Assembly: GCF_026802175.1 (NCBI RefSeq)
Contig: NZ_CP113797.1
Span: 907,026 to 971,025 of the forward strand
DNA length: 64,000 nucleotides
Direction: 5' to 3'
Source: Thermocoleostomius sinensis A174
Lineage (GTDB): Bacteria; Cyanobacteriota; Cyanobacteriia; Elainellales; Elainellaceae
The first letter of the stretch is position 1. The number at the start of each line of letters is the position of its first letter. Shown one piece after another: positions 1 through 64,000 of this stretch. The notes under the pieces were generated by a model. That model made no database searches, was not told where the DNA came from, and was given only the letters and a program-made list of their open reading frames with translations. The translations under genes and the position numbers were made by a program.

Positions 1-134
1 GGACTCGGTCAACACTCCGGAGAAAAAATCTTAAGAAACCAATGAAACAATGGAGAAGACTTAATCTTTGTTAGTTTGTTGGAATATGAGTGGTGGGATG
101 TGGTCGCTCTCTAGGTGCTCCGTCTTGACTTGCC

Positions 135-158
135 AAAAGACACCCCGATCGAGGTGTC
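135..158 (-). terminator. Rho-independent terminator after glycosyltransferase gene
   Basis: Read on the minus strand, a 6-bp stem (GACACC / GGTGTC) with an 8-base loop is followed by TTTT. It lies about 90 bases past the stop codon of the minus-strand glycosyltransferase that ends at 247, so it probably ends that transcript. The T-tract is short, so strength is uncertain. Confidence 0.55.
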
Positions 159-246
159 CTGTTTAGCTAACTCATTTTTGCTGTAACCGATTCAAGTGCC
201 TCTCAGAAAGTGGGTGTGAACCACGATTGAGGACTTTAATACAGCT

Positions 247-1731
247 TTAAGAGGCTTTAACCAAATTCTCTGCACGAACCGCAGCAGTGGCGATATTTTC
301 GGGAGTTGCCGCCATTGGATCTAGAGCCGTGAAGGCGGATGGTGCCAATAGGGATTGGGCCATGAGGCGTCGGTATAGGTCACTGAGTTGAACCGCAACG
401 CCTGTCCAACTAAAGTTTTGCTGTACCCGTGCCGACGCCTGTCGCCGCACCTTGCGAACCCAAATGTCGTCCGTCAAAATTCGTTCGATCGCATTGGCAA
501 AGGCAGTCCCATCTTGGGGAGGAACCAACAGCCCTGTTTCTTCCGGTACAACTGTAAACTTCAACCCACCCACATCCGAGGCAACAACGGGTGTGCCGCA
601 CGCCATTGCTTCAATGGCAACTAATCCAAACGGCTCGTAGTGGCTGGGAATAACACAGACATCGGCGGCTGTGTAGTACAGTGGCAGACGATCGTGTCCA
701 ATTTGTCCGGCAAATAAGGTTTGGTCTGTAAGGCCCAAATCTCGCACAATTTGTTCAATTCGCTGGCGCTCTTGACCGTCTGATTGGGCTGGGTCGCTAC
801 CTCCTACAATCACTAACCGCAAGGTTGGTAAAGGCAAGCTCGGATTGAGAATCAAGGTATCGAGATCCGTTGCCCAGTTGGCTTCTAATTGCTGCTTGAC
901 TTGAGCGAAGGCCCGTACCAGGGTCTCAATACCCTTACGCCGATCGAACCGTCCTACGTACAGTACAATTTTTTCGTGGGGCTGAAAGCCCAATGCAACT
1001 CTTGCTTCCGACTGAGGCATGACATGAAATTTGTCAATGTCTGTCCCACAGGGAATGACTTCGATATACCCCTGTTGGGATACGAGCGATCGCAAATGCT
1101 CTTTTTCTTGAGGGCTAGTTGCAACAATGCAATTAGCTTGTTCTAGAATTTGTTTCTCTACTGCCAACCGGGTTTCAGCGATCGCAGGCTTTTCAGCAAC
1201 AGCGCGATACTTTACTGCCCCTAACGAGTGATAAGTATGCACTAATTGAATGTTGCTTTGCTGTCTAAGCTGTAAGCCAATCCAGGCTGACATCCAATAA
1301 TTGGTATGAATGAGAGGATAATTCGTTCCTTCCTTCGCTTGAAACTTTTGAAAGGCTTCAACAAACTCTGGTAGATACTGAAATAACTGATCGCGAGGGA
1401 CAAAGGATTCAGGTCCAGCCTGCAACCGAATCGTCCGACAATGGAGCGAGTGCTGGACAATCGCAGGGTCATCTGGATGACTTTTGCGGGTGAACATGTC
1501 CACTTGCCAGCCCAATTTAGCTAAGGCTTCTCCCACTTGACGAACATAAACGTTTTGTCCACCCGCTTCTTCTCGACCAATTTCAGCGGCTGGATCGCCA
1601 TGATCGGAAATTAGGGCGATCGCCTGGCGATTTGGAATGGCTCGCTTACTGACTGCAAAAGAAGAGGATGGCAGCACAGAAGCCTTAGGGGTTGAAATAG
1701 ATGCAAGGGACTGTGCATCAGAGTGTGACAT
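247..1731 (-). CDS. GT4 glycosyltransferase, sucrose-phosphate-synthase/MshA-like
   Basis: A 494-residue GT-B fold glycosyltransferase that should transfer a sugar from a nucleotide donor. Visible are the N-terminal glycine loop GGQNVYV (57-63), the donor-phosphate region GRFDRRKG (260-267) and the retaining-GT4 motif EPFGLVAIEA (366-375, two Glu spaced by 7). The GGQNVYV loop and the preceding HGDP...EEAGG stretch resemble sucrose-phosphate synthases and MshA-type enzymes, but the acceptor cannot be read from sequence. The first 35 residues are Ser/Ala-rich and poorly conserved in appearance, so a later start is possible. A second GT4 gene lies upstream on the same strand (2063-3139), 331 bases away; the two may act in the same glycan or osmolyte pathway. 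Family call is firm, substrate unknown. Confidence 0.88.
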   Translation of the reverse strand: MSHSDAQSLASISTPKASVLPSSSFAVSKRAIPNRQAIALISDHGDPAAEIGREEAGGQNVYVRQVGEALAKLGWQVDMFTRKSHPDDPAIVQHSLHCRTIRLQAGPESFVPRDQLFQYLPEFVEAFQKFQAKEGTNYPLIHTNYWMSAWIGLQLRQQSNIQLVHTYHSLGAVKYRAVAEKPAIAETRLAVEKQILEQANCIVATSPQEKEHLRSLVSQQGYIEVIPCGTDIDKFHVMPQSEARVALGFQPHEKIVLYVGRFDRRKGIETLVRAFAQVKQQLEANWATDLDTLILNPSLPLPTLRLVIVGGSDPAQSDGQERQRIEQIVRDLGLTDQTLFAGQIGHDRLPLYYTAADVCVIPSHYEPFGLVAIEAMACGTPVVASDVGGLKFTVVPEETGLLVPPQDGTAFANAIERILTDDIWVRKVRRQASARVQQNFSWTGVAVQLSDLYRRLMAQSLLAPSAFTALDPMAATPENIATAAVRAENLVKAS

Positions 1732-2062
1732 ATTCTTACCTCATTATGTTTGAGATCGGTATGCCATAGAGACACAGAGACTGAGTCGGGTTTAACCTTT
1801 CACTTGCTTTCAACGAAACTGGCTTACCACTTCCGTTGCAGAAGCTGCCATCAATCACAGAAAGCAGGACAAGATGGGTTAAACCATTAATTCGCTTGCA
1901 GGTCAAGTCCAGGGTCAAGTTGATGTCTAAGGTCCTACTGGCAAAGTCTGAACTGGATCTATGGACTAGCTGTGTTAGTTACTAGAGTTTCCGATACTGG
2001 GACATCTACGCAACAACCCTAGATACCAGATCAGGGAAAACCACCGAAAGAAAAACGTTACG
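1732..2062. other. Intergenic region between two glycosyltransferase genes
   Basis: 331 bases between two co-directional glycosyltransferase genes. Short open frames exist but none has a good ribosome-binding site or recognisable product. I see no clear promoter, hairpin or RNA gene. It may carry the leader of the downstream gene. Confidence 0.5.
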
Positions 2063-3139
2063 CTACGGTTGCAAAATAACCGAGTGATGGAAATGACCAT
2101 TCCGAGTGACGCGGTTTGCCAAAATCTGCTGATAAACAGCCTCATACCCTTTCACCATCTGTTTAACGCTGAAATGGTTGAGCACGTGTTCTCGGCAAGT
2201 GCGGCGATCGATCTCTGCAATGCGATGAACCGCAGCAATACATTCGTCAACGCTGTCACAGAGAAATCCTGTTTTTTCGTCATCAATGACTTCGGAAGCT
2301 GCCCCTAATCTCATCGCTACCACAGGAGTACCGGCTGCCATTGATTCGACCATGACGAGTCCAAATGGTTCGCGCCAAGTAATGGGAAACAGGGTGGCTA
2401 CGGCCCGTCCCATAAGATTGTTCTTTTGCTCGTGGTTCGCTTCACCTAAAAACTGAATTTGCTCGCCATCAATATGAGGCTTCACCTCAGTTTCAAAGTA
2501 TTCAACATCTACCACATCAACTTTGCCAGCCATCTTGAGCGGCAGCCCAACCGCTTTAGCGATCGTAATGGCATGGTGGGGGCCTTTTTCAGGTGACATT
2601 CGCCCCAAGAACGCCAAGTAAGGAGGCTCGTCTGGCTGTGGAAAGAACTTGTGGCTATCGACATCAATACCGTTGTAGACGGTAGCAACACAGTTCAGCC
2701 CTAGATTTAAGTCGCGTTGTGTATTAGAAATACTGACGTAAGGTTGCTCTTTAGCATGAGAATACAGCTTACGATTATCAGGTGTAAAAATTCCGTGTAA
2801 GGTATGTACCGTCGGCGTTTTTACCAGTTTAGAGTAGGGAAGCGCAGCGCAGCCCATGTGAGAATGAATCACATCAAATTCACTGGCTCGTTCGTACACT
2901 TGCGCTAATTGCAGCATTTCGTAAATTGCATACTCCTTGACCGACGGATCAAGTCGCAAAGCCCGAGGATGAACCGATTCTAGTTTAGCCAGCGTCAACG
3001 AATCTCCAGACGCAAAGAGTGTCACCTCATGACCTTGCCGGACTAACTCATCCGACAATAGGCTAACCACCAATTCAATGCCGCCATAGGCCGGTGGGGG
3101 AACTCTTTCCCACAAAGGAGCGACCTGAGCAATTCGCAT
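2063..3139 (-). CDS. GT4 family glycosyltransferase
   Basis: A 358-residue GT-B glycosyltransferase. The start MRIAQVAPLWERVPPPAYGGIE carries the N-terminal AYGGIE loop (17-22) usual for GT4 enzymes. The C-terminal half has GRMSPEKG (179-186) for donor phosphate binding and EPFGLVMVES (257-266), the two-Glu retaining motif. Length is normal for the family. A purine-rich AGGAGG-like stretch precedes the start (seen on the minus strand as TTAACCTCCTAATTG just past 3139), which supports it. Acceptor and pathway are unknown; proximity to a second GT4 gene suggests exopolysaccharide, glycolipid or osmolyte synthesis, but this is inference. Confidence 0.88.
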   Translation of the reverse strand: MRIAQVAPLWERVPPPAYGGIELVVSLLSDELVRQGHEVTLFASGDSLTLAKLESVHPRALRLDPSVKEYAIYEMLQLAQVYERASEFDVIHSHMGCAALPYSKLVKTPTVHTLHGIFTPDNRKLYSHAKEQPYVSISNTQRDLNLGLNCVATVYNGIDVDSHKFFPQPDEPPYLAFLGRMSPEKGPHHAITIAKAVGLPLKMAGKVDVVDVEYFETEVKPHIDGEQIQFLGEANHEQKNNLMGRAVATLFPITWREPFGLVMVESMAAGTPVVAMRLGAASEVIDDEKTGFLCDSVDECIAAVHRIAEIDRRTCREHVLNHFSVKQMVKGYEAVYQQILANRVTRNGHFHHSVILQP

Positions 3140-3730
3140 ACATTAACCTCCTAATTGAGAGGAAGATTCAAAAATGGATTTTTCTAAACTCTACGGGTTG
3201 CTTCCGAGTAGCACATCCCGCTTAAGAGTTACCTCTAAGTAACTAAATGACAAGAACTGAATGAAAATTTAAGAGAAGTTCACTTTTTTCGACAATGCGG
3301 ATTTTTCACCAAAGGTATTAGGGATATCCCTACCTTTGGAAGCTAAAAAATGTATTTGATTTGACTGATTTTTATTACAAGCGTATATCCAACAAAATGT
3401 TTGCGTTCGCCTTTGCACAGCTTGCGCTTAAGGGGACGCTATGGTCACTGCTGCCTGCGAAACTCTCTTGTTACAAACGACTTACCTTGTCATAAAGAAA
3501 ACCTTAACAAGGTTGAAACACGGGTTGGTTGCTTTACCCAGCTGCTATCTATGCAAACTGGCTGTTAGAAATGCTTCACTCTTCCTTGCCCCTACGGATC
3601 GGTAGGAAATTCTAATCATTACTATCAGCTTTTCCTAGGTGAAGCGATCGAGCCGATGATTCCAGGAGCCACTAGAAAAACAAGCAAACAGCATGTGATC
3701 GTCTGCCGCATTTGAGGGGCTTGCCGCTAG
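3140..3730. other. Long intergenic region, no gene seen
   Basis: About 590 bases upstream of the glycosyltransferase at 2063-3139 and downstream of the small gene at 3731. No convincing open frame. Its one strong structure is the palindrome at 3309-3339, listed separately. The region is AT-rich around 3240-3400, compatible with promoter DNA. Confidence 0.5.
3309..3339. repeat. Near-perfect 31-bp palindrome upstream of glycosyltransferase
   Basis: Arms CCAAAGGTA and TACCTTTGG flank a central GGGATATCCC. The only asymmetry is three extra bases (TTA) in the left arm. It lies about 170 bases upstream of the minus-strand glycosyltransferase start and has no T-tract on either side, so an operator or RNA hairpin is more likely than a terminator. 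Confidence 0.55.
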
Positions 3731-4033
3731 TTACTGCTCTTGAATGAGGCGTAAATAGTTCTGCTGTAATTGCACATGACTGGCAGCCATTTGTTCGGTG
3801 AATTGTCGTTCAATGTCGGAAAGCTGTTCCCAAAAACTTGCCGATCGACGGGCAGAGAGCATTTCATCCCACAACAGTTCCAGCATTTTCGCGGCTAAGG
3901 GGTCATCGGTTGCCAGTCGCTCTTTTAATTGGGTAAACGCCTGATTTGCTTCGGCATAACACGAGCGATCGATAACCAACGAGACACATTCTTGAAGATG
4001 AACGATCGGATCTGCGGTGACGGACTCAGTCAT
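3731..4033 (-). CDS. Conserved-looking small hypothetical protein
   Basis: 100 residues, predicted almost wholly helical and rich in Gln/Leu/Glu with heptad-like spacing (LERQFTEQMAASHVQLQQ-type C-terminus). No transmembrane segment, signal peptide or catalytic motif. I do not recognise the family. It is transcribed away from trpS (start 4249), with about 215 bases between. Coding character is supported by full-length helical amphipathic composition and a plausible ATG start; function unknown. Confidence 0.6.
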   Translation of the reverse strand: MTESVTADPIVHLQECVSLVIDRSCYAEANQAFTQLKERLATDDPLAAKMLELLWDEMLSARRSASFWEQLSDIERQFTEQMAASHVQLQQNYLRLIQEQ

Positions 4034-4248
4034 AGCTGAAAAATGAGGGTGTGTGCTGAAGTCAGCAACAGGTCATTGTGGATTACTTTGTTTGATTGTG
4101 CTGTGTCGAGTTTGATCCTGCCAAGCAATCATGGTCGAGATTAATCAAGTCTTTAAATCCTGCCCATGGTGACGCGAGATCAATTAACAGACAAGATAGT
4201 TTCAGGCAAAATGGTTACAATTGCTTGTGAAAAAACTAGCAACTACCT

Positions 4249-5259
4249 ATGGGCAAGCCTCGTGTTCTTTCTGGAATTCAGCCAACAGGCGAACTGCATC
4301 TGGGCAACTATTTGGGTGCAATTCGGAATTGGGTTGAAATTCAACAGGATTATGACAGTTTTCTGTTTATGGCTGATCTTCATGCCATTACAGTTCCGCA
4401 TGATCCCACCAAACTCGCCGACAATACTTATAAAGTGGCTGCCATGTATTTGGCTTGTGGTATCAGCTTAGAGCATGCCACTGTCTTTGTGCAGTCGCAT
4501 ATTCCTGCTCACACAGAACTTGCCTGGCTATTTAGCTGTATTACCCCGCTAAACTGGCTAGACGACATGGTGCAGTTTAAAGAAAAAGCCATCAAGCAAG
4601 GCGAGAATGTGGGGACAGGGTTATTGACCTATCCGGTGCTACAAGCGGCCGACATTTTGCTGTATCAACCTGACAAGGTTCCCGTAGGCGAAGACCAGAA
4701 GCAGCATTTAGAATTGACACGAGACATTGCTGCCCGGCTCAATTATCAATTTGGCAAAGAAGAACAGCCGATTTTGAAGTTGCCAGAGCCGATGATCCCC
4801 AAGCAAGGGGCACGGGTGATGAGCTTGACGGACGGCACTCGTAAGATGTCGAAGTCTGATCCGTCGGATATGAGTCGAATTAATTTGCTTGATCCACCCG
4901 ACTTGATTGAGCGTAAGATTAAGCGCTGCAAAACCGATTCTGTGAGGGGTCTAACGTTTGATGATCCCGATCGCCCAGAGTGCAACAACCTGCTGACGCT
5001 GTACATGATTTTGACCAACCAACCGAAGGAAACCGTGGCGGCTGAAGCGGCTGAAATGGGTTGGGGACAGTTCAAACCACTGTTTACAGATGCTTTGATT
5101 TCGGTGTTGAAACCAATTCAGAAGCGTTACGACGAAATTATGGCTGACGAGCACTATCTAAAAACTGTGTTACATGATGGACGCGAAAAAGCAGAAACGA
5201 TCGCTAATCAAACACTGGTGAAGGTGAAGCAAGCGCTGGGCTATTCCATGCCAGTTTAA
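4249..5259 (+). CDS. trpS: Tryptophanyl-tRNA synthetase
   Basis: Class Ic aminoacyl-tRNA synthetase that charges tRNA-Trp. The 336-residue length is typical. The HIGH-type signature appears as PTGELHLGN (12-20) and the KMSKS loop is exact at 199-203. The segment GEDQKQHLELTRDIA (147 on) is the conserved dimer and Trp-pocket region. The ATG start gives MGKPRVLSGIQPTG, the standard beginning for bacterial TrpS. It stands alone on the plus strand and converges on the nuclease gene that ends at 5290. Confidence 0.97.
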   Translation: MGKPRVLSGIQPTGELHLGNYLGAIRNWVEIQQDYDSFLFMADLHAITVPHDPTKLADNTYKVAAMYLACGISLEHATVFVQSHIPAHTELAWLFSCITPLNWLDDMVQFKEKAIKQGENVGTGLLTYPVLQAADILLYQPDKVPVGEDQKQHLELTRDIAARLNYQFGKEEQPILKLPEPMIPKQGARVMSLTDGTRKMSKSDPSDMSRINLLDPPDLIERKIKRCKTDSVRGLTFDDPDRPECNNLLTLYMILTNQPKETVAAEAAEMGWGQFKPLFTDALISVLKPIQKRYDEIMADEHYLKTVLHDGREKAETIANQTLVKVKQALGYSMPV

Positions 5260-5289
5260 TCTGTAAGTTTAATCTGTACAATAGCCCCG

Positions 5290-6066
5290 CTACAGAGCAA
5301 TTTCCTCGATTGTGTCTACATCCAGCCGGGCGAAAGTGGGTCGATCGCTATTCTCTCGCTGGCAACGCACCGCAAAGTTACATGTTTCACAGAGATGGTT
5401 CGACGCTGGAATTTGCGGGAAATCTTGCTCTGGATACTGCTGCTTCCAGGCGGTTAGCTGCTGGAGTAACCGCATTAGATCCTGCTTGGTTTGTTGATGC
5501 AAAATCGAACTATAGGTGAACGTCAGGCTGGTTGGTTGGTTGGTGCGATTGGGATCTGCCTCCACGAACCAGTAGATCATAGACAGTTGTTCGGGCGTAT
5601 AGTCACTGGTTTCTGCTAGGACAAACAGGTAAAGGCGAGTTTGCCAATGTTGCGCTAGCCAGCGAGAATGGGGCGGACGGGCATAGGTTTTCCAATCAAG
5701 AATTTGCGCCTGCTGTGGCTGCAAAATCAGCAAATCATAGATAACGGTCAGCAGGTAGTTTTGGAGCGGCAAGGTGCGGCGATGTTCACTTTGGCGAACC
5801 TGTGCTTCGTTGGGTTCAAATAATTCAGGGGCGGCTTGAAAGAGCGCTGACATACTTCGAGACAAGGGTGGCTCGATACCGGATAGCTCATGGATGGGTA
5901 AGCCGAGTTCTCGTTGCTGCATCAGTCGATGAAAGCGATCGCCCCAGTTCAAGCGTGCTTGCTGCTCAAAAGACGTTGGAACGCTGAGTTGCTCTAGATA
6001 AACGTGCTGAAATTTGCGCGGACAGGTTTGCAATAGGTTGAGATGCCCTTGGGAAAGGTGAAACAT
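5290..6066 (-). CDS. PD-(D/E)XK (RecB/Cas4-like) nuclease
   Basis: 258 residues. The nuclease core is visible as D111 in VIYDLLIL followed by ILDWKTY (122-128), in which D124-x-K126 is the (D/E)xK pair. A cysteine at 15 (TCPRKFQ) and a C-terminal C226-x2-C229-x5-C235 cluster reproduce the layout that binds a 4Fe-4S cluster in AddB and Cas4 nucleases. No Cas genes are nearby, so it is a stand-alone DNA repair or processing nuclease rather than a CRISPR component. It is followed 30 bases upstream on the same strand by the PAP/fibrillin gene, so the two may be co-transcribed. Confidence 0.82.
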   Translation of the reverse strand: MFHLSQGHLNLLQTCPRKFQHVYLEQLSVPTSFEQQARLNWGDRFHRLMQQRELGLPIHELSGIEPPLSRSMSALFQAAPELFEPNEAQVRQSEHRRTLPLQNYLLTVIYDLLILQPQQAQILDWKTYARPPHSRWLAQHWQTRLYLFVLAETSDYTPEQLSMIYWFVEADPNRTNQPTSLTFTYSSILHQQTKQDLMRLLQQLTAWKQQYPEQDFPQIPASNHLCETCNFAVRCQRENSDRPTFARLDVDTIEEIAL

Positions 6067-6096
6067 GAAGGAAAGGCTAACGGAGAAAGGATGAGG

Positions 6097-6684
6097 TTAG
6101 TTCGCTTTTGTGAGCACAAATACATTACCTTCATTACCACGACCGATGCGCAGGTCGTCATCTAGATAGGTAATATCGAGCCAGCCTTTTTGGTCTCGAT
6201 TGGTGATGTTAAAGTCGATCGCGGCGAATTTTTGTCCAGATTCAATTCGTTGTATGAACTCATTGGGCGATCGATACTTCACTAGTCGCTGTAATCCAAT
6301 AATGCCCCGTTCAAAGTTAACCTTAACGCGCTGCTGTGACAGGGGTTCAAACCGAGCCGCAACGCTGACCAAACCTTCTAGGTAGGGTAATCCCGATACT
6401 TCTGCAATGTTATAAATCCTGGCAGCTGAAGCTTGAACGAATTGATAAATTTGTCCAAGTTTCAGGAATGGTAGGCGATCGATCTGTAGTAGCTCTTGGC
6501 TAGTGGTATAAAGAAGTCGCCAGTTCCCGTTCAATTTGTCCAACGCTTCAACAGGGTGCGGGGTTGGGTTTCGGTCTTCTAATTGGGCGATAGCAGACAG
6601 AATTGCCTGTTTCTCGGCTGCGGTTGCCGAAATCCCCCGATTTTTTCCGGCGATCGTCTCTAATAAAGTTGCTTTCCCCAACAT
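6097..6684 (-). CDS. PAP/fibrillin family lipid-binding protein
   Basis: About 195 residues matching the PAP/fibrillin (plastid lipid-associated) family of cyanobacteria and chloroplasts, which associates with thylakoids or plastoglobule-like lipid bodies. Diagnostic stretches are GKNRG near the start, LNGNWRLLYTTS in the first third, FERGIIGLQ in the middle and the C-terminal LDITYLDDDLRIGRG followed by NVFVL. I prefer the ATG at 6684 over the one at 6702 because GAGGTGG lies about 8 bases before it and the product then begins MLGKATLLETIAGKN, as is usual. It shares a strand with the nuclease gene 30 bases downstream. Confidence 0.88.
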   Translation of the reverse strand: MLGKATLLETIAGKNRGISATAAEKQAILSAIAQLEDRNPTPHPVEALDKLNGNWRLLYTTSQELLQIDRLPFLKLGQIYQFVQASAARIYNIAEVSGLPYLEGLVSVAARFEPLSQQRVKVNFERGIIGLQRLVKYRSPNEFIQRIESGQKFAAIDFNITNRDQKGWLDITYLDDDLRIGRGNEGNVFVLTKAN

Positions 6685-7068
6685 TTTTGTCCACCTCGCC
6701 ATACACTAAATACATAAGCCGTAACAGATCTTGAGGTTCAATCCAGAAAGATGCTTTTACACTAAACAGACGTTGACGGTTCGCTGTTTACACTCAAGCC
6801 AATAGATGTCAATCATTCTCTTGACATCGAATGGTTTCCACGCTATTACTATCCCGTGTTAGTTAGCTTCTGCCATTGGATTAACATCGGGTGGGCTGAA
6901 GCTAGCTCAATAGTTTTGATTCAAGCCTTATGGACTGGTTATCACCCCAACGTATTCCCTAATTGTTGTTTAACATAAGATCTGCTGCCGATTAGGTTTA
7001 GATCTGTTTACCTAGTTAGGTAGAGACAGCATCCAACTTTTACTACAACCAACACAAATCGGAAACCT
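6685..7068. other. Intergenic region between divergent genes
   Basis: 384 bases separating the minus-strand PAP/fibrillin gene from the plus-strand DUF3134 gene. It should hold both promoters. I see no RNA gene or strong hairpin. Confidence 0.45.
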
Positions 7069-7305
7069 ATGCGTAATCCAGCCTTACATGAACAACCGCG
7101 TCATCAACCTGCTACGGTGATTCCAGTGCAGCGCGATGCTTCTATTCTCGATTGGTTAGAGGGAACGGGGCGATTGTTATCTCGTGAAGCCAGTGATTTT
7201 GATTTCTCAAACGACGAAGAAGAAATTACGGAACTGATGACGGGCGACGACAGTAGCTTTGATCTTGACGATGATGATGACGATTCTCTTGATTTAGATG
7301 AGTAA
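7069..7305 (+). CDS. DUF3134 family small acidic protein
   Basis: 78 residues. The N-terminal half (NPALHEQPRHQPATVIP then ILDWLEGTGRLL) matches the cyanobacterial DUF3134 family as I know it. The C-terminal third is extremely acidic, with a run of Asp around residues 66-72. There is no signal peptide or membrane segment, so it is probably cytoplasmic. Function is unknown. It precedes mraY by 170 bases on the same strand. Confidence 0.8.
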   Translation: MRNPALHEQPRHQPATVIPVQRDASILDWLEGTGRLLSREASDFDFSNDEEEITELMTGDDSSFDLDDDDDDSLDLDE

Positions 7306-7474
7306 TTTTTCTTATAGTGTCAGCAGTGGTGATGTGCGATGGCACTTTCTCGAAATCATCCGGAGATGAAGTGCGGGTTCGTGATTATTAGCGTTGAAGT
7401 CTGGGATGACATTCTCGATTTTGAAGGACTGCTTTGAAGCTCTAATTTATATGTGGTGTGGAGTGTAGGACGCT

Positions 7475-8569
7475 GTGGATGCAAAGTTAATCCCCGATCG
7501 GACGGTCGGTCTAACGGGCAATCAGCTTTTTATCGGATTGGGTGCTGGATTAAGTACAGCTGCATTGATTTTGGATTGGTGGGCAGGGCGATCGCTCCTG
7601 TCTAGTGTGAGCTTAACGTTACCATTAGTAGCCTGTTTCTTGCTGACAGCTGGGTTAGGCTACTGGGTGATTCCATTGCTGCGACAACTAAAGGCTGGGC
7701 AGGTGATTCGCCAAGATGGTCCCCAAGCTCACTTGAAAAAGGCGGGAACGCCGACGATGGGGGGCATTTTCTTTGTGCCAGTGGCGGTAATTATGGCCAC
7801 GCTGTGGTCTGGCTTTTCTCCGATGGTTTTGGCGGTGGCTGCTTTAACAACGGCGTATGCAGCGATCGGTTGGATGGATGATTGGCAAATTCTGCGCAAG
7901 AAATCAAACAAGGGCATTTCTCCGCGCATGAAGCTGACCCTGCAAATTTTGTTTGGGTCAGTGTTCTGTCTTTGGTTGTTTTTAACTCAACCGATCGATT
8001 TTTCCACAATCGCGCTTCCCCTGGGCATTACGTTGCCGTTGGGTGGGCTGTTCTGGCTGTTGGCGGGGTTTGTGTTGGTAGCTGAAAGTAATGCAACCAA
8101 CCTCACTGATGGCTTAGATGGGCTTGCCGCTGGTACGGGGGCGATCGCGCTCATGGGCTTAGCAGCGTTGATTGTCTCAAACTCTCCGGATTTGGCAGTA
8201 TTCTGCGCTTGTATGGCGGGCGGCTGCTTAGGCTTTTTGTCGCACAACCACAATCCGGCTCGCGTGTTTATGGGAGATACCGGATCGTTGGCGTTAGGAG
8301 GAGCGCTGGCAGCCGTTGGCATTGTCAGTCATTCGCTGTTCGGGCTACTTGTTCTCAGCGGTATATTCCTCGCCGAATCGCTGTCGGTATTGGCGCAGGT
8401 TGGATACTATAAAGCAACCAAGGACGATCGCGGTGTTGGGAAACGCTTGCTGAAAATGGCTCCGTTACATCATCATTTTGAGCTAACTGGTTGGAGTGAG
8501 ACCCAAGTCGTATTTCGGTTTTACTTGATTGGAGGGCTGCTGGCGTTACTGGGTTTGCTGGTAGCCTAA
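7475..8569 (+). CDS. mraY: Phospho-N-acetylmuramoyl-pentapeptide-transferase
   Basis: Integral membrane enzyme that makes lipid I from UDP-MurNAc-pentapeptide and undecaprenyl phosphate in peptidoglycan synthesis. 364 residues with about ten hydrophobic segments. Family motifs are intact: LKKAGTPTMGG, the aspartate pair in GWMDDWQILRKKSNKG, NLTDGLDGLA, FMGDTGSLALGG and the cytoplasmic APLHHHFE. The start is GTG, giving VDAKLIPDRT; no nearer ATG gives a complete first helix. A hairpin with a T-tract follows at 8631-8660. The usual mur/fts cluster is absent around it, which is normal in cyanobacteria. Confidence 0.97.
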   Translation: MDAKLIPDRTVGLTGNQLFIGLGAGLSTAALILDWWAGRSLLSSVSLTLPLVACFLLTAGLGYWVIPLLRQLKAGQVIRQDGPQAHLKKAGTPTMGGIFFVPVAVIMATLWSGFSPMVLAVAALTTAYAAIGWMDDWQILRKKSNKGISPRMKLTLQILFGSVFCLWLFLTQPIDFSTIALPLGITLPLGGLFWLLAGFVLVAESNATNLTDGLDGLAAGTGAIALMGLAALIVSNSPDLAVFCACMAGGCLGFLSHNHNPARVFMGDTGSLALGGALAAVGIVSHSLFGLLVLSGIFLAESLSVLAQVGYYKATKDDRGVGKRLLKMAPLHHHFELTGWSETQVVFRFYLIGGLLALLGLLVA

Positions 8570-8630
8570 TCGCCTCGGGTAAACGTCTCGATACGACCTC
8601 GATACCGCACAACTTGCACCAATATTGAGG

Positions 8631-8660
8631 AGGGCATGGATTTTATGTCTGTGCCCTTTT
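8631..8660 (+). terminator. Rho-independent terminator of mraY
   Basis: A stem AGGGCA / TGCCCT (8631-8636 with 8652-8657) is followed by TTT. It is 62 bases past the mraY stop, on the coding strand. The tRNA-Gln gene begins 160 bases later with its own promoter presumably in between. Confidence 0.6.
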
Positions 8661-8818
8661 CTAGGGTCTTTTTAGATATTCTCTTTAGAGTCAAGGAACT
8701 TGGTTTAGCTGGCGGCTAATTGCCTCGTCCAACCCCGTCTGTAATTTGGCTCAAAAAGATGGAAAACAATCTTGACACTTCTACGACTTCAACTGCTAAG
8801 ATAAGATGGCTGATGCGA

Positions 8819-8890
8819 TGGGGTGTCGCCAAGCGGTAAGGCAGCGGGTTTTGGTCCCGCCATTCCTAGGTTCGAATCCTAGCACCCCAG
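8819..8890 (+). tRNA. tRNA-Gln (anticodon TTG)
   Basis: A 72-base cloverleaf. The acceptor TGGGGTG (8819-8825) pairs with CACCCCA (8883-8889), with discriminator G8890. The anticodon stem GCGGG/CCCGC encloses loop TTTTGGT with anticodon TTG. The T arm is CTAGG-TTCGAAT-CCTAG. CCA is not encoded. ureA begins 15 bases downstream. Confidence 0.97.
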
Positions 8891-8905
8891 TTAGAGACAT
8901 AAAAT

Positions 8906-9208
8906 ATGCAATTGACGCCGCAAGAGAAAGACAAGTTGCTCATTTTTACGGCTGCACTGTTGGCCGAACGCCGCAAGAACAAGGGATTAAAGTTAAACTA
9001 TCCGGAATCGGTCGCATATATCTCGGCAGCTATCCTTGAAGGCGCTCGAGAGGGGCGATCAGTCGCAGAGTTAATGACCTATGGTACAACGTTGCTATCT
9101 CGCGCTGACGTGATGGATGGTATTGCCGAAATGTTGCACGAAGTACAAGTAGAAGCTACCTTTCCTGATGGCACAAAACTGGTGACTGTGCACGATCCAA
9201 TTCGGTAG
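8906..9208 (+). CDS. ureA: Urease subunit gamma
   Basis: The 100-residue gamma subunit of nickel urease, which splits urea into ammonia and carbamate. It matches the family over its whole length: [11 protein letters not shown] at the start, [28 protein letters not shown] and the end [15 protein letters not shown]. It starts 15 bases after tRNA-Gln with no room for a separate promoter, so it may be transcribed together with the tRNA. ureB lies 19 kb away (28135) and ureC is not in the window. Scattered urease genes are known in other cyanobacteria. Confidence 0.96.
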
Positions 9209-9252
9209 CCACATAACATAATCTAGCTAGACAACTGATTGCTAGCAATGAT

Positions 9253-9292
9253 GGTTTGAGGGGATGGATTTTGCCCCCCTCTCCCTCAAACC
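9253..9292. terminator. Hairpin between convergent ureA and trpG
   Basis: A perfect 10-bp inverted repeat, GGTTTGAGGG (9253-9262) and CCCTCAAACC (9283-9292), sits between the convergent ureA and trpG genes. Its right arm overlaps the last codons and stop of trpG. There is no T-tract, so a bidirectional terminator is a guess from position and stem strength. Confidence 0.4.
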
Positions 9293-9891
9293 GCAAGAGG
9301 TTGTTTGATCGATATCAAGAAATTTCGCAAGAGTGCCTTACCAGAGTGAGTTAAAACGCTCTCTGGATGGAACTGTACGCCTTGAATATGGGGAAACTGG
9401 CGATGGCGAACCCCCATAATGGTGCCATCTTCTACCCAAGCCGTAATTTCTAGGATGGCAGGGCAGGTTGGGCGATCGATCACTAGACTATGGTAGCGTG
9501 TGGCTGTGAAGGGATTCTCCAAGCCTGCGAACACGCCTACACCTGTGTGGTGTACTGGTGAAGTTTTACCGTGCATCAGTTCAGGTGCAGCGGTAATTTT
9601 ACCGCCAAACACATGTCCAATGCCTTGATGCCCTAAACAGACCCCAAGAATGGGTATGGTGGGTCCCAACTCGCGAATCACGGCTAGTGAAACGCCAGAT
9701 TCATTCGGGTGTCCTGGTCCCGGAGAAATGACAATGCCATCTGGGTTCAGTTGACGGATTTGGTCTAGTGAAATCCGATCGTTTCGATAAACCTCCACCT
9801 CGGCAGCAATCGGTAGCTCTGTGCCAAGTTCTCCTAAGTATTGGGCTAGGTTGTAGGTAAAACTGTCGTAGTTATCGATAACAAGAATCAT
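9286..9891 (-). CDS. trpG: Anthranilate/aminodeoxychorismate synthase glutamine amidotransferase
   Basis: Class I glutamine amidotransferase subunit that supplies ammonia to anthranilate synthase (tryptophan) or aminodeoxychorismate synthase (folate); the two roles cannot be separated by sequence. The nucleophile is C85 in [10 protein letters not shown] and the His/Glu pair lies in [10 protein letters not shown] chose the ATG at 9891, giving [15 protein letters not shown], the standard start; an in-frame ATG at 9915 would add eight residues of no family character. It is the last gene of a minus-strand series DUF3285-ybeY-dgkA-trpG. About 201 residues, normal length. Confidence 0.93.
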
Positions 9892-9957
9892 GGCAACCAG
9901 GGAGATAGGTTTCAAGCAAGATGAACAGCGCCCACAAGAGGCTAGTTGAATCGGCGC

Positions 9958-10422
9958 TTAAAACCAACTTGTCTGTACCCGCTCAATTAGCGGTGGAATC
10001 AACAGAAAGCAAGCGACGATCACCGACGCAAAGGCTGAAATCAAAACTGCCCCAGCCGCGCAATCTTTGGCGATTTTAGCTAGCTCATGGTAGGTTTGCC
10101 GAACCGTTAAATCTACAACAGATTCGATCGCCGTATTTAATAATTCCATGGTTAGCACTGCACCAATGGTTAAGCCAATAATGGCAACTTCTACCCGGCT
10201 CAGGTTTAAGAACACGCTCAGACCAATCGCAATTGTGCCCACAAACAGGTGAATGCGAAAGTTGCGCTGCGTTTGAAACGCATAGCTCAGTCCTGTCCAA
10301 GCATACCGAAAGCTGACAAACAGGTTGGATGCAACACGCCAAGATAGCGATCGACTGGGCTTGGCAAGGGCACTAGAACACCGTTGCGTTTCTTGTGGGA
10401 GTTCTTGAGTCGTTGGCGACAT
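9958..10422 (-). CDS. dgkA: Diacylglycerol/undecaprenol kinase
   Basis: Small membrane lipid kinase (154 residues) of the DgkA family that phosphorylates diacylglycerol or undecaprenol. About 35 soluble N-terminal residues precede the core. Conserved features are FRYAWTGLSYAFQTQRNFRIHL, the catalytic-type stretch MELLNTAIESVVDL and DCAAGAVLI, within three hydrophobic segments. It lies between ybeY (134 bases upstream) and trpG (66 bases downstream) on the same strand, an order seen in many cyanobacteria. Confidence 0.93.
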   Translation of the reverse strand: MSPTTQELPQETQRCSSALAKPSRSLSWRVASNLFVSFRYAWTGLSYAFQTQRNFRIHLFVGTIAIGLSVFLNLSRVEVAIIGLTIGAVLTMELLNTAIESVVDLTVRQTYHELAKIAKDCAAGAVLISAFASVIVACFLLIPPLIERVQTSWF

Positions 10423-10556
10423 ACTCGTACTAATGAAGGACTATTCTTGACAGCAGAAGCGATTGACGATCAAATCATAGAGGGAGAAAGAAGCAAGAGA
10501 CCATTAGGCAGTGCTAAAGCGGCAGTGGACTACACAGGAGTTTAAGCATGAATGCA

Positions 10557-11201
10557 TTACAGGTTGCATAAGTCTGTATCTGAAGGAGTGTCTAAATAGT
10601 CTTGCCGAATTAAATTTTCTATTTGATGGTAATCGATCGATAACCCAACAGTTTGTAGCAAAGTTTCCTGCTGTTTTAACATACGCAGCAGGCAGTCTTG
10701 ATCTGGATGGTCCCAACCCAGCAGATGAAGAAGAGCGTGAGCAGCCAGCCATGCCAACTCCTGTTGCAACGAGTGCCCCAGTTGAGCCGCTTGTCTTTGG
10801 GCGGTTTCGACTGAAATCACGATATCTCCCAGATACAGAAAGTCATCTGCTGATGCTTCAAGGTCAAACGCTTCAAGTTGAGGATAGTCTACCTCTAGGG
10901 CAGCGAATGCTAATACATCTGTCGGTTGATTTTTGTGACGATATTGCGAATTGAAGGCTTGGATCTCATCATCGTCCGTTAGCCGTACTGTTAGTTCATA
11001 GCAATGTTCATCGCGATCGCCAGTTGGTAAATAGGAGTAAAGCTCGTTGAGCCACCGATTAAACCAATGCTTCCACAGGTCGGTAGAGATGGGAGCCGTT
11101 GATCGATCGAAACAGGGAACCAGTCGATGGGAGGCATCAGCTGCCTCAATAAAAAAGTGATCTTGTATTGTCACTTCAACTTCTAGGATCGAGTGGGGCA
11201 T
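10557..11201 (-). CDS. ybeY: Endoribonuclease YbeY (rRNA maturation factor)
   Basis: Zinc endoribonuclease that acts in 16S rRNA 3'-end maturation and ribosome quality control. The metal site HALLHLLGWDH (HxxxHxxxxxH type) is intact, and NSQYRHKNQPTDVLAF is the other family signature. At 214 residues it is longer than the E. coli enzyme because of an N-terminal extension of about 40 residues and a C-terminal tail. It starts 11 bases downstream of the DUF3285 gene and should be translated from the same message, ahead of dgkA. Confidence 0.95.
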   Translation of the reverse strand: MPHSILEVEVTIQDHFFIEAADASHRLVPCFDRSTAPISTDLWKHWFNRWLNELYSYLPTGDRDEHCYELTVRLTDDDEIQAFNSQYRHKNQPTDVLAFAALEVDYPQLEAFDLEASADDFLYLGDIVISVETAQRQAAQLGHSLQQELAWLAAHALLHLLGWDHPDQDCLLRMLKQQETLLQTVGLSIDYHQIENLIRQDYLDTPSDTDLCNL

Positions 11202-11212
11202 TGCTCTCTCCC

Positions 11213-11455
11213 TTAGCGTGTTAGATAGGCAAGACCAATCAGCACCGCTAGCAGCCCGATCGTCGTGAGCGCAAAGTGATAAAGTGATTTTCCCCGCTTG
11301 CGAACCATATTCCGCATAGCAAGCTTCACATAGCTGGGTTTGGGTTCTGAGAAATTGGACTCTTGAGGAGGCGATGATGACTCAGAAGCGTTGGGCATTG
11401 CAGGACTATTGGTGGGTAAACCCGGTGATGGCGATGGTTGAGTAGATTCACTCAT
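11213..11455 (-). CDS. DUF3285 family small membrane protein
   Basis: 80 residues. The first 40 are Pro/Ser-rich and disordered. The rest, SYVKLAMRNMVRKRGKSLYH followed by a single hydrophobic helix ending in GLAYLTR, matches the cyanobacterial DUF3285 family. Topology suggests one C-terminal membrane anchor with a basic cytoplasmic face. It is the first gene of the ybeY-dgkA-trpG series and sits only 11 bases from ybeY. Function unknown. Confidence 0.85.
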   Translation of the reverse strand: MSESTQPSPSPGLPTNSPAMPNASESSSPPQESNFSEPKPSYVKLAMRNMVRKRGKSLYHFALTTIGLLAVLIGLAYLTR

Positions 11456-11657
11456 AAAAAACTGGAGCTAGGAATATGTCCAGTTCTATGTTATTCCGAA
11501 TGTAACAATTCGGTAATGGATAGATGATAAAAGTCCAGTGAAAGGGAATGATTCTTTGGCTGTTTTCTCTGGCAATCTCAACCAATTTTGTTGATCCATT
11601 CAACACGATCGATCGGACACAATAGAATGGCTACCCTCCATCTCAACGCTCTGCTGT

Positions 11658-13262
11658 ATGTCAACCGATTCATCTGAGAGTTTTTCTGATAACTGGGCAT
11701 ATTTGAAAGCAGAACTGCGCTGGCTTGATCAGATTTTGATGGTGGCGGTGGCGCGGCAACGTAAAGAGAATCATGATCTAGAGCGAGTGACTCAATCGAA
11801 AGCCGATCGTGTCACGAGTGCTTGGTGGAAGGGCATTATCGTACCCGAAGGCAAGGTCTCTTATGATGAGCATCGTCAGTTGTCACCGGCTGGAACCGGA
11901 GGAGCCAAGGCAACCTACCAGCAGCAGCTAGAGCACAAAATTCAGGTTAGCCATCGACACGGCGTTCTGTTGGGTTTACCAGCTTTGCGCGATCGACTGG
12001 GACTGACGCTGTTTGAAAAAAATTTGGTGTTAATGAGCCTGGCTCCGGAAATCAATCGGCGCTATGCTCGGTTGTATCGCTATCTTCAGGGGGATGATGC
12101 TCCAGTTAAAACCGACTTGCCCACGCTCGACTTGGTGCTGCGGTTGCTCTGTCGGAATGATGAGGAATGGCGATCAGCACGGCATCGATTAGTAACGGCT
12201 TCGCCCTTGATGCAGTATCAATTGCTGCGGTTGCATCCAACGGTGGATAGTTTGTTGAACTGTCCGCTGAAACTGGTGGCACCACTGGTCAATTACTTGC
12301 TGGCAGCCCAGCCCAGTCTAGAAAACTTAGAGCAGTTGTTACGGCTCCCCACAGTTACGGCTGTCCCATCGTTCCCATCGTTCTCTATCCAACCGATTGA
12401 GTTCTTGCCGTCTCCAGTTCCCTCTCAGACTTCCAGCCTCGACTGGTCACGTCTGGTATTACCTGATGCATTAATTAAAACACTCCAGGGATTAGTACAA
12501 CGGCAGCAGAACTATGCCAAAGCGGAAACCCACTGGGGACTCTCGTCTATTCAAATAGGAGCGCGACCGGGGACGATCGTTTTGTTTACAGGAACAACGG
12601 GAACTGGCAAGGGCACAGCCGCTACTGTGATAGCTCAGGCATTGGGGGAACCGCTCTACCGCATTGATTTAGCAACCATCAATCCAGATGATTATGAACG
12701 CTGGCTAGAGACGATTCGATCGGTGGCTCCGGCCGTGCTGCTGCTCAAATCAGCACAGATGTGGTTTGGGCGATCGGCATTGCTACTGGCTCATCAGCAA
12801 CATCAGTTGTGGCAGCTACGACAACGAGAACAGGGGCCAGTCCTGACCATTTTGAGCACCCATTCCCTTTCAGCGATGCAAATTCAGTGGCGGCAGCAAG
12901 CGGATCAAGTGTTGAGCTTTCCCAAACCTAATGCCAGCGCTCGAATTCGGCTGTGGCAGAGGGCCATTCCACCCCAAGTTCCCCACAGTCCTGAGATTGA
13001 CTGGCAAAGCTTGGCACAGTTGGCATTGAGCGGTGGTGAGATTGCGGCGATCGTGCAAAATGCCATTCTTCAGGCAGCTAGTGCCGAGGCAGACGCGCTG
13101 GAAATGCAGCATTTTCTGGAGGTGTTATCACAGCGGGGCACGTTCCTGGTAAACAAAGCAACGATTACAACAACTACAACCAAAACTCGTTCAGCCAAGA
13201 CAGCCAAACCCTCAAAACCTCTGGTGAGGCGGCGAAAGACAACCCTGCCTGACAATGAGTGA
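11658..13262 (+). CDS. AAA-type ATPase with degenerate Walker B
   Basis: 534 residues. A helical N-terminal region of about 270 residues precedes a single AAA module. The Walker A loop GTTGTGKGT lies near 313-321. Where Walker B and the catalytic acidic pair are expected (near 361-366) the sequence is VLLLKSAQMWFG, so the Asp-Glu pair is missing and hydrolysis may be impaired. A Thr/Lys-rich basic tail of about 40 residues ends the protein. A kinase-NACHT gene follows 168 bases downstream on the same strand. Many cyanobacteria encode an ATPase of this general layout; its role is unknown. Confidence 0.78.
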   Translation: MSTDSSESFSDNWAYLKAELRWLDQILMVAVARQRKENHDLERVTQSKADRVTSAWWKGIIVPEGKVSYDEHRQLSPAGTGGAKATYQQQLEHKIQVSHRHGVLLGLPALRDRLGLTLFEKNLVLMSLAPEINRRYARLYRYLQGDDAPVKTDLPTLDLVLRLLCRNDEEWRSARHRLVTASPLMQYQLLRLHPTVDSLLNCPLKLVAPLVNYLLAAQPSLENLEQLLRLPTVTAVPSFPSFSIQPIEFLPSPVPSQTSSLDWSRLVLPDALIKTLQGLVQRQQNYAKAETHWGLSSIQIGARPGTIVLFTGTTGTGKGTAATVIAQALGEPLYRIDLATINPDDYERWLETIRSVAPAVLLLKSAQMWFGRSALLLAHQQHQLWQLRQREQGPVLTILSTHSLSAMQIQWRQQADQVLSFPKPNASARIRLWQRAIPPQVPHSPEIDWQSLAQLALSGGEIAAIVQNAILQAASAEADALEMQHFLEVLSQRGTFLVNKATITTTTTKTRSAKTAKPSKPLVRRRKTTLPDNE

Positions 13263-13429
13263 GAGCAAAATGAGTGAGGGAAATGAGTGAGGGGTCTGTC
13301 CGTATTGCCATCCCCTGACAGTGGATCTGAATATAGAAAGGAAGGCTAAGCTGGAAGGGCGATCGACTCGGGTTTTATTACGATCGCCAACGGAAAACCT
13401 GATTACTATAACGGGACAGCGATTCGCTA

Positions 13430-16336
13430 ATGGGTTCGATCTTAGCAGGGCATTACCACGTTGTTAGACCGTTGGGTAGTGGTGGATTTGGTCAGACATT
13501 TCTGGCGCGCGACAGCCACCTACCTGGACAGCCACTTTGTGTGGTGAAGCAATTTAAGCCAAGACTGAGTGCCTCCAAGTCGCTTGCGGTTGCCAAACGG
13601 TTGTTTGATCTAGAAGCGAAAACGCTGTATCGCTTGGGCAATCACGATCAAATTCCCCGTCTGTTGGCTCATTTTGAACAAGATGGCGAATTTTATTTAG
13701 TACAAGAATATGTTGAGGGCTGGTCGCTGGAACAGGAGTTCGATCGACAGCCGCGCCTTAGTGAAGCCGAGGTGGTGGAGCTACTGCAAGATATATTACA
13801 GGTGCTGGCGTTTGTCCATGAACAACAGGTGATTCACCGCGATATCAAACCCTCGAACCTGATTCGTCGCAAGCACGATCGCCGCATTGTTTTGATTGAT
13901 TTTGGGGCCGTGAAGCAGGTTAGTGCCCACTATGATCCGAGCGCGGGACAGAGTAGCATTACGGTGGCGATTGGTTCTCCGGGATACATGCCTGTAGAGC
14001 AGCAATCGTCGATGCCCCATTTCAGCAGCGATGTCTATGCAGTAGGTATGGTAGCGCTCCAGGCGTTAACTGGTATCAACCCCAAAGAACTTCCTAAAGA
14101 TGAGCGATCGGGCGAATTTAGCAGCGAGTCGTTGGGGATCAGTCTAGGATTAGCACAGGTGCTCGATAAAATGGTGCGCTATGACTATCGATACCGTTAT
14201 CAAGATGCGTCGGAAGCGCTGAAAGCCTTGGCATCGGCCTTTTCTACGTCGGGGATCGATCCGTCTACCACCGCTGCTCTGATGGCGTTACCCTCTAGTA
14301 CCGTGCTACAACCCGTACCCGCCGTCGTCGATACACATGACCAAGACGAAACGATGCCGCCGAAACGTGCACCGCAGTTGGTCAAGTCCTTAGCGCAGTT
14401 TAATCGAATGCCGCTGACTGGGAAGCACGATCGCCGCCGCAAAGTTGCCGTTGCTAGCCATTCTTCAGCTACCCCACTAACTCGGCAAGAATACCGCAAT
14501 CGCCAAGCTCTGCTGACTAAGGTGAAGCACTACTGGGTACGGGGAGTTCTAGACACCTCGCTGCACGATCAGCTTCTAATTGTTCTGGGGTTAGAAGAAC
14601 GCCCCGAGGCTGTCACCTCGCCTTGGAATTTGGCTTGGCAACCCCACCAACAAGAAATGCATACCCTGCCCCAGGGCACACCGGTCATTTCGTTGTTTGA
14701 TCAGTTGGGAACGGGGCGCACGCTGCTAATCTTGGGAGAACCGGGGGCTGGTAAAACCACTACATTGCTGCAATTGGCGCGTGATTTAATCGATCGAGCA
14801 GAACAGGATGTTTCTCAACTAATTCCCGTAGTCCTGAGCCTCTCGTCCTGGACGGGCACAGATCAAAACATTGCGGCTTGGCTCGTGGAAGAACTCAACA
14901 AAAAATATCAAGTTCCAAAGAAAATTGCTCAACCTTGGGTGGAACAACAGCAGTTGTTGTTGCTGCTAGACGGGTTGGACGAAGTGCAGGCGGAATATCG
15001 AGAGTCCTGTGTGCAAGCGTTGAATCAGTTTCAGCAGCAATATAGCACTGAAATGGTGGTTTGTAGCCGCCTCAAAGATTATGAGGCGTTGTCCAATCGG
15101 CTCGATTTTCAAAGTGCTGTTTATTTGCGATCGCTGACCCAGGCCCAAGTTGATCAGTATCTCGATTGTTTAAATGCTGACCTTAGTGGCTTAACAACCC
15201 TGCTGCAAGACGATCCCTCCCTGCGGGAACTGGCCCGATCGCCGCTGATGCTCAACATAATGGTGTTGGCCTATCAGGGAGTGGCAGCTGAAGATGTCAC
15301 GGAAATTTTGGTGATTGAAGAACGTCGTCGCCAGTTATTCAACGCCTACATTCAAAGCATGTTGCAACGGCGCAGCGATCGGCGCTACTCGGAGGTACAG
15401 GCAGTCGATTGGTTGTCGTGGTTGGCCAAGCAACTAATGCGGCAGTCGCAAGGAGTGTTTTTCATTGAGCAAATGCAGCCGTCTTGGTTGCAAACGGTTC
15501 GACAGAAGCGGCTATATCGTTTTGGCGTAGCGCTGTCTGGCGTGCTGATGGGAGTTCCTTTTGGCATCATCACGGGTGGGTTCACCAATGGCATTCTCGA
15601 CGGTTGGCGCAGCGGAGTTGTCAAGGGGCTGATGAATGCGCTGATTTTTGGCGTGGCGTTTGGCGTAATTGCGATCGTCAGCAAACCAGATATTGAAACG
15701 GTGGAAACGCTAAAGTGGTCTTGGCGAGAAGCTCGAAAAAGCTTGCTACTGGGGCTGAAGAACGGCATTCCGTTGGGATTGGTGGCAGGATTCATTTTTG
15801 GCTTGCTCAGCGAATTGAATCCGGGAGTGACTCCATCGCAGATTAATCAGCAGGTTAGCAGCGGCATGTTTTTGGGAATGTTGGGTGGCACATGCGCGGG
15901 AATTGTTGGTGGTATTATCTATGGCTTAACGCATGGGCTGCGAGGTTCCACAATCGAAACTAAAACGATACCCAATCAAGGTATTTGGCGCACCATTAAA
16001 AGTGCTGGGCTGGGTGGCCTCATGGGTGGAGCAATTGATGCCGTTGTTATTATGGTGATTTATGGGCTTATCCTGGGCTGGAAGTTAGGCGCGCTCTACG
16101 GTCTCAGCTACGGCTTTTTTGGAGGCGCCATCGCCGGATTCATTTTTGGTGGTGGACAAGCTTGCCTTAAACATTTCGTACTGCGATCGATTTTGTATCG
16201 TAATGGCTATATCCCCTGGAACTATGCGCGATTCCTCAACTACGCGACGGAACAAGCTTTTCTCCAGCAAGTCGGGGGGGGCTATATCTTCATTCACCGT
16301 TTGCTATTAGAACACTTCGCCCGCATTCGCAGTTAA
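13430..16336 (+). CDS. Ser/Thr protein kinase fused to NACHT NTPase and membrane domain
   Basis: 968 residues with three parts. Residues 9-275 are a Hanks-type kinase: glycine loop GSGGFGQTF, Lys in VVKQF, catalytic HRDIKPSNL near 136-144 and DFGAVKQ near 156. Residues 425-590 are a NACHT-type STAND ATPase with Walker A GEPGAGKTT and Walker B LLLLLDGLDEV, the extended acidic form typical of NACHT. From about 695 to 930 come several Gly-rich hydrophobic segments, predicted to cross the membrane, with a final EQAFLQQVGGGYIFIHRLLLEHF typical of NACHT proteins in cyanobacteria. Kinase and NACHT motifs look intact. Role in signalling, cell death or defence is not known. Confidence 0.9.
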   Translation: MGSILAGHYHVVRPLGSGGFGQTFLARDSHLPGQPLCVVKQFKPRLSASKSLAVAKRLFDLEAKTLYRLGNHDQIPRLLAHFEQDGEFYLVQEYVEGWSLEQEFDRQPRLSEAEVVELLQDILQVLAFVHEQQVIHRDIKPSNLIRRKHDRRIVLIDFGAVKQVSAHYDPSAGQSSITVAIGSPGYMPVEQQSSMPHFSSDVYAVGMVALQALTGINPKELPKDERSGEFSSESLGISLGLAQVLDKMVRYDYRYRYQDASEALKALASAFSTSGIDPSTTAALMALPSSTVLQPVPAVVDTHDQDETMPPKRAPQLVKSLAQFNRMPLTGKHDRRRKVAVASHSSATPLTRQEYRNRQALLTKVKHYWVRGVLDTSLHDQLLIVLGLEERPEAVTSPWNLAWQPHQQEMHTLPQGTPVISLFDQLGTGRTLLILGEPGAGKTTTLLQLARDLIDRAEQDVSQLIPVVLSLSSWTGTDQNIAAWLVEELNKKYQVPKKIAQPWVEQQQLLLLLDGLDEVQAEYRESCVQALNQFQQQYSTEMVVCSRLKDYEALSNRLDFQSAVYLRSLTQAQVDQYLDCLNADLSGLTTLLQDDPSLRELARSPLMLNIMVLAYQGVAAEDVTEILVIEERRRQLFNAYIQSMLQRRSDRRYSEVQAVDWLSWLAKQLMRQSQGVFFIEQMQPSWLQTVRQKRLYRFGVALSGVLMGVPFGIITGGFTNGILDGWRSGVVKGLMNALIFGVAFGVIAIVSKPDIETVETLKWSWREARKSLLLGLKNGIPLGLVAGFIFGLLSELNPGVTPSQINQQVSSGMFLGMLGGTCAGIVGGIIYGLTHGLRGSTIETKTIPNQGIWRTIKSAGLGGLMGGAIDAVVIMVIYGLILGWKLGALYGLSYGFFGGAIAGFIFGGGQACLKHFVLRSILYRNGYIPWNYARFLNYATEQAFLQQVGGGYIFIHRLLLEHFARIRS

Positions 16337-16439
16337 TTGTTCCAAGCAACAACAAACCTCAGAAGACCTCGATCGCCTTTGTAAGTCGATGGACATACTT
16401 GACATACCTAAAATAAGTAAATACTTACATCTTAATCCC

Positions 16440-16528
16440 TTGCCTTCTGGAAGAGGGACTTTCGAACCAGCTTCCCCTCTCTTTTTCTGGGAACAGGGGC
16501 TGGGGGATGAAGGGGGTTCGGAAGGCAA
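16440..16528. repeat. Imperfect 89-bp inverted repeat, MITE- or dispersed-repeat-like
   Basis: The ends TTGCCTTC and GAAGGCAA pair, as do internal GAACC/GGTTC and CTTCCCC/GGGGGatGAAG. The central C-rich then G-rich part (cccctctc...ggggctgggg) resembles the dispersed palindromic elements common in filamentous cyanobacteria. It could also act as the 3' end of the kinase transcript. Copy number cannot be judged from this window. Confidence 0.45.
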
Positions 16529-16626
16529 AATCAAATAAATAAGTCTAGACAAATTTTCCTTTTATCTATAAAGTGCAACGAGAGACGATCGTTGTCTTGA
16601 TAGTTTGCGCCGTCCGACACCAACAA

Positions 16627-16656
16627 GGTGACAAAAAGGATGGTGACAAAAAGGAT
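16627..16656. repeat. 15-bp perfect tandem duplication
   Basis: GGTGACAAAAAGGAT occurs twice back to back. It lies in non-coding DNA and is probably a slippage duplication. Confidence 0.7.
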
Positions 16657-17021
16657 ATTTATATCTTCTTAGAACAATTGCTTGAAAAAAATAGCCGAGC
16701 CATTGTATATCTATCCTTTCTATATTCCATCCTTTCATCGTCTCCTTTCAATCGTTTCCTGTTCCCTTGCAGCTTTTATAGCAATCCGAGGGATAGTTAA
16801 GTCATTGTGTAATGTCTCCTACAGCGCTGGCCCTGTCCCAAGTACTTCATCCGTTGCCACGATCGATTTTGTTCTTGACCGATTCTCCCGGTTGTAATTG
16901 TCAAGTTTCGTAGATGCAATCAGAAATGGTGGACGAATTTACGGAATCTCTAGGGTAATTGATTTGGTTGAGAGGGATTCTGCCATTTCTAGTTGACGGT
17001 TCTATTCCACCAAGGAGACTT

Positions 17022-17525
17022 ATGGTTAACCCCATGACAGCAATGTCCGCAGGGACAATCGTGCAATTAGCATTCCAGGCGTTTCTCAATCCGGAAGTGG
17101 GGAAAGCTAGCATCAGCAAAGCCTCTGAAATCCTAACTGAGAAAGTGCTGACCCAAATGGATGTCCTGCGCCAGAAAATTTGGGGGCGGTTGCGGTTCAA
17201 GTCTAGAAAAATGCAGGAATTGGAAACCACAATTAAGCGATCGCAACAGGTGACACCTAACCAACTGGAGAATATCGCTACTTATTTGCAGATGGAGATG
17301 AATCATGATGAGAAATTTGCCACTGAGGTAAAGCAGTTAGCGCAACAAATCCATCAGGAAATCAGCACGATGCAGCAGGGACAAAACGTGCGGAATGTGC
17401 CTGGTGGACAAGAACAGCCGTTCAATAACCAGAACATTAACAACCAGAGTACTAGTGACAAGACTTCAGCTCAACAAGGAACTCTGACAAACCACAATCA
17501 TTCCGGTGCACCACCGCAGCCTTGA
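17022..17525 (+). CDS. N-terminal part of a split NB-ARC (STAND) protein
   Basis: About 167 residues from the ATG at 17022, which has AAGGAG six bases upstream. The start MVNPMTAMSAGTIVQLAFQ and the following helical, Gln-rich region resemble the N-terminal effector-side domain that cyanobacterial NB-ARC proteins carry. The end is an Asn/Gln linker with repeats of the form NNQN. A TGA at 17523-17525 ends it, but the same frame is open beyond and runs directly into the NB-ARC domain (17619 on). This is therefore most likely the front of one gene broken by a single stop codon, though separate translation of both parts is possible. Confidence 0.65.
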   Translation: MVNPMTAMSAGTIVQLAFQAFLNPEVGKASISKASEILTEKVLTQMDVLRQKIWGRLRFKSRKMQELETTIKRSQQVTPNQLENIATYLQMEMNHDEKFATEVKQLAQQIHQEISTMQQGQNVRNVPGGQEQPFNNQNINNQSTSDKTSAQQGTLTNHNHSGAPPQP

Positions 17526-17618
17526 CCACAGTCGCCCGATCGGGAACGGGCAAAGTTAACTCCCCCTACCAACCTGCCGCGCAGTAGAGCCGTCAAGTTT
17601 GTCGGGCGTGAAACCGAC

Positions 17619-18464
17619 TTGAAACGGCTGCATTGGCTATTGCAACAAACCGATCGCGTGGCAATTACCGCTATCGCCGATATGGGCGGCATCGGCAAAA
17701 CTGAGTTGGCGTTGCAGTATGCCCACTTTCACTATGAGCAGCAATCGTATGAAGGGGGAGTGTGCTGGCTGCGGGCAACAGCACCAGACATTGGCAGACA
17801 AGTGGTGAACTTTGCCAAAGTCCAGTTACAGCTAGAACTGCCAAAGGGACTGGATTTAAAGCAAGAGGTGGCGTTTTGCTGGCAACAGTGGCGCGATGGC
17901 GATGTCCTGATACTGTTAGATGATGTCAGAGATTACGACTCGATCGCCCCGTTTCTCCCCCCCGCCGATCGCCGCTTCAAAGTGTTGATCACTACGCGCC
18001 ATCGGTTGGGTCGATCGGTGCAGTCGTTGGAAATTCACGTTTTAACCGAAGCAGCCGCCCTAGAATTGTTGCAAGAGCTAGCAGGCGCAGCGCGAATTCA
18101 GGCAGAACTACAGGGAGCCAAATCCCTCTGTGCTCAATTGGGCTATTTGCCATTGGGATTGGAACTGGTGGGACGTTTTTTGGCGCAGAAACCGGATTGG
18201 TCGATCGCCAAACTACAGCAAGAATTAATTAAAAAACGCTTGGATGCCCGTGCTTTCTATCGACCCGAACCGGCCATGACCACTAGCTACGAAAGCCTGG
18301 CCGCTGTTGTCGAGTTGAGTTGGCATGAGTTAACTCCAGCCGCGCAACGGTTGAGCTATTGGCTGAGCGTGTTTGCCCCTACCCCAATTCCCTGGAACTT
18401 GGTAAAGGTCTGCCTTGTAACCATGGATGCTAATGACTTGAAAGATGTTCGCGATGATGAATAA
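17619..18464 (+). pseudogene. NB-ARC (STAND) ATPase fragment, truncated at both ends
   Basis: 281 residues from a TTG, in the same frame as the upstream fragment. Read upstream of the TTG, the frame continues the domain (AVKFVGRETD just before LKRLHW), so the native start was further back. NB-ARC motifs are clear: Walker A DMGGIGKTE, Walker B VLILLDDV, FKVLITTRHRL and the GLPL-type LGYLPLGLE. The winged-helix part stops abruptly at DANDLKDVRDDE, where family members continue with the rest of the domain and repeats. Both the internal stop and the missing C-terminus argue for a decaying gene. Family members are signal-activated ATPases, some with roles in defence. Confidence 0.75.
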
Positions 18465-18616
18465 ACTTGAGGGTTACCTAAGAAGCAACCCGCCACTCCC
18501 GTTGGATAGATTCCAGCCCAATTTGCTATGAATGAAGAACCAATCCCAGGGCTTGTGTTTAAAGTGACACATCAAGACTGGGGTGACTAACGTCTAGTGA
18601 ATGGAGGTAAAGAGCT

Positions 18617-19198
18617 TTGAAAAAGGACTTAGCTGGTTGGGCAGCAATCATAGCAGCGATCGCAGCAGTGATGACAGCGATCGGTGCGCCTGTTCTTTTC
18701 CCCGATTTGGTGAAACGAATATTCCCTGAATCTCCCACGGAATCTGCTTTACAGACTTCGCAAGACAATACGCCTTCCGCGTCGGGGCCCAGTTCTGTTG
18801 ACACATCTCCACTCCCCCATGCTGATTCCGTTCCTACGTCTCCATCTTCAACGTCTCCTTCCATGCCTGCTCCTGTCGATACTGACATTCCTCTAATTCG
18901 CTGGAGTGATACTATCAACGGCAAGTTGGGTTTGCGAGGAAGTATAGGGCAGCAATTCACATTTCAATGCCCTCCCAGTAGAGACCCAATCAATCGCCTA
19001 TACGGAACTGACATCTACACAGGGCATTCTAGTGTTTGTGAGGCGGCAGTTCATGCTGGCGTCATCACCCAAGCAGAAGGTGGGAACGTCACGATCGAAG
19101 TGCATGGCGAGCAGCAAGCCTTTACAGCCAGCCAGCGCTCTGGAGTGGTGAGTAAAGGACACGGTCGATACTCTTCCTCCTTCACCATCATTCGCTAA
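18617..19198 (+). CDS. Membrane-anchored LCCL-domain protein
   Basis: 193 residues. The TTG start has GGAGGT eight bases upstream and gives a basic start (KK) followed by a hydrophobic helix at about 5-30, a signal anchor. A Ser/Pro-rich linker (45-95) then leads to a C-terminal domain of about 100 residues with the LCCL pattern: GQQFTFQCPP, YGTDIYT, SVCEAAVHAGVI, GGNVTIEV and SQRSGVVSKGHGRYSSSF. Two cysteines can form the domain's disulphide, in keeping with an extracytoplasmic place. LCCL domains are thought to bind ligands such as lipid or polysaccharide. It lies 152 bases after the broken NB-ARC gene. Confidence 0.8.
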   Translation: MKKDLAGWAAIIAAIAAVMTAIGAPVLFPDLVKRIFPESPTESALQTSQDNTPSASGPSSVDTSPLPHADSVPTSPSSTSPSMPAPVDTDIPLIRWSDTINGKLGLRGSIGQQFTFQCPPSRDPINRLYGTDIYTGHSSVCEAAVHAGVITQAEGGNVTIEVHGEQQAFTASQRSGVVSKGHGRYSSSFTIIR

Positions 19199-19269
19199 GT
19201 TGCTCGCTCATTCCCAATTTCTACATCAGCCCTGCCAGCGATACACAAACTCAAACTTCCTCAACACCT

Positions 19270-21468
19270 TTACTCCTCCAACTGTATTGTTGAATTAACC
19301 ACTGGATTAGTCACTGGATTAGCCACGATCGGCGGTGTCTCAGGGGATTGCCATTGGCGCTGATGTTGTATCCACTCAGGGCGCGGCTTGCCAACGCCAT
19401 ACGTCAGCGCATAACTTTGGGACAGCAACCAGAACCACAGCGCTGGATTTCGAGGTTCGAGCCAAGTTTGCAGCGATCGCACCCTATCCGGTAGCCAGCG
19501 CAACAGCCAGCTAATCATAGCACTGACGGTAAAGTTGATATAACTACCCACCCAACGAATTAGATCGCGCCTACCGGCCATATCCCAAATCCACAGCAGC
19601 AACGCCGGGTTTTTGGCCGCCGCTTTGATTGCCATACGATTAAAGGGCAACCAACCCGCCCGGTCTTTGATGAAGCGATCGGCCACCTGCGGCGACTCGC
19701 TGGCCAAAATGCCGAAGAATGTATTCAACATGGCATTCACTCGCTCAGGTGGCAGAGTGCGCCCTGTGGGAACCATCATGCCTTTGGAGAATAGCCAAGT
19801 GACGGCAATGTTACTTTGATAGGCACGAATTTGGTTCAGGTATTTAGCCTGGGTCAAGTTATGTCGCAAGGCCGTGTCCAGCAATTCAGTGAGGCGGGGC
19901 AAATTGCGTACCAAGGAACCAAATCCGGTAAACACCAGCGGTGATTGTAGCGAAGCCGCATCTCCTATGGCCACCAATCGATCGAAGGCAACGCGCCGAT
20001 CGTTGCCCCGAATGCTGAAATGTCCAGGGATATAGCCAAAGGTTGCCTTCTTCCAACGCAGCTTCTCTACCTCACAGCGACGGTACTCTGGCAGAATAGT
20101 GAAGAAATCTTCGTACATTTCTAGCAGCGAACCGGGATTATCTGGATGCACCTGATGGTAATGGAATAGATAAAACGTTAGTTCTTCACCTTTGCCGGGA
20201 AACAGTTCCCAAATTAATTGCCGTCCTCGCGAAATGTCGCCATGACTGTTGAGCACATCCCCATAGCGCGAATCCCAAACACCCGGCTCGAATCCACCAT
20301 CAATCACCGCCCCAACAGTAGGGCAAACGCTGTCAAACGCTCGACCATGATTGAGTTGCCAGGCGATCGGCGAAGCAGTTCCCATTGCGTCTACTAAAAT
20401 GCGACCAATGGCAACGCGAGTGGTTTGGGTAGGCAGATGCACCGTTTCTACCGTGACGCTGTTGGGGCTAGTTTCTGCTTGGTTAAACTCGGTTTCATCC
20501 CAAATTTCCCCCCCCGCCGATCGCAACTTTTCGCCACATAGCTGCAAGAGCTTCTCGGCATCTAGAGCAATATTTAACACTGTAGGAGTATGTAATACGG
20601 GCGCTTTTGCCTGTGGTGGATTGTTGGCATCAAAAAATTTATTGAATCCGTCTTCATATTCGCAGGCGATGACAGTTTCAAATTCGGCTGGGGTAAATAA
20701 TCCCAAGTCAATCAACGTTTGAAACTCTTGGCGCGAAATATTCCATTCTCGGTTCATGCGCCCAAAGGGCAACCGCTCAATTAGCAGCACCCGATAGCCC
20801 AACTGCGCCATCACCGCCGCATGAATCACACCTAGGGCACCGCCAATGTAGATCAGATCGTATAGATGGGACGAATCCAAAGATACGGGTGTAAGCCGAT
20901 CGGCGGGGCTGCGCTCGTCAGCCTTAAAAATGACTTGTTTGGGCGATTGCGGCTGCTGGACTCCTGATCGCCAGCGCTGTTCCCACCAATAGACTCGTGT
21001 CAGGTCATATTCGCCATTGGGAATTGATCGAAAATATTTGGCGGTTTTGGGATAGTACGGAGCCAGTGCTTCAAAAATCGATTGCTTGGTTAAATCCAAA
21101 GTTGGCGGTGCAGGATAGCGTTGGGGAAACTGCGATCGTAGCTCTTGGGTCAATTGCGCTAAAAGCTGAGCTTCCTGTGCAACAGACTGCTCTGACCATC
21201 GAAACACCTTCAAATAGGTGGTGCGCTGAACCGACCACGTAAAAATAGAGAGTTCCTCCGGTGAAAGTTTTTCAGCTAACGGCTTCCGTTTCTCAGAAAT
21301 TTGAGTAGACTGATGGGTATTTCTTAGAAACCTGAGCCGACAACCATCCGGTGTCACTTGCTTCTCGGTCGATCGAGACGTAAGGGCAGGTTGAAACTGC
21401 TGCTGTAGCCACTGGCGAACAGCCGCTGTATCTGGTGTTGGAACCTCGAGATAAAGAATTTGTTTCAT
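19270..21468 (-). CDS. cruA: CruA-type lycopene cyclase (FAD-dependent)
   Basis: 732 residues. A cyanobacterial N-terminal extension of about 200 residues precedes a Rossmann FAD-binding fold, YDLIYIGGALGVIHAAV at 203-219 with LLIER at its end. The stretch GRMNREWNISRQEF and the later AIGDAASLQSPLVFTGFG are strong signatures of the CruA/CruP family. CruA closes the ends of lycopene in carotenoid synthesis in cyanobacteria that lack CrtL. The related CruP is shorter and less like this, but the two can only be separated by a tree. The last 130 residues include hydrophobic segments that suggest membrane association. It is divergent from the small gene at 21641. Confidence 0.8.
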   Translation of the reverse strand: MKQILYLEVPTPDTAAVRQWLQQQFQPALTSRSTEKQVTPDGCRLRFLRNTHQSTQISEKRKPLAEKLSPEELSIFTWSVQRTTYLKVFRWSEQSVAQEAQLLAQLTQELRSQFPQRYPAPPTLDLTKQSIFEALAPYYPKTAKYFRSIPNGEYDLTRVYWWEQRWRSGVQQPQSPKQVIFKADERSPADRLTPVSLDSSHLYDLIYIGGALGVIHAAVMAQLGYRVLLIERLPFGRMNREWNISRQEFQTLIDLGLFTPAEFETVIACEYEDGFNKFFDANNPPQAKAPVLHTPTVLNIALDAEKLLQLCGEKLRSAGGEIWDETEFNQAETSPNSVTVETVHLPTQTTRVAIGRILVDAMGTASPIAWQLNHGRAFDSVCPTVGAVIDGGFEPGVWDSRYGDVLNSHGDISRGRQLIWELFPGKGEELTFYLFHYHQVHPDNPGSLLEMYEDFFTILPEYRRCEVEKLRWKKATFGYIPGHFSIRGNDRRVAFDRLVAIGDAASLQSPLVFTGFGSLVRNLPRLTELLDTALRHNLTQAKYLNQIRAYQSNIAVTWLFSKGMMVPTGRTLPPERVNAMLNTFFGILASESPQVADRFIKDRAGWLPFNRMAIKAAAKNPALLLWIWDMAGRRDLIRWVGSYINFTVSAMISWLLRWLPDRVRSLQTWLEPRNPALWFWLLSQSYALTYGVGKPRPEWIQHQRQWQSPETPPIVANPVTNPVVNSTIQLEE

Positions 21469-21509
21469 CCCCGAATTCTAAAGCAACAATAAATTTTCTG
21501 TGGAAATAA

Positions 21510-21579
21510 TTAAACTTCCGATAAAAACAGGGTTGACAATCCTCCAGAGTGCGTTAAACTTCCGAGTACATTGGAAGTT
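21510..21579 (+). promoter_or_regulatory. Promoter with three AACTTCC half-sites
   Basis: TTGACA (21533-21538) and TAAACT (21555-21560) are spaced by 16 bases, a good sigma-70-type promoter for the gene at 21641. The 12-mer TTAAACTTCCGA occurs at 21510 and again at 21554, where it overlaps the -10 box. The second copy also forms an inverted repeat, AACTTCC-N9-GGAAGTT (21557-21579). A regulator binding these sites would control this promoter, perhaps also cruA on the other strand. Confidence 0.55.
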
Positions 21580-21640
21580 CTCAAAAAACTTTACATAGTT
21601 CTCATCTTATCTAGAGAAGGTTCTTTTATTCTGGTTAGCA

Positions 21641-21871
21641 ATGAATTATCCTATTCCTGTAAACTCTCAAGAGATTGCTGCCTTGCGACAAAAACCGATC
21701 AACGAAGAGTTGATTGCCACGGCGATCGCGGGTGTTGTCCACATTGCCCGCTCCAAGGGACAATCGCTAGAAGATTTAACAGCCGAGGTGCTGGCCGACG
21801 ACAGCTTGCTGGATTTTGAATCGCGGCGATGGCTTAGCGATATTGTCTCCGAAGCCTGGAAAACGCTCTAG
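21641..21871 (+). CDS. Conserved cyanobacterial small protein
   Basis: 76 residues, MNYPIPVNSQEIAALRQKPI at the start, then a helical region with AIAGVVHIARSKGQSLEDLT and an end RRWLSDIVSEAW. I know similar proteins from other cyanobacteria as uncharacterised. No signal peptide or membrane segment. Its promoter region carries repeated AACTTCC sites. It is divergent from cruA and convergent with the radical SAM gene. Function unknown. Confidence 0.8.
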   Translation: MNYPIPVNSQEIAALRQKPINEELIATAIAGVVHIARSKGQSLEDLTAEVLADDSLLDFESRRWLSDIVSEAWKTL

Positions 21872-21938
21872 CGTTTGGGCGTAATTAGGGAATTAATTTT
21901 AAGTTGAGTGAGCTTCTATTGTTAAGAGACAATTACAA

Positions 21939-21967
21939 AGGCAGGTGAGCAGGGCCCACCTTTGCCT
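21939..21967 (-). terminator. Hairpin terminator of the radical SAM gene
   Basis: AGGCAGGTG (21939-21947) pairs with CACC-TT-TGCCT (21957-21967, two-base bulge). Read on the minus strand it is followed by TTTGT, so it fits best as the terminator of the gene that ends at 22021. Confidence 0.5.
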
Positions 21968-22020
21968 CGATAATTTGATTGAACTAAAATTTGGTTGAAC
22001 TAGGCTGTTAGATAATGGTT

Positions 22021-23592
22021 TTACACTCGCACTAATTGCTTTGTCTCAGTTTCGATCGGCGCGTTGAGGGCATCTTCTAGTTCTGCAACTCCCAGGCGCT
22101 CTTCTAAAATTTGCATGACCTCCCGACCAAAATCATCAGGGTTGCGCTGCCATGCTTGCAGACAGACCTCGCCGAAGAAAGAGCCAAGCGGTTCTGGATT
22201 CCACAAGAGCTTCTTCGCTACCCAGGGCAGATGAATATTTAGGGGATTATAGCCGCGCTTCAAGATGTTGTGTTTGAAGGCGTACTCTTCTAAATGGGTG
22301 TGTGGCTGTAGCCCAATGAAGAAAATGGCTGGCTCAACCTTGTCTGCTCCAAAAATTCGCTCTAGTTCTCGATGGTAAGCAATCGTTTGTCGCACCGTAT
22401 CGAAGGTTTCGTCAATCACATTGAACGAGTAGTTAACTGACACCAAATCGTTGAATCCGGCAGCCTTGAGATCGCGGCAATTTTGCAAAACGGTACGTAA
22501 GTTATAACCCATGCGCATTTTTCGCACTAACGCTTGAGATCCACTGGTGATGCCAATCTCAAAATAATTCATGCCCGTCTTCACCATCAGGTCGCACAGT
22601 TCTGGCGTCAAATTGTCAGCGCGGATATAAGCTGCCCAATGAATATCTTGCATTCCATCTGCCAAGATCTTTTGCAGCAGTTCTACCACATCATCCATGA
22701 ATCGCCGTGCCGGAATAAACTGAGCATCGGTAAACCAGAAATTACGCACTCCCCGATCGTATAGTTGGCGCATTTCCTTTACCACTTCATCGGCAGGATT
22801 AATCCGAACTTGTTTGCCTTCTACAACCGTATAGATACAGTAACAACAGTTATGGGGACAGCCACGTTTCGTTTGCACCCCAATGTAGAAGTCACCGTCT
22901 TGGATGTAGTAGTCTAAATCCGGCCAAATCTGGGCAATGTAATCATAATTACAAGCTGATTTCTCGAATGGTGTAGGCTGTTCGTGAATCATGCGCTCGC
23001 GAGGAGTCGTTTCGCCAACCACATAGCAGCGCTGATCGGAAAAATCTTGCCCCTGAACCAACCGCTCTAATAACGTCTCGCCTTCGCCCACCGACACAAT
23101 CGTCCCCTTCGGCAGCATCGTATTGAGTTGTTCATAAAAGACGCTGACTGCCCCGCCCCCAACCACAAGTTTCACCGTTGGGCAATAGCGCTTGGCTCGC
23201 TTCAGTCCTCGCTTAATCAAGCTGAGGTTGCGCCACAGTTCATCGAGATAGGCTGTCACCATGCGCAGCCCGCCGAATGCTCCCCGCAGCCGCTTCAAGG
23301 GATTGCGAGCATATTGAAACTCAAACGCATTTTGTAACGGATTGCCACCACGCCCCCCCACCGGGGCAAAAATTTGAATGTCGCGCCAGGAAAATACAAG
23401 CAGAGTCGGGCGAAATTGATCAATACAGCGATCGAGCGCAGCAGCAAAATCAAGAGGAGGAACCGTACCCAAGTCAAAAATCTGCTGCTCAATGTGTGGA
23501 AAAAGCTTATGAATATGATCGGCAAGATAAACAACCCCGATGGGAAAAATTGGATTGCAAGGCAGGCGGACGTAGAGGATGCGATCGTTCAT
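22021..23592 (-). CDS. PSII high-light-acclimation-type B12/radical SAM protein
   Basis: 523 residues from the ATG at 23592, which gives MNDRILYVRLPCNPIFPIGV, the family's conserved start; the longer frame to 23706 adds a basic segment not typical of it. A cobalamin-binding-like N-terminal domain (VGGGAVSVF, SVGEGE) precedes the radical SAM core, with the 4Fe-4S cysteines at C244, C248 and C251 in CPHNCCYC. The sequence matches the cyanobacterial family linked to photosystem II acclimation to high light. Its chemical reaction is not established. A terminator hairpin follows at 21939-21967. Confidence 0.85.
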   Translation of the reverse strand: MNDRILYVRLPCNPIFPIGVVYLADHIHKLFPHIEQQIFDLGTVPPLDFAAALDRCIDQFRPTLLVFSWRDIQIFAPVGGRGGNPLQNAFEFQYARNPLKRLRGAFGGLRMVTAYLDELWRNLSLIKRGLKRAKRYCPTVKLVVGGGAVSVFYEQLNTMLPKGTIVSVGEGETLLERLVQGQDFSDQRCYVVGETTPRERMIHEQPTPFEKSACNYDYIAQIWPDLDYYIQDGDFYIGVQTKRGCPHNCCYCIYTVVEGKQVRINPADEVVKEMRQLYDRGVRNFWFTDAQFIPARRFMDDVVELLQKILADGMQDIHWAAYIRADNLTPELCDLMVKTGMNYFEIGITSGSQALVRKMRMGYNLRTVLQNCRDLKAAGFNDLVSVNYSFNVIDETFDTVRQTIAYHRELERIFGADKVEPAIFFIGLQPHTHLEEYAFKHNILKRGYNPLNIHLPWVAKKLLWNPEPLGSFFGEVCLQAWQRNPDDFGREVMQILEERLGVAELEDALNAPIETETKQLVRV

Positions 23593-23881
23593 TGGACTAG
23601 AATCTCGTGGCGATTCAATCGAAGCTAGTGTAAGCGGCTTCAAAGATTTGAGAAATGATTTGTTTTTATATAACTTCACAATAGCATCGACGCTCAATCC
23701 CTGCATGGCGAGGTGAAGGATTCGTAGGCAATCGAGGTGAGATCGCGCCGCATTACCTGAGTATTTCTGCTCATCTAAATTAGAGGGATCATCTGGGTTG
23801 GTAATCGGGTTTACAGCTAGCAGGGATCAGGGAATGATAGGGTCGGATAAACCTCAGTCCAATTCATAAGGCTCCTCTACC

Positions 23882-24223
23882 ATGGCTCAACTCTTTGATC
23901 CCGTTCCGTCTGATGCGTCTGATCCCATTCTCTGTTGCTATGTCAATGCCACCAGCAAAATTCAAATCGTTCGAATCACCAATATTCCCAACTGGTATTT
24001 TGAGCGGGTGGTTTTTCCAGGACAACGGCTTGTGTTTGAAGCAATGCCCCAAGCTCAACTGGAAGTTCATTGCGGCATGATGGCCAGTGCCATTCTGGCA
24101 GACACCATTCCTTGCGATCGCTTGCGCCTAGAGGCAGAGCTTGAAGCGGATTTGCAATTAGAAGTGGTAGCAGACATTCCAGACTGTGAAGTTCGAGAAC
24201 CAGCGGTAACCACGATCGAATAG
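23882..24223 (+). CDS. DUF1830 domain protein
   Basis: 113 residues. The core LCCYVNATSKIQIVRITNI, WYFERVVFPGQRLVFEA and LEVHCGMMASAIL matches the cyanobacterial DUF1830 family. It is a predicted small all-beta cytoplasmic protein without signal or membrane segment. The function is unknown. A strong hairpin terminator follows at 24367-24410, before trmL. Confidence 0.88.
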   Translation: MAQLFDPVPSDASDPILCCYVNATSKIQIVRITNIPNWYFERVVFPGQRLVFEAMPQAQLEVHCGMMASAILADTIPCDRLRLEAELEADLQLEVVADIPDCEVREPAVTTIE

Positions 24224-24366
24224 CCACTTGATTCGTTCAAACAGTTAACATTCCATCATTAAATTAAGCCGCTTAACATTTGGCGAGGACTAAGGCAACC
24301 GCCCTACTGCCTCTGTGGCAAAACAATCCTGATTCAATCTCCTTTAATCTCCTAACTATACGCAAT

Positions 24367-24415
24367 CCGTCAAGCAGCCTAGGGTAAGTTCTAGGCTCCT
24401 GACGGCTTTCTGTTT
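24367..24415 (+). terminator. Strong hairpin terminator after DUF1830 gene
   Basis: Nested arms pair: CCGTCA (24367-24372) with TGACGG (24400-24405), and AGCCTAG (24376-24382) with CTAGGCT (24391-24397), giving about 13 paired bases with a small internal loop. A T-rich stretch CTTTCTGTTT follows. It lies 62 bases before the trmL start. Confidence 0.68.
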
Positions 24416-24476
24416 GTGTGTCCTAACCCTGCATACATTTTGCCAGTTCACCCCATTGCTTGCGACAATAGGCAGT

Positions 24477-24938
24477 ATGCCGCAAGTTGTTTTAGTTCAC
24501 CCCCTCATCCCTCCTAATACAGGAAATATTGCTCGAACCTGTGCTGCAACAGGTACTCCTTTGCATTTAGTTGGGCCCCTAGGATTCGAGATAAGCGATC
24601 GCTATCTGAAACGAGCCGGACTGGACTATTGGCCCTACGTTAATTTGCACTATCACGAGACATTGGCTGATTTTCAAGCGCATCACCAAACGCAAGGCGG
24701 ACGCTGGATAGGGTTTAGCACTTCAGGATTGTGTAGTTATGTAAAGTTTCAGTTTCGCTCGGATGATTGGCTTTTGTTCGGCAGTGAAACCAATGGGCTG
24801 CCGCGTGACCTCTTGCAAACCTGTGATGCCACCGTGCACATTCCCATGAGTCAACCTCAAGTGCGCAGCTTGAATCTCTCGGTGAGTGTGGCGATCGGTC
24901 TCTTTGAAGCGCGTCGTCAACTTGGATATTTTGCTTGA
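24477..24938 (+). CDS. trmL: tRNA (cytidine/uridine-2'-O)-methyltransferase TrmL
   Basis: SPOUT-class methyltransferase that 2'-O-methylates the wobble base (position 34) of tRNA-Leu isoacceptors. I chose the ATG at 24477, giving MPQVVLVHPLIPPNTGNIAR, the family start; the frame to 24414 adds only a non-conserved leader. Further motifs are GTPLHLVGPLGF, the SAM-knot LLFGSETNGLP and IPMSQPQVRSLNLSVSVAI. 153 residues, normal length. Confidence 0.93.
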   Translation: MPQVVLVHPLIPPNTGNIARTCAATGTPLHLVGPLGFEISDRYLKRAGLDYWPYVNLHYHETLADFQAHHQTQGGRWIGFSTSGLCSYVKFQFRSDDWLLFGSETNGLPRDLLQTCDATVHIPMSQPQVRSLNLSVSVAIGLFEARRQLGYFA

Positions 24939-25406
24939 ATACTGGCTGAAGGGACTAACCCCTATGGGGAATTGCCCATAAAACTCTTTATTTTCATATA
25001 CATATCTAAGCATCAATTTAAAGAGGAAACTGATCCTGTTTTTCAACAATTGAGTTATCCTTTGGTGACTCTAAGAGTTAACTAATCAGCCGTTAAATTG
25101 GCTGCGATATTCTTCAGATCTTCAGTCTTCCAAACTACAAATTCTGTAGGAATCCTATAAAAAATTTATATAGAATGATTTCTACGGTTGAATTGGATGA
25201 GTAGGGTGCGATCAAACCCGTAATTTCACGATCGGGTGCCTCGTTTAAAAGCGACAAGACCGCTTAAAGTTGATATGTCAACCGTATCGTTCATCTCTTT
25301 ACAGAGTTTTTGAAAAGTGGAATAACGGAGCCTTTTTGTGACATCTCTACGCTAGAGTTAAGTCCAAAAAATAATTAAGTTCAGGGATTTTTACACGCCA
25401 AAAGGC

Positions 25407-25436
25407 TTGACAGACAGCGGCTTGAAGGCTTATTAA
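25407..25436 (+). promoter_or_regulatory. Sigma-70-type promoter candidate
   Basis: TTGACA (25407-25412), an 18-base spacer, then TATTAA (25431-25436). It is the best promoter in the region before the LysM/M23 gene and would start transcription near 25443. Confidence 0.5.
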
Positions 25437-25839
25437 ATTTTTCTATGAAGGAACAAAGGCAGATTTGCTGTAACTTTCAATTGGTTCGCAGTTTAGTTAC
25501 AATATCGCCTTGTCTGAGTCAATTCTCCTGCTCTTGGTTAGGAGTATTGCAGGCTACCATGTTAGCCATTCAGGTCATAGACTCGCCCAATCAACAGCAC
25601 AGAAATATCAACTTGACATTAAGAACAATCTGATAGATTAGCTTTCCTTAATGGTCGAGCCTTGAAATTTTTGTTAGGTGGTGTAAGCTTGTCTAAGTCA
25701 AAAAAGCAGGGTATTGTTGCCTAGTCATGTCCAATGTATGTGATCTGGATCTCTGCTTAATGTGATTCGAGTCATTGATTGGCAATTGGCCAATAGGCAG
25801 AAGCCCAATAGATTCGAGGACAGTTGAACGCTGGTCATC

Positions 25840-25846
25840 AGGAGGT
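25840..25846 (+). promoter_or_regulatory. Ribosome-binding site fixing a TTG start
   Basis: AGGAGGT lies six bases before TTG at 25853. No comparable site precedes the in-frame start at 25775, so translation most likely begins at this TTG. Confidence 0.75.
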
Positions 25847-25852
25847 CATTCT

Positions 25853-28012
25853 TTGAAGCGAGCACGTTTGCGGAAGGAAAAGCCTGTGTCGCCTTTCCCA
25901 GGGGAAGCTGCCGATTCCCTCTCGGCTCAGTCCGAGCTTCCTCACCCAGGAATGAATCGTAGGACACGAACTTCTGCCGCCATGATAGGGCTAGCCCTCT
26001 CGATGGGCACAACTAGTCTGTTGCTCCCTCGGCACAATGATGGAGCCGCAGCGGCCGAACCGAAAGCGCCTGATACTATTTCAGCCGCTTTTTCTGATAC
26101 CGCTCCCGAGTCAGACTCTCAATCTTCAGCACCCATTCCAACCGTCCGCATGGTTGAGCATATGGTGCAGGAGGGACAAACTCTTCAACAATTAGCCGAT
26201 CGCTATCAGGTCAATGTTTGGAGCATTGCCGTTGCCAATGGGTTAACGCCTAACTCTGAGTTAATGGTTGGGCAAGTTTTGAAGGTTCCTGTCCGCGGTG
26301 AACTCAGTCCTGCGCAAGCAGTGGCAATAGAGAGTCTGGTAGGAGGCTCAGAGTCTGGTGATTTGGTCGCATCAGCTCATCTCAATCAAGTTGAGATGAA
26401 CGGCCCCGTGGCTGCATCTGAAAGTTTGGGAACCGATCGGAACGATGCCCTCAATCGCTTGCGACAACAGCGCGATCGGTTGCGGGATAGTCTGGCGGAG
26501 TTGAGGGGTGAGGAGTCTGAACCTGCGGTTAATGTTCTTAAGCGCGACTTTACTGATTCCAGCCGCAGCGTCGTTGCGTCTACACTCGGTTCAGTGGTTC
26601 TAGAGGCCAGTTCGGAGCAATCGACCCTAGCTGCGTTGCCTACTCAGTCCTTGTCTGGAGAGGCTGTATCCGCAACTCAGGATACCGATTCTGTTCAAGT
26701 CGCTCGTGTTTCGGCAACCCAAGATGATGAAGCGGCTGTTCCCTCCCTGCCTGTAGGCGCAACAACCGCCCAAGTTTATCGCGTTAATCCTGGGGATACG
26801 GTGGCGGCGATCGCTCGTTCTCACAATATTCCTCAATCGCTGTTGATTGATGCCAACAATTTGAGCGATCCCAATGTAATTTTTGTGGGACAAACGTTAA
26901 CGGTTCCAGCCATTCAACCAACCTCACCCGCCTCTCCAGTGCAGGTTGCCTCAGAAACATTATCGGCTGCCATTCTGCCGGCCATCCCCACAGGAGGAAC
27001 AGCCCCAGGACTGAGCACTGTTGATACGTCTAACACCGTTACCACAGAGACCGTGAATACTGAGGCTCCTGCGGTTCCGTCGCTGTTGGCACAATCAACG
27101 TCCGAGAGCTTGCCCCATCCAATTGCTTCTCCAACGGTTCAGCAGCCTAGACCGCAGATTGCCGTTGCTCCGCTGCCTGAAGCATCAGTAGGTCCATTGG
27201 GTGTTGATTCAGAGCCAGGCCTAATGATGGAATCCAATCCAGGCTCTCAAGTTAACCCCTATGTGGCTAGCTTGCTGTCGGAAATTAAGACCTTGAGGCA
27301 GCGCAATCAACCTGCAACTGTTTCAGAAGCGCAATCAGTTCCAGCCCAAGAGCCACCGGAACGCGCTGCTGCTGTCGTTTCCCCATCGAGTGCCAGTGAA
27401 GTTGCAGTTTCGCCCCACTTCAACCCAGCGGCTGTCGAGCGTCAGGTTGGGGAAACTCGTCCCATTAGTAATGCCACGCAAACAACACCTGCATCACCAA
27501 ATTTGGTGGCAGCGGCTCCGTTGGGGTCAGAAAGTTACGATCCATTGCTTCAACCCATTACAGGGCGGATGGTATCGCCAGATTTACCCCCACTGCCGGG
27601 CGCTGATACATTCTTGCCTGAAGATGGATTGTTCAACGGATACATTTGGCCATCTACGGGCTTACTAACGTCAGGCTATGGCTGGCGGTGGGGTCGGATG
27701 CACCAGGGCATTGATATTGCTGCCGATATTGGTACTCCAATCTATGCGGCTGCGACTGGAGTAATCGAATTTGCCGGGTGGAATTCTGGCGGCTACGGCA
27801 ACATGGTTGAAGTGCGTCATCCCGATGGCAGTATGACTCGCTATGCCCATATGAACGCTGTTTATGTGCGGGTTGGTCAAGCAGTCAGACAGGGTGAACA
27901 ACTCGGTGAAATGGGTAGCACTGGATACAGTACTGGCCCCCATCTACACTTCGAGGTACATCTGCCCAATCAAGGTACGGTCAATCCGATCGCTTACTTA
28001 CCGCCTCAATAG
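25853..28012 (+). CDS. LysM/M23 (LytM-type) envelope peptidase
   Basis: About 719 residues from the TTG at 25853. A basic start (LKRARLRK) precedes NRRTRTSAAMIGLALSMGTTS, a signal/anchor helix, so the bulk is periplasmic. Two LysM peptidoglycan-binding modules follow (VEHMVQEGQTLQQLADRY... and YRVNPGDTVAAIARSH...), separated by a long Ser/Ala/Val-rich linker with a short charged coiled stretch. The last 130 residues are an M23 metallopeptidase with zinc ligands in HQGIDIAAD and HLHFEVH. It probably cuts peptidoglycan cross-links during growth or division, or activates amidases. A textbook terminator follows at 28049-28075. Such proteins are widespread in cyanobacteria. Confidence 0.92.
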   Translation: MKRARLRKEKPVSPFPGEAADSLSAQSELPHPGMNRRTRTSAAMIGLALSMGTTSLLLPRHNDGAAAAEPKAPDTISAAFSDTAPESDSQSSAPIPTVRMVEHMVQEGQTLQQLADRYQVNVWSIAVANGLTPNSELMVGQVLKVPVRGELSPAQAVAIESLVGGSESGDLVASAHLNQVEMNGPVAASESLGTDRNDALNRLRQQRDRLRDSLAELRGEESEPAVNVLKRDFTDSSRSVVASTLGSVVLEASSEQSTLAALPTQSLSGEAVSATQDTDSVQVARVSATQDDEAAVPSLPVGATTAQVYRVNPGDTVAAIARSHNIPQSLLIDANNLSDPNVIFVGQTLTVPAIQPTSPASPVQVASETLSAAILPAIPTGGTAPGLSTVDTSNTVTTETVNTEAPAVPSLLAQSTSESLPHPIASPTVQQPRPQIAVAPLPEASVGPLGVDSEPGLMMESNPGSQVNPYVASLLSEIKTLRQRNQPATVSEAQSVPAQEPPERAAAVVSPSSASEVAVSPHFNPAAVERQVGETRPISNATQTTPASPNLVAAAPLGSESYDPLLQPITGRMVSPDLPPLPGADTFLPEDGLFNGYIWPSTGLLTSGYGWRWGRMHQGIDIAADIGTPIYAAATGVIEFAGWNSGGYGNMVEVRHPDGSMTRYAHMNAVYVRVGQAVRQGEQLGEMGSTGYSTGPHLHFEVHLPNQGTVNPIAYLPPQ

Positions 28013-28048
28013 TGTCTCAATAGCAGCCATTTTCCATGGATATCGTTT

Positions 28049-28075
28049 GGGGAGTCGTTGTTCTCCCCTTTTTTT
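28049..28075 (+). terminator. Rho-independent terminator of the M23 peptidase gene
   Basis: GGGGAG (28049-28054), an eight-base loop, CTCCCC (28063-28068), then seven T. It falls inside the upstream extension of the ureB frame, which argues that ureB starts at 28135 and not at 28036. Confidence 0.9.
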
Positions 28076-28134
28076 GTGCCAAAATCTATTACAATGCCAC
28101 TCAAGCCATATCATCAAGCAACCTAGGCGGCGCT

Positions 28135-28503
28135 ATGATTCCTGGAGAATTATTGGTAGAACCGGGCGATATTGAACTGAACGCTGGGCGAGAAACTGTG
28201 ACCCTTTCCGTAGCAAATACGGGCGATCGACCTATCCAAGTTGGCTCTCATTTTCACTTCTTTGAAGTAAACCAAGCCCTGATCTTTGATCGATCCCAGG
28301 CACGAGGGATGCGCTTAGATATTCCAGCAGGTACAGCGGTTCGGTTTGAACCTGGCGATGAGAAAACCGTAACGCTGGTACCATTGGTGGGCAAACGTGA
28401 AGTATATGGCTTGAACGGACTTGTGAACGGTGCACTGGATGATCTATCGAGCTTGAAAGAGAAGAAAAAAGCTGAAAAGACAGACAAAAGAAAGAAGAAA
28501 TAG
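28135..28503 (+). CDS. ureB: Urease subunit beta with lysine-rich tail
   Basis: 122 residues from the ATG at 28135: [19 protein letters not shown], then [17 protein letters not shown] and [18 protein letters not shown], all standard for the urease beta subunit. The domain ends at about residue 101 (NGLVNGAL). A further 20 residues form a strongly basic tail ([15 protein letters not shown]), not usual for UreB. It pairs with UreA (8906) and UreC (not in window) to make the urease trimer. A COQ4-like gene starts 24 bases downstream. Confidence 0.94.
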
Positions 28504-28527
28504 AAGCAAGAGATAGGAGTCGGACAG

Positions 28528-29202
28528 ATGCGACTCGAAGATTTGCGCAAGTTAAACCTTGATATGCTGATTACGTTGAAAGGACTCGTTTCCTTAATGC
28601 GTGATCCAGAGCAAACCAATTCGGTGTTTGATGTTGAAGATGGGTTGCGCCACACCAAAGCGGCTCAACTAGCTACCGACTATGCCAAGTCCAAACCTGG
28701 TGTAGCTGACATTTTTGCGGAGCGGTATTTGGCTCCTCCACCCGATGTTCCATCCTTGCTCAAGCTGCCAGATGATTCGCTGGGTCATGCCTATGCCCTT
28801 TACATCACCGAAGCCGGGTTTGATCCCAATTTCTACCGCAAAACTGAGATCGAAGACGATGTGACGTATCTGTTTATGCGAATGCGGCAAACCCATGATA
28901 TTTGGCATGTGGTTACAGGTTTTGGTGTTGATGTCAATGCCGAATTAGGATTAAAAGCCTTTGAAATTGCTCAAGTTCACCGCACTCTTTCGGCGATGCT
29001 AGTAGCAGGTGGGTTGCTCCGAACTCTCTTCAAAACCCCCGAAAATTTGGATGGATTACTAGAACAAGTGGCGATCGGGTATCGTATGGGTGCCAGAGCT
29101 AAGCCATTTTTGGCTCAAAAGTGGGAAGAGCATTGGGAAAAACCTGTGGCGGTTTGGCGCCGCGAACTGAACGTTGAACCCGCTACGACCTATATACCGT
29201 AG
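28528..29202 (+). CDS. COQ4-like protein
   Basis: 224 residues matching the COQ4 family. The metal-binding motif HDxxH-x11-E is exact (HDIWH ... AELGL in the middle third). Other conserved parts are GHAYALYI and the C-terminal EHWEKPVAVWRRELNV. In eukaryotes COQ4 acts in ubiquinone synthesis. Cyanobacteria make plastoquinone instead, so the role here is open; a link to quinone metabolism is inference. It is 24 bases behind ureB, likely in one transcript, and converges on nurA. Confidence 0.85.
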   Translation: MRLEDLRKLNLDMLITLKGLVSLMRDPEQTNSVFDVEDGLRHTKAAQLATDYAKSKPGVADIFAERYLAPPPDVPSLLKLPDDSLGHAYALYITEAGFDPNFYRKTEIEDDVTYLFMRMRQTHDIWHVVTGFGVDVNAELGLKAFEIAQVHRTLSAMLVAGGLLRTLFKTPENLDGLLEQVAIGYRMGARAKPFLAQKWEEHWEKPVAVWRRELNVEPATTYIP

Positions 29203-29268
29203 TGTACGCGCCCTAACTATGTATCGCATTACGTATCGCAATGTACCGTAACCGAAAGCAAGAGAGTT

Positions 29269-30561
29269 TCACGCAATACTGCCACGTTTTCGGGCTTCTT
29301 TATAGGAAGTCCCAATATTTTTAAGTCCAGCGCGAATCATTTGTTGCTCTAACAAGGCAAAGAACCGGGCCCGATCGCCCCCTCGCACCACGGCTTGATT
29401 GTGCGCCTCTGCCAGGGCAACTGGATATCCGTAGCCTTTCTGCACTTGAGTCAGCGTCAAGCTAAGGGCAATCGTCAGTAAGGTTGGATCGGTAGCTACC
29501 CATAACGGAAATTCTACTCGTGCAATTTCTGACCCCATATGGACGTAGCAGAAGCAAATGGTGTGGTCGCCGTAACACTCCAAAATTTTGGCTGAACTGC
29601 GCCAAATCGGGCCGCGCTGTCCTGGCTCTAGTAGCAGTTCCCACAACGCTGTGTCCCGCAGCGGAGCGAACACTTGGCAAGGAGCTTGATCGGTTGCGCC
29701 AGGGCAATGAGTGAGGCAATCAGGAGCCGAGTATGGGCAACTGTGCAATCGCAGAAAATTTAGAGCCTCGCCACTGCGGGCAACGCTGAGATATCCTACC
29801 AGCGGAATTCTAGCCGCCTGTAGCTGATTCCAAGCGTCCAGAATAGGAGGCAAAATTCGATCGCGGGCTTCCATGGGCAATGGTTCCAGAAACCAGTGAA
29901 TCAGAGAACCATCGACCATGGCTAGACAGGGATGAGCAAGGAGCGACGAAGGAGCAAGAATACCATCCAGCGTTGTTTGTTCATAGGTTACTTCGGTGAC
30001 TTCAGCGGGTTCACGTTGAGACCAATGGCGGGGATTGGGGGCAGACTGAAGATTCGATCGAACACTTGTGCCAAGTTCCGCTAAAACCACAGCCTCAGAC
30101 ACCGTGCGACGATACCCCATCCATTCCTCGGTGCGAATGCCCCACTGTCGAGATCCATATAAATCATCGGGACGATAGAACACTTCTGGCAGGCTATCTA
30201 GTATCGGATGGCGATTTTGCCCATAATGCAGCACCACACGCCCCACATTGATGAGATAACAGTAGGCAATTTCATGATGACTGGGGGCAATTTGGGAGCC
30301 GTCGGTAGCAATTACTGTGTGCACAGGCGGAGCGGCGGTTAGATCAAGGCGTGTGTCCAACGGTTCCAGTGGAGTAGCAGCCGTAAACCCCATCCGATCG
30401 CGCCATGCCTGTTGTTGCTCAACCAGTTCGGTTTGACGATCGCGGGCTTGCTGAAGCAAGGTTTGGGCCCGCTCTAGCCGTAATCGTGCTGCTGTCGCCT
30501 CATCATTAAGATGTTGACCAATATCTTGAAGTTGCCGAGCCAGTTTAATCAGATCGAGCAT
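29269..30561 (-). CDS. NurA-domain nuclease
   Basis: 430 residues. The N-terminal 60 are a coiled coil (LQDIGQHLNDEATAARLRLE and on). The NurA core follows, with the catalytic-type acidic motif VIATDGSQIAPS and a second, AMVDGSLIHWF, in the middle. NurA enzymes are 5'-3' nucleases that work with the HerA ATPase in end resection in archaea; cyanobacterial members are shared widely but their partner is less clear. No herA gene is next to it. Four clustered cysteines (near LHSCPYSAPDCLTHCPG) could bind metal. Confidence 0.85.
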   Translation of the reverse strand: MLDLIKLARQLQDIGQHLNDEATAARLRLERAQTLLQQARDRQTELVEQQQAWRDRMGFTAATPLEPLDTRLDLTAAPPVHTVIATDGSQIAPSHHEIAYCYLINVGRVVLHYGQNRHPILDSLPEVFYRPDDLYGSRQWGIRTEEWMGYRRTVSEAVVLAELGTSVRSNLQSAPNPRHWSQREPAEVTEVTYEQTTLDGILAPSSLLAHPCLAMVDGSLIHWFLEPLPMEARDRILPPILDAWNQLQAARIPLVGYLSVARSGEALNFLRLHSCPYSAPDCLTHCPGATDQAPCQVFAPLRDTALWELLLEPGQRGPIWRSSAKILECYGDHTICFCYVHMGSEIARVEFPLWVATDPTLLTIALSLTLTQVQKGYGYPVALAEAHNQAVVRGGDRARFFALLEQQMIRAGLKNIGTSYKEARKRGSIA

Positions 30562-30614
30562 AGTTTGGCGGTAGGGGGTAAACGTGGGAACATCCTAGAA
30601 CCGTTAATACCTAC

Positions 30615-31184
30615 TTAAGTCGGAGAATGGATTGCCCGTTCCATCGCCTGTTGAATAGCCAGTCGTTGCTCGGCATCGTAGCCCCAACGATCGAGAAATG
30701 GTTGATAGGGCCCTGCGCCTGTAGAGGCACTTTGTTGTAACTGACTTGCTTTTTCAGCTACTTGCGGCAGTTGAACAAGCTGAATTAATTGCGTCGTGCG
30801 CTGCTGCACTCGATCGGAACCATTGGCCATAGTTTCATTGTGATTGCGACGGTGAGCTAGGCCCATCGCTGTAGACATAGCCAAGTTTTTCACCAGTAGC
30901 TCTGCCACAATCTCGGCAGACGTTTTGAGGGCATTAACAACCGCTGGTGAAGGTTGGTCGGCTAAGGGACGATCGTCGGTGAGATAGGTGACAAAGAAGC
31001 CACGTGCACCGTTTTCGCTGCTGACCAACTTTGCCAACGTGGCTTCAATAGCTGAGTCTGGCAAGCTTCCCGCTTCTATCTGTGCCAGCAACGAATGAGT
31101 TAAATCGATTGCTTGGTCAAAGGTAATGGCATCGGGGACAGCGAAATTGAAATCAGCATTTGAGTGCGTATGAGCATCAGACAT
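30615..31184 (-). CDS. Conserved-looking hypothetical protein
   Basis: 189 residues, soluble and predicted helical. Notable stretches are SENGARGFFVTYLTDDRPLAD and LLVKNLAMSTAMGLAHRRN. The C-terminus RWGYDAEQRLAIQQAMERAI is well structured. I do not recognise a named family. It lies between nurA and the ABA4-like gene on the same strand, with gaps of 53 and 36 bases, so the three are probably co-transcribed. Confidence 0.7.
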   Translation of the reverse strand: MSDAHTHSNADFNFAVPDAITFDQAIDLTHSLLAQIEAGSLPDSAIEATLAKLVSSENGARGFFVTYLTDDRPLADQPSPAVVNALKTSAEIVAELLVKNLAMSTAMGLAHRRNHNETMANGSDRVQQRTTQLIQLVQLPQVAEKASQLQQSASTGAGPYQPFLDRWGYDAEQRLAIQQAMERAIHSPT

Positions 31185-31220
31185 AACAGCAACCCTTTCA
31201 ATCGGCTCTTACTATTCTGC

Positions 31221-31712
31221 CTATTTTGCTGATTCTGTGACGGGTGGCGATGAGTCATTTGTTGTCAGTGGTGCCGTATCGTTGGGCGATCGACCCGTGA
31301 AAAGCTGGACAAATCCTTGAGTCGCAACATGGGACAACAACCCCAACGGCCCAGCAAACAAACAAAGCACCAGCGAATGCACGGTCCAAAGACCTGTGCG
31401 CTGCCCTTCCCAATAAATCCAGCGACCCACAAACAAATCTGCTACCAGAAAGTGTACCCAGCCCGTCAAGGTTACTTTTTCGTCGGCGAACAGACGAGCT
31501 AGCTCAGCAAGCTGGGGATTGGCAAACGATCCTGCCGTATCCGGATCAAGACTATTGATGAATAGATACAGATAAAGTCCTGCTAGCGCTACAAACGGCA
31601 GCAATGAACTCATGACTTTACGAGTGATGCCCCAGTTAGGCAACACAATCATCAGAACCCAGAAGGGTAGCACAAATAGATTTGCGGCACTAAACAAAAA
31701 TTCAAGGTTCAT
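31221..31712 (-). CDS. ABA4-like (DUF4281) membrane protein
   Basis: 163 residues from the ATG at 31712 (MNLEFLFSAANLFVLPFW), which is the family start; the frame to 31745 adds a non-conserved leader. Four hydrophobic segments are visible, with GWVHFLVADLFVGRWIYWE and LLSHVATQGF between them, the signature of the ABA4-like family. In plants ABA4 is needed for neoxanthin synthesis; the cyanobacterial homologues have no settled role. It is first in the minus-strand series with the 189-residue protein and nurA. Confidence 0.85.
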   Translation of the reverse strand: MNLEFLFSAANLFVLPFWVLMIVLPNWGITRKVMSSLLPFVALAGLYLYLFINSLDPDTAGSFANPQLAELARLFADEKVTLTGWVHFLVADLFVGRWIYWEGQRTGLWTVHSLVLCLFAGPLGLLSHVATQGFVQLFTGRSPNDTAPLTTNDSSPPVTESAK

Positions 31713-32064
31713 AGCGCACTGTCTGTTCCAGAACGTGTCTTGCAAGCCAAATGGCTCTATTCTCTGTATTGTGACACAGGGGCTAGCTGGAGAATTTCCT
31801 CATTTTCTCGCTTCAGCCCTGCTCGGTGGTTCAAACTTTACCTGTGGGTTGGAATAATGGCGCTACGGTTTCACCACACCGAGATCAAGATTTATAGAAG
31901 CAAGATCAATAAAAGCAATAAAAGCAATAAATAGGTGAAAATTGCATCTCTTTATACAAAATTGTTGCCTACCCAAGCGAAATTTATCCTGTCTTGATGG
32001 TCTGTAGCCCGCAACGCTATAGATTTTTATCTATGTTCTCACATAAGTTTCGCAGTACAGAACG
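31713..32064. other. Intergenic region between divergent genes
   Basis: 352 bases between the minus-strand ABA4-like gene and the plus-strand MHYT gene. It contains short AT-rich AATAAAAGC repeats near 31907-31933. No gene or RNA seen. Confidence 0.45.
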
Positions 32065-32796
32065 ATGAGTGGTACGTATAATTTTTCCCTTGTTATTGTT
32101 TCGGCATTGATTGCGATCGTCTCTGCGTATATTGCCCTGGAGGTAGCTAGACGGTTACTTCACTCTAGACAAGACCAGCAGCAAATTTGGTTGTTTGGCG
32201 GTGGTGCTGTCATGGGAACGGGCATCTGGGCGATGCACTTTATTGCCATGCTTGCCTTTAACATCCCACTGTATGTTAGCTACAACCTACCGCTTGTCTT
32301 CCTGTCTTTGATACTAGCGATCGGAGCAGCAACTCAAGCATTTTACATCGTGAGTCGCCGCCATTCACCCATCTCGTTGCTAACCGGCAGCATCATTATG
32401 GGAATTGGCATTGCCCTAATGCACTACACCGGAATGGCAGCAATGCACATGCCAGCTAGTTTGCAATATCAGCCCATTCTGTTTGCCGTTTCAATTCTGG
32501 TTGCAATTTCAGTTTCCTATGTCGCGTTGCAACTGACTCGGCGATTTCAAGATGAACAACGATCGAAACAGGTGGGTAAAAAACTAGCAACGGCCTGCTT
32601 GATGGGAGGAGCTGTCCTGTCAATGCATTATACAGGGATGGCAGCGGCTGTATTTGTGCCGCAATACAACAAGGTAATTACGGCTTCTGGGTTAGATAAT
32701 ACCTGGCTAGCATTCATCGTCTGTGGGTTTGTGTTTTTGACCCTAGTACCAATGGCGGCCGCGCTCTTGAGTGACTCGCTTGAAACTCGAAGGTGA
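32065..32796 (+). CDS. Stand-alone MHYT-domain membrane sensor
   Basis: 243 residues with seven hydrophobic segments. Three repeats of the MHYT pattern occur at the expected spacing: MHFIAMLAF, MHYTGMAAMHMP and MHYTGMAAA. These His/Met residues are thought to bind copper or to sense O2, CO or NO. Most MHYT proteins carry a GGDEF, EAL or kinase output domain; here the protein ends right after the seventh segment, so any output must come from another protein. Convergent with gatB. Confidence 0.88.
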   Translation: MSGTYNFSLVIVSALIAIVSAYIALEVARRLLHSRQDQQQIWLFGGGAVMGTGIWAMHFIAMLAFNIPLYVSYNLPLVFLSLILAIGAATQAFYIVSRRHSPISLLTGSIIMGIGIALMHYTGMAAMHMPASLQYQPILFAVSILVAISVSYVALQLTRRFQDEQRSKQVGKKLATACLMGGAVLSMHYTGMAAAVFVPQYNKVITASGLDNTWLAFIVCGFVFLTLVPMAAALLSDSLETRR

Positions 32797-32833
32797 GGCA
32801 CGCAGGCAGACAATGGGGGTGTATCTACCCACC

Positions 32834-34345
32834 TCACTCAGCATTCAGTTTTTGCTGAAGCAACTGATTCGTCAGTTTGGGATCGGCCTTGCCGCCCGTC
32901 TCCTTCATCACCTGTCCGACAAAAAAGCCCAACAGTTTAGTTTTGCCGCCGCGATATTTTTCTAACTCGTCGGGAAACGCCGCCATCACCTTGTCGATCG
33001 CCGCTTCAATCACCGTTGGATCAGAGACTTGTAGCAGCCCTTTCTTCTCGACGATCGCCTTAGGAGAACCGCCTTGGCTCAGCAAATCCGGCAAGATATC
33101 TTTAGCGATTTTGTTGCTGATGGTGTTGGCTTCAATCAGTTGAATCATCTCCGCCAATCCGTCTGGCTTCAGTGGAATATCGGTAATGCTTAGCTTTTCG
33201 TTGTTAAGGTGAGCGCTGATATCACCCATGATCCAGTTAGCTGCTAGCTTGGGATTAGCCCCGGCTGCTACCACTGCTTCAAAGTATTCAGACACCGATC
33301 GATCATCGGTTAGGACGCGGGCATCGTAGGCCGATAAGCCTAACTCGTTTTCGTAGCGATGACGCTTAGCGGCTGGTAGTTCCGGCAATTCAGACTTCCA
33401 CTGCGCCAACTGCTCTTTCGAGACTTCGATCGGGCCCAAATCCGGTTCGGGGAAATAGCGATAGTCGCTGGAGCCTTCTTTCACCCGCATGGTAAAGGTG
33501 CGCTGCGAACCTTCATCCCACAGGCGTGTTTCTTGAACAATTTTCTCGCCCGCCTCAATAGCAGTGATTTGCCGATCGATCTCATAGTCGATCGCCTTTT
33601 GAATGGCGCTGAAGGAGTTCATGTTTTTGATTTCTACCTTCGTGCCAAATTTCTCGGAACCGACAGGACGCACCGAGATATTCACATCGCAACGCAACGA
33701 GCCTTCCTGCATATTGCCATCACTGACGCCCAGATAACGCATAATGCGGCGCAGTTCTTGGGCATATTCGGCGGCTTCTTGCCCCGATCGCATATCCGGC
33801 TCTGAAACAATTTCTACCAATGGCACACCTGCCCGGTTGTAGTCTACTAGCGAGTGCGTAGACCCCGATAGCCGATCGCTACCAGCATGAACCAGTTTGC
33901 CAGCGTCTTCTTCCATATGCAGACGAGTAATGCCAATCCGCTTGGTCAGAGCTTTGCCGTCTTCACCCACAATCGGCTTGCCTTTGTCGTCGGTGAGTTC
34001 AATCTCTAGCCAACCGTGCTCGGCAATTGGTAAATCGTACTGCGAGATCTGATAGTTTTTTGGCAAGTCTGGATAGAAGTACTGCTTGCGATCGAATTTG
34101 CTGTAGGGAGCGATCGTACAGTTGAGCGCTAGACCGGCTTTGACGGCATACTCGAGTACTTTTTCGTTTAGAACCGGCAATGTTCCGGGCAACCCCATAC
34201 AAACCGGATCAATATTGGTGTTGGGATCGGCTCCAAACTTAGTGGAACTGCTCGAGAAAATCTTCGTTTCGGTGCTGAGTTGGCAATGGGTCTCCAGTCC
34301 AATGATGGCTTCGTATTTAGTTTTAGCCGGAGTCGCAGTAGTCAT
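32834..34345 (-). CDS. gatB: Asp/Glu-tRNA amidotransferase subunit B
   Basis: Tail-binding and kinase subunit of GatCAB, which makes Gln-tRNA-Gln (and Asn-tRNA-Asn) by transamidation; cyanobacteria need it as they lack glutaminyl-tRNA synthetase. About 503 residues from the ATG at 34345 ([18 protein letters not shown]). Conserved parts include [36 protein letters not shown], the HMEEDAGK loop and the C-terminal YqeY-like [16 protein letters not shown]. The extension to 34405 is hydrophobic and not part of the family. Confidence 0.96.
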
Positions 34346-34467
34346 GGAAATTGCTGTAAGCGCTATAAGCAACGATCGAATGGCTCTATTGTAGTACTGA
34401 TTCAAAGCGACATTGTTACGGACAACTCTACCGTCACGCTTGAATATGAGTGATTGACCGATCGCCC

Positions 34468-35001
34468 CTACGGCTGCAACGCCTCGATCGCTTCATCACA
34501 CCAGGCAATCCAATCTTGCTCATTGCGGATGCCGCGCCGCAGTGTCAAGTATTGGCAGCGTTGCTCAAAGGTGAGTTGGTCGGGGGTGGGGAAATAGTCC
34601 GCGGCGATCGATTCATAAGTAGCCAACCGCTTTAGGTGTTGACGGCGATGATGCTCAAGCTGCCTCAGCAGCACTGGCGATGGCACCAAATGCCCTGCAA
34701 ACACTTTCACCAAAATATCTTCCCGCAGCGGCCCCAGTTCGGTTTCCTCATCGATCCACTCGGCTAGTTTTTGCTGACCCAGCGGCGTCAGGGCATAGAC
34801 TTTTTTGTCTAGCGACTTTTCTTGCGGAATCACTTCCACGCTGACCCACTGTTGTTCCTCTAGCTTTTTTAATTCCCGATAGATTTGCTGATGTGTCGCT
34901 TGCCAAAAATAGCCCACTGAGCCATCAAACGCTTTGGCGATTTCATACCCACTAGAGGGCTTGTGCGATAACAACGATAGAACTGCTTGCGCCAGTGCCA
35001 T
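34468..35001 (-). CDS. PadR-family transcriptional regulator
   Basis: 177 residues from the ATG at 35001 ([25 protein letters not shown]). The winged helix includes the PadR signature SGYEI, then [21 protein letters not shown] and the wing [14 protein letters not shown]-terminal helical dimerisation region (Vir_C type) follows. PadR proteins usually repress a divergent or own gene and respond to small aromatic or toxic compounds. A perfect palindrome in the shared upstream region (35070-35087) is the probable operator. Confidence 0.9.
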
Positions 35002-35069
35002 AGTCTCTCTTCCTGTATTCCGCCCCCTCTCTTGACAGGCGTTGTTCATTCACTATAGAGTAAAAGGTG

Positions 35070-35087
35070 TATGCAAAAAGTTGCATA
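35070..35087. promoter_or_regulatory. Probable PadR operator
   Basis: TATGCAA-AAAG-TTGCATA, a perfect 7-bp inverted repeat with a 4-bp spacer. It lies between the divergent PadR gene (start 35001) and the monooxygenase-like gene (start 35135). The inner part ATGCAA/TTGCAT resembles reported PadR-type sites. Confidence 0.65.
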
Positions 35088-35134
35088 AAACTAATGGAAT
35101 TTACGCAGTAGAAATGAAAACTCTTGGAGGTGAA

Positions 35135-35530
35135 ATGATGTCCTTTGTTTCAGTAACCCGGCTGAGATTACGATCGCCCCTCTACCTGCCTGCGTTTTTT
35201 ACCCATGCCGTTTCCAGCTTCAGGCAAGCTAAGCAAGCAACAGGCAACCTGCAAACTACAATTCGGCGGCAGGGAATTCGGGTCTTTTGGACACTAACAG
35301 TCTGGCACGATGAAGCCTCAATGCGGGCATACATGACCTCTGGATCTCATCGCCAAGCGATGCCCAAGCTAGCTCAGTGGTGTGATGAAGCCTCTGTGAC
35401 GCACTGGCAGCAGGAAAGCGCCGAGCTACCCTCCTGGCAAGAGGCAGAACAGCACTTACGACAGTTCGGTAGATTAACGAAATTGCCCCATCCCTCTCCA
35501 GCCCAGGCGGCAGGCATCATCGACGTATAA
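35135..35530 (+). CDS. Small monooxygenase-like (dimeric alpha-beta barrel) protein
   Basis: 131 residues. The ATG at 35135 has GGAGGTGA directly upstream; longer frames to 35042 would run through the operator and are rejected. The sequence SVTRLRLRSPLYLPAFF, FWTLTVWHDEASMRAYMTSG and HRQAMPKLAQWCDEASVTHW fits the ABM/DUF3291-type alpha-beta barrel fold. Such proteins include quinone monooxygenases and haem-degrading enzymes, but many have no known substrate. Divergent placement with a PadR regulator suggests it is induced by a small molecule. Confidence 0.7.
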   Translation: MMSFVSVTRLRLRSPLYLPAFFTHAVSSFRQAKQATGNLQTTIRRQGIRVFWTLTVWHDEASMRAYMTSGSHRQAMPKLAQWCDEASVTHWQQESAELPSWQEAEQHLRQFGRLTKLPHPSPAQAAGIIDV

Positions 35531-35742
35531 TCGACTGACACGGCCATTCCTAATGAGACATAGCGATACAGGAAGTGGCGTGGCAAGGTTGCCATGAATC
35601 AAAGAAGGGCTGTTGTTTGAGAACCTTCACTACCAAGATCCACACATAGCACAACCGATCGCCACAAACTGTTCACCGCAAGTAATTAGCCTCGTCGAGT
35701 TCTCTTGCAGTAGGCGATCGGGCTTCGCTCAATCCTTCCGCC

Positions 35743-37485
35743 TCATGTCGAGGGTAACGGAGCTTCGTTGCGCAAAATTTGTCCAGATTCGTCAATTAAC
35801 AGAGGCGTTACCGGGAAATCGCTTTCAATCAAATTGCGAATGAAGCTCACACTAGTGAAGTTGTCGTCAATATAGGGAATGCCTTGCCCATCTAAGCGCA
35901 CCGGAATAATTCGACCCGTAAGAAACTCGCCCTGATTGCTTAACTGCGCATCCAAAATCAGCGAATAGCCCAACACGCCCTCGCTCGACAAGGTGCGATA
36001 GCCAACAAAATTTCCCAATGAGTAAGCAATCAGCCGACTGTTGTAAAGTTCTAAGGCGCGAGGTACATGCGGCCCATGCCCTAGAATTAAATCTGCTCCC
36101 TGATCCACCATTGCCCGAGCAAATTCCACCATATTGCCGCGATTTTCGCCAAAGAAAATTTCCGTCTCGTTGCGGGTACGGCTAGCGTCGGACCCTTCGG
36201 CTCCGGCATGAACTGAAATCACGACAATATCTGCTTCCTGTTTGGCTCGATCGACCAGTGCTCGGCCACTGTCTAAGTCCAGCAGAGAGTTGTGGTCGGG
36301 GAAATAGCTAAAGCCAATAAACGCCACCCTGACGCCATTGACTTCGGTGTAAACAATGTCATCTTTCTGCCCCACCGCTTCCATTCCAGCTTGACGAATA
36401 TGGGTAACAGTATCGGCAAACCCCTGATCGCCAAAATCAAAGGAGTGATTGTTGGCCACGCTCAGGACATCGAATCCCAGTTGCTTTAATATATTGGCAA
36501 AGGCAGGCGGCGATCGAAACGCAAACGTTTGACCTTGGCTGATATCTTTGGCAGCATTGGGATGATCGGTCAGTGTACTCTCAAAATTGCCGAATAAAAT
36601 ATCCGCGCCATCAAAAAACGGCTTGACGTTGTCAAACAACCAAGCTCCATCGCCATCCGGCAGTCGATCGTTGGGAAAGTTGGTTCCTGGAATGATATCT
36701 CCTACAGCTTTGATGGTGAGAGCAGGCTGCGCTTGGTTCGGTACAGTGGAGACCAACGGGTTGACTGAAGATTCTACTGGAGCAATTGCTGACGGTGATT
36801 CCACACTGGGGGTGAGGGCAACCGAGGAATCAGCTTGCGATCGGGAAATGGCTGGATTCGCCGCCGAGGAATTCAGCGACGCATCTAAATCGGACTCAGA
36901 TGGCGCCATGTCTGGCTGATCAAATAGCTTATTCCAACTAGCTCCAGCAACAAATCCAGCCGAAAAGGCTAGGGGAACCAACAAGCCTGCCCGCAATGCG
37001 GCTATTCGTTGCCACGGTGGAGCAGACGTTCGCCGCGTTTTGATCGGCGCGGGTTGGGGCACAGGCGCCGCTGGCGGTGGAGCAGTTGCCTCAGCCCGCG
37101 GATCGGGCGACTTCAAAGAGATAGAACGGGAGGGGACAGCTTGTCGTGGAGTTGTTGCTTGGGAGGCGGCCGACGGTACGATCGTGGGCGCCACCTCCGA
37201 CTGCAATCGCCATTCCTGGGTCCAGGCTGGAGACAAAGTTCCCAGTTGCCGTCCGTATACCCGGAGTAGTTTGATCGACTGCGTACCCAAGCAAACAATT
37301 CCTCCCCGCACAAACCGGGCCAAATCGCGCTTGGGGGGTTGATCGGCTTCTAGCAATACATGCAAACAGGCTTGGTCGCGTCTAGCCCGTACCTGAATCC
37401 CTCTGGGCTGCAACGCCTGATTGATCAGAAAAGCAATGGCTTGAGCATCTCCTTGACGGGCTAACCTCAGTGCATCCTGGCTCAT
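35743..37485 (-). CDS. CapA-family (PGA_cap) metallophosphatase-like protein
   Basis: 580 residues. An N-terminal soluble domain of about 95 residues (RLARQGDAQAIAFLINQAL and on) is found in several cyanobacterial proteins. A Pro/Ala-rich linker and one hydrophobic helix near 170-190 follow. The second half is the CapA domain: AVGDIIPGTNF, FGNFESTLT, SVANNHSFDFGDQG, VISVHAGAE and LILGHGPHVPRALELY, which together form the calcineurin-like metal site. CapA proteins serve in poly-gamma-glutamate capsule export in Bacillus, but most homologues are uncharacterised. Topology puts the catalytic part outside the cytoplasm. Confidence 0.88.
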   Translation of the reverse strand: MSQDALRLARQGDAQAIAFLINQALQPRGIQVRARRDQACLHVLLEADQPPKRDLARFVRGGIVCLGTQSIKLLRVYGRQLGTLSPAWTQEWRLQSEVAPTIVPSAASQATTPRQAVPSRSISLKSPDPRAEATAPPPAAPVPQPAPIKTRRTSAPPWQRIAALRAGLLVPLAFSAGFVAGASWNKLFDQPDMAPSESDLDASLNSSAANPAISRSQADSSVALTPSVESPSAIAPVESSVNPLVSTVPNQAQPALTIKAVGDIIPGTNFPNDRLPDGDGAWLFDNVKPFFDGADILFGNFESTLTDHPNAAKDISQGQTFAFRSPPAFANILKQLGFDVLSVANNHSFDFGDQGFADTVTHIRQAGMEAVGQKDDIVYTEVNGVRVAFIGFSYFPDHNSLLDLDSGRALVDRAKQEADIVVISVHAGAEGSDASRTRNETEIFFGENRGNMVEFARAMVDQGADLILGHGPHVPRALELYNSRLIAYSLGNFVGYRTLSSEGVLGYSLILDAQLSNQGEFLTGRIIPVRLDGQGIPYIDDNFTSVSFIRNLIESDFPVTPLLIDESGQILRNEAPLPST

Positions 37486-37917
37486 AACGTCCTATACCTC
37501 ACACCACCAGAACAAATCGCTTAATCATAGTCCTTGCCCACGAATTTTTGTCACGCAAAATTTAAACCTTGACTCATTGACCCATTGCTGAAGGTTGAAT
37601 GCGATCGCGTGGGGGACGATCGATTCAGTTAACCGGAGGCTTAATACCATCACGCCGAGAAACCATAACTGGATGAAGCTGTAAATGACTGACTTGAATG
37701 ATTCAGTTGACAGTGCAAGGATGGCAACCCCTGCCCCTCTATTCAGACCTGACATCCCTATTTCTTGACAAATATGGACGCATCTAGCCAGAAATATGTG
37801 AAGAATTATCACATTCACGTCTGGCAGCGGATCTGCCTCAGCGATGGACTCTGAGTGACTTAATCAAGTTGCGTTGCGATCGTCGGGCATCGCTTCGTCA
37901 TAGCCATTAGAAGTTGC
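37486..37917. other. Intergenic region, no gene seen
   Basis: 432 bases between the M48-like gene end and the CapA gene start, both on the minus strand. Short open frames lack ribosome-binding sites. No hairpin with a T-tract or RNA gene noticed. Confidence 0.45.
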
Positions 37918-40404
37918 TTACCAACCGCCGTTCAAAATAATGTGTACCCCCCCTAGTGCCGCGCCGCTCGCCACCAAAGTCAGCAGAATCGGAGAGCCGC
38001 TGCGAAACACAGCGCCCTGTTTTGTCTGAATCGTGTCCACATCGATCCAAACCTGTGCGCCACGACGGAACCAACCCGTTACGATGACAGAGTCGTGGAG
38101 TTTGAGCAACTCGGTGGGACGTGGTGCTTGCGAGACTATGCTGCCCACGAATCCGGTTCTGGAGGTGAAGTGCAGCCGAATCAATCCGGTTGTTGTTTGC
38201 AGCAGTAGATCTTGATACAGGCGATTTTGAAAACCACGTCGCCCCAGCAATGTTCCCTGTATTCGCACAGGCATACTGTCAATTGGCAGCGCATCAGCCT
38301 GACGCAATAACGTCTCTAGCGCCGGATCAGCCAAGCACGCCGATCGATGAATAGTTGGAAAATGGGGATTAATCGACAGTAGCAACCCTACCCCAAACCC
38401 TAGCCCCAGCCACCCCTGCCACAAAGAACCGCGCTCCAGCCACAGCCAATCTAGGCTAATCCAATTTGCTTGATAGGAAATCCAGCCAACTGCACCTAGC
38501 AGTAAGCTGATCCCAAGCCCGACCGCGCTACCCACCAACGGAGCCATTTGCAACAGCATGGTTTGAACAGATGGAGAACGAGGAGCAGAGGAGGTTGGAG
38601 GATCAAATTCCGAAGCTAGCTGCCAGCGGTTGGCATACCCAGCTAACTGCTTCAGTCGATCGCCCAGCAACGGATGACTGTGCCAAACAGCAAACCAACG
38701 ACGATACGGGTGCAAGCAATCCCAGCCGAACAGGCTAGCAGTCGGCGATCGAGAATAAACACTGCCCACGCTAGTCGCTGCTCGTGCATCCACGGGTAAT
38801 AGCAAGGCAAAACTTTCCAGTACAGCAGGGGTCTGTCCTTGGTGTTGTAGGGCTTCGGCCATGCCAATTGTGATTTTTAATAAAGCACGAATGCGCCCAT
38901 TGGGATTACCCGTTCGCTCGGTGGCCCAGCGATCGCCGTAGTATTGCCGTCTCTGCGATAGCCACCGTCCTGCCCACGCGCAGCACCAGTACGCCCCATA
39001 CCCAATTGACGAGACCAGCACCGCCATTGATTGCAAGACCCGATCGGATTGGCGATCGCCCCATATAGCCACTGTTGAATACATCCAGTAGGGGAGTTGC
39101 GCCACTAAAACCAGCCCAGAGAGCACGCTAATGCTCCAGGTGTCTATTGGCTCAAGTTCGGCGGCACACATCGTAGCAATTTCATCGTCGCTGAGTTGCT
39201 GCAAGAGACCTCGACTGATCGCAATGCGCCTATAGCGGGGTAGATGTCCATAGCTGAAAATTAGGGGGGCTGTAGTTGGCAAAATTCCTAATCTAGGCAT
39301 GATTTGGGGTGAGCAGCGACGCTGAAACAAACGGGCCGACTCTGGGCTATGGATTGCCAGTTCTTGCAAACTCAACGGTTTGAGCCGATAGCAGCGCTGC
39401 AAAATTCGATCGAACAACCAAGGCGATACGCTAAACAAAATGCCAACTGTCAGCACCGCCACCCCGGTAGAATCAACTTCGACATAGAGCGATCGGACAA
39501 AGGGAATCCAAGCAAAGAAAAAGATTAGCCCATTAATTGTCGTTTGGGCGATCGTTAGTAGGGTTTGCAGGACCCAAATCAACAGCAGTACCGTTAAACC
39601 TTGTAAGCCCCACAGGGGCCAAGTTGGTTGAGGAGCTAAGCGCTTTGGTTGTCGTCGTCCTGCCTGCCGCCATTGCAAGCTGGTTGAAGGCGGGGCTGTC
39701 GTTACATGAGACTGACTTCGCTCGACCGAAGCAGTTGGCATCGGTGAATCTGTATTGGTATAGGTCAATAGTGCAGCAATGATTTCTTCGTCTGATTCCT
39801 CAGCCACCAATTCTTCAATGGCCTCTGAAATCACATCCGATTCAATTGCATAAGAGGGGGACAATCGCTGAATCCTCGTTTCCCGGTTGACATTAAGCTC
39901 GGTGGGTGGAGTAGATGGCTTCTTCTTAAGAGGCGAAATAGCAGAACATGCAGGGTTGGGTTGCTTGGGAACCGCTGCCAATGGAATGAAGCCCGTCTTA
40001 TCTAATCGATCTTTATCTAATTGATCTAATTTGTCTAATTGGCTGGAATCGTTAGAACCAGCCGTTGCTGGCACAGATGGCGGTTGCAATCGCCGTTCCA
40101 ATCGCTGTAGCTGCACTAGCGTTCGTTTGGCCCATGTTTGGATTTGCGGCTGTGGATGGTGACACAATGGATGACACTGAGCTTTAGCGCGATCGAGTTG
40201 CCCGGTAATCCCATAGGCTTTGATCAATCCCATCTGCGCTTTGAGCCGCTGGGCTGGATCAAGGGTCATCCGCTCAACCCTCTGCAAGTTCTCGATCGCA
40301 GTTTGGTAGTTTTTGTCCTGAAGGGCTACCAATCCAGCGTGGAGGACCGCCGTGCTTAATTCAGTCGGGGTTCGATCGGCAGTGGGGTCAGCAAAATTAC
40401 TCAT
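37918..40404 (-). CDS. M48-like membrane protein lacking the HExxH motif
   Basis: 828 residues from the ATG at 40404 (MSNFADPTADRTPTEL); the upstream extension is not conserved in character. Parts in order: a TPR-like helical region (1-120), a Ser/Thr-rich linker, two hydrophobic helices, an M48-like domain with the usual IFSYGHLPRYRRIAISRGLLQQLSDDEIA, more membrane helices, and a C-terminal OB-like domain (IQGTLLGRRGFQNRLYQDLL and on). Where the zinc site HExxH is expected the sequence is AAELEPID, so both histidines are missing. Some cyanobacterial relatives also deviate here. It is probably not an active protease. Divergent from the CIA30 gene, 150 bases apart. Confidence 0.8.
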   Translation of the reverse strand: MSNFADPTADRTPTELSTAVLHAGLVALQDKNYQTAIENLQRVERMTLDPAQRLKAQMGLIKAYGITGQLDRAKAQCHPLCHHPQPQIQTWAKRTLVQLQRLERRLQPPSVPATAGSNDSSQLDKLDQLDKDRLDKTGFIPLAAVPKQPNPACSAISPLKKKPSTPPTELNVNRETRIQRLSPSYAIESDVISEAIEELVAEESDEEIIAALLTYTNTDSPMPTASVERSQSHVTTAPPSTSLQWRQAGRRQPKRLAPQPTWPLWGLQGLTVLLLIWVLQTLLTIAQTTINGLIFFFAWIPFVRSLYVEVDSTGVAVLTVGILFSVSPWLFDRILQRCYRLKPLSLQELAIHSPESARLFQRRCSPQIMPRLGILPTTAPLIFSYGHLPRYRRIAISRGLLQQLSDDEIATMCAAELEPIDTWSISVLSGLVLVAQLPYWMYSTVAIWGDRQSDRVLQSMAVLVSSIGYGAYWCCAWAGRWLSQRRQYYGDRWATERTGNPNGRIRALLKITIGMAEALQHQGQTPAVLESFALLLPVDARAATSVGSVYSRSPTASLFGWDCLHPYRRWFAVWHSHPLLGDRLKQLAGYANRWQLASEFDPPTSSAPRSPSVQTMLLQMAPLVGSAVGLGISLLLGAVGWISYQANWISLDWLWLERGSLWQGWLGLGFGVGLLLSINPHFPTIHRSACLADPALETLLRQADALPIDSMPVRIQGTLLGRRGFQNRLYQDLLLQTTTGLIRLHFTSRTGFVGSIVSQAPRPTELLKLHDSVIVTGWFRRGAQVWIDVDTIQTKQGAVFRSGSPILLTLVASGAALGGVHIILNGGW

Positions 40405-40554
40405 GAGGCGTCTGAGGCGTGGTTGAACTCCTGTCCAATCGGTAGAGTACCCGCGTTGGCTGGTTTCAATACCGCTGAAATCTTTCGCAGGTTCAACCCC
40501 AGACGATCGGGAATTTTCTAGGATAAAGATAGTGACGCAACTTAGGTGAACCGA

Positions 40555-41271
40555 ATGGCGACAAATCAGCAATCGACACAGTGGGATCTAGGCAGATTTG
40601 TCAAAACCTTGTCCTACTTTGGTGCAATTCCCTTTCTCAGCGATCTAGACTGGTTCCAACAGTGGCTTGGCAGTCGTGCCCATCCCAGCGTAGACAGCAC
40701 TGCTTTATCGAAGTCAAATTCCTCTATGCCTACTCACAAGCTGATTTTTGATTTCACCCAACCCAGTAGCGACTTAGGCGAAGTTTGGGGGGCACTCGAT
40801 GATGTGGTGATGGGGGGGGTTAGCCAAAGTGGGCTGCAACTAGGAGCGGCTGGGGCTTTTTTCTCTGGCACAGTGTCTACAGCGAATTCGGGCGGATTCG
40901 CTTCGGTACGCACACGCAACTTTGAACCACCAATCGATCTATCTGGATTTGCCGGCATTGAACTACGCGTCAAAGGAGACGGCAACCGCTACAAGTTTAT
41001 GCTGCGCACTGAAACCCGCTGGGATGGAATAGCACACTGTTATTCTTTCGATACCACACCAGATACCTGGATAACGGTACAAATTCCCTTTACAGCCTTT
41101 GTTCCAGTTTTTCGCGCGAAAACGGTCAACAATGCTCCTCTCGACCCTAGCCGTATTCACGCCATGCAGTTGATGCTCAGCAAATTTGAATATGACGGTG
41201 GCTTGAACCCTCACTTTGAACCGGGCTTCTTTCAACTACAAATCGAATCGATTCAGGCTTACTCAGGCTGA
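40555..41271 (+). CDS. CIA30 family protein
   Basis: 238 residues. The ATG at 40555 has AGGTGA five bases upstream and is preferred to the GTG at 40546. After about 60 linker residues the CIA30 jelly-roll domain follows: IFDFTQPSSDLGEVWGALDD, VMGGVSQS, FSGTVSTANSGGFASVRTR and AIELRVKGDG-like GIELRVKGDG. CIA30/NDUFAF1 assists complex I assembly in mitochondria, and plant and cyanobacterial members are linked to NDH or photosystem biogenesis; the role here is inferred. It ends two bases from the EVE gene on the other strand. Confidence 0.88.
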   Translation: MATNQQSTQWDLGRFVKTLSYFGAIPFLSDLDWFQQWLGSRAHPSVDSTALSKSNSSMPTHKLIFDFTQPSSDLGEVWGALDDVVMGGVSQSGLQLGAAGAFFSGTVSTANSGGFASVRTRNFEPPIDLSGFAGIELRVKGDGNRYKFMLRTETRWDGIAHCYSFDTTPDTWITVQIPFTAFVPVFRAKTVNNAPLDPSRIHAMQLMLSKFEYDGGLNPHFEPGFFQLQIESIQAYSG

Positions 41272-41272
41272 G

Positions 41273-41725
41273 TCAGGAGAGCAGGTTCAGAATTTGCCTC
41301 GCCACCGCTTCTGCAACGGGCATCACCGACAGACGGTTGCCTGGCCGCACAACCCACAGTTGTTCTGGAGTGAAGCTTTGCCGTAGTACGTCCAGCGAAA
41401 TCGGTGTTGGAAATTCCTGCACAAATTTCACCTTCACGGTTTGCCAACGAGGATGATCTGGTGTAGATTTCGCGTCGTAATACTTGCTTTTCGGATCAAA
41501 TTGGGTGGGATCGTCGAGGTTAGCCTCACTGATCTGCATTAATCCCACAATGGCCGGCGGTTTGGTGTTGGAATGATAAAAAAACGCTTGATCGCCTACA
41601 GCCATCGATCGCAGGAAATTGCGCGCCTGATAATTGCGAACACCATCCCAAATTGTGTGTTTATCGCGAGCCAAATCAGCAATGCTATAGACGCTTGGTT
41701 CCGACTTCATCAGCCAATAATTCAT
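41273..41725 (-). CDS. EVE-domain protein
   Basis: 150 residues from the ATG at 41725 (MNYWLMKSEPSVYSI), the standard start of this family. Conserved parts are TIWDGVRNYQARNFLR, VGDQAFFYHSN, AIVGLMQIS and SLDVLRQ. EVE is a PUA-like fold that binds modified nucleic acid bases such as 5-methylcytosine derivatives or modified RNA. It lies 41 bases before the CBS-domain gene that ends at 41767, on the same strand, and may share its transcript. Confidence 0.92.
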   Translation of the reverse strand: MNYWLMKSEPSVYSIADLARDKHTIWDGVRNYQARNFLRSMAVGDQAFFYHSNTKPPAIVGLMQISEANLDDPTQFDPKSKYYDAKSTPDHPRWQTVKVKFVQEFPTPISLDVLRQSFTPEQLWVVRPGNRLSVMPVAEAVARQILNLLS

Positions 41726-41766
41726 TGGATGGAGACTAAAAAACAACAAGCAAACCAACAAGTAAA

Positions 41767-43431
41767 CTAATGCGAGTTTGAAGAATTGTGATTGTTGGGC
41801 AGCCAGGGATCGGAAGAAGCAGATTCAGGCGAAGGCGACTCCCCATCCCACTCAATGGCATCGAAGGATTGCAGATCCTCTTCATCTGTTGGATCGATCG
41901 ATCGATCGCGGGGACGATCGCGGTGGGTTCCGCTTCCGAACGCATCCGACAACAAATCCTCCTCGACCTCAGATGACCAAGGGTCAGCTATCGAGTCTGA
42001 ATCCATATAGCCCAGCAGATCATCATCCGCCATTCCACTACCTGCTTCTCCTATGTCCTCTAAACGGCGAATCAAAATCCGCTCTAATCGAGGGCCATCG
42101 GCCGATTCCACTGTCATTTCATAGCTGGCATAGCGCATTTGTTCCCCTTCCGTTGGAATCTTTTGCATCTGGTAAATTAAGAAGCCGCCCAACGTTTGAT
42201 AGTCCTCTGCCAAAGGCAACTCTAAATCTAGTAGTTCATTGACTTCTTCCAAGTCTGTCTGCGCTTGCACCAGAAACGTGCGCTCGTCCAAAATTTGCAG
42301 TGTAGGTTCTTCGTCGTCTCCTTCAGATTCCCGCGTGTCGCCAATAATTTCTGCAACCAGATCCTGGAGCGTGACAAGTCCAGCAGTGCCTCCATACTCG
42401 TCTACCACTACCACCATTGCCTGCCCCGATCGCCGCATTAGCCGCAGTAATTCATCTAACGGCACCGTTTCAGAAACAAACTGAGCGGGTCGCACCCAGG
42501 GCAAGATGGAGCTATCCAACTTCAGTTGCTCTTGTACGACGGGTTCTGCTAACTCCTTGAAGTGAATAATGCCTTGAATATCATCTAACGATTCGCCCAT
42601 GACCGGATAACGCGAATGGCCTGAACTAACAACCTCATGCAGTAAATCCTGAAAGGTAGCCTCCCCGGAAATGGCCACAATGCTTGTGCGCGGCACCATC
42701 ACCTCACCAGCCGACACCTCAGCAAACTCAAACACATTCGTCAGTAATTCGCGCTTTTCATCTTCTAAACCAGGGGTTTCTGCGGAGGTGCTAATAATCA
42801 GTTGCAGTTCTTCAGGGGTCACTCGGTGGGCCCACCCCTGACCGGTATACTGCACACCCACCAATCGTAATAATAGCCGAGTTGATTGATTAAGAATCCA
42901 AATCAGCGGATTGAATAAACGGGCGATCGCCAGACTGGGCGCTCCCAAGATTCTGGCTAGTTGCTCAGGATACAGCAATGCCATCGACTTAGGGCAAAGT
43001 TCTCCTAACACAATTTGTAAATAGGCAATTAGCACAAAGGCCAGCGGAATGGCCAGCGAGTGGGCAGCAAACTGCTGATTGGTTGCCGATAAGGGTAGCC
43101 GCGACAAAACTACCGCCAGCAGCACCGCCATCGTGCCTTCTCCAATCCAGCCCAGTGCCAGGCTTGACAGCGTAATGCCAAGTTGCGTGGTAGACAACAG
43201 CCGATCGAGACCGCGCTGAAGATCTTGCACTGTTTTTGCCTGCACATCACCTGCCGATACCAGTTGAGCAATCCGCGATCGCCGCACAGAAACGATCGAA
43301 AATTCAGCCGCCACAAAGAACGCATTAATAGCAATCAAAACTAAGACCGCCAGCAGCCGTAGGAAAACATCTGACCCCGACAATAGAGGCACAGGAACAA
43401 CCGCCAGAACACCAATGGCAAGGGAAATCAT
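41767..43431 (-). CDS. Hemolysin/CNNM-type transporter-like protein with CBS domains
   Basis: 554 residues. An N-terminal DUF21/CNNM membrane domain (about 1-200, AFFVAAEFSIVSVRRSRI and LGITLSSLALGWIGE) precedes two CBS domains (VMVPRTSIVAI... and ...VVVVDEYGGTAGLVTLQDL), then a CorC/HlyC C-terminal domain (TFLVQAQTDLEEVNELL). A Ser/Asp-rich tail ends the protein. Members are thought to transport Mg2+ or Co2+ or to regulate such transport. The gene to its 5' side on the same strand is a small anchored protein. Confidence 0.9.
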   Translation of the reverse strand: MISLAIGVLAVVPVPLLSGSDVFLRLLAVLVLIAINAFFVAAEFSIVSVRRSRIAQLVSAGDVQAKTVQDLQRGLDRLLSTTQLGITLSSLALGWIGEGTMAVLLAVVLSRLPLSATNQQFAAHSLAIPLAFVLIAYLQIVLGELCPKSMALLYPEQLARILGAPSLAIARLFNPLIWILNQSTRLLLRLVGVQYTGQGWAHRVTPEELQLIISTSAETPGLEDEKRELLTNVFEFAEVSAGEVMVPRTSIVAISGEATFQDLLHEVVSSGHSRYPVMGESLDDIQGIIHFKELAEPVVQEQLKLDSSILPWVRPAQFVSETVPLDELLRLMRRSGQAMVVVVDEYGGTAGLVTLQDLVAEIIGDTRESEGDDEEPTLQILDERTFLVQAQTDLEEVNELLDLELPLAEDYQTLGGFLIYQMQKIPTEGEQMRYASYEMTVESADGPRLERILIRRLEDIGEAGSGMADDDLLGYMDSDSIADPWSSEVEEDLLSDAFGSGTHRDRPRDRSIDPTDEEDLQSFDAIEWDGESPSPESASSDPWLPNNHNSSNSH

Positions 43432-43460
43432 CTACGAGCAACAATAATTGGCAAATCCAT

Positions 43461-43742
43461 TTAAGGACTAACTGGAGCCACATCTGCTGGAGGCACACCG
43501 CCCCCTTCAATTTGAGCTTTCACATTTGCCAAAATATCTTCTTCTTTTAGAAAAACCAATTCCTCGCGACGAAGATGATTTTCATCGCCATCAGAATTGT
43601 TAATCGGTCGTGTATTCGGCTGGGTCACGCCTTTAAGAGAATCGCGCCCCAGACTGTACCCCCAGATGGCGCTTGCCAAGCCAGCACCCATCATCAGGGT
43701 TAACAACACTAAGGTTAAAGCAACGGTTGAGTTTACTCTCAT
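43461..43742 (-). CDS. Small membrane-anchored hypothetical protein
   Basis: 93 residues from the ATG at 43742 (MRVNSTVALTLVLLTLMM). A single N-terminal hydrophobic helix is followed by a soluble part with LKGVTQPNTRP and FLKEEDILANVKAQIEGG. It probably sits in the plasma or thylakoid membrane by this anchor. I do not recognise the family. It is 29 bases upstream of the CBS-domain gene, likely in the same operon. Its start lies 54 bases from tRNA-Ile2 on the other strand. Confidence 0.7.
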   Translation of the reverse strand: MRVNSTVALTLVLLTLMMGAGLASAIWGYSLGRDSLKGVTQPNTRPINNSDGDENHLRREELVFLKEEDILANVKAQIEGGGVPPADVAPVSP

Positions 43743-43796
43743 AGCTGCGGATTGGTACTGCCTCAAGATACAATAGGAGCCTAGCAATTAGAACTA

Positions 43797-43869
43797 CCAG
43801 GGTTGGCCGAGCGGTTTAGGCAGCGAACTCATAATTCGCCTTAGGCAGGTTCAACTCCTGCACCCTGGA
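43797..43869 (+). tRNA. tRNA-Ile2 (anticodon CAT, lysidine type)
   Basis: A 73-base cloverleaf: acceptor CCAGGGT pairs with ACCCTGG (43862-43868), discriminator A. The anticodon stem GCGAA/TTCGC encloses CTCATAA with anticodon CAT. The T arm is GCAGG-TTCAACT-CCTGC. CAT could mean Met or Ile2. The D arm with GGCCGAGCGGTT and the AACTCATAATT anticodon region resemble chloroplast trnI-CAU, and the initiator's three G:C pairs are absent, so I call tRNA-Ile with lysidine at position 34. Confidence 0.8.
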
Positions 43870-44380
43870 CTTTTCCCTGTTGAACATTGCGGTCTGAAAC
43901 ACTGCTAGTAGGCTAGATACTAGCATTTTGCAGCCACAGTGGTACTCTTTCCGGGAAAGCGCGATCGAGCAATGGAAGCTAGATACTTTTCTCGCTTAAG
44001 GAAAATTAATGAATACATGGACTCTGGTATGGGAGCGCGGCTAGACTAGAGATCTGACCTAAACTGTGACTAAACTGTAAAAAGTTTAGTTGGAGAAGCA
44101 ATTGGAGAATTTTGGAACACAGTCATGAGCCAAGACAGTAGAAATACTATCTTCATCCCCACTGATCCACGTTGTTTCTCCTGGTTTTTCCGCCTAAATT
44201 CTTATCAAGAAGGTCAAAATCAAGAATGTCAAAGCCATTTCCCAAAATGGAACTTTGAAAGCTAGGATAGGTCAAAGAAAAAACCAGCCTACCTTTCACT
44301 CTGTAAAAAGTTCATTAATCTTGATATTAAACTCCTTGATAGCAACCTCCAGTTCTAGTAATCCCAGTAATCCCAGCCCG
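43870..44380. other. Intergenic region before the FHA gene
   Basis: 511 bases between tRNA-Ile2 and the FHA gene. An open frame joins the FHA frame from 44255, but its extra 42 residues look random (Ser/Asn-rich). No RNA gene or terminator noticed. Confidence 0.45.
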
Positions 44381-44866
44381 ATGACTTCAGCACCGCATCA
44401 AAGCCACCTACTGATCATTGAGGATGATAAGGGACGGCGGGAATATACCCTGGATAGCCCAGTCTATTCCATTGGTAGAGACCCCAAATGCGATATCCGG
44501 CTTGTATCTCAGTTTGTCTCTCGTCGCCATGCTACCCTAGTGCAGCTTCCCAACGAAGACGGAAGCTTCTACTATCGGATTGTGGATGGCAACCTAAAGG
44601 GAAAACCCAGTGCCAATGGGCTTTTAATTAATGGTCGCAAGTTACAAGCTCATGATTTGCAAGACCAAGACAAAATTGTTTTTGGACCGCAAGTTCAAGC
44701 CATTTACTATTTGCTAAAGCGAGATGCCATTACAACCGTGCCTCCAGACGAATATGACATCACATTGATTAGCCCCAATATGGTTGATGATCCGGAAGAC
44801 GCCGATGGGAACGAATCGTCTCGCCCAACTCGTCCTGCCCCTAGTCCGCGTCCCTACGATTTGTAG
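44381..44866 (+). CDS. FHA-domain protein
   Basis: 161 residues from the ATG at 44381 (MTSAPHQSHLLIIEDDKGRRE). One FHA domain fills residues 10-115, with the phosphothreonine-binding signatures YSIGRDPKCDIRL, SRRHATL and NGLLINGRKL. A flexible, Pro/Arg-rich tail follows. FHA proteins bind phosphothreonine on partner proteins, so it probably reads out a Ser/Thr kinase, possibly one such as that at 13430; no direct link is visible. Convergent with the HtrA gene. Confidence 0.9.
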   Translation: MTSAPHQSHLLIIEDDKGRREYTLDSPVYSIGRDPKCDIRLVSQFVSRRHATLVQLPNEDGSFYYRIVDGNLKGKPSANGLLINGRKLQAHDLQDQDKIVFGPQVQAIYYLLKRDAITTVPPDEYDITLISPNMVDDPEDADGNESSRPTRPAPSPRPYDL

Positions 44867-44944
44867 AATGAATGGCAGGAGACCCAAGCGTAATCCTTGC
44901 AACGGTAATTTCAACGGCAATTTCTAATAAACACACAATCTCTT

Positions 44945-44968
44945 ATTTTCTCTTTACAAAGAGGAAAT
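44945..44968. terminator. AT-rich hairpin between convergent genes
   Basis: ATTTTCTCTTT and AAAGAGGAAAT pair over 11 bases with one wobble and a 2-base loop. It sits between the convergent FHA and HtrA genes. With few G:C pairs it would be a weak terminator. Confidence 0.35.
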
Positions 44969-45098
44969 AAAGAGGGGATTAGCATGAGTGTGCACCTTCT
45001 CCCCTCACCTGTATTCGTCTTGTATGGAGCGAACCGGCAATGCACCCGGTAGATGCAACAAGCTTGTGTAGGTTAACAAATCTTGCAACGATCGGTCG

Positions 45099-46391
45099 CT
45101 AACGTTGTGCTTGTGTTGGCAAGACTCCCGGCGCAACTGATAGACGTAGGGTCTCACCATTACGGCGAACTTCGATCGGCAAGTCTTGACCAATTTGACT
45201 ACGCTCTACGGTTGCTTGAACCGTACCCACATCCGTCACAGTTTGATCTCCAATCCTGAGGAGAATATCTCCAGCGCGGAGTCCGGCACTGGCAGCTGGA
45301 GACCCTTCCGCCACCCGTACAATTAAAACGCCCTCATCGTCCGTTACGGTAAAATCCGTACTCGGATCAGCATTAATTTGCTCTTTCAGTTCTGGCGTCA
45401 GTGGCATCATTTCTACCCCTAAATACGGGTGATCCACTCGACCGTTGGCAACCAATTGATCGGCAATGCGCTGCACAGTGTTGATGGGAACCGCAAACCC
45501 TAGCCCTTGAGCGCCGCTAATAATGGCCGTATTCATGCCAATTACTTCCCCTTGCTGGTTCAGCAACGGCCCACCCGAATTGCCCGGATTGATGGCAGCG
45601 TCGGTTTGAATGAAGCCTACTCGGCGATCGCTAACCCCAATATCGGCACTCGAGCGTCCAGTGGCGCTGACAATCCCCACTGTGACAGTATTATCTAGTC
45701 CCAGAGGGTTACCAATCGCAATGGCCCATTCTCCCGGCTGCAACTGCTCAGAATCTCCTATTGGCACAGTGGGTAGATCGGTCGCCTCAATTTTGACAAC
45801 CGCCACATCGGTGAGAATGTCTTGCCCAAGAACTTCACCATCAAAGCGACGCCCATCGGTGAGCACGACCGTCACCCGATCGGCCCCGTCAACCACGTGA
45901 GCATTGGTGAGAATAATGCCGTTGGCATCGATAATAAAGCCAGATCCGGTTCCTTCCTGTACCCGCGAGGAAGGGGGAAGGCTATCGCCAAAGAAGCGAC
46001 CAAAGGGATCTTGCACACTAGGGCCACGTCTTAAAACTGTACGCTGCGAATCAATACGTACTACGGCCGGCCCTACTCGTTGAGCCGCGTCTGCAATGAA
46101 GTTTGAATTTTGGGGCACAGCTGCACTCGAGCGATTGTTGGGAACCTCGGTGCGGACGGCTGTTTGTTGTGGAGCAATGGGGGATGCTAGGGTAGATTGC
46201 TGAGGCGGCGGAGCAGATTGAGCATTGAGAAGACGATCGCCCACTACCACCCCACCTGCACCCAGTAGCAGTAAGGATAAATAGGTCAAGGTTTGTTTCA
46301 TTCGGCTAGCCGAAGCGGGGCGTCTCGACTCACTTCGATTGAACTCACCGTCTGAAAACGAATCATAGGTAGAACGGGGATTGGTCTTCAT
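45099..46391 (-). CDS. HtrA/Deg-type periplasmic serine protease
   Basis: 430 residues. A hydrophobic helix (about 31-50) acts as signal or anchor. A chymotrypsin-like domain follows with the catalytic triad His in ILTNAHVV, Asp in TDVAVVKIE and Ser in GNSGGPLLN. One PDZ domain is at the C-terminus (EGVLIVRVAEGSPAASAGLRAGDILLRI). One PDZ matches the cyanobacterial HhoA/HhoB/HtrA set, which degrade misfolded proteins at the envelope or thylakoid under light and heat stress. Which of the three it is cannot be said. It is far (765 bases) from moeB upstream. Confidence 0.93.
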   Translation of the reverse strand: MKTNPRSTYDSFSDGEFNRSESRRPASASRMKQTLTYLSLLLLGAGGVVVGDRLLNAQSAPPPQQSTLASPIAPQQTAVRTEVPNNRSSAAVPQNSNFIADAAQRVGPAVVRIDSQRTVLRRGPSVQDPFGRFFGDSLPPSSRVQEGTGSGFIIDANGIILTNAHVVDGADRVTVVLTDGRRFDGEVLGQDILTDVAVVKIEATDLPTVPIGDSEQLQPGEWAIAIGNPLGLDNTVTVGIVSATGRSSADIGVSDRRVGFIQTDAAINPGNSGGPLLNQQGEVIGMNTAIISGAQGLGFAVPINTVQRIADQLVANGRVDHPYLGVEMMPLTPELKEQINADPSTDFTVTDDEGVLIVRVAEGSPAASAGLRAGDILLRIGDQTVTDVGTVQATVERSQIGQDLPIEVRRNGETLRLSVAPGVLPTQAQR

Positions 46392-47156
46392 ACGCAGCTA
46401 TCCTTGTCTCCAAGAATTATAAAACTATGGAAAAAGCTGAAGCAGCAATCAAAGCAACAATACAACAAAGCAACTATTCGGAACTCGGCAGAAAACCACT
46501 AGTAATTAACGTATGGTGAGAAAAAAAGAATCTATACGACTATCACCTACTTACAGTTGTCTACTTTCGTGTAGCCTCATTCATTGTCACCTTTCCTCAA
46601 TAGTAGTCTTACATCTTTGAGTACTGTGCCCACTGCTACGTCGATATCTATAAATACAATTAGGAAATACGATTTTTAGAATAGCTAACCGATATGGCGC
46701 CTTAGTGACAGTCTCGTCACAGTATTATGAAATTCCTGGGTGATAAAATAGCGCTTTACGACTGTGTATTTCCTACTCCCGATCGCCCCACCTTTTTGTC
46801 ACTGAAAGTTCATCTCAAGAAAACAGCATTGACAAACCCGGTTGATATCTTGAAATCACAGGTGAATGAATGCTGCGGAGGAGCAGTTCGCAAACAAGCT
46901 TTAGGAAGTCCGAATGGTTTTCCTTTCTGCGACTGTTCCTCTTTCCCATTTTAAACGCTCGTCAATCGACCCCAGTTTAACCTGGGCTTGTCTCAGGTAC
47001 GAACAACAAAGGACGATCGAGCTTTACCACAAACCTTATCGCTAATCATGCCTTAACTAAGCTTTACACACTTTGGCACGGGTAAAGGAACCCACGAGTA
47101 GGTTTTCACTGTGTTCCTTCACCCGTTCAATGAAATTGATCACTGACAAGATTTAA
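46392..47156. other. Long intergenic region, no gene seen
   Basis: 765 bases between moeB and the HtrA gene, both on the minus strand. A plus-strand frame at 46727-46954 encodes 75 residues of no family character and is not accepted. The only strong structure is the hairpin at 47078-47126. Confidence 0.45.
47078..47126 (-). terminator. Long hairpin just downstream of moeB
   Basis: ACGGGTAAAGGAAC (47078-47091) pairs with GTTCCTTCACCCGT (47113-47126), 14 positions with one mismatch, around a 21-base loop. It starts 31 bases past the moeB stop. No T-tract follows, so it may stabilise or process the message end rather than terminate it. Confidence 0.45.
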
Positions 47157-48329
47157 CTAGTACTGCGGCACTGAGGGATCAACCTCCTGGCTCCAAGCAT
47201 TGATTCCACCCTTGACGTTGATGCCATCTACACCAGCCTCTTTGAGGAGAGAAATTGCTTTTGCCGATCGGCCTCCCATTTTGCAATGCACAATGAGTTT
47301 GTGCCCATTCAGCAGTTCTTTGATTTTGGCAATTCCGTCACCATTTTCAATCTCTGGTAGTGGCACCAACACTGTGCCTGGAATCTGGGCAATTTCATAC
47401 TCGTTCGGGTTCCGAACATCTACAACGACGTAATCCTCAGCCCTACTATCTAAAATTTGCTTGAGTTCTTGAACTGTAATTTCTTCCATGGCAGCTTGTT
47501 GTTGGGCTTCAGCGGCTTTTGCTTGCGGAATTCCACAAAATTCTTCATAATCAACCAGCTTTTCAATCACCGGACGCACTGGATTAGGACGCAGCTTGAG
47601 TTCGCGAAACGTCATATTCAGGGCATTATAAAGCAACAGCCGACCGCTCAACGTTTGCCCTTGTCCTAGAATAATCTTCACCGTCTCAGTGGCTTGAATT
47701 ACCCCAATGATCCCTGGCAAAATTCCCAATACGCCTCCTTCAGCACAAGATGGCACTAAACCAGGCGGAGGTGGTTCTGGATAGAGATCGCGGTAATTGG
47801 GTCCACCTTCATAGTTAAACACTGTTGCTTGTCCCTCAAACCGAAAAATGGAGCCATAGACATTCGGTTTATTCAACAGCACACAGGCGTCATTAACCAA
47901 ATAGCGAGTTGGAAAGTTATCTGTACCATCGGCGACCACATCATAAGGCTCAAGAATGCTAAGGGCATTCTCTGATGAAAGCCGAGTTTCATACAAATCC
48001 ACCTGGCAATAGGGATTAATTTCCAAGATGCGATCTTTGGCGGACTGAATCTTAGGTTTCCCCACCCATGACGTGCCGTGAATCACCTGTCGCTGTAAAT
48101 TAGAGTAGTCCACTACGTCGAAGTCTACGATCCCAATACGCCCAATTCCAGCAGCGGCTAGGTAGAGCAACAACGGAGAACCTAGTCCTCCTGTTCCAAT
48201 ACACAAAACGCTTGCGGCTTTTAAGCGCTTTTGTCCATCTAAACCAACCTCTGGCAGGATCAGGTGACGGGAATAGCGTTCATATTCTTCTTTACTAAGC
48301 TGGATTTCATCCAGATTGGGATTTAGCAT
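47157..48329 (-). CDS. moeB: Molybdopterin-synthase adenylyltransferase with rhodanese domain
   Basis: 390 residues. The N-terminal two-thirds is a ThiF/MoeB adenylyltransferase: nucleotide loop CIGTGGLGSPLLLYLAAAG, DFDVVDYSNLQRQV and CAEGGVLGILPG. The last 110 residues are a rhodanese domain with the active cysteine in IVHCKMGGRSA. The fusion (MoeZ/MOCS3 type) activates the C-terminal Gly-Gly of small sulfur carriers such as MoaD and passes sulfur to them, for molybdenum cofactor or tRNA thiolation. The start MLNPNLDEIQLSKEEYERYSRHLI is standard for cyanobacteria. Confidence 0.94.
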   Translation of the reverse strand: MLNPNLDEIQLSKEEYERYSRHLILPEVGLDGQKRLKAASVLCIGTGGLGSPLLLYLAAAGIGRIGIVDFDVVDYSNLQRQVIHGTSWVGKPKIQSAKDRILEINPYCQVDLYETRLSSENALSILEPYDVVADGTDNFPTRYLVNDACVLLNKPNVYGSIFRFEGQATVFNYEGGPNYRDLYPEPPPPGLVPSCAEGGVLGILPGIIGVIQATETVKIILGQGQTLSGRLLLYNALNMTFRELKLRPNPVRPVIEKLVDYEEFCGIPQAKAAEAQQQAAMEEITVQELKQILDSRAEDYVVVDVRNPNEYEIAQIPGTVLVPLPEIENGDGIAKIKELLNGHKLIVHCKMGGRSAKAISLLKEAGVDGINVKGGINAWSQEVDPSVPQY

Positions 48330-48639
48330 GGCAATCTTGACTAACCACGTGTAAGGTTTGAGAAATTTGAGGGGATGAGAGTGTGGCTTACTTCTATCTT
48401 ATTAGAGCAGTGTGAGAGACGTTTGAGGTTATTAAATTTTAGGTTTCACTAAAATACTCTACTCAAGCGTCCCTCTCAATGCTAATCTGATTGAACAGCG
48501 TTGCTAAGTTCACTCTGTTTTTTGAGCAACAGGTTCTTTAGCAACAGGCTCAGTGTTATCTACCTGATCTGGACTAAGTCTGGGCTTGAATTCTAGATTA
48601 AGTTTAGTGTATGCTAGATAAGCGCTTGTTAAAAGACAT
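48330..48639. other. Intergenic region upstream of tRNA-Phe
   Basis: 310 bases between the moeB start and tRNA-Phe. It should hold the promoters of both. No further feature seen. Confidence 0.45.
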
Positions 48640-48712
<73 letters not shown>

Positions 48713-48893
48713 TTCAAAGTAAATCAAGAAAAGCTACGGCTAGTAGGGGTTTTGCTTACCCAAGATTTCTTTACCGGAGATCTTGGGTCAATTTTTTGGG
48801 GGCTTTTGGGGGACTTTGGGGCAAAAACTGGTGGAAAACTGGTGGAAGTGGTGGAGGTGCTATAACGTAACTAGCCACTAGGAAAAGGAGAGG

Positions 48894-50085
48894 ATGATGT
48901 TCTCCAGAACGCCTACGGGTCGAGCCTCCAAAGGTTCTGTCTCTATCATCAATACCCACGATCGCCTCCAGCTTCGCTTCAGCTATGGCGGCAAGCGTCA
49001 CTATGTAACGCTGGGACTACCTGATATCGCCACCAATCGAAAACTGGCTGAATTGAAAGCAGCGGAAATCGAAAAGGATATTCTTTACGAGCGGATTGAT
49101 CCCACCCTCGAAAAGTACAAACCTCAATCTGCTCTCAGTACAATTACACCCACTACACCTACTACCAAAGCCAAGCCGCAGTTGGATGAACTGTGGGCAA
49201 AGTACAGCGAGTTTAAGAAGCCCCAGATCAGTCCTAGCACCTATGTCAAGGACTACATCAAGTGCCGTAACCACATTAACCGCCTGCCCGCTCGTTCTTT
49301 GGACGACGCTCTGCTGATCCGCGACTACCTACTCGAAAATCTCACGCTGGATGCGGCAAAACGCTGCCTGAATTACTTGAAAGCCTGCTGCAACTGGGCA
49401 GTAGAAGATGGGCTAATTGATACGAATCCTTTCGTCAGCATTGAAGATCAAGGCTCCCAAAGGCTTGAGTGAAGATGAGGATATCAATCCCTTTACCAAA
49501 GAGGAACGCGATCGCATTATTCAGGCGTTTGAGACCGATCGCTACTACAAATACTACGCTCCCCTGATTGAATTCCTATTCATGACGGGCTGTAGACCTT
49601 CCGAAGCCGTTGCCCTGCAATGGCAACATATTTCCGCCGATTGTTGTTCTATTCGGTTTGAACAGGCAGTTGTCGATTCCGAAACAGGGCTGGTTTTTAA
49701 GAAGGGACTCAAAACCCAGAAAAAGCGAGCATTTCCTGCCAACGACCGACTGGCTGCACTTTTAGCATCGATCAAACCCGCTCATGCGACTGGGGAAACC
49801 AAAGTTTTTCCATCGCCAAAGGGCACCTGGATCGACGTTCATAATCTGACAAATCGGGGATGGCGCGCTGTTTTATCAAAGTTAGAAGGCATTGAGTACC
49901 GCAAGCTTTACCAGACTCGGCACACCTTTATCACGGCTGCCTTAGAAACAGCAGTGACGATGCCTGATGGCAAAATTAAAATGCTGGATGCCAAAGATGT
50001 AGGCAGGCTGGTTGGTACAAGTCCTAAAATGATTTATGAGCATTATGCTGGACAGGCAAGAGAATTGTTTGTACCTGAGTTTTAG
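48894..50085 (+). pseudogene. Tyrosine-recombinase integrase with one-base frameshift
   Basis: Two frames together give one phage/ICE-type integrase of about 395 residues. The first (48894-49472) has a start with AGGAGAGG upstream, a DNA-binding region FSYGGKRHYVTLGLPD and a core-binding helical domain. The second (in +1 frame, continuing to 50085) has the catalytic domain: Arg I in TGCRPSEAVAL, the box II TRHTF, and Tyr in KMIYEHYAG. The join falls after NPF near 49432, where one extra base (TTTCG) shifts the frame; removing it gives NPF-SALKIKAPKG. All catalytic residues I can place are present, so the break may be recent or a sequencing error. Confidence 0.85.
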
Positions 50086-50139
50086 AGATGAGTTGAGGGA
50101 CGATCGCATCCTAACTGGAAGTCATTTTCACAATTCACG

Positions 50140-50829
50140 TCACGTTTCGCTAGAGTTGGCTTCATTCTGTTGCCAGTCCCGAATCCAGGCTCGAACATAA
50201 CGTACTACGCCAATATCATCGGTTGTCTGGCGTTGCTGCACAAACTCTGCTAAAACCGCTGGCGAAATCATTGGGAAGGTGGGGCTAAACTCGCACTCCA
50301 CATACCCACCACCTGACCAGCGAGAAATCGTGATGCCTTGCTTGGTGTATCGCCACACTTCCGGCACCTGCAACTGCTGATAGATGCCCATTCGACGAGT
50401 TGAGGAACTGGTGATGTCCACCTCTACGGCTAAATCTGGAGGCAAATCCTCCGGTAGTTCCGGATCTAGCCCTTGCAGTCGATCGGCATTCTGAATAAAA
50501 AAGCAGGAGTCTGGCTCCACGCCCTTCTGCAAATCTTCGCGATCGAGCGTCGTTGAACCATAGCCCTTGATACTCAACCCCAGTTCCTCCACTAGTGCAG
50601 TAATAATCAGTTCCAGCAGCCGATTGATAATTTCATGCAGCTTCGACGGCATCTTAATTTCCAACGTCCCCTCGTCATAAGTCAGGCGGGATGCCCGATG
50701 ATTGCCCAGATCTGCCAGCAATGCCTGATAAGTCTGCCAGCTTACGTTTTCTAGCACCACCTTCTGGGTCACTTTGCCTTGTAGATCGTCTACCTGGAGG
50801 TCATCAATTTGAGCCGGAGTTGTCACCAT
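50140..50829 (-). CDS. Uma2-family (DUF820) nuclease-fold protein
   Basis: 229 residues. The Uma2 fold is a PD-(D/E)XK nuclease relative expanded greatly in cyanobacteria. Visible are RLTYDEGTLEIKMPSKLHE, EPDSCFFI, DLAVEVDITSSSTRRMG and QLQVPEVWRY. The role is unknown; many copies lie in mobile regions. It sits between the integrase and the IS1-type element and is transcribed toward the integrase. Confidence 0.9.
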   Translation of the reverse strand: MVTTPAQIDDLQVDDLQGKVTQKVVLENVSWQTYQALLADLGNHRASRLTYDEGTLEIKMPSKLHEIINRLLELIITALVEELGLSIKGYGSTTLDREDLQKGVEPDSCFFIQNADRLQGLDPELPEDLPPDLAVEVDITSSSTRRMGIYQQLQVPEVWRYTKQGITISRWSGGGYVECEFSPTFPMISPAVLAEFVQQRQTTDDIGVVRYVRAWIRDWQQNEANSSET

Positions 50830-50874
50830 GCCGTTTCTCCATCGCCGTCAGCCTATTTCAACTTTAGCCGACTT

Positions 50875-51713
50875 GGGTAGTGTTCTAGACCTGTGGATGG
50901 TGCTACATAGAAAGACCAAATTCATAACGGTTTACGAATAATCCAATGACAATGTCGTGCATCCACTCCGACTTCGAAAAACATATCGTTTTACGTGCTA
51001 ATCGTTTAATCCGAGTTCGTAGTGTTAGATGTTTCCGCTCAATCTTCTGGGTGTAATGCTTGCCGATCTCATGCTGGTTCTCCGCCAATATCCGAGTGTA
51101 TCCACCCCAACCATCTGTGTAGAACCGCTTAATGCCAAAGGGCATCAACAACAGCATTAACGATTCCAGCGCAGCATCGGTGTGGGGAGCCAATACATAA
51201 GCCAAAACTTCTCCAGTCCTATGGTCAATTGCATGCCACAACCAGCGTTGCTGTTTCTTGTTGCCCACAAAGCTCCACATTTCATCCATCTCGACTTCAT
51301 CGACCCGCTTAACCAAAACTTCGATTGCCTTTGACTGAGATGCTTGTTTTAGCAATGTTGGGTTAACCTGCTTCAAGTGCCGGGATTTTTTTTAATTCCT
51401 CGATCACCGTTGTCGGGCTAATTTTCAGCACCCGAGCTGTATCCCGGATACCACTGCCATTGACTGCCATGTCCACAATTTGTTGTTTCACCTCTGGCAG
51501 GTAGCCTTGGTAGCAATAGTGTCGAATGAAGGTGCTACGGGAGCACTGGGGATTACGACACTTGTAGCGTTGTTTGCCCTCCTGAGATTTGCCATGTTTG
51601 ACCACATCAGAGCTATTACAAGCAGGACACAAAATAGGTTCTTGAACCATAAAGCATTTGCAGGTAGAGGCAAAACTACTCTATCTCAGTTCCACAGGTC
51701 TAGAACATTACCC
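50875..51713 (-). mobile_element. IS1-family insertion sequence
   Basis: 839 bases bounded by 23-bp inverted ends, 50875-50897 and 51691-51713, that match at 22 of 23 positions (core GTTCTAGACCTGTGGA perfect). Inside lie the two overlapping transposase frames of IS1 layout. Exact outer ends could be a base or two inside these limits. The flanks share no 8-9 bp target duplication. The right end lies within the VirB4-like gene, and the left flank carries no rest of that gene, so a deletion next to the element is likely. Confidence 0.85.
50903..51650 (-). CDS. IS1-family transposase (InsA- and InsB-like frames)
   Basis: Frame 1 (51650 down to 51363, 95 residues) is InsA-like, with a zinc-ribbon CPACNSSDVVKHGK...C-RNPQC and a helix-turn-helix (GSGIRDTARVLKISPTTVIEEL). 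Frame 2 (to 50903) is the InsB-like DDE domain, with EVEMDEMWSFVGNKKQQRWLW, FYTDGWGGY and QKIERKHLTLRTRIKRL. They meet at a run of eight A (coding strand, 51393-51386). Frame 2 is +1 relative to frame 1, and one A fewer would fuse the two into a single reading frame, as many cyanobacterial copies have. Slippage at the run could restore a full transposase. Confidence 0.85.
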
Positions 51714-52896
51714 ACCAGTGCCAGAACGCTGATCCAAATTGGCATCGCTCCCTCAAAAATTTTCTCTTGGGCTTCAATGCCACGCCTGGCTCGTACTTGT
51801 GAAGCCACATCAACGTTCTTGAACTCGGTAGCACGATGCGTTGCGGTGATATTTTGCCGCGTGAGTCGTTGCAGAGTAATCCGGGTCATCATCCGGTCTG
51901 CGGCAGCTAGCTCGCACACCACCTCACAATCCGGAACATCTGAAAGCGCTTGCCAGAGGTAGTAAAGCTGGTGTTCTGGTGAAACAAAGCCAGTGGGTTT
52001 GGACCCAGGGCTAAAGCGCCTACAAACTTACCTCGCACTCGCACCCATTGGCGATCGGCTTTGGGATGAGAAGGATGACCGTGTTCGCCTCGAATCAGCA
52101 CTGAAACGGCATGGAGATCTGCTTGGATCTCTTCTTCCAGGGAGAGACCACCCTTGTTATCCTGCAAGACCAAGCATTGAGGAGGAGGAGGGGGATGCAA
52201 CGTGTTAAATTGCTGCCATAAGTAATTCCACAGATCATCAGCCGTCATTGGGGAAGCCTGAAGCCCCATACGGGAATTAATCAAATTCTCCCAATGCAGA
52301 TAGCCGTAACTGAACGCGCGTTCTAGCATTTGCTGGTAGTGTTCATATTCCTTACGCTCCTTCATGCCTTTGAGCGTGTCGTACTGCTCAATCATCCAGG
52401 CAAGGAACTTCTCTAACCGATCGGAACTCATTCCTTTACCCGGTTCGATCGTGTATGTCGCAAAGAGGTAGAGCTGTTTCGTTTGTCGTTCACTATTTTC
52501 GGTTAGCGATCGCGTGGAACGCTGTTGCGCCAGAAGTAAAAATTGTGTTTCCAAGCTGTCAGTTGCATTGATTAGCGGTTCTAATTCCTGCTGACGCTCC
52601 CCATCATCCGCAAACGAATGTAGATGGATACGAAGCCGATCGCCTGAACGAAAGCCTTTCAGTCCAGCTTCGATTCGTGTCAGGGTTGCTTCGGCTTGTT
52701 CTCTGGAGAGCATGGTGTGAATGCCTGGTGCTTTAAAGCCAAACACAAAGCTAAATTGTTGTCCTCGTTTGAGCAGGTAAGCGCCGACATTTCGCCCTCG
52801 CAGAGCAAGTTTACAAATGCACTCCAAATGCGTTTCGTCTTCAAACGGCTTGAAGTGGTAGCGTTGATTTCCAGTCCGTGGTTTAGTTGTCATCAT
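51714..52896 (-). pseudogene. VirB4/TraC-like conjugation ATPase, N-terminal remnant
   Basis: The first 315 or so residues (to about 51920) form a soluble N-terminal domain like that of VirB4-type ATPases: HFKPFEDETHLE, ALRGRNVGAYLLKRGQQFSFVFGF and EEIQADLHAVSVLIRGEHG. One missing base near 51935 shifts the frame; the next frame resumes as EVVCELAAADRMMTRITLQR. The sequence ends at VLALV where the IS1-type element begins. The Walker-bearing C-terminal domain is absent. It overlaps the VirB3-like gene by 14 bases, as in intact virB3-virB4 pairs. Assignment to VirB4 rests on length, order and neighbours, not on a motif. Confidence 0.6.
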
Positions 52897-53194
52897 GGTT
52901 CAAACAGCGGGTGTAGCGAACGTGTCCTCGTTTCCAATCTGGGACAGCAACAAACTTGTTCGTGAACTTCCAGGTTTTCTCTCCCACCACAATCCACCAA
53001 CTACTGATGCCCCAAGCACTCACGACCATGAACACCGCAAAGCCCAGATGTAAAAGGATTTGAGTCAGGAAATACGCGAGAACCAGAATGATACCGGATG
53101 GAGCCAGTAGGTTGGCAGGAAGGGGTCCTAGGGTGGGTTGTTGTCCCAGGCTTTGATTTACTAGTCGAAAGGATTGCTCATGTTGCTGGGTCAT
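52883..53194 (-). CDS. VirB3-like small membrane protein
   Basis: 103 residues: a soluble N-terminus, then one long or two close hydrophobic helices (IILVLAYFLTQILL and LGFAVFMVVSAWGISSWW), then a basic C-terminus ending KRGHVRYTRC. Size and topology fit the VirB3/TrbD component of type IV secretion. It lies between a pilin-like gene (36 bases upstream) and the VirB4-like gene (14-base overlap), the classical virB2-B3-B4 order. No motif decides the call; it rests on context. Confidence 0.6.
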   Translation of the reverse strand: MTQQHEQSFRLVNQSLGQQPTLGPLPANLLAPSGIILVLAYFLTQILLHLGFAVFMVVSAWGISSWWIVVGEKTWKFTNKFVAVPDWKRGHVRYTRCLNHDDN

Positions 53195-53230
53195 GATGGC
53201 TAGCTCCTGAGAAGGAACGGAAGCATAAGT

Positions 53231-53839
53231 TTAGCCACCGGCTCCCCCACCTGCACCTCCGCCTGCTCCCCCACCTGCGCCATCTCCAAAGAACAAGGCA
53301 CTCAATCCCTCTACCAAGACAACAGCCGCTACAATGATGAAGGCATTTTGAGCCAGGGGTTGCCATTGTTCTCCCCGTTGAGCTTGGTAGATGGCAAAGA
53401 AGACAGAGCCCACAGCAGACACCCAAATGACAACACGGATTAGCCCAAATAGGAAGGTAATGATCTCACTGTCCAGATATTCCCCGAAGATAGTGTCTAC
53501 CTCGTCTTCAGCCGTATCGAATATCTGAGCCAGAGCTGGATTGGCGTTAGCAGTGATGTCTAGGAATAGGAGTGTACCCAACAGAAGCCCCAGTGTTCTA
53601 TACCCTCCCAAGCGTTGAAAACAAGGATGAGAAGCAATCGCTGCTATTCCTTGATTAACAGCACCTGGAAAGCGCAAGCAAAGACAACCGATAGCGACTG
53701 CAAAATGAAGTGCCAGTGGAAACTGAAATACCAGAAATAATCCACCAATTCCTAATGACATGAATGCTGGAAGAGACAGCGATCGAACAAAATATCTACC
53801 TTTGCTAGAAGGCTTGGGAGAAAAACGAGTATTAATCAT
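53231..53839 (-). CDS. VirB2/TrbC-like pilin candidate
   Basis: About 202 residues from the ATG at 53839. A long hydrophobic leader ends at NPALA, a signal peptidase-like site, followed by QIFDTAEDEVDTIF and two hydrophobic helices (TFLFGLIRVVIWVSAVGSVF and FIIVAAVVLVEGLSALFF). This leader-plus-two-helix layout is that of conjugative pilins. The protein ends in a repeat of GAGG units encoded by short tandem repeats. A mature pilin of about 100 residues would result. First gene of the three-gene remnant; family call is by topology and order. Confidence 0.6.
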   Translation of the reverse strand: MINTRFSPKPSSKGRYFVRSLSLPAFMSLGIGGLFLVFQFPLALHFAVAIGCLCLRFPGAVNQGIAAIASHPCFQRLGGYRTLGLLLGTLLFLDITANANPALAQIFDTAEDEVDTIFGEYLDSEIITFLFGLIRVVIWVSAVGSVFFAIYQAQRGEQWQPLAQNAFIIVAAVVLVEGLSALFFGDGAGGGAGGGAGGGAGG

Positions 53840-54647
53840 ATTGAAAATTCCTGAAACGAAAATCAACAATCAAGTTGAAAATCAACACGAATTCACACAA
53901 AGCAATGTGTAGCCTTGCATTGAACCTTGTATAGAAAATTCTCCTCACGACCTAACCCGAACTGGGTCGAGCGCAGTCAATCGCAGTAACGATTCAATTC
54001 CTCAACCGACAAAAACAAACAAGCTTTCTTTCTTGAGGCGGTCAGCAGCGTAGAGAATTGTACCGGAACACTCAAGATAACCTGCATAGCTGCTACCCCT
54101 TCAAATACTCAGATACTTAAAAGGTGGTAGATTGCGCCCTAAACGAAATCAGTCAAATGAGGATGCAGAGAAAAGATAGAATCACGAGAATCCTAGTCGT
54201 AACCCTTGAAGCAGTAGGAGCAAAAATCAATGTCCTACGAAAAGCTATTTATGTTGTACTTAAGGTAATAGTCCAACAATTTGCAGCAACCCGCAAGAGA
54301 CTTTAAACTTACTTAGGAATTCGGTGTACTTTCTTAAAGTCTATGAGCTAACCTGTGGGTTACAGCATCAGTCATGGCTTGGAATATAGCTTCCTCATTC
54401 CGAGTTTATGGGGAACAAACGGATCGAGTATGCCAAGCAGCAAGTTTAATCTTGAAGTCTTCTGGTGTAACCAAGCTGGCATCTTTATCCTACGAAGTAG
54501 GACAATCCTACAATAAAGTCAATATAAAGTGACCTTAGCTTCCAATCCACGCACCATAGGGTTTCTATAAAATCGCTATCACGTTATTTACTTCCCCAGC
54601 AACGAGATTTACGATGACATCAGTTGCACTGATGGATATTCGGCTAG
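53840..54647. other. Divergent promoter region of the conjugation remnant
   Basis: About 800 bases between the pilin-like gene (minus) and the gene at 54648 (plus). A 60-residue GTG frame at 54124-54306 has no clear family and is not accepted as a gene. The phased half-sites at 54488-54511 lie here. An oriT or origin could also be in this stretch, but I see no nic-type inverted repeat I can defend. Confidence 0.5.
54488..54511. promoter_or_regulatory. Phased operator: three TCCTAC half-sites
   Basis: TCCTAC-N3-GTAGGA-N3-TCCTAC: three 6-bp half-sites in alternating orientation at an exact 9-bp period. They lie 137 bases before the gene at 54648, whose product may be a ribbon-helix-helix protein. 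Tandem short sites of this sort are typical for such regulators. Confidence 0.55.
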
Positions 54648-55091
54648 ATGTCAAGCTCCAAGAGTAAAGATGGAGGAGCACCTTCCAATCCCAAGCCAGG
54701 ACAAGATGAGAACCCAGAAGGGGCTTGTCGTCCTACTTTTTATATGAGTACGGATCTGTTAGCTGCGATCGAAGCCCAATCGGTGGCGGAGGATAAAAAA
54801 CGATCGCCCTTTGTGGCTGAGGTATTAGAGTTCCTGCTGACTTCTCCGGTGGGTGAGCAATTGCGGGAGAATGCTCAGAAACATCGTCGTAGCCTGATGC
54901 ATGAACTAGAGAGCAGCCTGGTGTTGTTCAATGATCATATTCCAACGGCTCGGATTGTGGAGTTGGCAGAAGCCAGTCAACGACATCCCGATCAGATGCT
55001 CGTTCGGCTCATATTGTTAGGACTGCGAGTGTATGAACGGGCGATCGATCGAATGGAAGCAGACATTGAGGGCAGCAACGAGTTGCCTTAA
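54648..55091 (+). CDS. Possible ribbon-helix-helix protein
   Basis: 147 residues. A disordered, Lys/Pro-rich N-terminus (1-28) is followed by RPTFYMSTDLLAAIEAQS and a helix (SPFVAEVLEFLL), which could be the strand and two helices of an RHH DNA-binding domain. The second half is helical with RIVELAEASQRHPDQMLVRLILLGL. Such a protein could regulate the nearby transfer genes or act in partition. Family not certain; a phased operator-like site lies upstream. Confidence 0.6.
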   Translation: MSSSKSKDGGAPSNPKPGQDENPEGACRPTFYMSTDLLAAIEAQSVAEDKKRSPFVAEVLEFLLTSPVGEQLRENAQKHRRSLMHELESSLVLFNDHIPTARIVELAEASQRHPDQMLVRLILLGLRVYERAIDRMEADIEGSNELP

Positions 55092-55392
55092 TCTTGAAAT
55101 TGCTTAATCTTTTTCAACAAATATTCCGGATAGTTAAGAATCTTAATGTATCAATAGACAAATGAAAACTACTGATACTCAAAGTCTCATTCATCTGTGA
55201 ACTACTGACTGAGGTAATTTAGCTCCGTCGCAGAGCGGATTGCCTGATGTTTGCAATTTAAGACAAGTACAGTTTGACAATATCGCTGTGTTTAGCAATT
55301 GATACAGCTTGGGGCTTGAGAACTTTGCTTTTCAAGCAAGTTGTTAAGAATTCCGTTTTGCTTGTCTTCGACCGTTCGGATTTTAAACTACG
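55092..55392. other. Intergenic region, no feature seen
   Basis: 301 AT-rich bases between the possible RHH gene and the 156-residue gene. No hairpin with a T-tract, promoter pair or small gene I can support. Confidence 0.4.
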
Positions 55393-55863
55393 ATGGGTCG
55401 ATATTTGACTAGGCGCTATGTGGCAGTCGATTGGGATGAGGTAGTCAGGTTAGCAGGTCTCGACCAAACGCCGATCGCAGAGATTCGTTACACTGCTGAC
55501 GCGGAACTGATTCATCGCACTGAGTGGTGGGCATGGTGGTCGGATGAGTTGTTGACAATAGCGATCGGGCTACCAGAATCGCTCCAGCCTGAAGGATTGT
55601 CTCCAGATGCAGTAGAGTTGATTACCGACGTTTGGGAAAGTAATTCTCTAGCCCCTCAATGTGAATGGACACTGCTAGCACAGGTGCAACGTATCTTCAA
55701 CATAGAGTTGGTGGTGCCATCCAGCCAAGGAAGTGATCGATCGCAAACTTGGGAGCGGCTAACAGTTGAACTGGGTAATGGGCAACAGAGAATACTATAC
55801 CGGGTCTGGATGCGAGCGGATGAAGGGTATTCGTGTCAGATTCGTACAGAACCACCAGAATAA
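55393..55863 (+). CDS. Hypothetical protein, Trp-rich
   Basis: 156 residues, acidic and soluble, with no signal or membrane segment. The stretch HRTEWWAWWSDELLTIAIGL is unusually rich in tryptophan. The C-terminal part (ERLTVELGNGQQRILYRVWM) looks like beta strands. I recognise no family. It lies 123 bases before the DUF499 gene on the same strand, so it may belong to that locus or to the mobile element. Confidence 0.6.
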   Translation: MGRYLTRRYVAVDWDEVVRLAGLDQTPIAEIRYTADAELIHRTEWWAWWSDELLTIAIGLPESLQPEGLSPDAVELITDVWESNSLAPQCEWTLLAQVQRIFNIELVVPSSQGSDRSQTWERLTVELGNGQQRILYRVWMRADEGYSCQIRTEPPE

Positions 55864-55985
55864 CAGAGTGAGTTAGTCAAACTTCTCCAACAGCATAGGC
55901 ATGACACGCGATCGGGTTGAATGCCAAGATAGTGGAAATTCTAGACCTATCTTCCCTACCCGATTTTTGAAGGAGTTTAAGCATC

Positions 55986-58900
55986 TTGCTGCCGTCTATT
56001 TTTGATACCTGTATTCCCAGAGAAGAGATTCTGGCTGGAGAATTGTCGCTTGATCTCTTTGCCGCGAAACTCCGACTGGTTGTGGAGGGGAGTGCTCCCA
56101 AAGTTTATCAAGATCCTCAAGTCTTCTTTGCCAATACGTTCCCCACCGATGGCTTAAAAACCTTGATTTCAGAGGTGTTTGGTCGGTTGATGGGAGCATC
56201 CGTTGGTTCCCCGATCATCCGCTTGGAGACTAGCTTTGGGGGTGGGAAAACCCATGATGAAATTGCGCTGTGGCACATTGCCAAGCATGGACGGCACATT
56301 GCAGGATTAGAGCGCTTTGTCGAGCATTTGCATTGGATTCCAGACCATCCGATTCAAGTCGCGGCGATCGCCTGTCAGGATCTTGACCCCGTGAATGGAG
56401 TTTATCACTCTGAAACCGGCATCACAACTTATACGCTGTGGGGTGAGATTGCCTATCAAATTGGTGGAGTTGAGGGCTATAGCCTGTTGCGGGGATCGGA
56501 CGAGAAACGGGTCAGCCCTGGCACCGTTGTATTGGAACGATTGACAAAAGGACAACCAACTCTGATTGTGCTCGATGAGATTGCTCGCCATTTACGTGCC
56601 GCAAAAGCAACCCCGGTGGGAAATAGCGACTTGGCAGCCCAGGTCGTCGCCTTTTTGTTCTCGCTGATGGATCTGGCGGCAGCTTGCAACAACCTGGTTT
56701 TTGTCTATGCCCTGGCTTCGTCCTCCGATAGTTTTGGAGAAGAAACGATCGAGATTCGAGAAGCCATTCAAGCCTCTGCTCGGCAGGAGCGTGTCCTTAG
56801 TCCGAGTACAGACGTAGAAATTTACAACATCGTCAAGCAACGAATTTTCAGCAGCGTTAACGATAAAGCAGCAGAAGCAGCGGCACGGGAATACCTGGGA
56901 ACCTATCGAGCCAGTCGCCTCACGTTGCCAGATGGTTGCAAGGATAGTCATTACGCTCAGGTGATTCAGGACAGTTACCCCTTTCACCCAGAGCTATTCA
57001 GCCTGCTGACGAAGAAGATTGCATCCATCCCCAACTTCCAGCGCACGAGAGGGGCTTTGAGACTGTTTGCCAGAGTTGCCCGCTTTCTCTGGAGAGACCC
57101 ATCTGTGTGGACTCCGTTGATTCATCCTCATTGTTTGCCGGTTGGAGTTGACGAGGAGATCACGAGCGACTTAACCTCTCGCTTGGAGCGTCCTTTGATG
57201 CGGTTGCCCATTCAAGCAGATATTTACAATCCAGATGGACGAGAGGCCCACGCTCAACTTCAGGATCAGGAATGGTTGGCGGCAGGCAAACCTCCTTTCT
57301 CTAGTTGGGTGAGCAGAACGATTTTCTTGCACTCGATCAACCAGGGAATTACGGCTGGGATTCGCCGTCCTGAATTGAACTTGTCCCTGCTGATACCAGG
57401 AGTTGAAGTTGGGTTTATGGATATCGCTTTGGAGCGGCTCAGTTCTGTGGCCTGGTATCTGGACAATGACCCGGTGACTTCGATCGCCCGCTTCAAGGAA
57501 GAACCTTCGATCAACAAAATTATTGCTGAAGAAAAGGAGCAAGTCGGGCGCAGTGAGGCAAAGGATGACTTGCGATCGCGCCGTGACACCATCTTTGCTG
57601 ATAAGTTCTTCAAGCTCATTCCGGCTCCAGAGAGTCCAGGAGATGTGGATGATGTGGCTGAACCCGTTGCGCTTTGTCTGATTGACTTTGACGAGGATAC
57701 CGTCAAGAGTTCCACCGATGAACCACCTGGAGTCGTAGAGCGCATCTTCAATAACACCGGAGATTCTGGCAAGTTTCGCACGTTTCGCAATCGGCTGCTG
57801 TTTCTGGTGGCGAATCGGTATGAGTTGGAACGGGCGATCGAGAATGCCAGGGAGTACCGCGCCGTTAAGAACATCCTCAACTCTGCCAATCGACTAGAAG
57901 ACCTCTCAGAAAGCCAGCAGAAGCAGCTTAAGGATAAAGCGGGCAGCATGGATCTGAGCGTGCGAGTGTCGCTTACGAATGCTTATCGCCATTTGTTCTA
58001 CCCGTCCAATGATCCGGTTAAAGCAGCAAAGGGACTGATGCACTATCCCCTTCCAGCTCAAGATGTTGGAGATGTGAAGGGCAAGAATAACCAGCAAGAA
58101 GTGATCCTGAAAGCCCTGAAGGATTGCCAGAAGGTGCGCTCGGAGGATGCCCTGCCTTTTGCTCCTGCCTATGTGCTGCAAAAGGTTTGGCCGTCTGGAT
58201 TGGACTCCTGGACGACAAAGGCACTGCGGGAGGCGTTTGCCAAAGATTTGGGGTTGAATATTTTGCTGGATGCCGAAATCTCAAGACTACGAGATACGAT
58301 TCGGCAGGGTTTGCAGACGGGGCAATGGGATTTGAAAGTCGGTGAGCGGGTGTTCATCAAAACGGATGAAGGCTTGCCTGCATTGCCAGAGACGATCGAA
58401 TTTTCCGAGCGCATGGTGCTGTACCGTCGCGGTATTTTGGAACCTCCCAAACCGAGGGAAATTGAATTGAGTGCCCAGGTGATGCCCAGTACCGAAGCGA
58501 CCAAACCTGTGCGAGTACGTTGGCGGGCACAGGGAGCACTGACCGTTAGTTTGTACCAGGATGGTAACTTGTTGGGGCAAGCTTACCGACCTTCTGATGA
58601 GTACGAAGGGACGATCGCTCAAACCACTGTGTTTCGGGTTGTGGCAGACTACGGCAATGGTGAAACCGCACAAGCAGAGACAATGGCAAAGGTTGTGGTT
58701 TATAACAACGGCGGCACGGGTGGTAGTCCAACGGTTAGCAACGGTTCCACCCTTTTCGCCATCAAGCCAGAGCAGTTTGATTTGGAAGGAACCCCGAACA
58801 GTGTGTTTAGCGGATTAGGCGATCGTGTCCACGATCACAAGGTCAAGGGGATTACGGCGTTAGAACTCTCGGTCAGTCAGGTGATGGATTACCGGAAGCT

Positions 58901-59204
58901 CACAACCGCCCTGCCTTTACTAGCAAAATTCCCCATCCAGATTGATCAAACCGTCACAATTCAAACCGGAGATCAGTTTGTCCGGCTGGAGTATCAGGGA
59001 ACGATGCGAGGCTTTCAGAGTTTTTTGACTCCGACCAATGCTTTGTTGAGCAGTCCCGATGTGCAGGCAAATGTCATGCTGAAGCTAGTAGTGGAGTTTC
59101 CATCCCCTGTGGAGCCAGAAGGGCAGGAAATTCGAGCGATCGCTCAAACATTGAGTCGAAATCCAGTCGATCGCGTAAACTTGATAGCACGAGTAACATA
59201 TTAG
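55986..59204 (+). CDS. DUF499-type large ATPase
   Basis: 1072 residues. The start is TTG at 55986 with AAGGAG ten bases upstream. The P-loop lies near 84-93 in LETSFGGGKTHDE, the GGGKTH form typical of DUF499 (COG1483), and Walker B near 193-200 in LIVLDEIARH. A long helical middle part and a C-terminal beta-rich region (from about 830) follow. DUF499 ATPases are regularly encoded with DUF1156 (COG1743) DNA methylases, which is what stands 3 kb downstream here. By analogy with large ATPases of other modification-based defence systems it may drive or gate the response to foreign DNA. Biochemical role not established. Confidence 0.85.
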   Translation: MLPSIFDTCIPREEILAGELSLDLFAAKLRLVVEGSAPKVYQDPQVFFANTFPTDGLKTLISEVFGRLMGASVGSPIIRLETSFGGGKTHDEIALWHIAKHGRHIAGLERFVEHLHWIPDHPIQVAAIACQDLDPVNGVYHSETGITTYTLWGEIAYQIGGVEGYSLLRGSDEKRVSPGTVVLERLTKGQPTLIVLDEIARHLRAAKATPVGNSDLAAQVVAFLFSLMDLAAACNNLVFVYALASSSDSFGEETIEIREAIQASARQERVLSPSTDVEIYNIVKQRIFSSVNDKAAEAAAREYLGTYRASRLTLPDGCKDSHYAQVIQDSYPFHPELFSLLTKKIASIPNFQRTRGALRLFARVARFLWRDPSVWTPLIHPHCLPVGVDEEITSDLTSRLERPLMRLPIQADIYNPDGREAHAQLQDQEWLAAGKPPFSSWVSRTIFLHSINQGITAGIRRPELNLSLLIPGVEVGFMDIALERLSSVAWYLDNDPVTSIARFKEEPSINKIIAEEKEQVGRSEAKDDLRSRRDTIFADKFFKLIPAPESPGDVDDVAEPVALCLIDFDEDTVKSSTDEPPGVVERIFNNTGDSGKFRTFRNRLLFLVANRYELERAIENAREYRAVKNILNSANRLEDLSESQQKQLKDKAGSMDLSVRVSLTNAYRHLFYPSNDPVKAAKGLMHYPLPAQDVGDVKGKNNQQEVILKALKDCQKVRSEDALPFAPAYVLQKVWPSGLDSWTTKALREAFAKDLGLNILLDAEISRLRDTIRQGLQTGQWDLKVGERVFIKTDEGLPALPETIEFSERMVLYRRGILEPPKPREIELSAQVMPSTEATKPVRVRWRAQGALTVSLYQDGNLLGQAYRPSDEYEGTIAQTTVFRVVADYGNGETAQAETMAKVVVYNNGGTGGSPTVSNGSTLFAIKPEQFDLEGTPNSVFSGLGDRVHDHKVKGITALELSVSQVMDYRKLTTALPLLAKFPIQIDQTVTIQTGDQFVRLEYQGTMRGFQSFLTPTNALLSSPDVQANVMLKLVVEFPSPVEPEGQEIRAIAQTLSRNPVDRVNLIARVTY

Positions 59205-59253
59205 TTCTGTAGGGCTACTGCCCATTGTCTGTCTGTTGTGTTGCCTCCCGTCT

Positions 59254-59682
59254 ATGCAGGAATTTCAGCTTCGCGTTGTTCCAACTGACAATAACAACTT
59301 TGCCCTGGAGTTGTATCAGTGTGCCTATAAGAAGGCAGGCGAGAAGAAGCGCCCTGCGGCGAAGCGGATTGGGCGACTGAGGGGGCAGGCATTAGTACAG
59401 GCACGACAGGCAGTTTATGACTGCTTAAAAACAAACGGCTATGATCCAAAAACGTTGACCAGTTCCCGACAGACCCCTTATACCCTGAGTGAGGAATCGG
59501 GGGTGAATTTGGCTTTACTGTTTCAGACCTTGCAACCACTCTCGAAGCCTGAGCGAATTGCCAATATTGCTGCTGGGGTGCGATCGATGAGCAATGAGGA
59601 ATCGCACTATTGGTTTGCGAAGGTATCGAATGGCAAGCGGAGCCAAGCATTAAGAGCAATTCGGGTATTGCTAGGAGATTGA
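59254..59682 (+). CDS. Small partner of the DUF499 ATPase, family not recognised
   Basis: 142 residues from the ATG at 59254 (MQEFQLRVVPTDNNNFALEL). The first half is beta-rich and basic (KKAGEKKRPAAKRIGRLRG), the second helical with LSKPERIANIAAGVRSMSNEESHYWFAKV. It starts 49 bases after the ATPase stop on the same strand, so it should be co-expressed. I recognise no family. The basic patch would suit nucleic-acid contact, which is inference. Confidence 0.7.
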   Translation: MQEFQLRVVPTDNNNFALELYQCAYKKAGEKKRPAAKRIGRLRGQALVQARQAVYDCLKTNGYDPKTLTSSRQTPYTLSEESGVNLALLFQTLQPLSKPERIANIAAGVRSMSNEESHYWFAKVSNGKRSQALRAIRVLLGD

Positions 59683-59718
59683 GCCATCAACTACCGTCGT
59701 ATTCTGTCCAAGTAGACT

Positions 59719-59979
59719 TCAACGAATGGCATATTCTTTCCAGGGAATAGCGTGAATTGGCACTCTTGCCAGAAAACGAGTAATGTCTTTACGTCCGTAG
59801 TAGGTTGGAATTCCCACGGAATCCTGTGCCATCAGCACTATGGGTATTCCTGGGAAATAGGGTTGAAAGGATCGAACCATCCGCTCTGCCTCAGATGATT
59901 GATTAAGGATGTGTCTTTTAACGATCACGATAGCAAAAGTAACCCCTTGCTCTTTAAGCATCGCACCTTGAAATTTCAT
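59719..59979 (-). CDS. Hypothetical small protein
   Basis: 86 residues. A strong AAGGAGGT lies five bases before the start, on the minus strand, so it is very likely translated. The product has a single hydrophobic strand-like segment (VTFAIVIVKRHIL) and PYFPGIPIVLMAQDSVGIPTYYGR. No family recognised. It is transcribed against the DUF499 locus together with the YjzC-like gene. Confidence 0.65.
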   Translation of the reverse strand: MKFQGAMLKEQGVTFAIVIVKRHILNQSSEAERMVRSFQPYFPGIPIVLMAQDSVGIPTYYGRKDITRFLARVPIHAIPWKEYAIR

Positions 59980-60105
59980 TCATACCTCCTTGACAAAAAC
60001 ATTCCATAGTGGCGGCTGGAAACTTTTGACGACTATTGAGTAGAGGAGTGGCACGAGTTCAAAAAGTTGATGCCACTCCTCCACCGACCAATAATCCAAT
60101 CTGAG

Positions 60106-60294
60106 CTATTTAGAGCCTTTGTGTTTTGTTGGATCAACGAGACGGTAACGTTGACCTGCCTGTGGAGTGGGAGGCAAAGGTTCACCCTTAGTGACCGTCC
60201 TTTCCTCTCCGGTGCCACCACCACGGGAACCCGTAATCTCGTATTGCCCGGAGCGTTGAGCAATTTCGCCAGGACGCTTCAGTTCTTCAGGCAT
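60106..60294 (-). CDS. YjzC-like small protein
   Basis: 62 residues from the ATG at 60294, which has AGGAGA seven bases upstream; a longer frame to 60444 is rejected because it overlaps the divergent gene's start region. The pattern RPGEIAQRSGQYEITG, GGGTGEERTVTKGEPLPPTP and GQRYRLVDPTKH resembles YjzC-type proteins. These small beta-rich proteins have no known function. It is divergent from the XRE/ImmA-IrrE gene, 148 bases apart. Confidence 0.7.
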   Translation of the reverse strand: MPEELKRPGEIAQRSGQYEITGSRGGGTGEERTVTKGEPLPPTPQAGQRYRLVDPTKHKGSK

Positions 60295-60442
60295 CGTAAT
60301 TCTCCTAAATTGAGAGTAAGTTATCAAACTAAACAAATTTTGTCTCGTTCGATATTCATACGCTAGCATAGAAAAAAGAAAAGTTGTCAAATTCGGATAG
60401 GATGGTTTTGGATGCGTTTGATTATCGAAAGTCAGGAGGGTC

Positions 60443-61651
60443 ATGAATTATGCAGAACTAGGTCGCCGGATTCGCCAAGCTAGAGAGGAGGCTACCTTGT
60501 CTCAAGATGTTGTGGCACAGCATCTTGGATTGACTCGTTCTGCTGTGTCGTTAATTGAAAGCGGCAAACGGAAGGTAGATAGTCTAGAGCTTCGTTCTTT
60601 TTCTCAGTTAGTTGGTAGGAGCGTTGCCTTCTTCCTGGATGATGAAACAGCTACAGTTAAGGCTCAGTCTTTAGATGACGAAGATCCAACCCAGATTCTT
60701 TTCAGCGCCAATCAGGTTGTAGATATTTCACAGGATCGTTCTCAAATCGAACGATTCGCACAGTTTCATCGAGAGTTCGTGCATCTTGCTCGAATGCTAA
60801 ACCGAATGCCAGGTCAATGTTCTACTCAGCCGCGTTATAACGTCTACAAGCCGACTCCAGCGGCTGCAAGATGGATGGCAAATCAGGAACGTGCTCGGTT
60901 AGGATTGCCGCTTTCTAGTCCTATCCAGGATATGCGGAGCATCCTGCAAAGCCAGGGTGTGAGAGTCATGGGATGGGAGCTGGTCACACCAAAGCTCGGA
61001 GGATGTTTTATTTTTTCGCCAACGCTTGGTTCATTTGTCCTGGTTAAACGCAATCTGAGAGACTATTCAGCCAATATGGTCAACTTTGTATTGGCTCATG
61101 AGTATTGCCACGACCTGATTCATCGGCAGCAGAAGGGGATTACTTGTGATCCCAGCAGGCATTATCGTAAGCCTGAGGAGTATTTTGCTCAATGGTTTGC
61201 CGCCAATTTTTTGATGCCAGAAGAAGCTTTGGTTCCTCGTCTACAGAGATATCTGGAGCAGGGTGAAGGGGTGATTACGCCTGAAACTGTGATGAACTTG
61301 GCGCTTGACTTTGGTGTGAGTTATACAGCGATGTTGAATCGGATGTCGAGTAAGGGGGTGGAACTGATTGATGCAGAGACTCGTAAGCAATTAGAAAAAG
61401 CAAAAGTGACCAATCTACTCGTTCAGATAGGGCGTACTATTCCACGCTTTGAAATCAATCAATTTCCTGTGGAGTATGTGGACATGGCATTTGAAGCATA
61501 TAGCCTGGGGCAGATTAGTTTGGGTAAGTTGGCAGAATTGTTAGACGTACCGATCGAGGAGGCAAAGGCGCAATTAGAGAAACGTGGCGTGCCAATTGAT
61601 CTAGGTGTGAGCAGTGAGGATGATTTGTTCCGTGACATCGAGAACGCCTGA
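60443..61651 (+). CDS. XRE-HTH / ImmA-IrrE metallopeptidase regulator
   Basis: 402 residues. Residues 6-62 are an XRE helix-turn-helix (LGRRIRQAREEATLSQDVVAQHLGLTRSA pattern). The middle carries the ImmA/IrrE zinc peptidase with HExxH as AHEYCHDL near 217-224, followed by EEYFAQWFAANFLMP. Such proteins repress target genes and are relieved by, or carry out, cleavage in response to DNA stress or phage. AGGAGGG lies just before the ATG. Its 3' end overlaps the DUF3368 gene by about 38 bases, so the two are translationally coupled. Confidence 0.92.
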   Translation: MNYAELGRRIRQAREEATLSQDVVAQHLGLTRSAVSLIESGKRKVDSLELRSFSQLVGRSVAFFLDDETATVKAQSLDDEDPTQILFSANQVVDISQDRSQIERFAQFHREFVHLARMLNRMPGQCSTQPRYNVYKPTPAAARWMANQERARLGLPLSSPIQDMRSILQSQGVRVMGWELVTPKLGGCFIFSPTLGSFVLVKRNLRDYSANMVNFVLAHEYCHDLIHRQQKGITCDPSRHYRKPEEYFAQWFAANFLMPEEALVPRLQRYLEQGEGVITPETVMNLALDFGVSYTAMLNRMSSKGVELIDAETRKQLEKAKVTNLLVQIGRTIPRFEINQFPVEYVDMAFEAYSLGQISLGKLAELLDVPIEEAKAQLEKRGVPIDLGVSSEDDLFRDIENA

Positions 61652-62228
61652 ACCTGAATCGTCACCCATCATTTTTGATAACACTGTCCTGAGCAACTTT
61701 GCTCTGGCGCAGTCTTTTGAAATATTACGGAGGCTCTACGAAGGTAGAGCCTTTATTTGTAGAGCGGTGTTGCAGGAAATTCAAGCAGGGATAGAAAGTG
61801 GTTGGAAATATCCTCAACTGCGGAGTAGAACCCGACTACAGGCAGTTAATCAGGCGATCGAAGCAGGTTGGCTACAATTTCCGGATAATGATGTAGATCC
61901 CAGTGATGAAGTTTTAGAGTTGAGACTGGCTTTGGAGTATGGTCAACGGTTTGGGGCAGGAGAAGCAGAGGCAATGGCGATCGCTCGTACTCGTGGTTGG
62001 GTATTGGCAACGGATGACGGTGCAGCAAGAAGATTTGCTCAAGAGCGAAGTATTCGCCTTACGGGAAGCTTGGGCATTCTGATCAAGGCGGCTCAGCAAG
62101 GAGTTGTTCGGTTAACCGAGGCGGATGCACTCCATGCTCGAATGATTGATGAAGGCTATCGCTCGCCTCTCCCCTACGAAAACGGTATTTCTGGCTATCT
62201 CAATCGGCAACAAACAAGGGATAACTGA
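61614..62228 (+). CDS. DUF3368 PIN-like protein
   Basis: About 204 residues if the GTG at 61614 is used; ATG at 61620 or GTG at 61632 are equally possible. The PIN-type acidic residues appear in IIFDNTVLSNFA, in GAGEAEAMAIA and in LATDDGAARRFA. PIN proteins are metal-dependent ribonucleases, many being toxins of toxin-antitoxin pairs. Here the gene overlaps an XRE/ImmA-IrrE gene, a pairing that recurs in bacterial genomes and behaves like a regulated toxin module. It lies four bases before the methylase gene. Confidence 0.85.
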   Translation: MRMICSVTSRTPEPESSPIIFDNTVLSNFALAQSFEILRRLYEGRAFICRAVLQEIQAGIESGWKYPQLRSRTRLQAVNQAIEAGWLQFPDNDVDPSDEVLELRLALEYGQRFGAGEAEAMAIARTRGWVLATDDGAARRFAQERSIRLTGSLGILIKAAQQGVVRLTEADALHARMIDEGYRSPLPYENGISGYLNRQQTRDN

Positions 62229-62231
62229 CCC

Positions 62232-64000
62232 ATGACTGACTCCACTCCCAAACGCAAACCCGTCTTCATCGAAAAAATTATGCCTGTGACGCTGCTGAAT
62301 GAGCAGGTGTATTACGAGCATGGGGGCAATCCCTTCAAAGGCTTGCATCGGTGGTATTCACGGAAGCCGTTGTCGTTTAGTCGAGCGAGTGTGTTGGGAT
62401 CGCTGCTACCTCTGCGGATGTGACGATCGAGGAGTTTGAGTATCTGCTGGGGCTGAATCGTCGGGTGGCGGGAATGCAGGACAAGACGACGAAGCTGTAT
62501 AAGACTCCGCCTTCGCCCGATCGCATCCAGAAGGTGCAGGAACTCTGTGAGCAAATGTGGGGCACGAAAACGCCAACGGTGTTGGATGCGTTTGCGGGGG
62601 GCGGCAGCATTCCGTTTGAGGCGGCGCGGTATGGGTTGAATGTGCTGGCTTCGGATCTGAACCCGGTGGCAGTGGTGACAATGAAGGCGGCGATCGAGTA
62701 TCCGCTGAAGTTTGGGGCAGATCTTCAGGTGGAGATTGATAAGTGGGTGAAGTGGGTGGGGGATGAGGCAGAAAAACGTCTTGCCCCGTTTTTTCCATCA
62801 TTGCCAGGGGAGAAAGTTCAAGCTTACTTCTGGGCACATACAGTCATGTGTCCTAACTGTCAGTCTGTTGTTCCTTTAAGTCCTACCTGGTGGGTTGATA
62901 AATCTCCTGCCTCTGCAAAAAAAGGTGAATGGTGTGCTGTTTACCCCATTTCTGATCTAGAAAACAAACGAGTTTGTTTTGAAATGATTCGAGGTAAAAA
63001 GGGTTCAGCAACAACCATACAAACATCTACTGGAGAATATGATCCATTAACACAAGCAACAATTAGTCGAGGTACTGGAAGATGTTTGAACTGTGGAAAT
63101 ATTATTGAGGACGAGGCTATTAAATCATTTGCTCAGTCTTGCGGGTTGGGTGATCAATTATATGCAGTAGCTTTTAAGAAGAGTAATGGGTCTCTTCAAT
63201 TTAGAATTCCCGTAGACCTAGATTTTGAAGGTATCCAAAAAGCTGAAGAGTCTCTATCTAAAAAAAGGATTGAGTGGGAGTTATCTGGTTTCATTCCTAC
63301 CCAGGAAATTCCTTCTAATACTCACAGGGGTACAGATATGTATCTCTATGGAATCTACCATTGGCAGAAATTATTCAATGACCGCCAACTTCTGACATTA
63401 GCAACCTATGTAGAGCTTATTAACGAAGCAAAGGAAGAAATTCAAAAAAGTTATGAATCTGGAGTAGCTCAGGTTTTGTTAGCCTATTTAGCCCTTGCTT
63501 TTGATCGTTGCGTTGACCGCAATTCTCGTTTGGGACATTGGAGTTCTGCTTCTAATATGTCTTTTCATGGTGCTTTGGCACAGCATTCCCTGAACTTAAT
63601 GTGGAATTATTATGAAACTACAGGAAGCTCTAGATTGTGGCAATCGTATTCTCAGAGCATAAGAAATGAATATAGTGATCTATGCTCTTTATTAGATGTC
63701 AGTAGTCAGTTTAATATTCTTGTTGATAAAGACTCTGCTGTTGATATTCAGGTTTCTCTAGCGTCTGCTGATAGCTTAATTCATATTGCTAACAAATCTA
63801 TTGATGTAGTTGTAACTGATCCTCCTTACTATGACGCAATTAGGTATGGTGAAATTTCTGATTTCTTCTATGTCTGGCTGAGAGCAAATCTGTTAGATAT
63901 TTTTCCAAATCTATTTTTCAATGAATTAACTGATAAAGATAATGAAGCGATCGCCAACCCTGGACGATTCCGCAACATGGGAGCCTCGCCCGAAGAACTT
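62232..64000 (+). pseudogene. DUF1156 DNA methylase, frameshifted and cut by the window end
   Basis: Adenine-specific-type methyltransferase of the DUF1156 (COG1743) family. The N-terminus (FIEKIMPVTLLNEQVYYEHG, then HRWYSRKP) is the DUF1156 signature. At 62401-62423 one missing base changes the frame (first frame ends GSLLPLRM; the other resumes SADVTIEEFEYLLG). From 62411 the second frame is open, without any stop, to 64000. It shows the SAM motif DAFAGGGSIPFEAA, two zinc-ribbon halves (CPNC and CLNC) and the catalytic DPPY in VVVTDPPYYDAIRYG. Positions from about 62880 to 63945 are much richer in A and T than the flanks. If the frameshift is an assembly error, the gene is intact. Confidence 0.85.

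Follow-up and report, generated by a model that had tools for sequence, protein, structure and literature searches.

A BREX-related Hma locus of Thermocoleostomius sinensis A174 carrying a putative protease-fused toxin-antitoxin module in an exchangeable gap

The window analyzed here, a stretch of 64,000 nucleotides from Thermocoleostomius sinensis A174 (contig NZ_CP113797.1, positions 907,026 to 971,025), carries at its right end an operon that encodes a DUF499 ATPase (HmaC), a DUF7680 protein, an XRE-ImmA/IrrE-UPF0175 fusion, a PIN-domain protein and a DUF1156 methylase (HmaB) (Table 1). Pfam and PADLOC matches bear out the initial annotation, which named these genes on the plus strand (the second as a 142-residue partner), suspected a modification-based defence locus and placed its end past the window. 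The operon indeed continues with two PD-(D/E)XK-like genes, one small gene and an HKD/PLD-SNF2 helicase ending at G000:C1:977112. Among the genes that the initial annotation proposed to look for downstream (helicase, PLD or DUF3780), the PLD-helicase effector was found, whereas DUF3780 has no match in the genome of this strain. The integrated element that it had assumed is plausible, with one integrase beside tRNA-Phe and a second, full-length one (L003:884-2095) beside tRNA-Met on the other side of the locus; it stays unproven, no att repeat matching tRNA-Phe having been found downstream. The flanking moeB and glmS genes lie apart from each other in relatives, which therefore offered no empty site.

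Table 1. Features of the locus, in positions of the window
Feature	Position	Strand	Evidence
tRNA-Phe, possible left insertion site	48639..48713	+	ARAGORN
Tyrosine integrase, split (48894-49472, 49417-50085), probably broken	48894..50085	+	ORFs
HmaC / DUF499 AAA+ ATPase	55986..59204	+	Pfam DUF499 1e-25; PADLOC HmaC 1.1e-94
DUF7680 protein, 142 aa, second core-operon gene	59254..59682	+	Pfam DUF7680 6.5e-47
86-aa ORF in slot 1	59719..59979	-	ORF; no Pfam match
yjzC-like small gene, divergent from immA	60106..60294	-	Homologues in same place in L031-L034, L097, L098
Operator-like palindrome, GTTYGANNATCRAAC type	60347..60361	-	15-mer scoring
Operator-like palindrome, 12 bp upstream of immA start	60416..60430	+	15-mer scoring
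XRE - ImmA/IrrE zincin - UPF0175 fusion (immA)	60443..61651	+	Pfam HTH_3, Peptidase_M78, UPF0175
PIN-domain putative RNase toxin, DUF3368/PDC-S70 type (pin)	61635..62228	+	PADLOC PDC-S70 3.6e-19
HmaB / DUF1156 DNA methylase	62232..64000, on to G000:C1:972099	+	Pfam DUF1156

The three core proteins of the DNA-methylation-based anti-virus cluster Hma (HmaA helicase, HmaB methylase and HmaC ATPase; PMC8565338) are all recognized by PADLOC models in this locus. Since the operon runs beyond the window to the PLD-nuclease/SNF2-helicase, the locus is, as far as its sequence tells, a full Hma or DUF499-centred BREX-Related (BR) system, closest to Type-2 BR. It is a variation on a known theme, a cyanobacterial copy of Hma and no new system, and the co-occurrence of DUF499 and DUF1156 proteins is established in the literature (PMC8565338, PMC12839542). 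The locus differs from Hma by its helicase, which fits the PLD_Helicase (7e-74) and BrxH-type models better than HmaA (8.4e-59), by the additional DUF7680 gene and by cargo in two gaps of the operon. The core gene order is maintained across cyanobacteria and also occurs in Rhodococcus, there without cargo.

The locus shares with Type-2 BR (PMC12839542) a DUF499 ATPase with an FnIII-like domain, an amino-methylase with a DPPY motif, an SNF2 helicase with an N-terminal HKD nuclease (this N-terminus being covered by the PbeA profile here, and the sequence showing the HEK...SGSNN signature) and a small gene right behind DUF499. HmaC displays the motifs GGGKTH and LIVLDE, and its C-terminus is modelled by AlphaFold (pLDDT 72) as an Ig/FnIII-like beta-sandwich followed by an alpha/beta domain, with fibronectin modules among the structure matches; an FnIII-like domain precedes the RRM-like DUF499 C-terminus in about half of the Type-2 members (PMC12839542). 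Type-3 BR (PglZ, iSTAND and a helicase without nuclease fusion) was rejected, as Pfam and PADLOC found no PglZ-type gene among the locus genes and the helicase is nuclease-fused.

In Type-2 BR, 98% of the members carry a standalone DUF3780 gene (PMC12839542), whereas the small gene of the window is DUF7680, which resembles DUF3780 in its position. Because no standalone DUF3780 was found and DUF7680 occupies its position, the locus is labelled Type-2-like rather than Type-2. We also considered DUF7680 as a short DUF3780 and discarded this idea: its position is favourable, the profile comparison is weak (P = 0.08 at best) and the AlphaFold model of DUF7680 (pLDDT 50) is unusable for comparison with DUF3780. 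DUF7680 lies directly behind DUF499 in cyanobacterial relatives too. This gives the family a concrete context, as the second gene in the core of a BR subtype that is common in cyanobacteria.

The gap between the DUF7680 and methylase genes (slot 1) contains the immA and pin genes, the start of pin overlapping the end of immA. The zincin motif HEYCH and other zincin residues are invariant across eight ImmA homologues, and the PADLOC capP and capH profiles match the XRE-ImmA protein. This protein ends with a UPF0175 antitoxin domain (Pfam 1.3e-7, above cut-off), which adds to its initial description. The Pfam DUF3368 and PIN matches of pin are below cut-off, and its assignment relies on PDC-S70 and on acidic residues (D15, E48, E112 and D127) that are invariant in nine homologues. 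UPF0175 (COG2886) is a known antitoxin of PIN, and XRE-COG2856 fusions beside PIN have been described (PMC2701414). The ImmA-PIN pair therefore looks like a toxin-antitoxin (TA) module with the adjacent UPF0175 antitoxin and PIN toxin of type II systems, and the fusion is likely a protease-fused antitoxin and autorepressor. The pairs reported by Makarova 2009 (PMC2701414) involve the same families within one operon on plasmids or islands, whereas UPF0175 is here the C-terminal part of the XRE-zincin fusion. Pfam did not detect the UPF0175 tail in more distant XRE-ImmA proteins; downstream of nearly all of the distant full-length proteins examined lies a gene of roughly 180 aa that is PIN-like by eye. 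TA modules are abundant in cyanobacteria, so that this one may have hitch-hiked without any function.

Two small minus-strand ORFs, the 86-aa one and the yjzC-like one, sit between the DUF7680 gene and immA. A YjzC Pfam match, weak and below cut-off, was seen for the yjzC-like gene of L097. The yjzC-like gene and the palindromic operators travel together with the ImmA-PIN pair, and both the yjzC-immA spacing and the operator-like palindromes are conserved between copies of this module. The sites at 60347 and 60416 are the sole 15-mers scoring at least 12/13 within the 64 kb window, and such sites are also present in L035 and L036, two loci outside the set that defined the operators. A promoter and terminator scan near the module gave no more matches than in shuffles. 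A controller of the CapH-CapP type would pair an HTH repressor with an ssDNA-activated zincin that acts on the neighbouring defence operon; of this, HTH, zincin motif and conserved operators are seen in the sequence, and activation and cleavage are putative. Like CapH-CapP and PprI/IrrE-DdrO, the module combines an XRE repressor with an ImmA-like zincin, and it adjoins a defence operon; unlike them, it unites repressor and zincin in one polypeptide, which carries an antitoxin tail, and it is accompanied by a PIN gene, its ssDNA trigger being putative and suggested by analogy.

The initial annotation proposed to search complete genomes for the four-gene order of this locus. This gene order is not a single occurrence, being found at five loci in separate lineages. 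However, it does not hold as a conserved four-gene system, since the pair is missing from 20 of the 25 cyanobacterial operons, most of which fill slot 1 with other TA or defence genes, and it also occurs outside the operon, in Oscillatoria, Xenococcaceae and Hormoscilla. Cargo of slot 1 elsewhere includes IetAS (in the five nearest relatives of the window), DarTG, multiubiquitin/ThiF, PD-(D/E)XK and other TA genes, and PD-Lambda-2 occurs in slot 2, between the methylase and helicase genes. Between P. biceps and P. galeata, identity is about 93-95% for the DUF499, DUF7680 and helicase genes, yet the cargo is swapped at gene boundaries. Judging from these comparisons, the two gaps serve as sockets in which secondary defence genes can be exchanged. 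We rejected the idea that the pair descended vertically together with the operon: in the core tree the five carriers require five changes, the window is nested among IetAS carriers, and the copy nearest to its ImmA lies outside such an operon. By these sequence comparisons, the module moves independently and has been inserted repeatedly. Its placement is nevertheless more than random because half (5/10) of its known copies lie in the DUF7680/methylase gap, on separate branches, in the same orientation and always directly upstream of the methylase. No copies of DUF7680 or ImmA were found in viral contigs, and phage records contained neither ImmA nor a copy of the window-type DUF499.

Secondary defences embedded in Hma were described in the preprint of Payne et al. 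2024 (guilt-by-embedding), as relayed by PMC12255303 and PMC12988326. The locus likewise carries secondary genes in an Hma-type operon, with a PIN that matches PDC-S70; as far as these relays reflect the preprint, the guilt-by-embedding approach, genes embedded in Hma and the PDC-S70 family of PIN proteins have been published before.

The reading that we favour, with somewhat better than even confidence, is that of a complete Type-2-like Hma/BR system whose first socket holds a self-contained TA/controller module acting as back-up abortive infection. The target-recognition region of HmaB would determine where self DNA is methylated, HmaC and the DUF7680 protein would scan and license, and the HKD/PLD-SNF2 helicase would destroy DNA devoid of the mark. 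Socket 1 would have received the module as a whole (yjzC-like gene, shared operators, XRE-ImmA-UPF0175 and PIN). In the fusion protein, XRE would repress its own divergent promoter and UPF0175 would hold the PIN RNase. The zincin would be activated by a signal of infection, for which ssDNA is the likeliest candidate by analogy with CapP and PprI/IrrE; the fusion would cleave itself, and immA-pin-hmaB, presumably co-transcribed, would be derepressed. The freed PIN would then cut RNA and stop growth, as a back-up once the DNA-restriction layer fails. CapP and PprI are ssDNA-activated proteases (PMC10904395), and an anti-phage TA in which a DNA-damage-sensing controller is associated with a VapC has been reported (PMC13373217). 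The best reading of the module, from its sequence, is that an RM-like system harbours an autonomous toxin/controller, which is probably triggered by ssDNA and perhaps controls the methylase. The back-up role of ImmA-PIN, and with it a predicted protection against phages, is a reasonable hypothesis. The fused protease-antitoxin provides a directly testable link from phage-induced DNA damage to RNase toxin and methylase expression.

We regard as rather unlikely that ImmA-PIN is an ordinary addiction TA that stabilises a plasmid-type defence operon, landed in a permissive gap and is uncoupled from restriction and phage sensing. The use of the same gaps by many unrelated TA modules, the occurrence of the pair in unrelated locations and, in L035, close to parA/parB, its absence in most relatives and the earlier proposal that a TA locus stabilises a multiubiquitin cassette (PMC4963859) point to such a passenger, whereas the separate gains in one orientation before hmaB, and a gap that hosts dedicated anti-phage machinery (IetAS, DarTG) beyond addiction modules, argue against it.

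It is similarly doubtful that the main role of the module is that of a regulator responding to DNA damage, like CapH-CapP or BrxR, with hmaB (and the multiubiquitin cassette where present) under ImmA and a secondary PIN. This idea fits the capP and capH matches, the shared operator-like palindromes of the divergent yjzC/immA region and the tight packing of immA-pin-hmaB, the distance from the pin stop to the start of hmaB being -4 to +34 bp in all five carriers (in L098, to an hmaB scar copy). Furthermore, the same module lies by multiubiquitin-E2-ThiF cassettes in Nostoc and Calothrix, sometimes within the BR gap, and its divergent region faces these genes in L033, L034 and L097; the cassette with its COG2856/Xre TA was described previously (PMC4963859), whereas the window has no multiubiquitin genes. 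CapH and CapP control the immune operons next to them, CBASS and Bub among these (PMC13373217). However, the other cargo of slot 1 frequently lies on the minus strand, which requires that hmaB can manage without such control, and almost every copy retains a pin gene whose catalytic residues are intact. In a further reading, still less likely, the whole yjzC/XRE-ImmA-UPF0175/PIN cassette would be a plug-in damage sensor connecting two unrelated defence systems, the BR methylase on one side and multiubiquitin conjugation on the other, to a single divergent promoter and a single toxin; when the protease-fused antitoxin cleaves itself, the defence genes would be derepressed and the RNase released.

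In the relatives compared, hmaB is a single open frame, whereas in the window it is broken around codon 61 into two frames (62232-62423 and 62420 onward). Because this frame is broken and the integrase is split, the window copy may be in decay or carry sequencing errors at these genes. Both breaks count against the favoured reading, as does a PD-(D/E)XK cargo gene that has EAY in place of the EAK of a relative. That the whole island is degenerate and non-functional, its gene order then being little informative on function, is improbable, since none of DUF499, DUF7680, immA, pin and the helicase is truncated and their motifs are intact, an overlapping restart (ATGTGA) follows the break, the full second frame (PADLOC HmaB 9.4e-77) holds both catalytic motifs, DPPY and DAFAGGG, and an assembly error is possible.

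These loci outline an upgrade route of an RM-like system, in which the core is constant and the specificity region of the methylase and the two cargo sockets vary. BR sockets are a compact place to seek further cyanobacterial defence genes.

The window covers G000:C1:907026-971025 of T. sinensis A174, a cyanobacterium whose 5.81-Mb genome is a single contig. The operon opens on the plus strand with a DUF499 ATPase (Pfam 1e-25; PADLOC HmaC 1.1e-94), followed on the same strand by a 142-aa DUF7680 protein (6.5e-47) and by an XRE and IrrE zincin protein (ImmA) ending in a C-terminal UPF0175 match (1.3e-7). The latter's gene overlaps a PIN-like gene that matches PADLOC PDC-S70 (3.6e-19), Pfam DUF3368 and PIN being below cut-off. 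The DUF1156 methylase gene (hmaB; PADLOC HmaB 9.4e-77) starts inside the window and continues downstream in locus L002 (G000:C1:960000-979999), where two PD-(D/E)XK-like genes and a 124-aa gene separate it from an HKD/PLD-SNF2 helicase. The initial annotation, which had placed the end of this defence locus past the window, proposed to look there for a helicase, PLD or DUF3780 gene: L002 does supply a PLD-helicase effector but no DUF3780.

Coordinates of features of the operon, its surroundings and related loci
Feature	Location	Details
PDC-S17-matching gene (PADLOC)	window 50140-50829	
IS1-type transposase	window 50903-51650	
DUF499 ATPase (start)	window 55986	plus strand
PD-(D/E)XK cargo gene 3′ of methylase	L002:12075-12728	
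HKD/PLD-SNF2 helicase	G000:C1:973870-977112	1080 aa; PLD_Helicase 7e-74, HmaA 8.4e-59
PD-Lambda-2, Pseudanabaena biceps	L036:14733-16252	B subunit 3.1e-145
Multiubiquitin-E2-ThiF/XRE-ImmA	L097:14448-16855	back to back
Methylase 5′-end duplicate, Nostoc plasmid	L098:17808-17953	
Methylase 5′-end duplicate, Nostoc plasmid	L101:18082-18227	
Methylase 5′-end duplicate, Leptolyngbya BL0902	L104:16303-16367	65 bp

The combination of ATPase, methylase and helicase defines the Hma system of PADLOC (PMC8565338), since re-described as DUF499-centred BREX-Related (BR) systems (PMC12839542). Two features of the operon are those of Type-2 BR systems: a helicase with an N-terminal HKD, and an Ig/FnIII-like sandwich predicted in the DUF499 C-terminus (model, pLDDT 72). 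However, DUF3780, the defining Type-2 gene, was not found in the T. sinensis genome, and DUF7680 occupies its position. Among 292 sampled cyanobacterial genomes, 24 carry DUF7680 and five DUF3780. Four of the five DUF3780 loci show the order DUF499-DUF3780-gap-methylase-gap-helicase; in the fifth, the helicase directly follows DUF3780 and no methylase was detected. The last parts of DUF7680 and DUF3780 align in register, with a weak profile comparison (P 0.08), and the predicted DUF7680 model (pLDDT 50) is unusable for comparing them. DUF7680-like genes also lie 3′ of DUF499 on Rhodococcus and haloarchaeal plasmids; the literature searched yielded no mention of DUF7680. One cyanobacterial genome (G233) harbors two near-identical operons (L049 and L050) rearranged as methylase-helicase-DUF499-DUF7680.

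Comparison of 25 cyanobacterial operons (including that of the window) and one Rhodococcus operon revealed that the DUF499/DUF7680 junction is closed in most of them, with few exceptions, and that the gaps on either side of the methylase, gap 1 (DUF7680/methylase, ~0.3 to 13 kb) and gap 2 (methylase/helicase, 32 bp to ~4 kb), are cargo sockets. Gap 1 hosts IetAS in Leptolyngbya boryana, where HMMs confirm it, in Leptolyngbya NIES-3755, at 84% nucleotide identity with L. boryana, and, judging by sequence resemblance, in three genomes from the family of T. sinensis. Its other cargos include DarTG with PemK/RHH and PIN modules, PemK/RHH, PD-(D/E)XK, PIN or VapBC pairs and, in Nostoc, multiubiquitin-E2-ThiF; it is nearly empty in some operons, and the Rhodococcus operon is devoid of cargo. 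Whole or partial multiubiquitin-E2-ThiF cassettes are nested within the DUF499 operon of three Nostoc plasmids, and such cassettes are found back to back with XRE-ImmA genes (L097, L098, L101, L033 and L034). In P. biceps, gap 2 carries PD-Lambda-2 with a small HigB-like partner.

In their DUF499, DUF7680 and helicase genes, P. biceps and P. galeata are ~93-95% identical at the nucleotide level, whereas their cargos differ completely in gap 1 (ImmA-PIN vs PemK/RHH) and likewise in gap 2. Identity ends at the DUF7680 stop codon and returns at the methylase start and, beyond gap 2, at the helicase start. In several pairs, both methylase ends are ~90-98% identical but the middle only ~67-77%, as expected if target-recognition regions were exchanged. 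Duplicates of the methylase 5′ end, found between older and newer cargo in two Nostoc plasmids (141-146 bp) and also in Leptolyngbya BL0902, may be scars left where cargo was added next to the methylase start in successive rounds.

The ImmA-PIN module has a characteristic anatomy. Apart from the window, six loci have a small yjzC-like gene divergent from immA, with an intergenic region of ~150 bp in most loci. This region carries 15-bp palindromes of type GTTYGANNATCRAAC, and one such palindrome precedes immA by 10-21 bp. Only two 15-mers of the 64-kb window score at least 12/13 against the consensus, both in this region; L035 and L036, left out when the consensus was derived from related copies, also carry such sites. 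The HEYCH motif is invariant in eight ImmA proteins, and D15, E48, E112 and D127 in nine PIN proteins. In each of the five BR copies, immA-pin is oriented toward the methylase, and the distance of the pin stop from the start of that gene (in L098, from its scar copy) is -4 to +34 bp; hmaB is therefore likely co-transcribed with immA-pin.

A 2009 study (PMC2701414) already described XRE-COG2856 fusions adjoining PIN genes and the antitoxin role of UPF0175 toward PIN. PprI and CapP, both ImmA-like proteases, cleave HTH repressors once ssDNA has activated them (PMC10904395, PMC13373217); CapH together with CapP controls immune operons next to it, and an anti-phage TA that includes a VapC-like protein contains a further controller pair sensing ssDNA (PMC13373217). 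The gene anatomy is evident from the sequence, and by analogy we infer every biochemical step of the following mechanism: the XRE-ImmA-UPF0175 fusion would be a single chain acting as repressor, protease and antitoxin, and its cleavage, triggered by ssDNA, would both derepress immA-pin-hmaB and free PIN. Alternatively, the module could be a pure controller of hmaB or a mere addiction passenger.

A search independent of BR genes retrieved ten copies of the module subfamily (the window, L031-L037 and two Nostoc plasmids). Five occupy gap 1 of BR operons (the window, UBA8803, P. biceps, N. linckia and N. commune SO-36). Two (L033 and L034) adjoin multiubiquitin cassettes, with no BR genes within the fetched DNA, and three are elsewhere: L031, L035 (near parA/parB) and L037 (broken immA). 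As BR genes were not used to find them, five of ten copies in one gap is, by informal judgement on a non-random sampling, far above random placement. The five carriers require five changes on the core-gene tree, where the window pairs with G317 within a clade otherwise carrying IetAS, and the nearest relative of the window ImmA is a copy outside any BR operon. Therefore, the module moves independently and entered gap 1 repeatedly. Distant XRE-ImmA proteins (~30% identical; L065-L088) occur in ~25 of the 292 cyanobacterial genomes; the gene directly behind almost every full-length copy encodes ~180 aa, lacks a Pfam PIN match and looks PIN-like by eye.

The core system and PDC-S70 are already known, and defences embedded in Hma operons are an earlier idea (Payne et al. 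2024 preprint, as cited in PMC12255303 and PMC12988326). Three points appear to be new: the subtype with DUF7680, the pair of sockets that show clean swaps and scars, and the finding that a module of protease-fused antitoxin and PIN recurs just ahead of the methylase.

Compared with five relatives, the reading frame of the window hmaB is broken near codon 61; intact copies are known elsewhere. Both catalytic motifs lie in the second frame, which overlaps the stop (ATGTGA), so translation may restart, the gene may be decaying or the assembly may be in error. One PD-(D/E)XK cargo protein encoded 3′ of the methylase displays EAY where a relative has EAK and may be catalytically dead. The window integrase is likewise split; between it and the defence operon lie a PDC-S17-matching gene and an IS1-type transposase.
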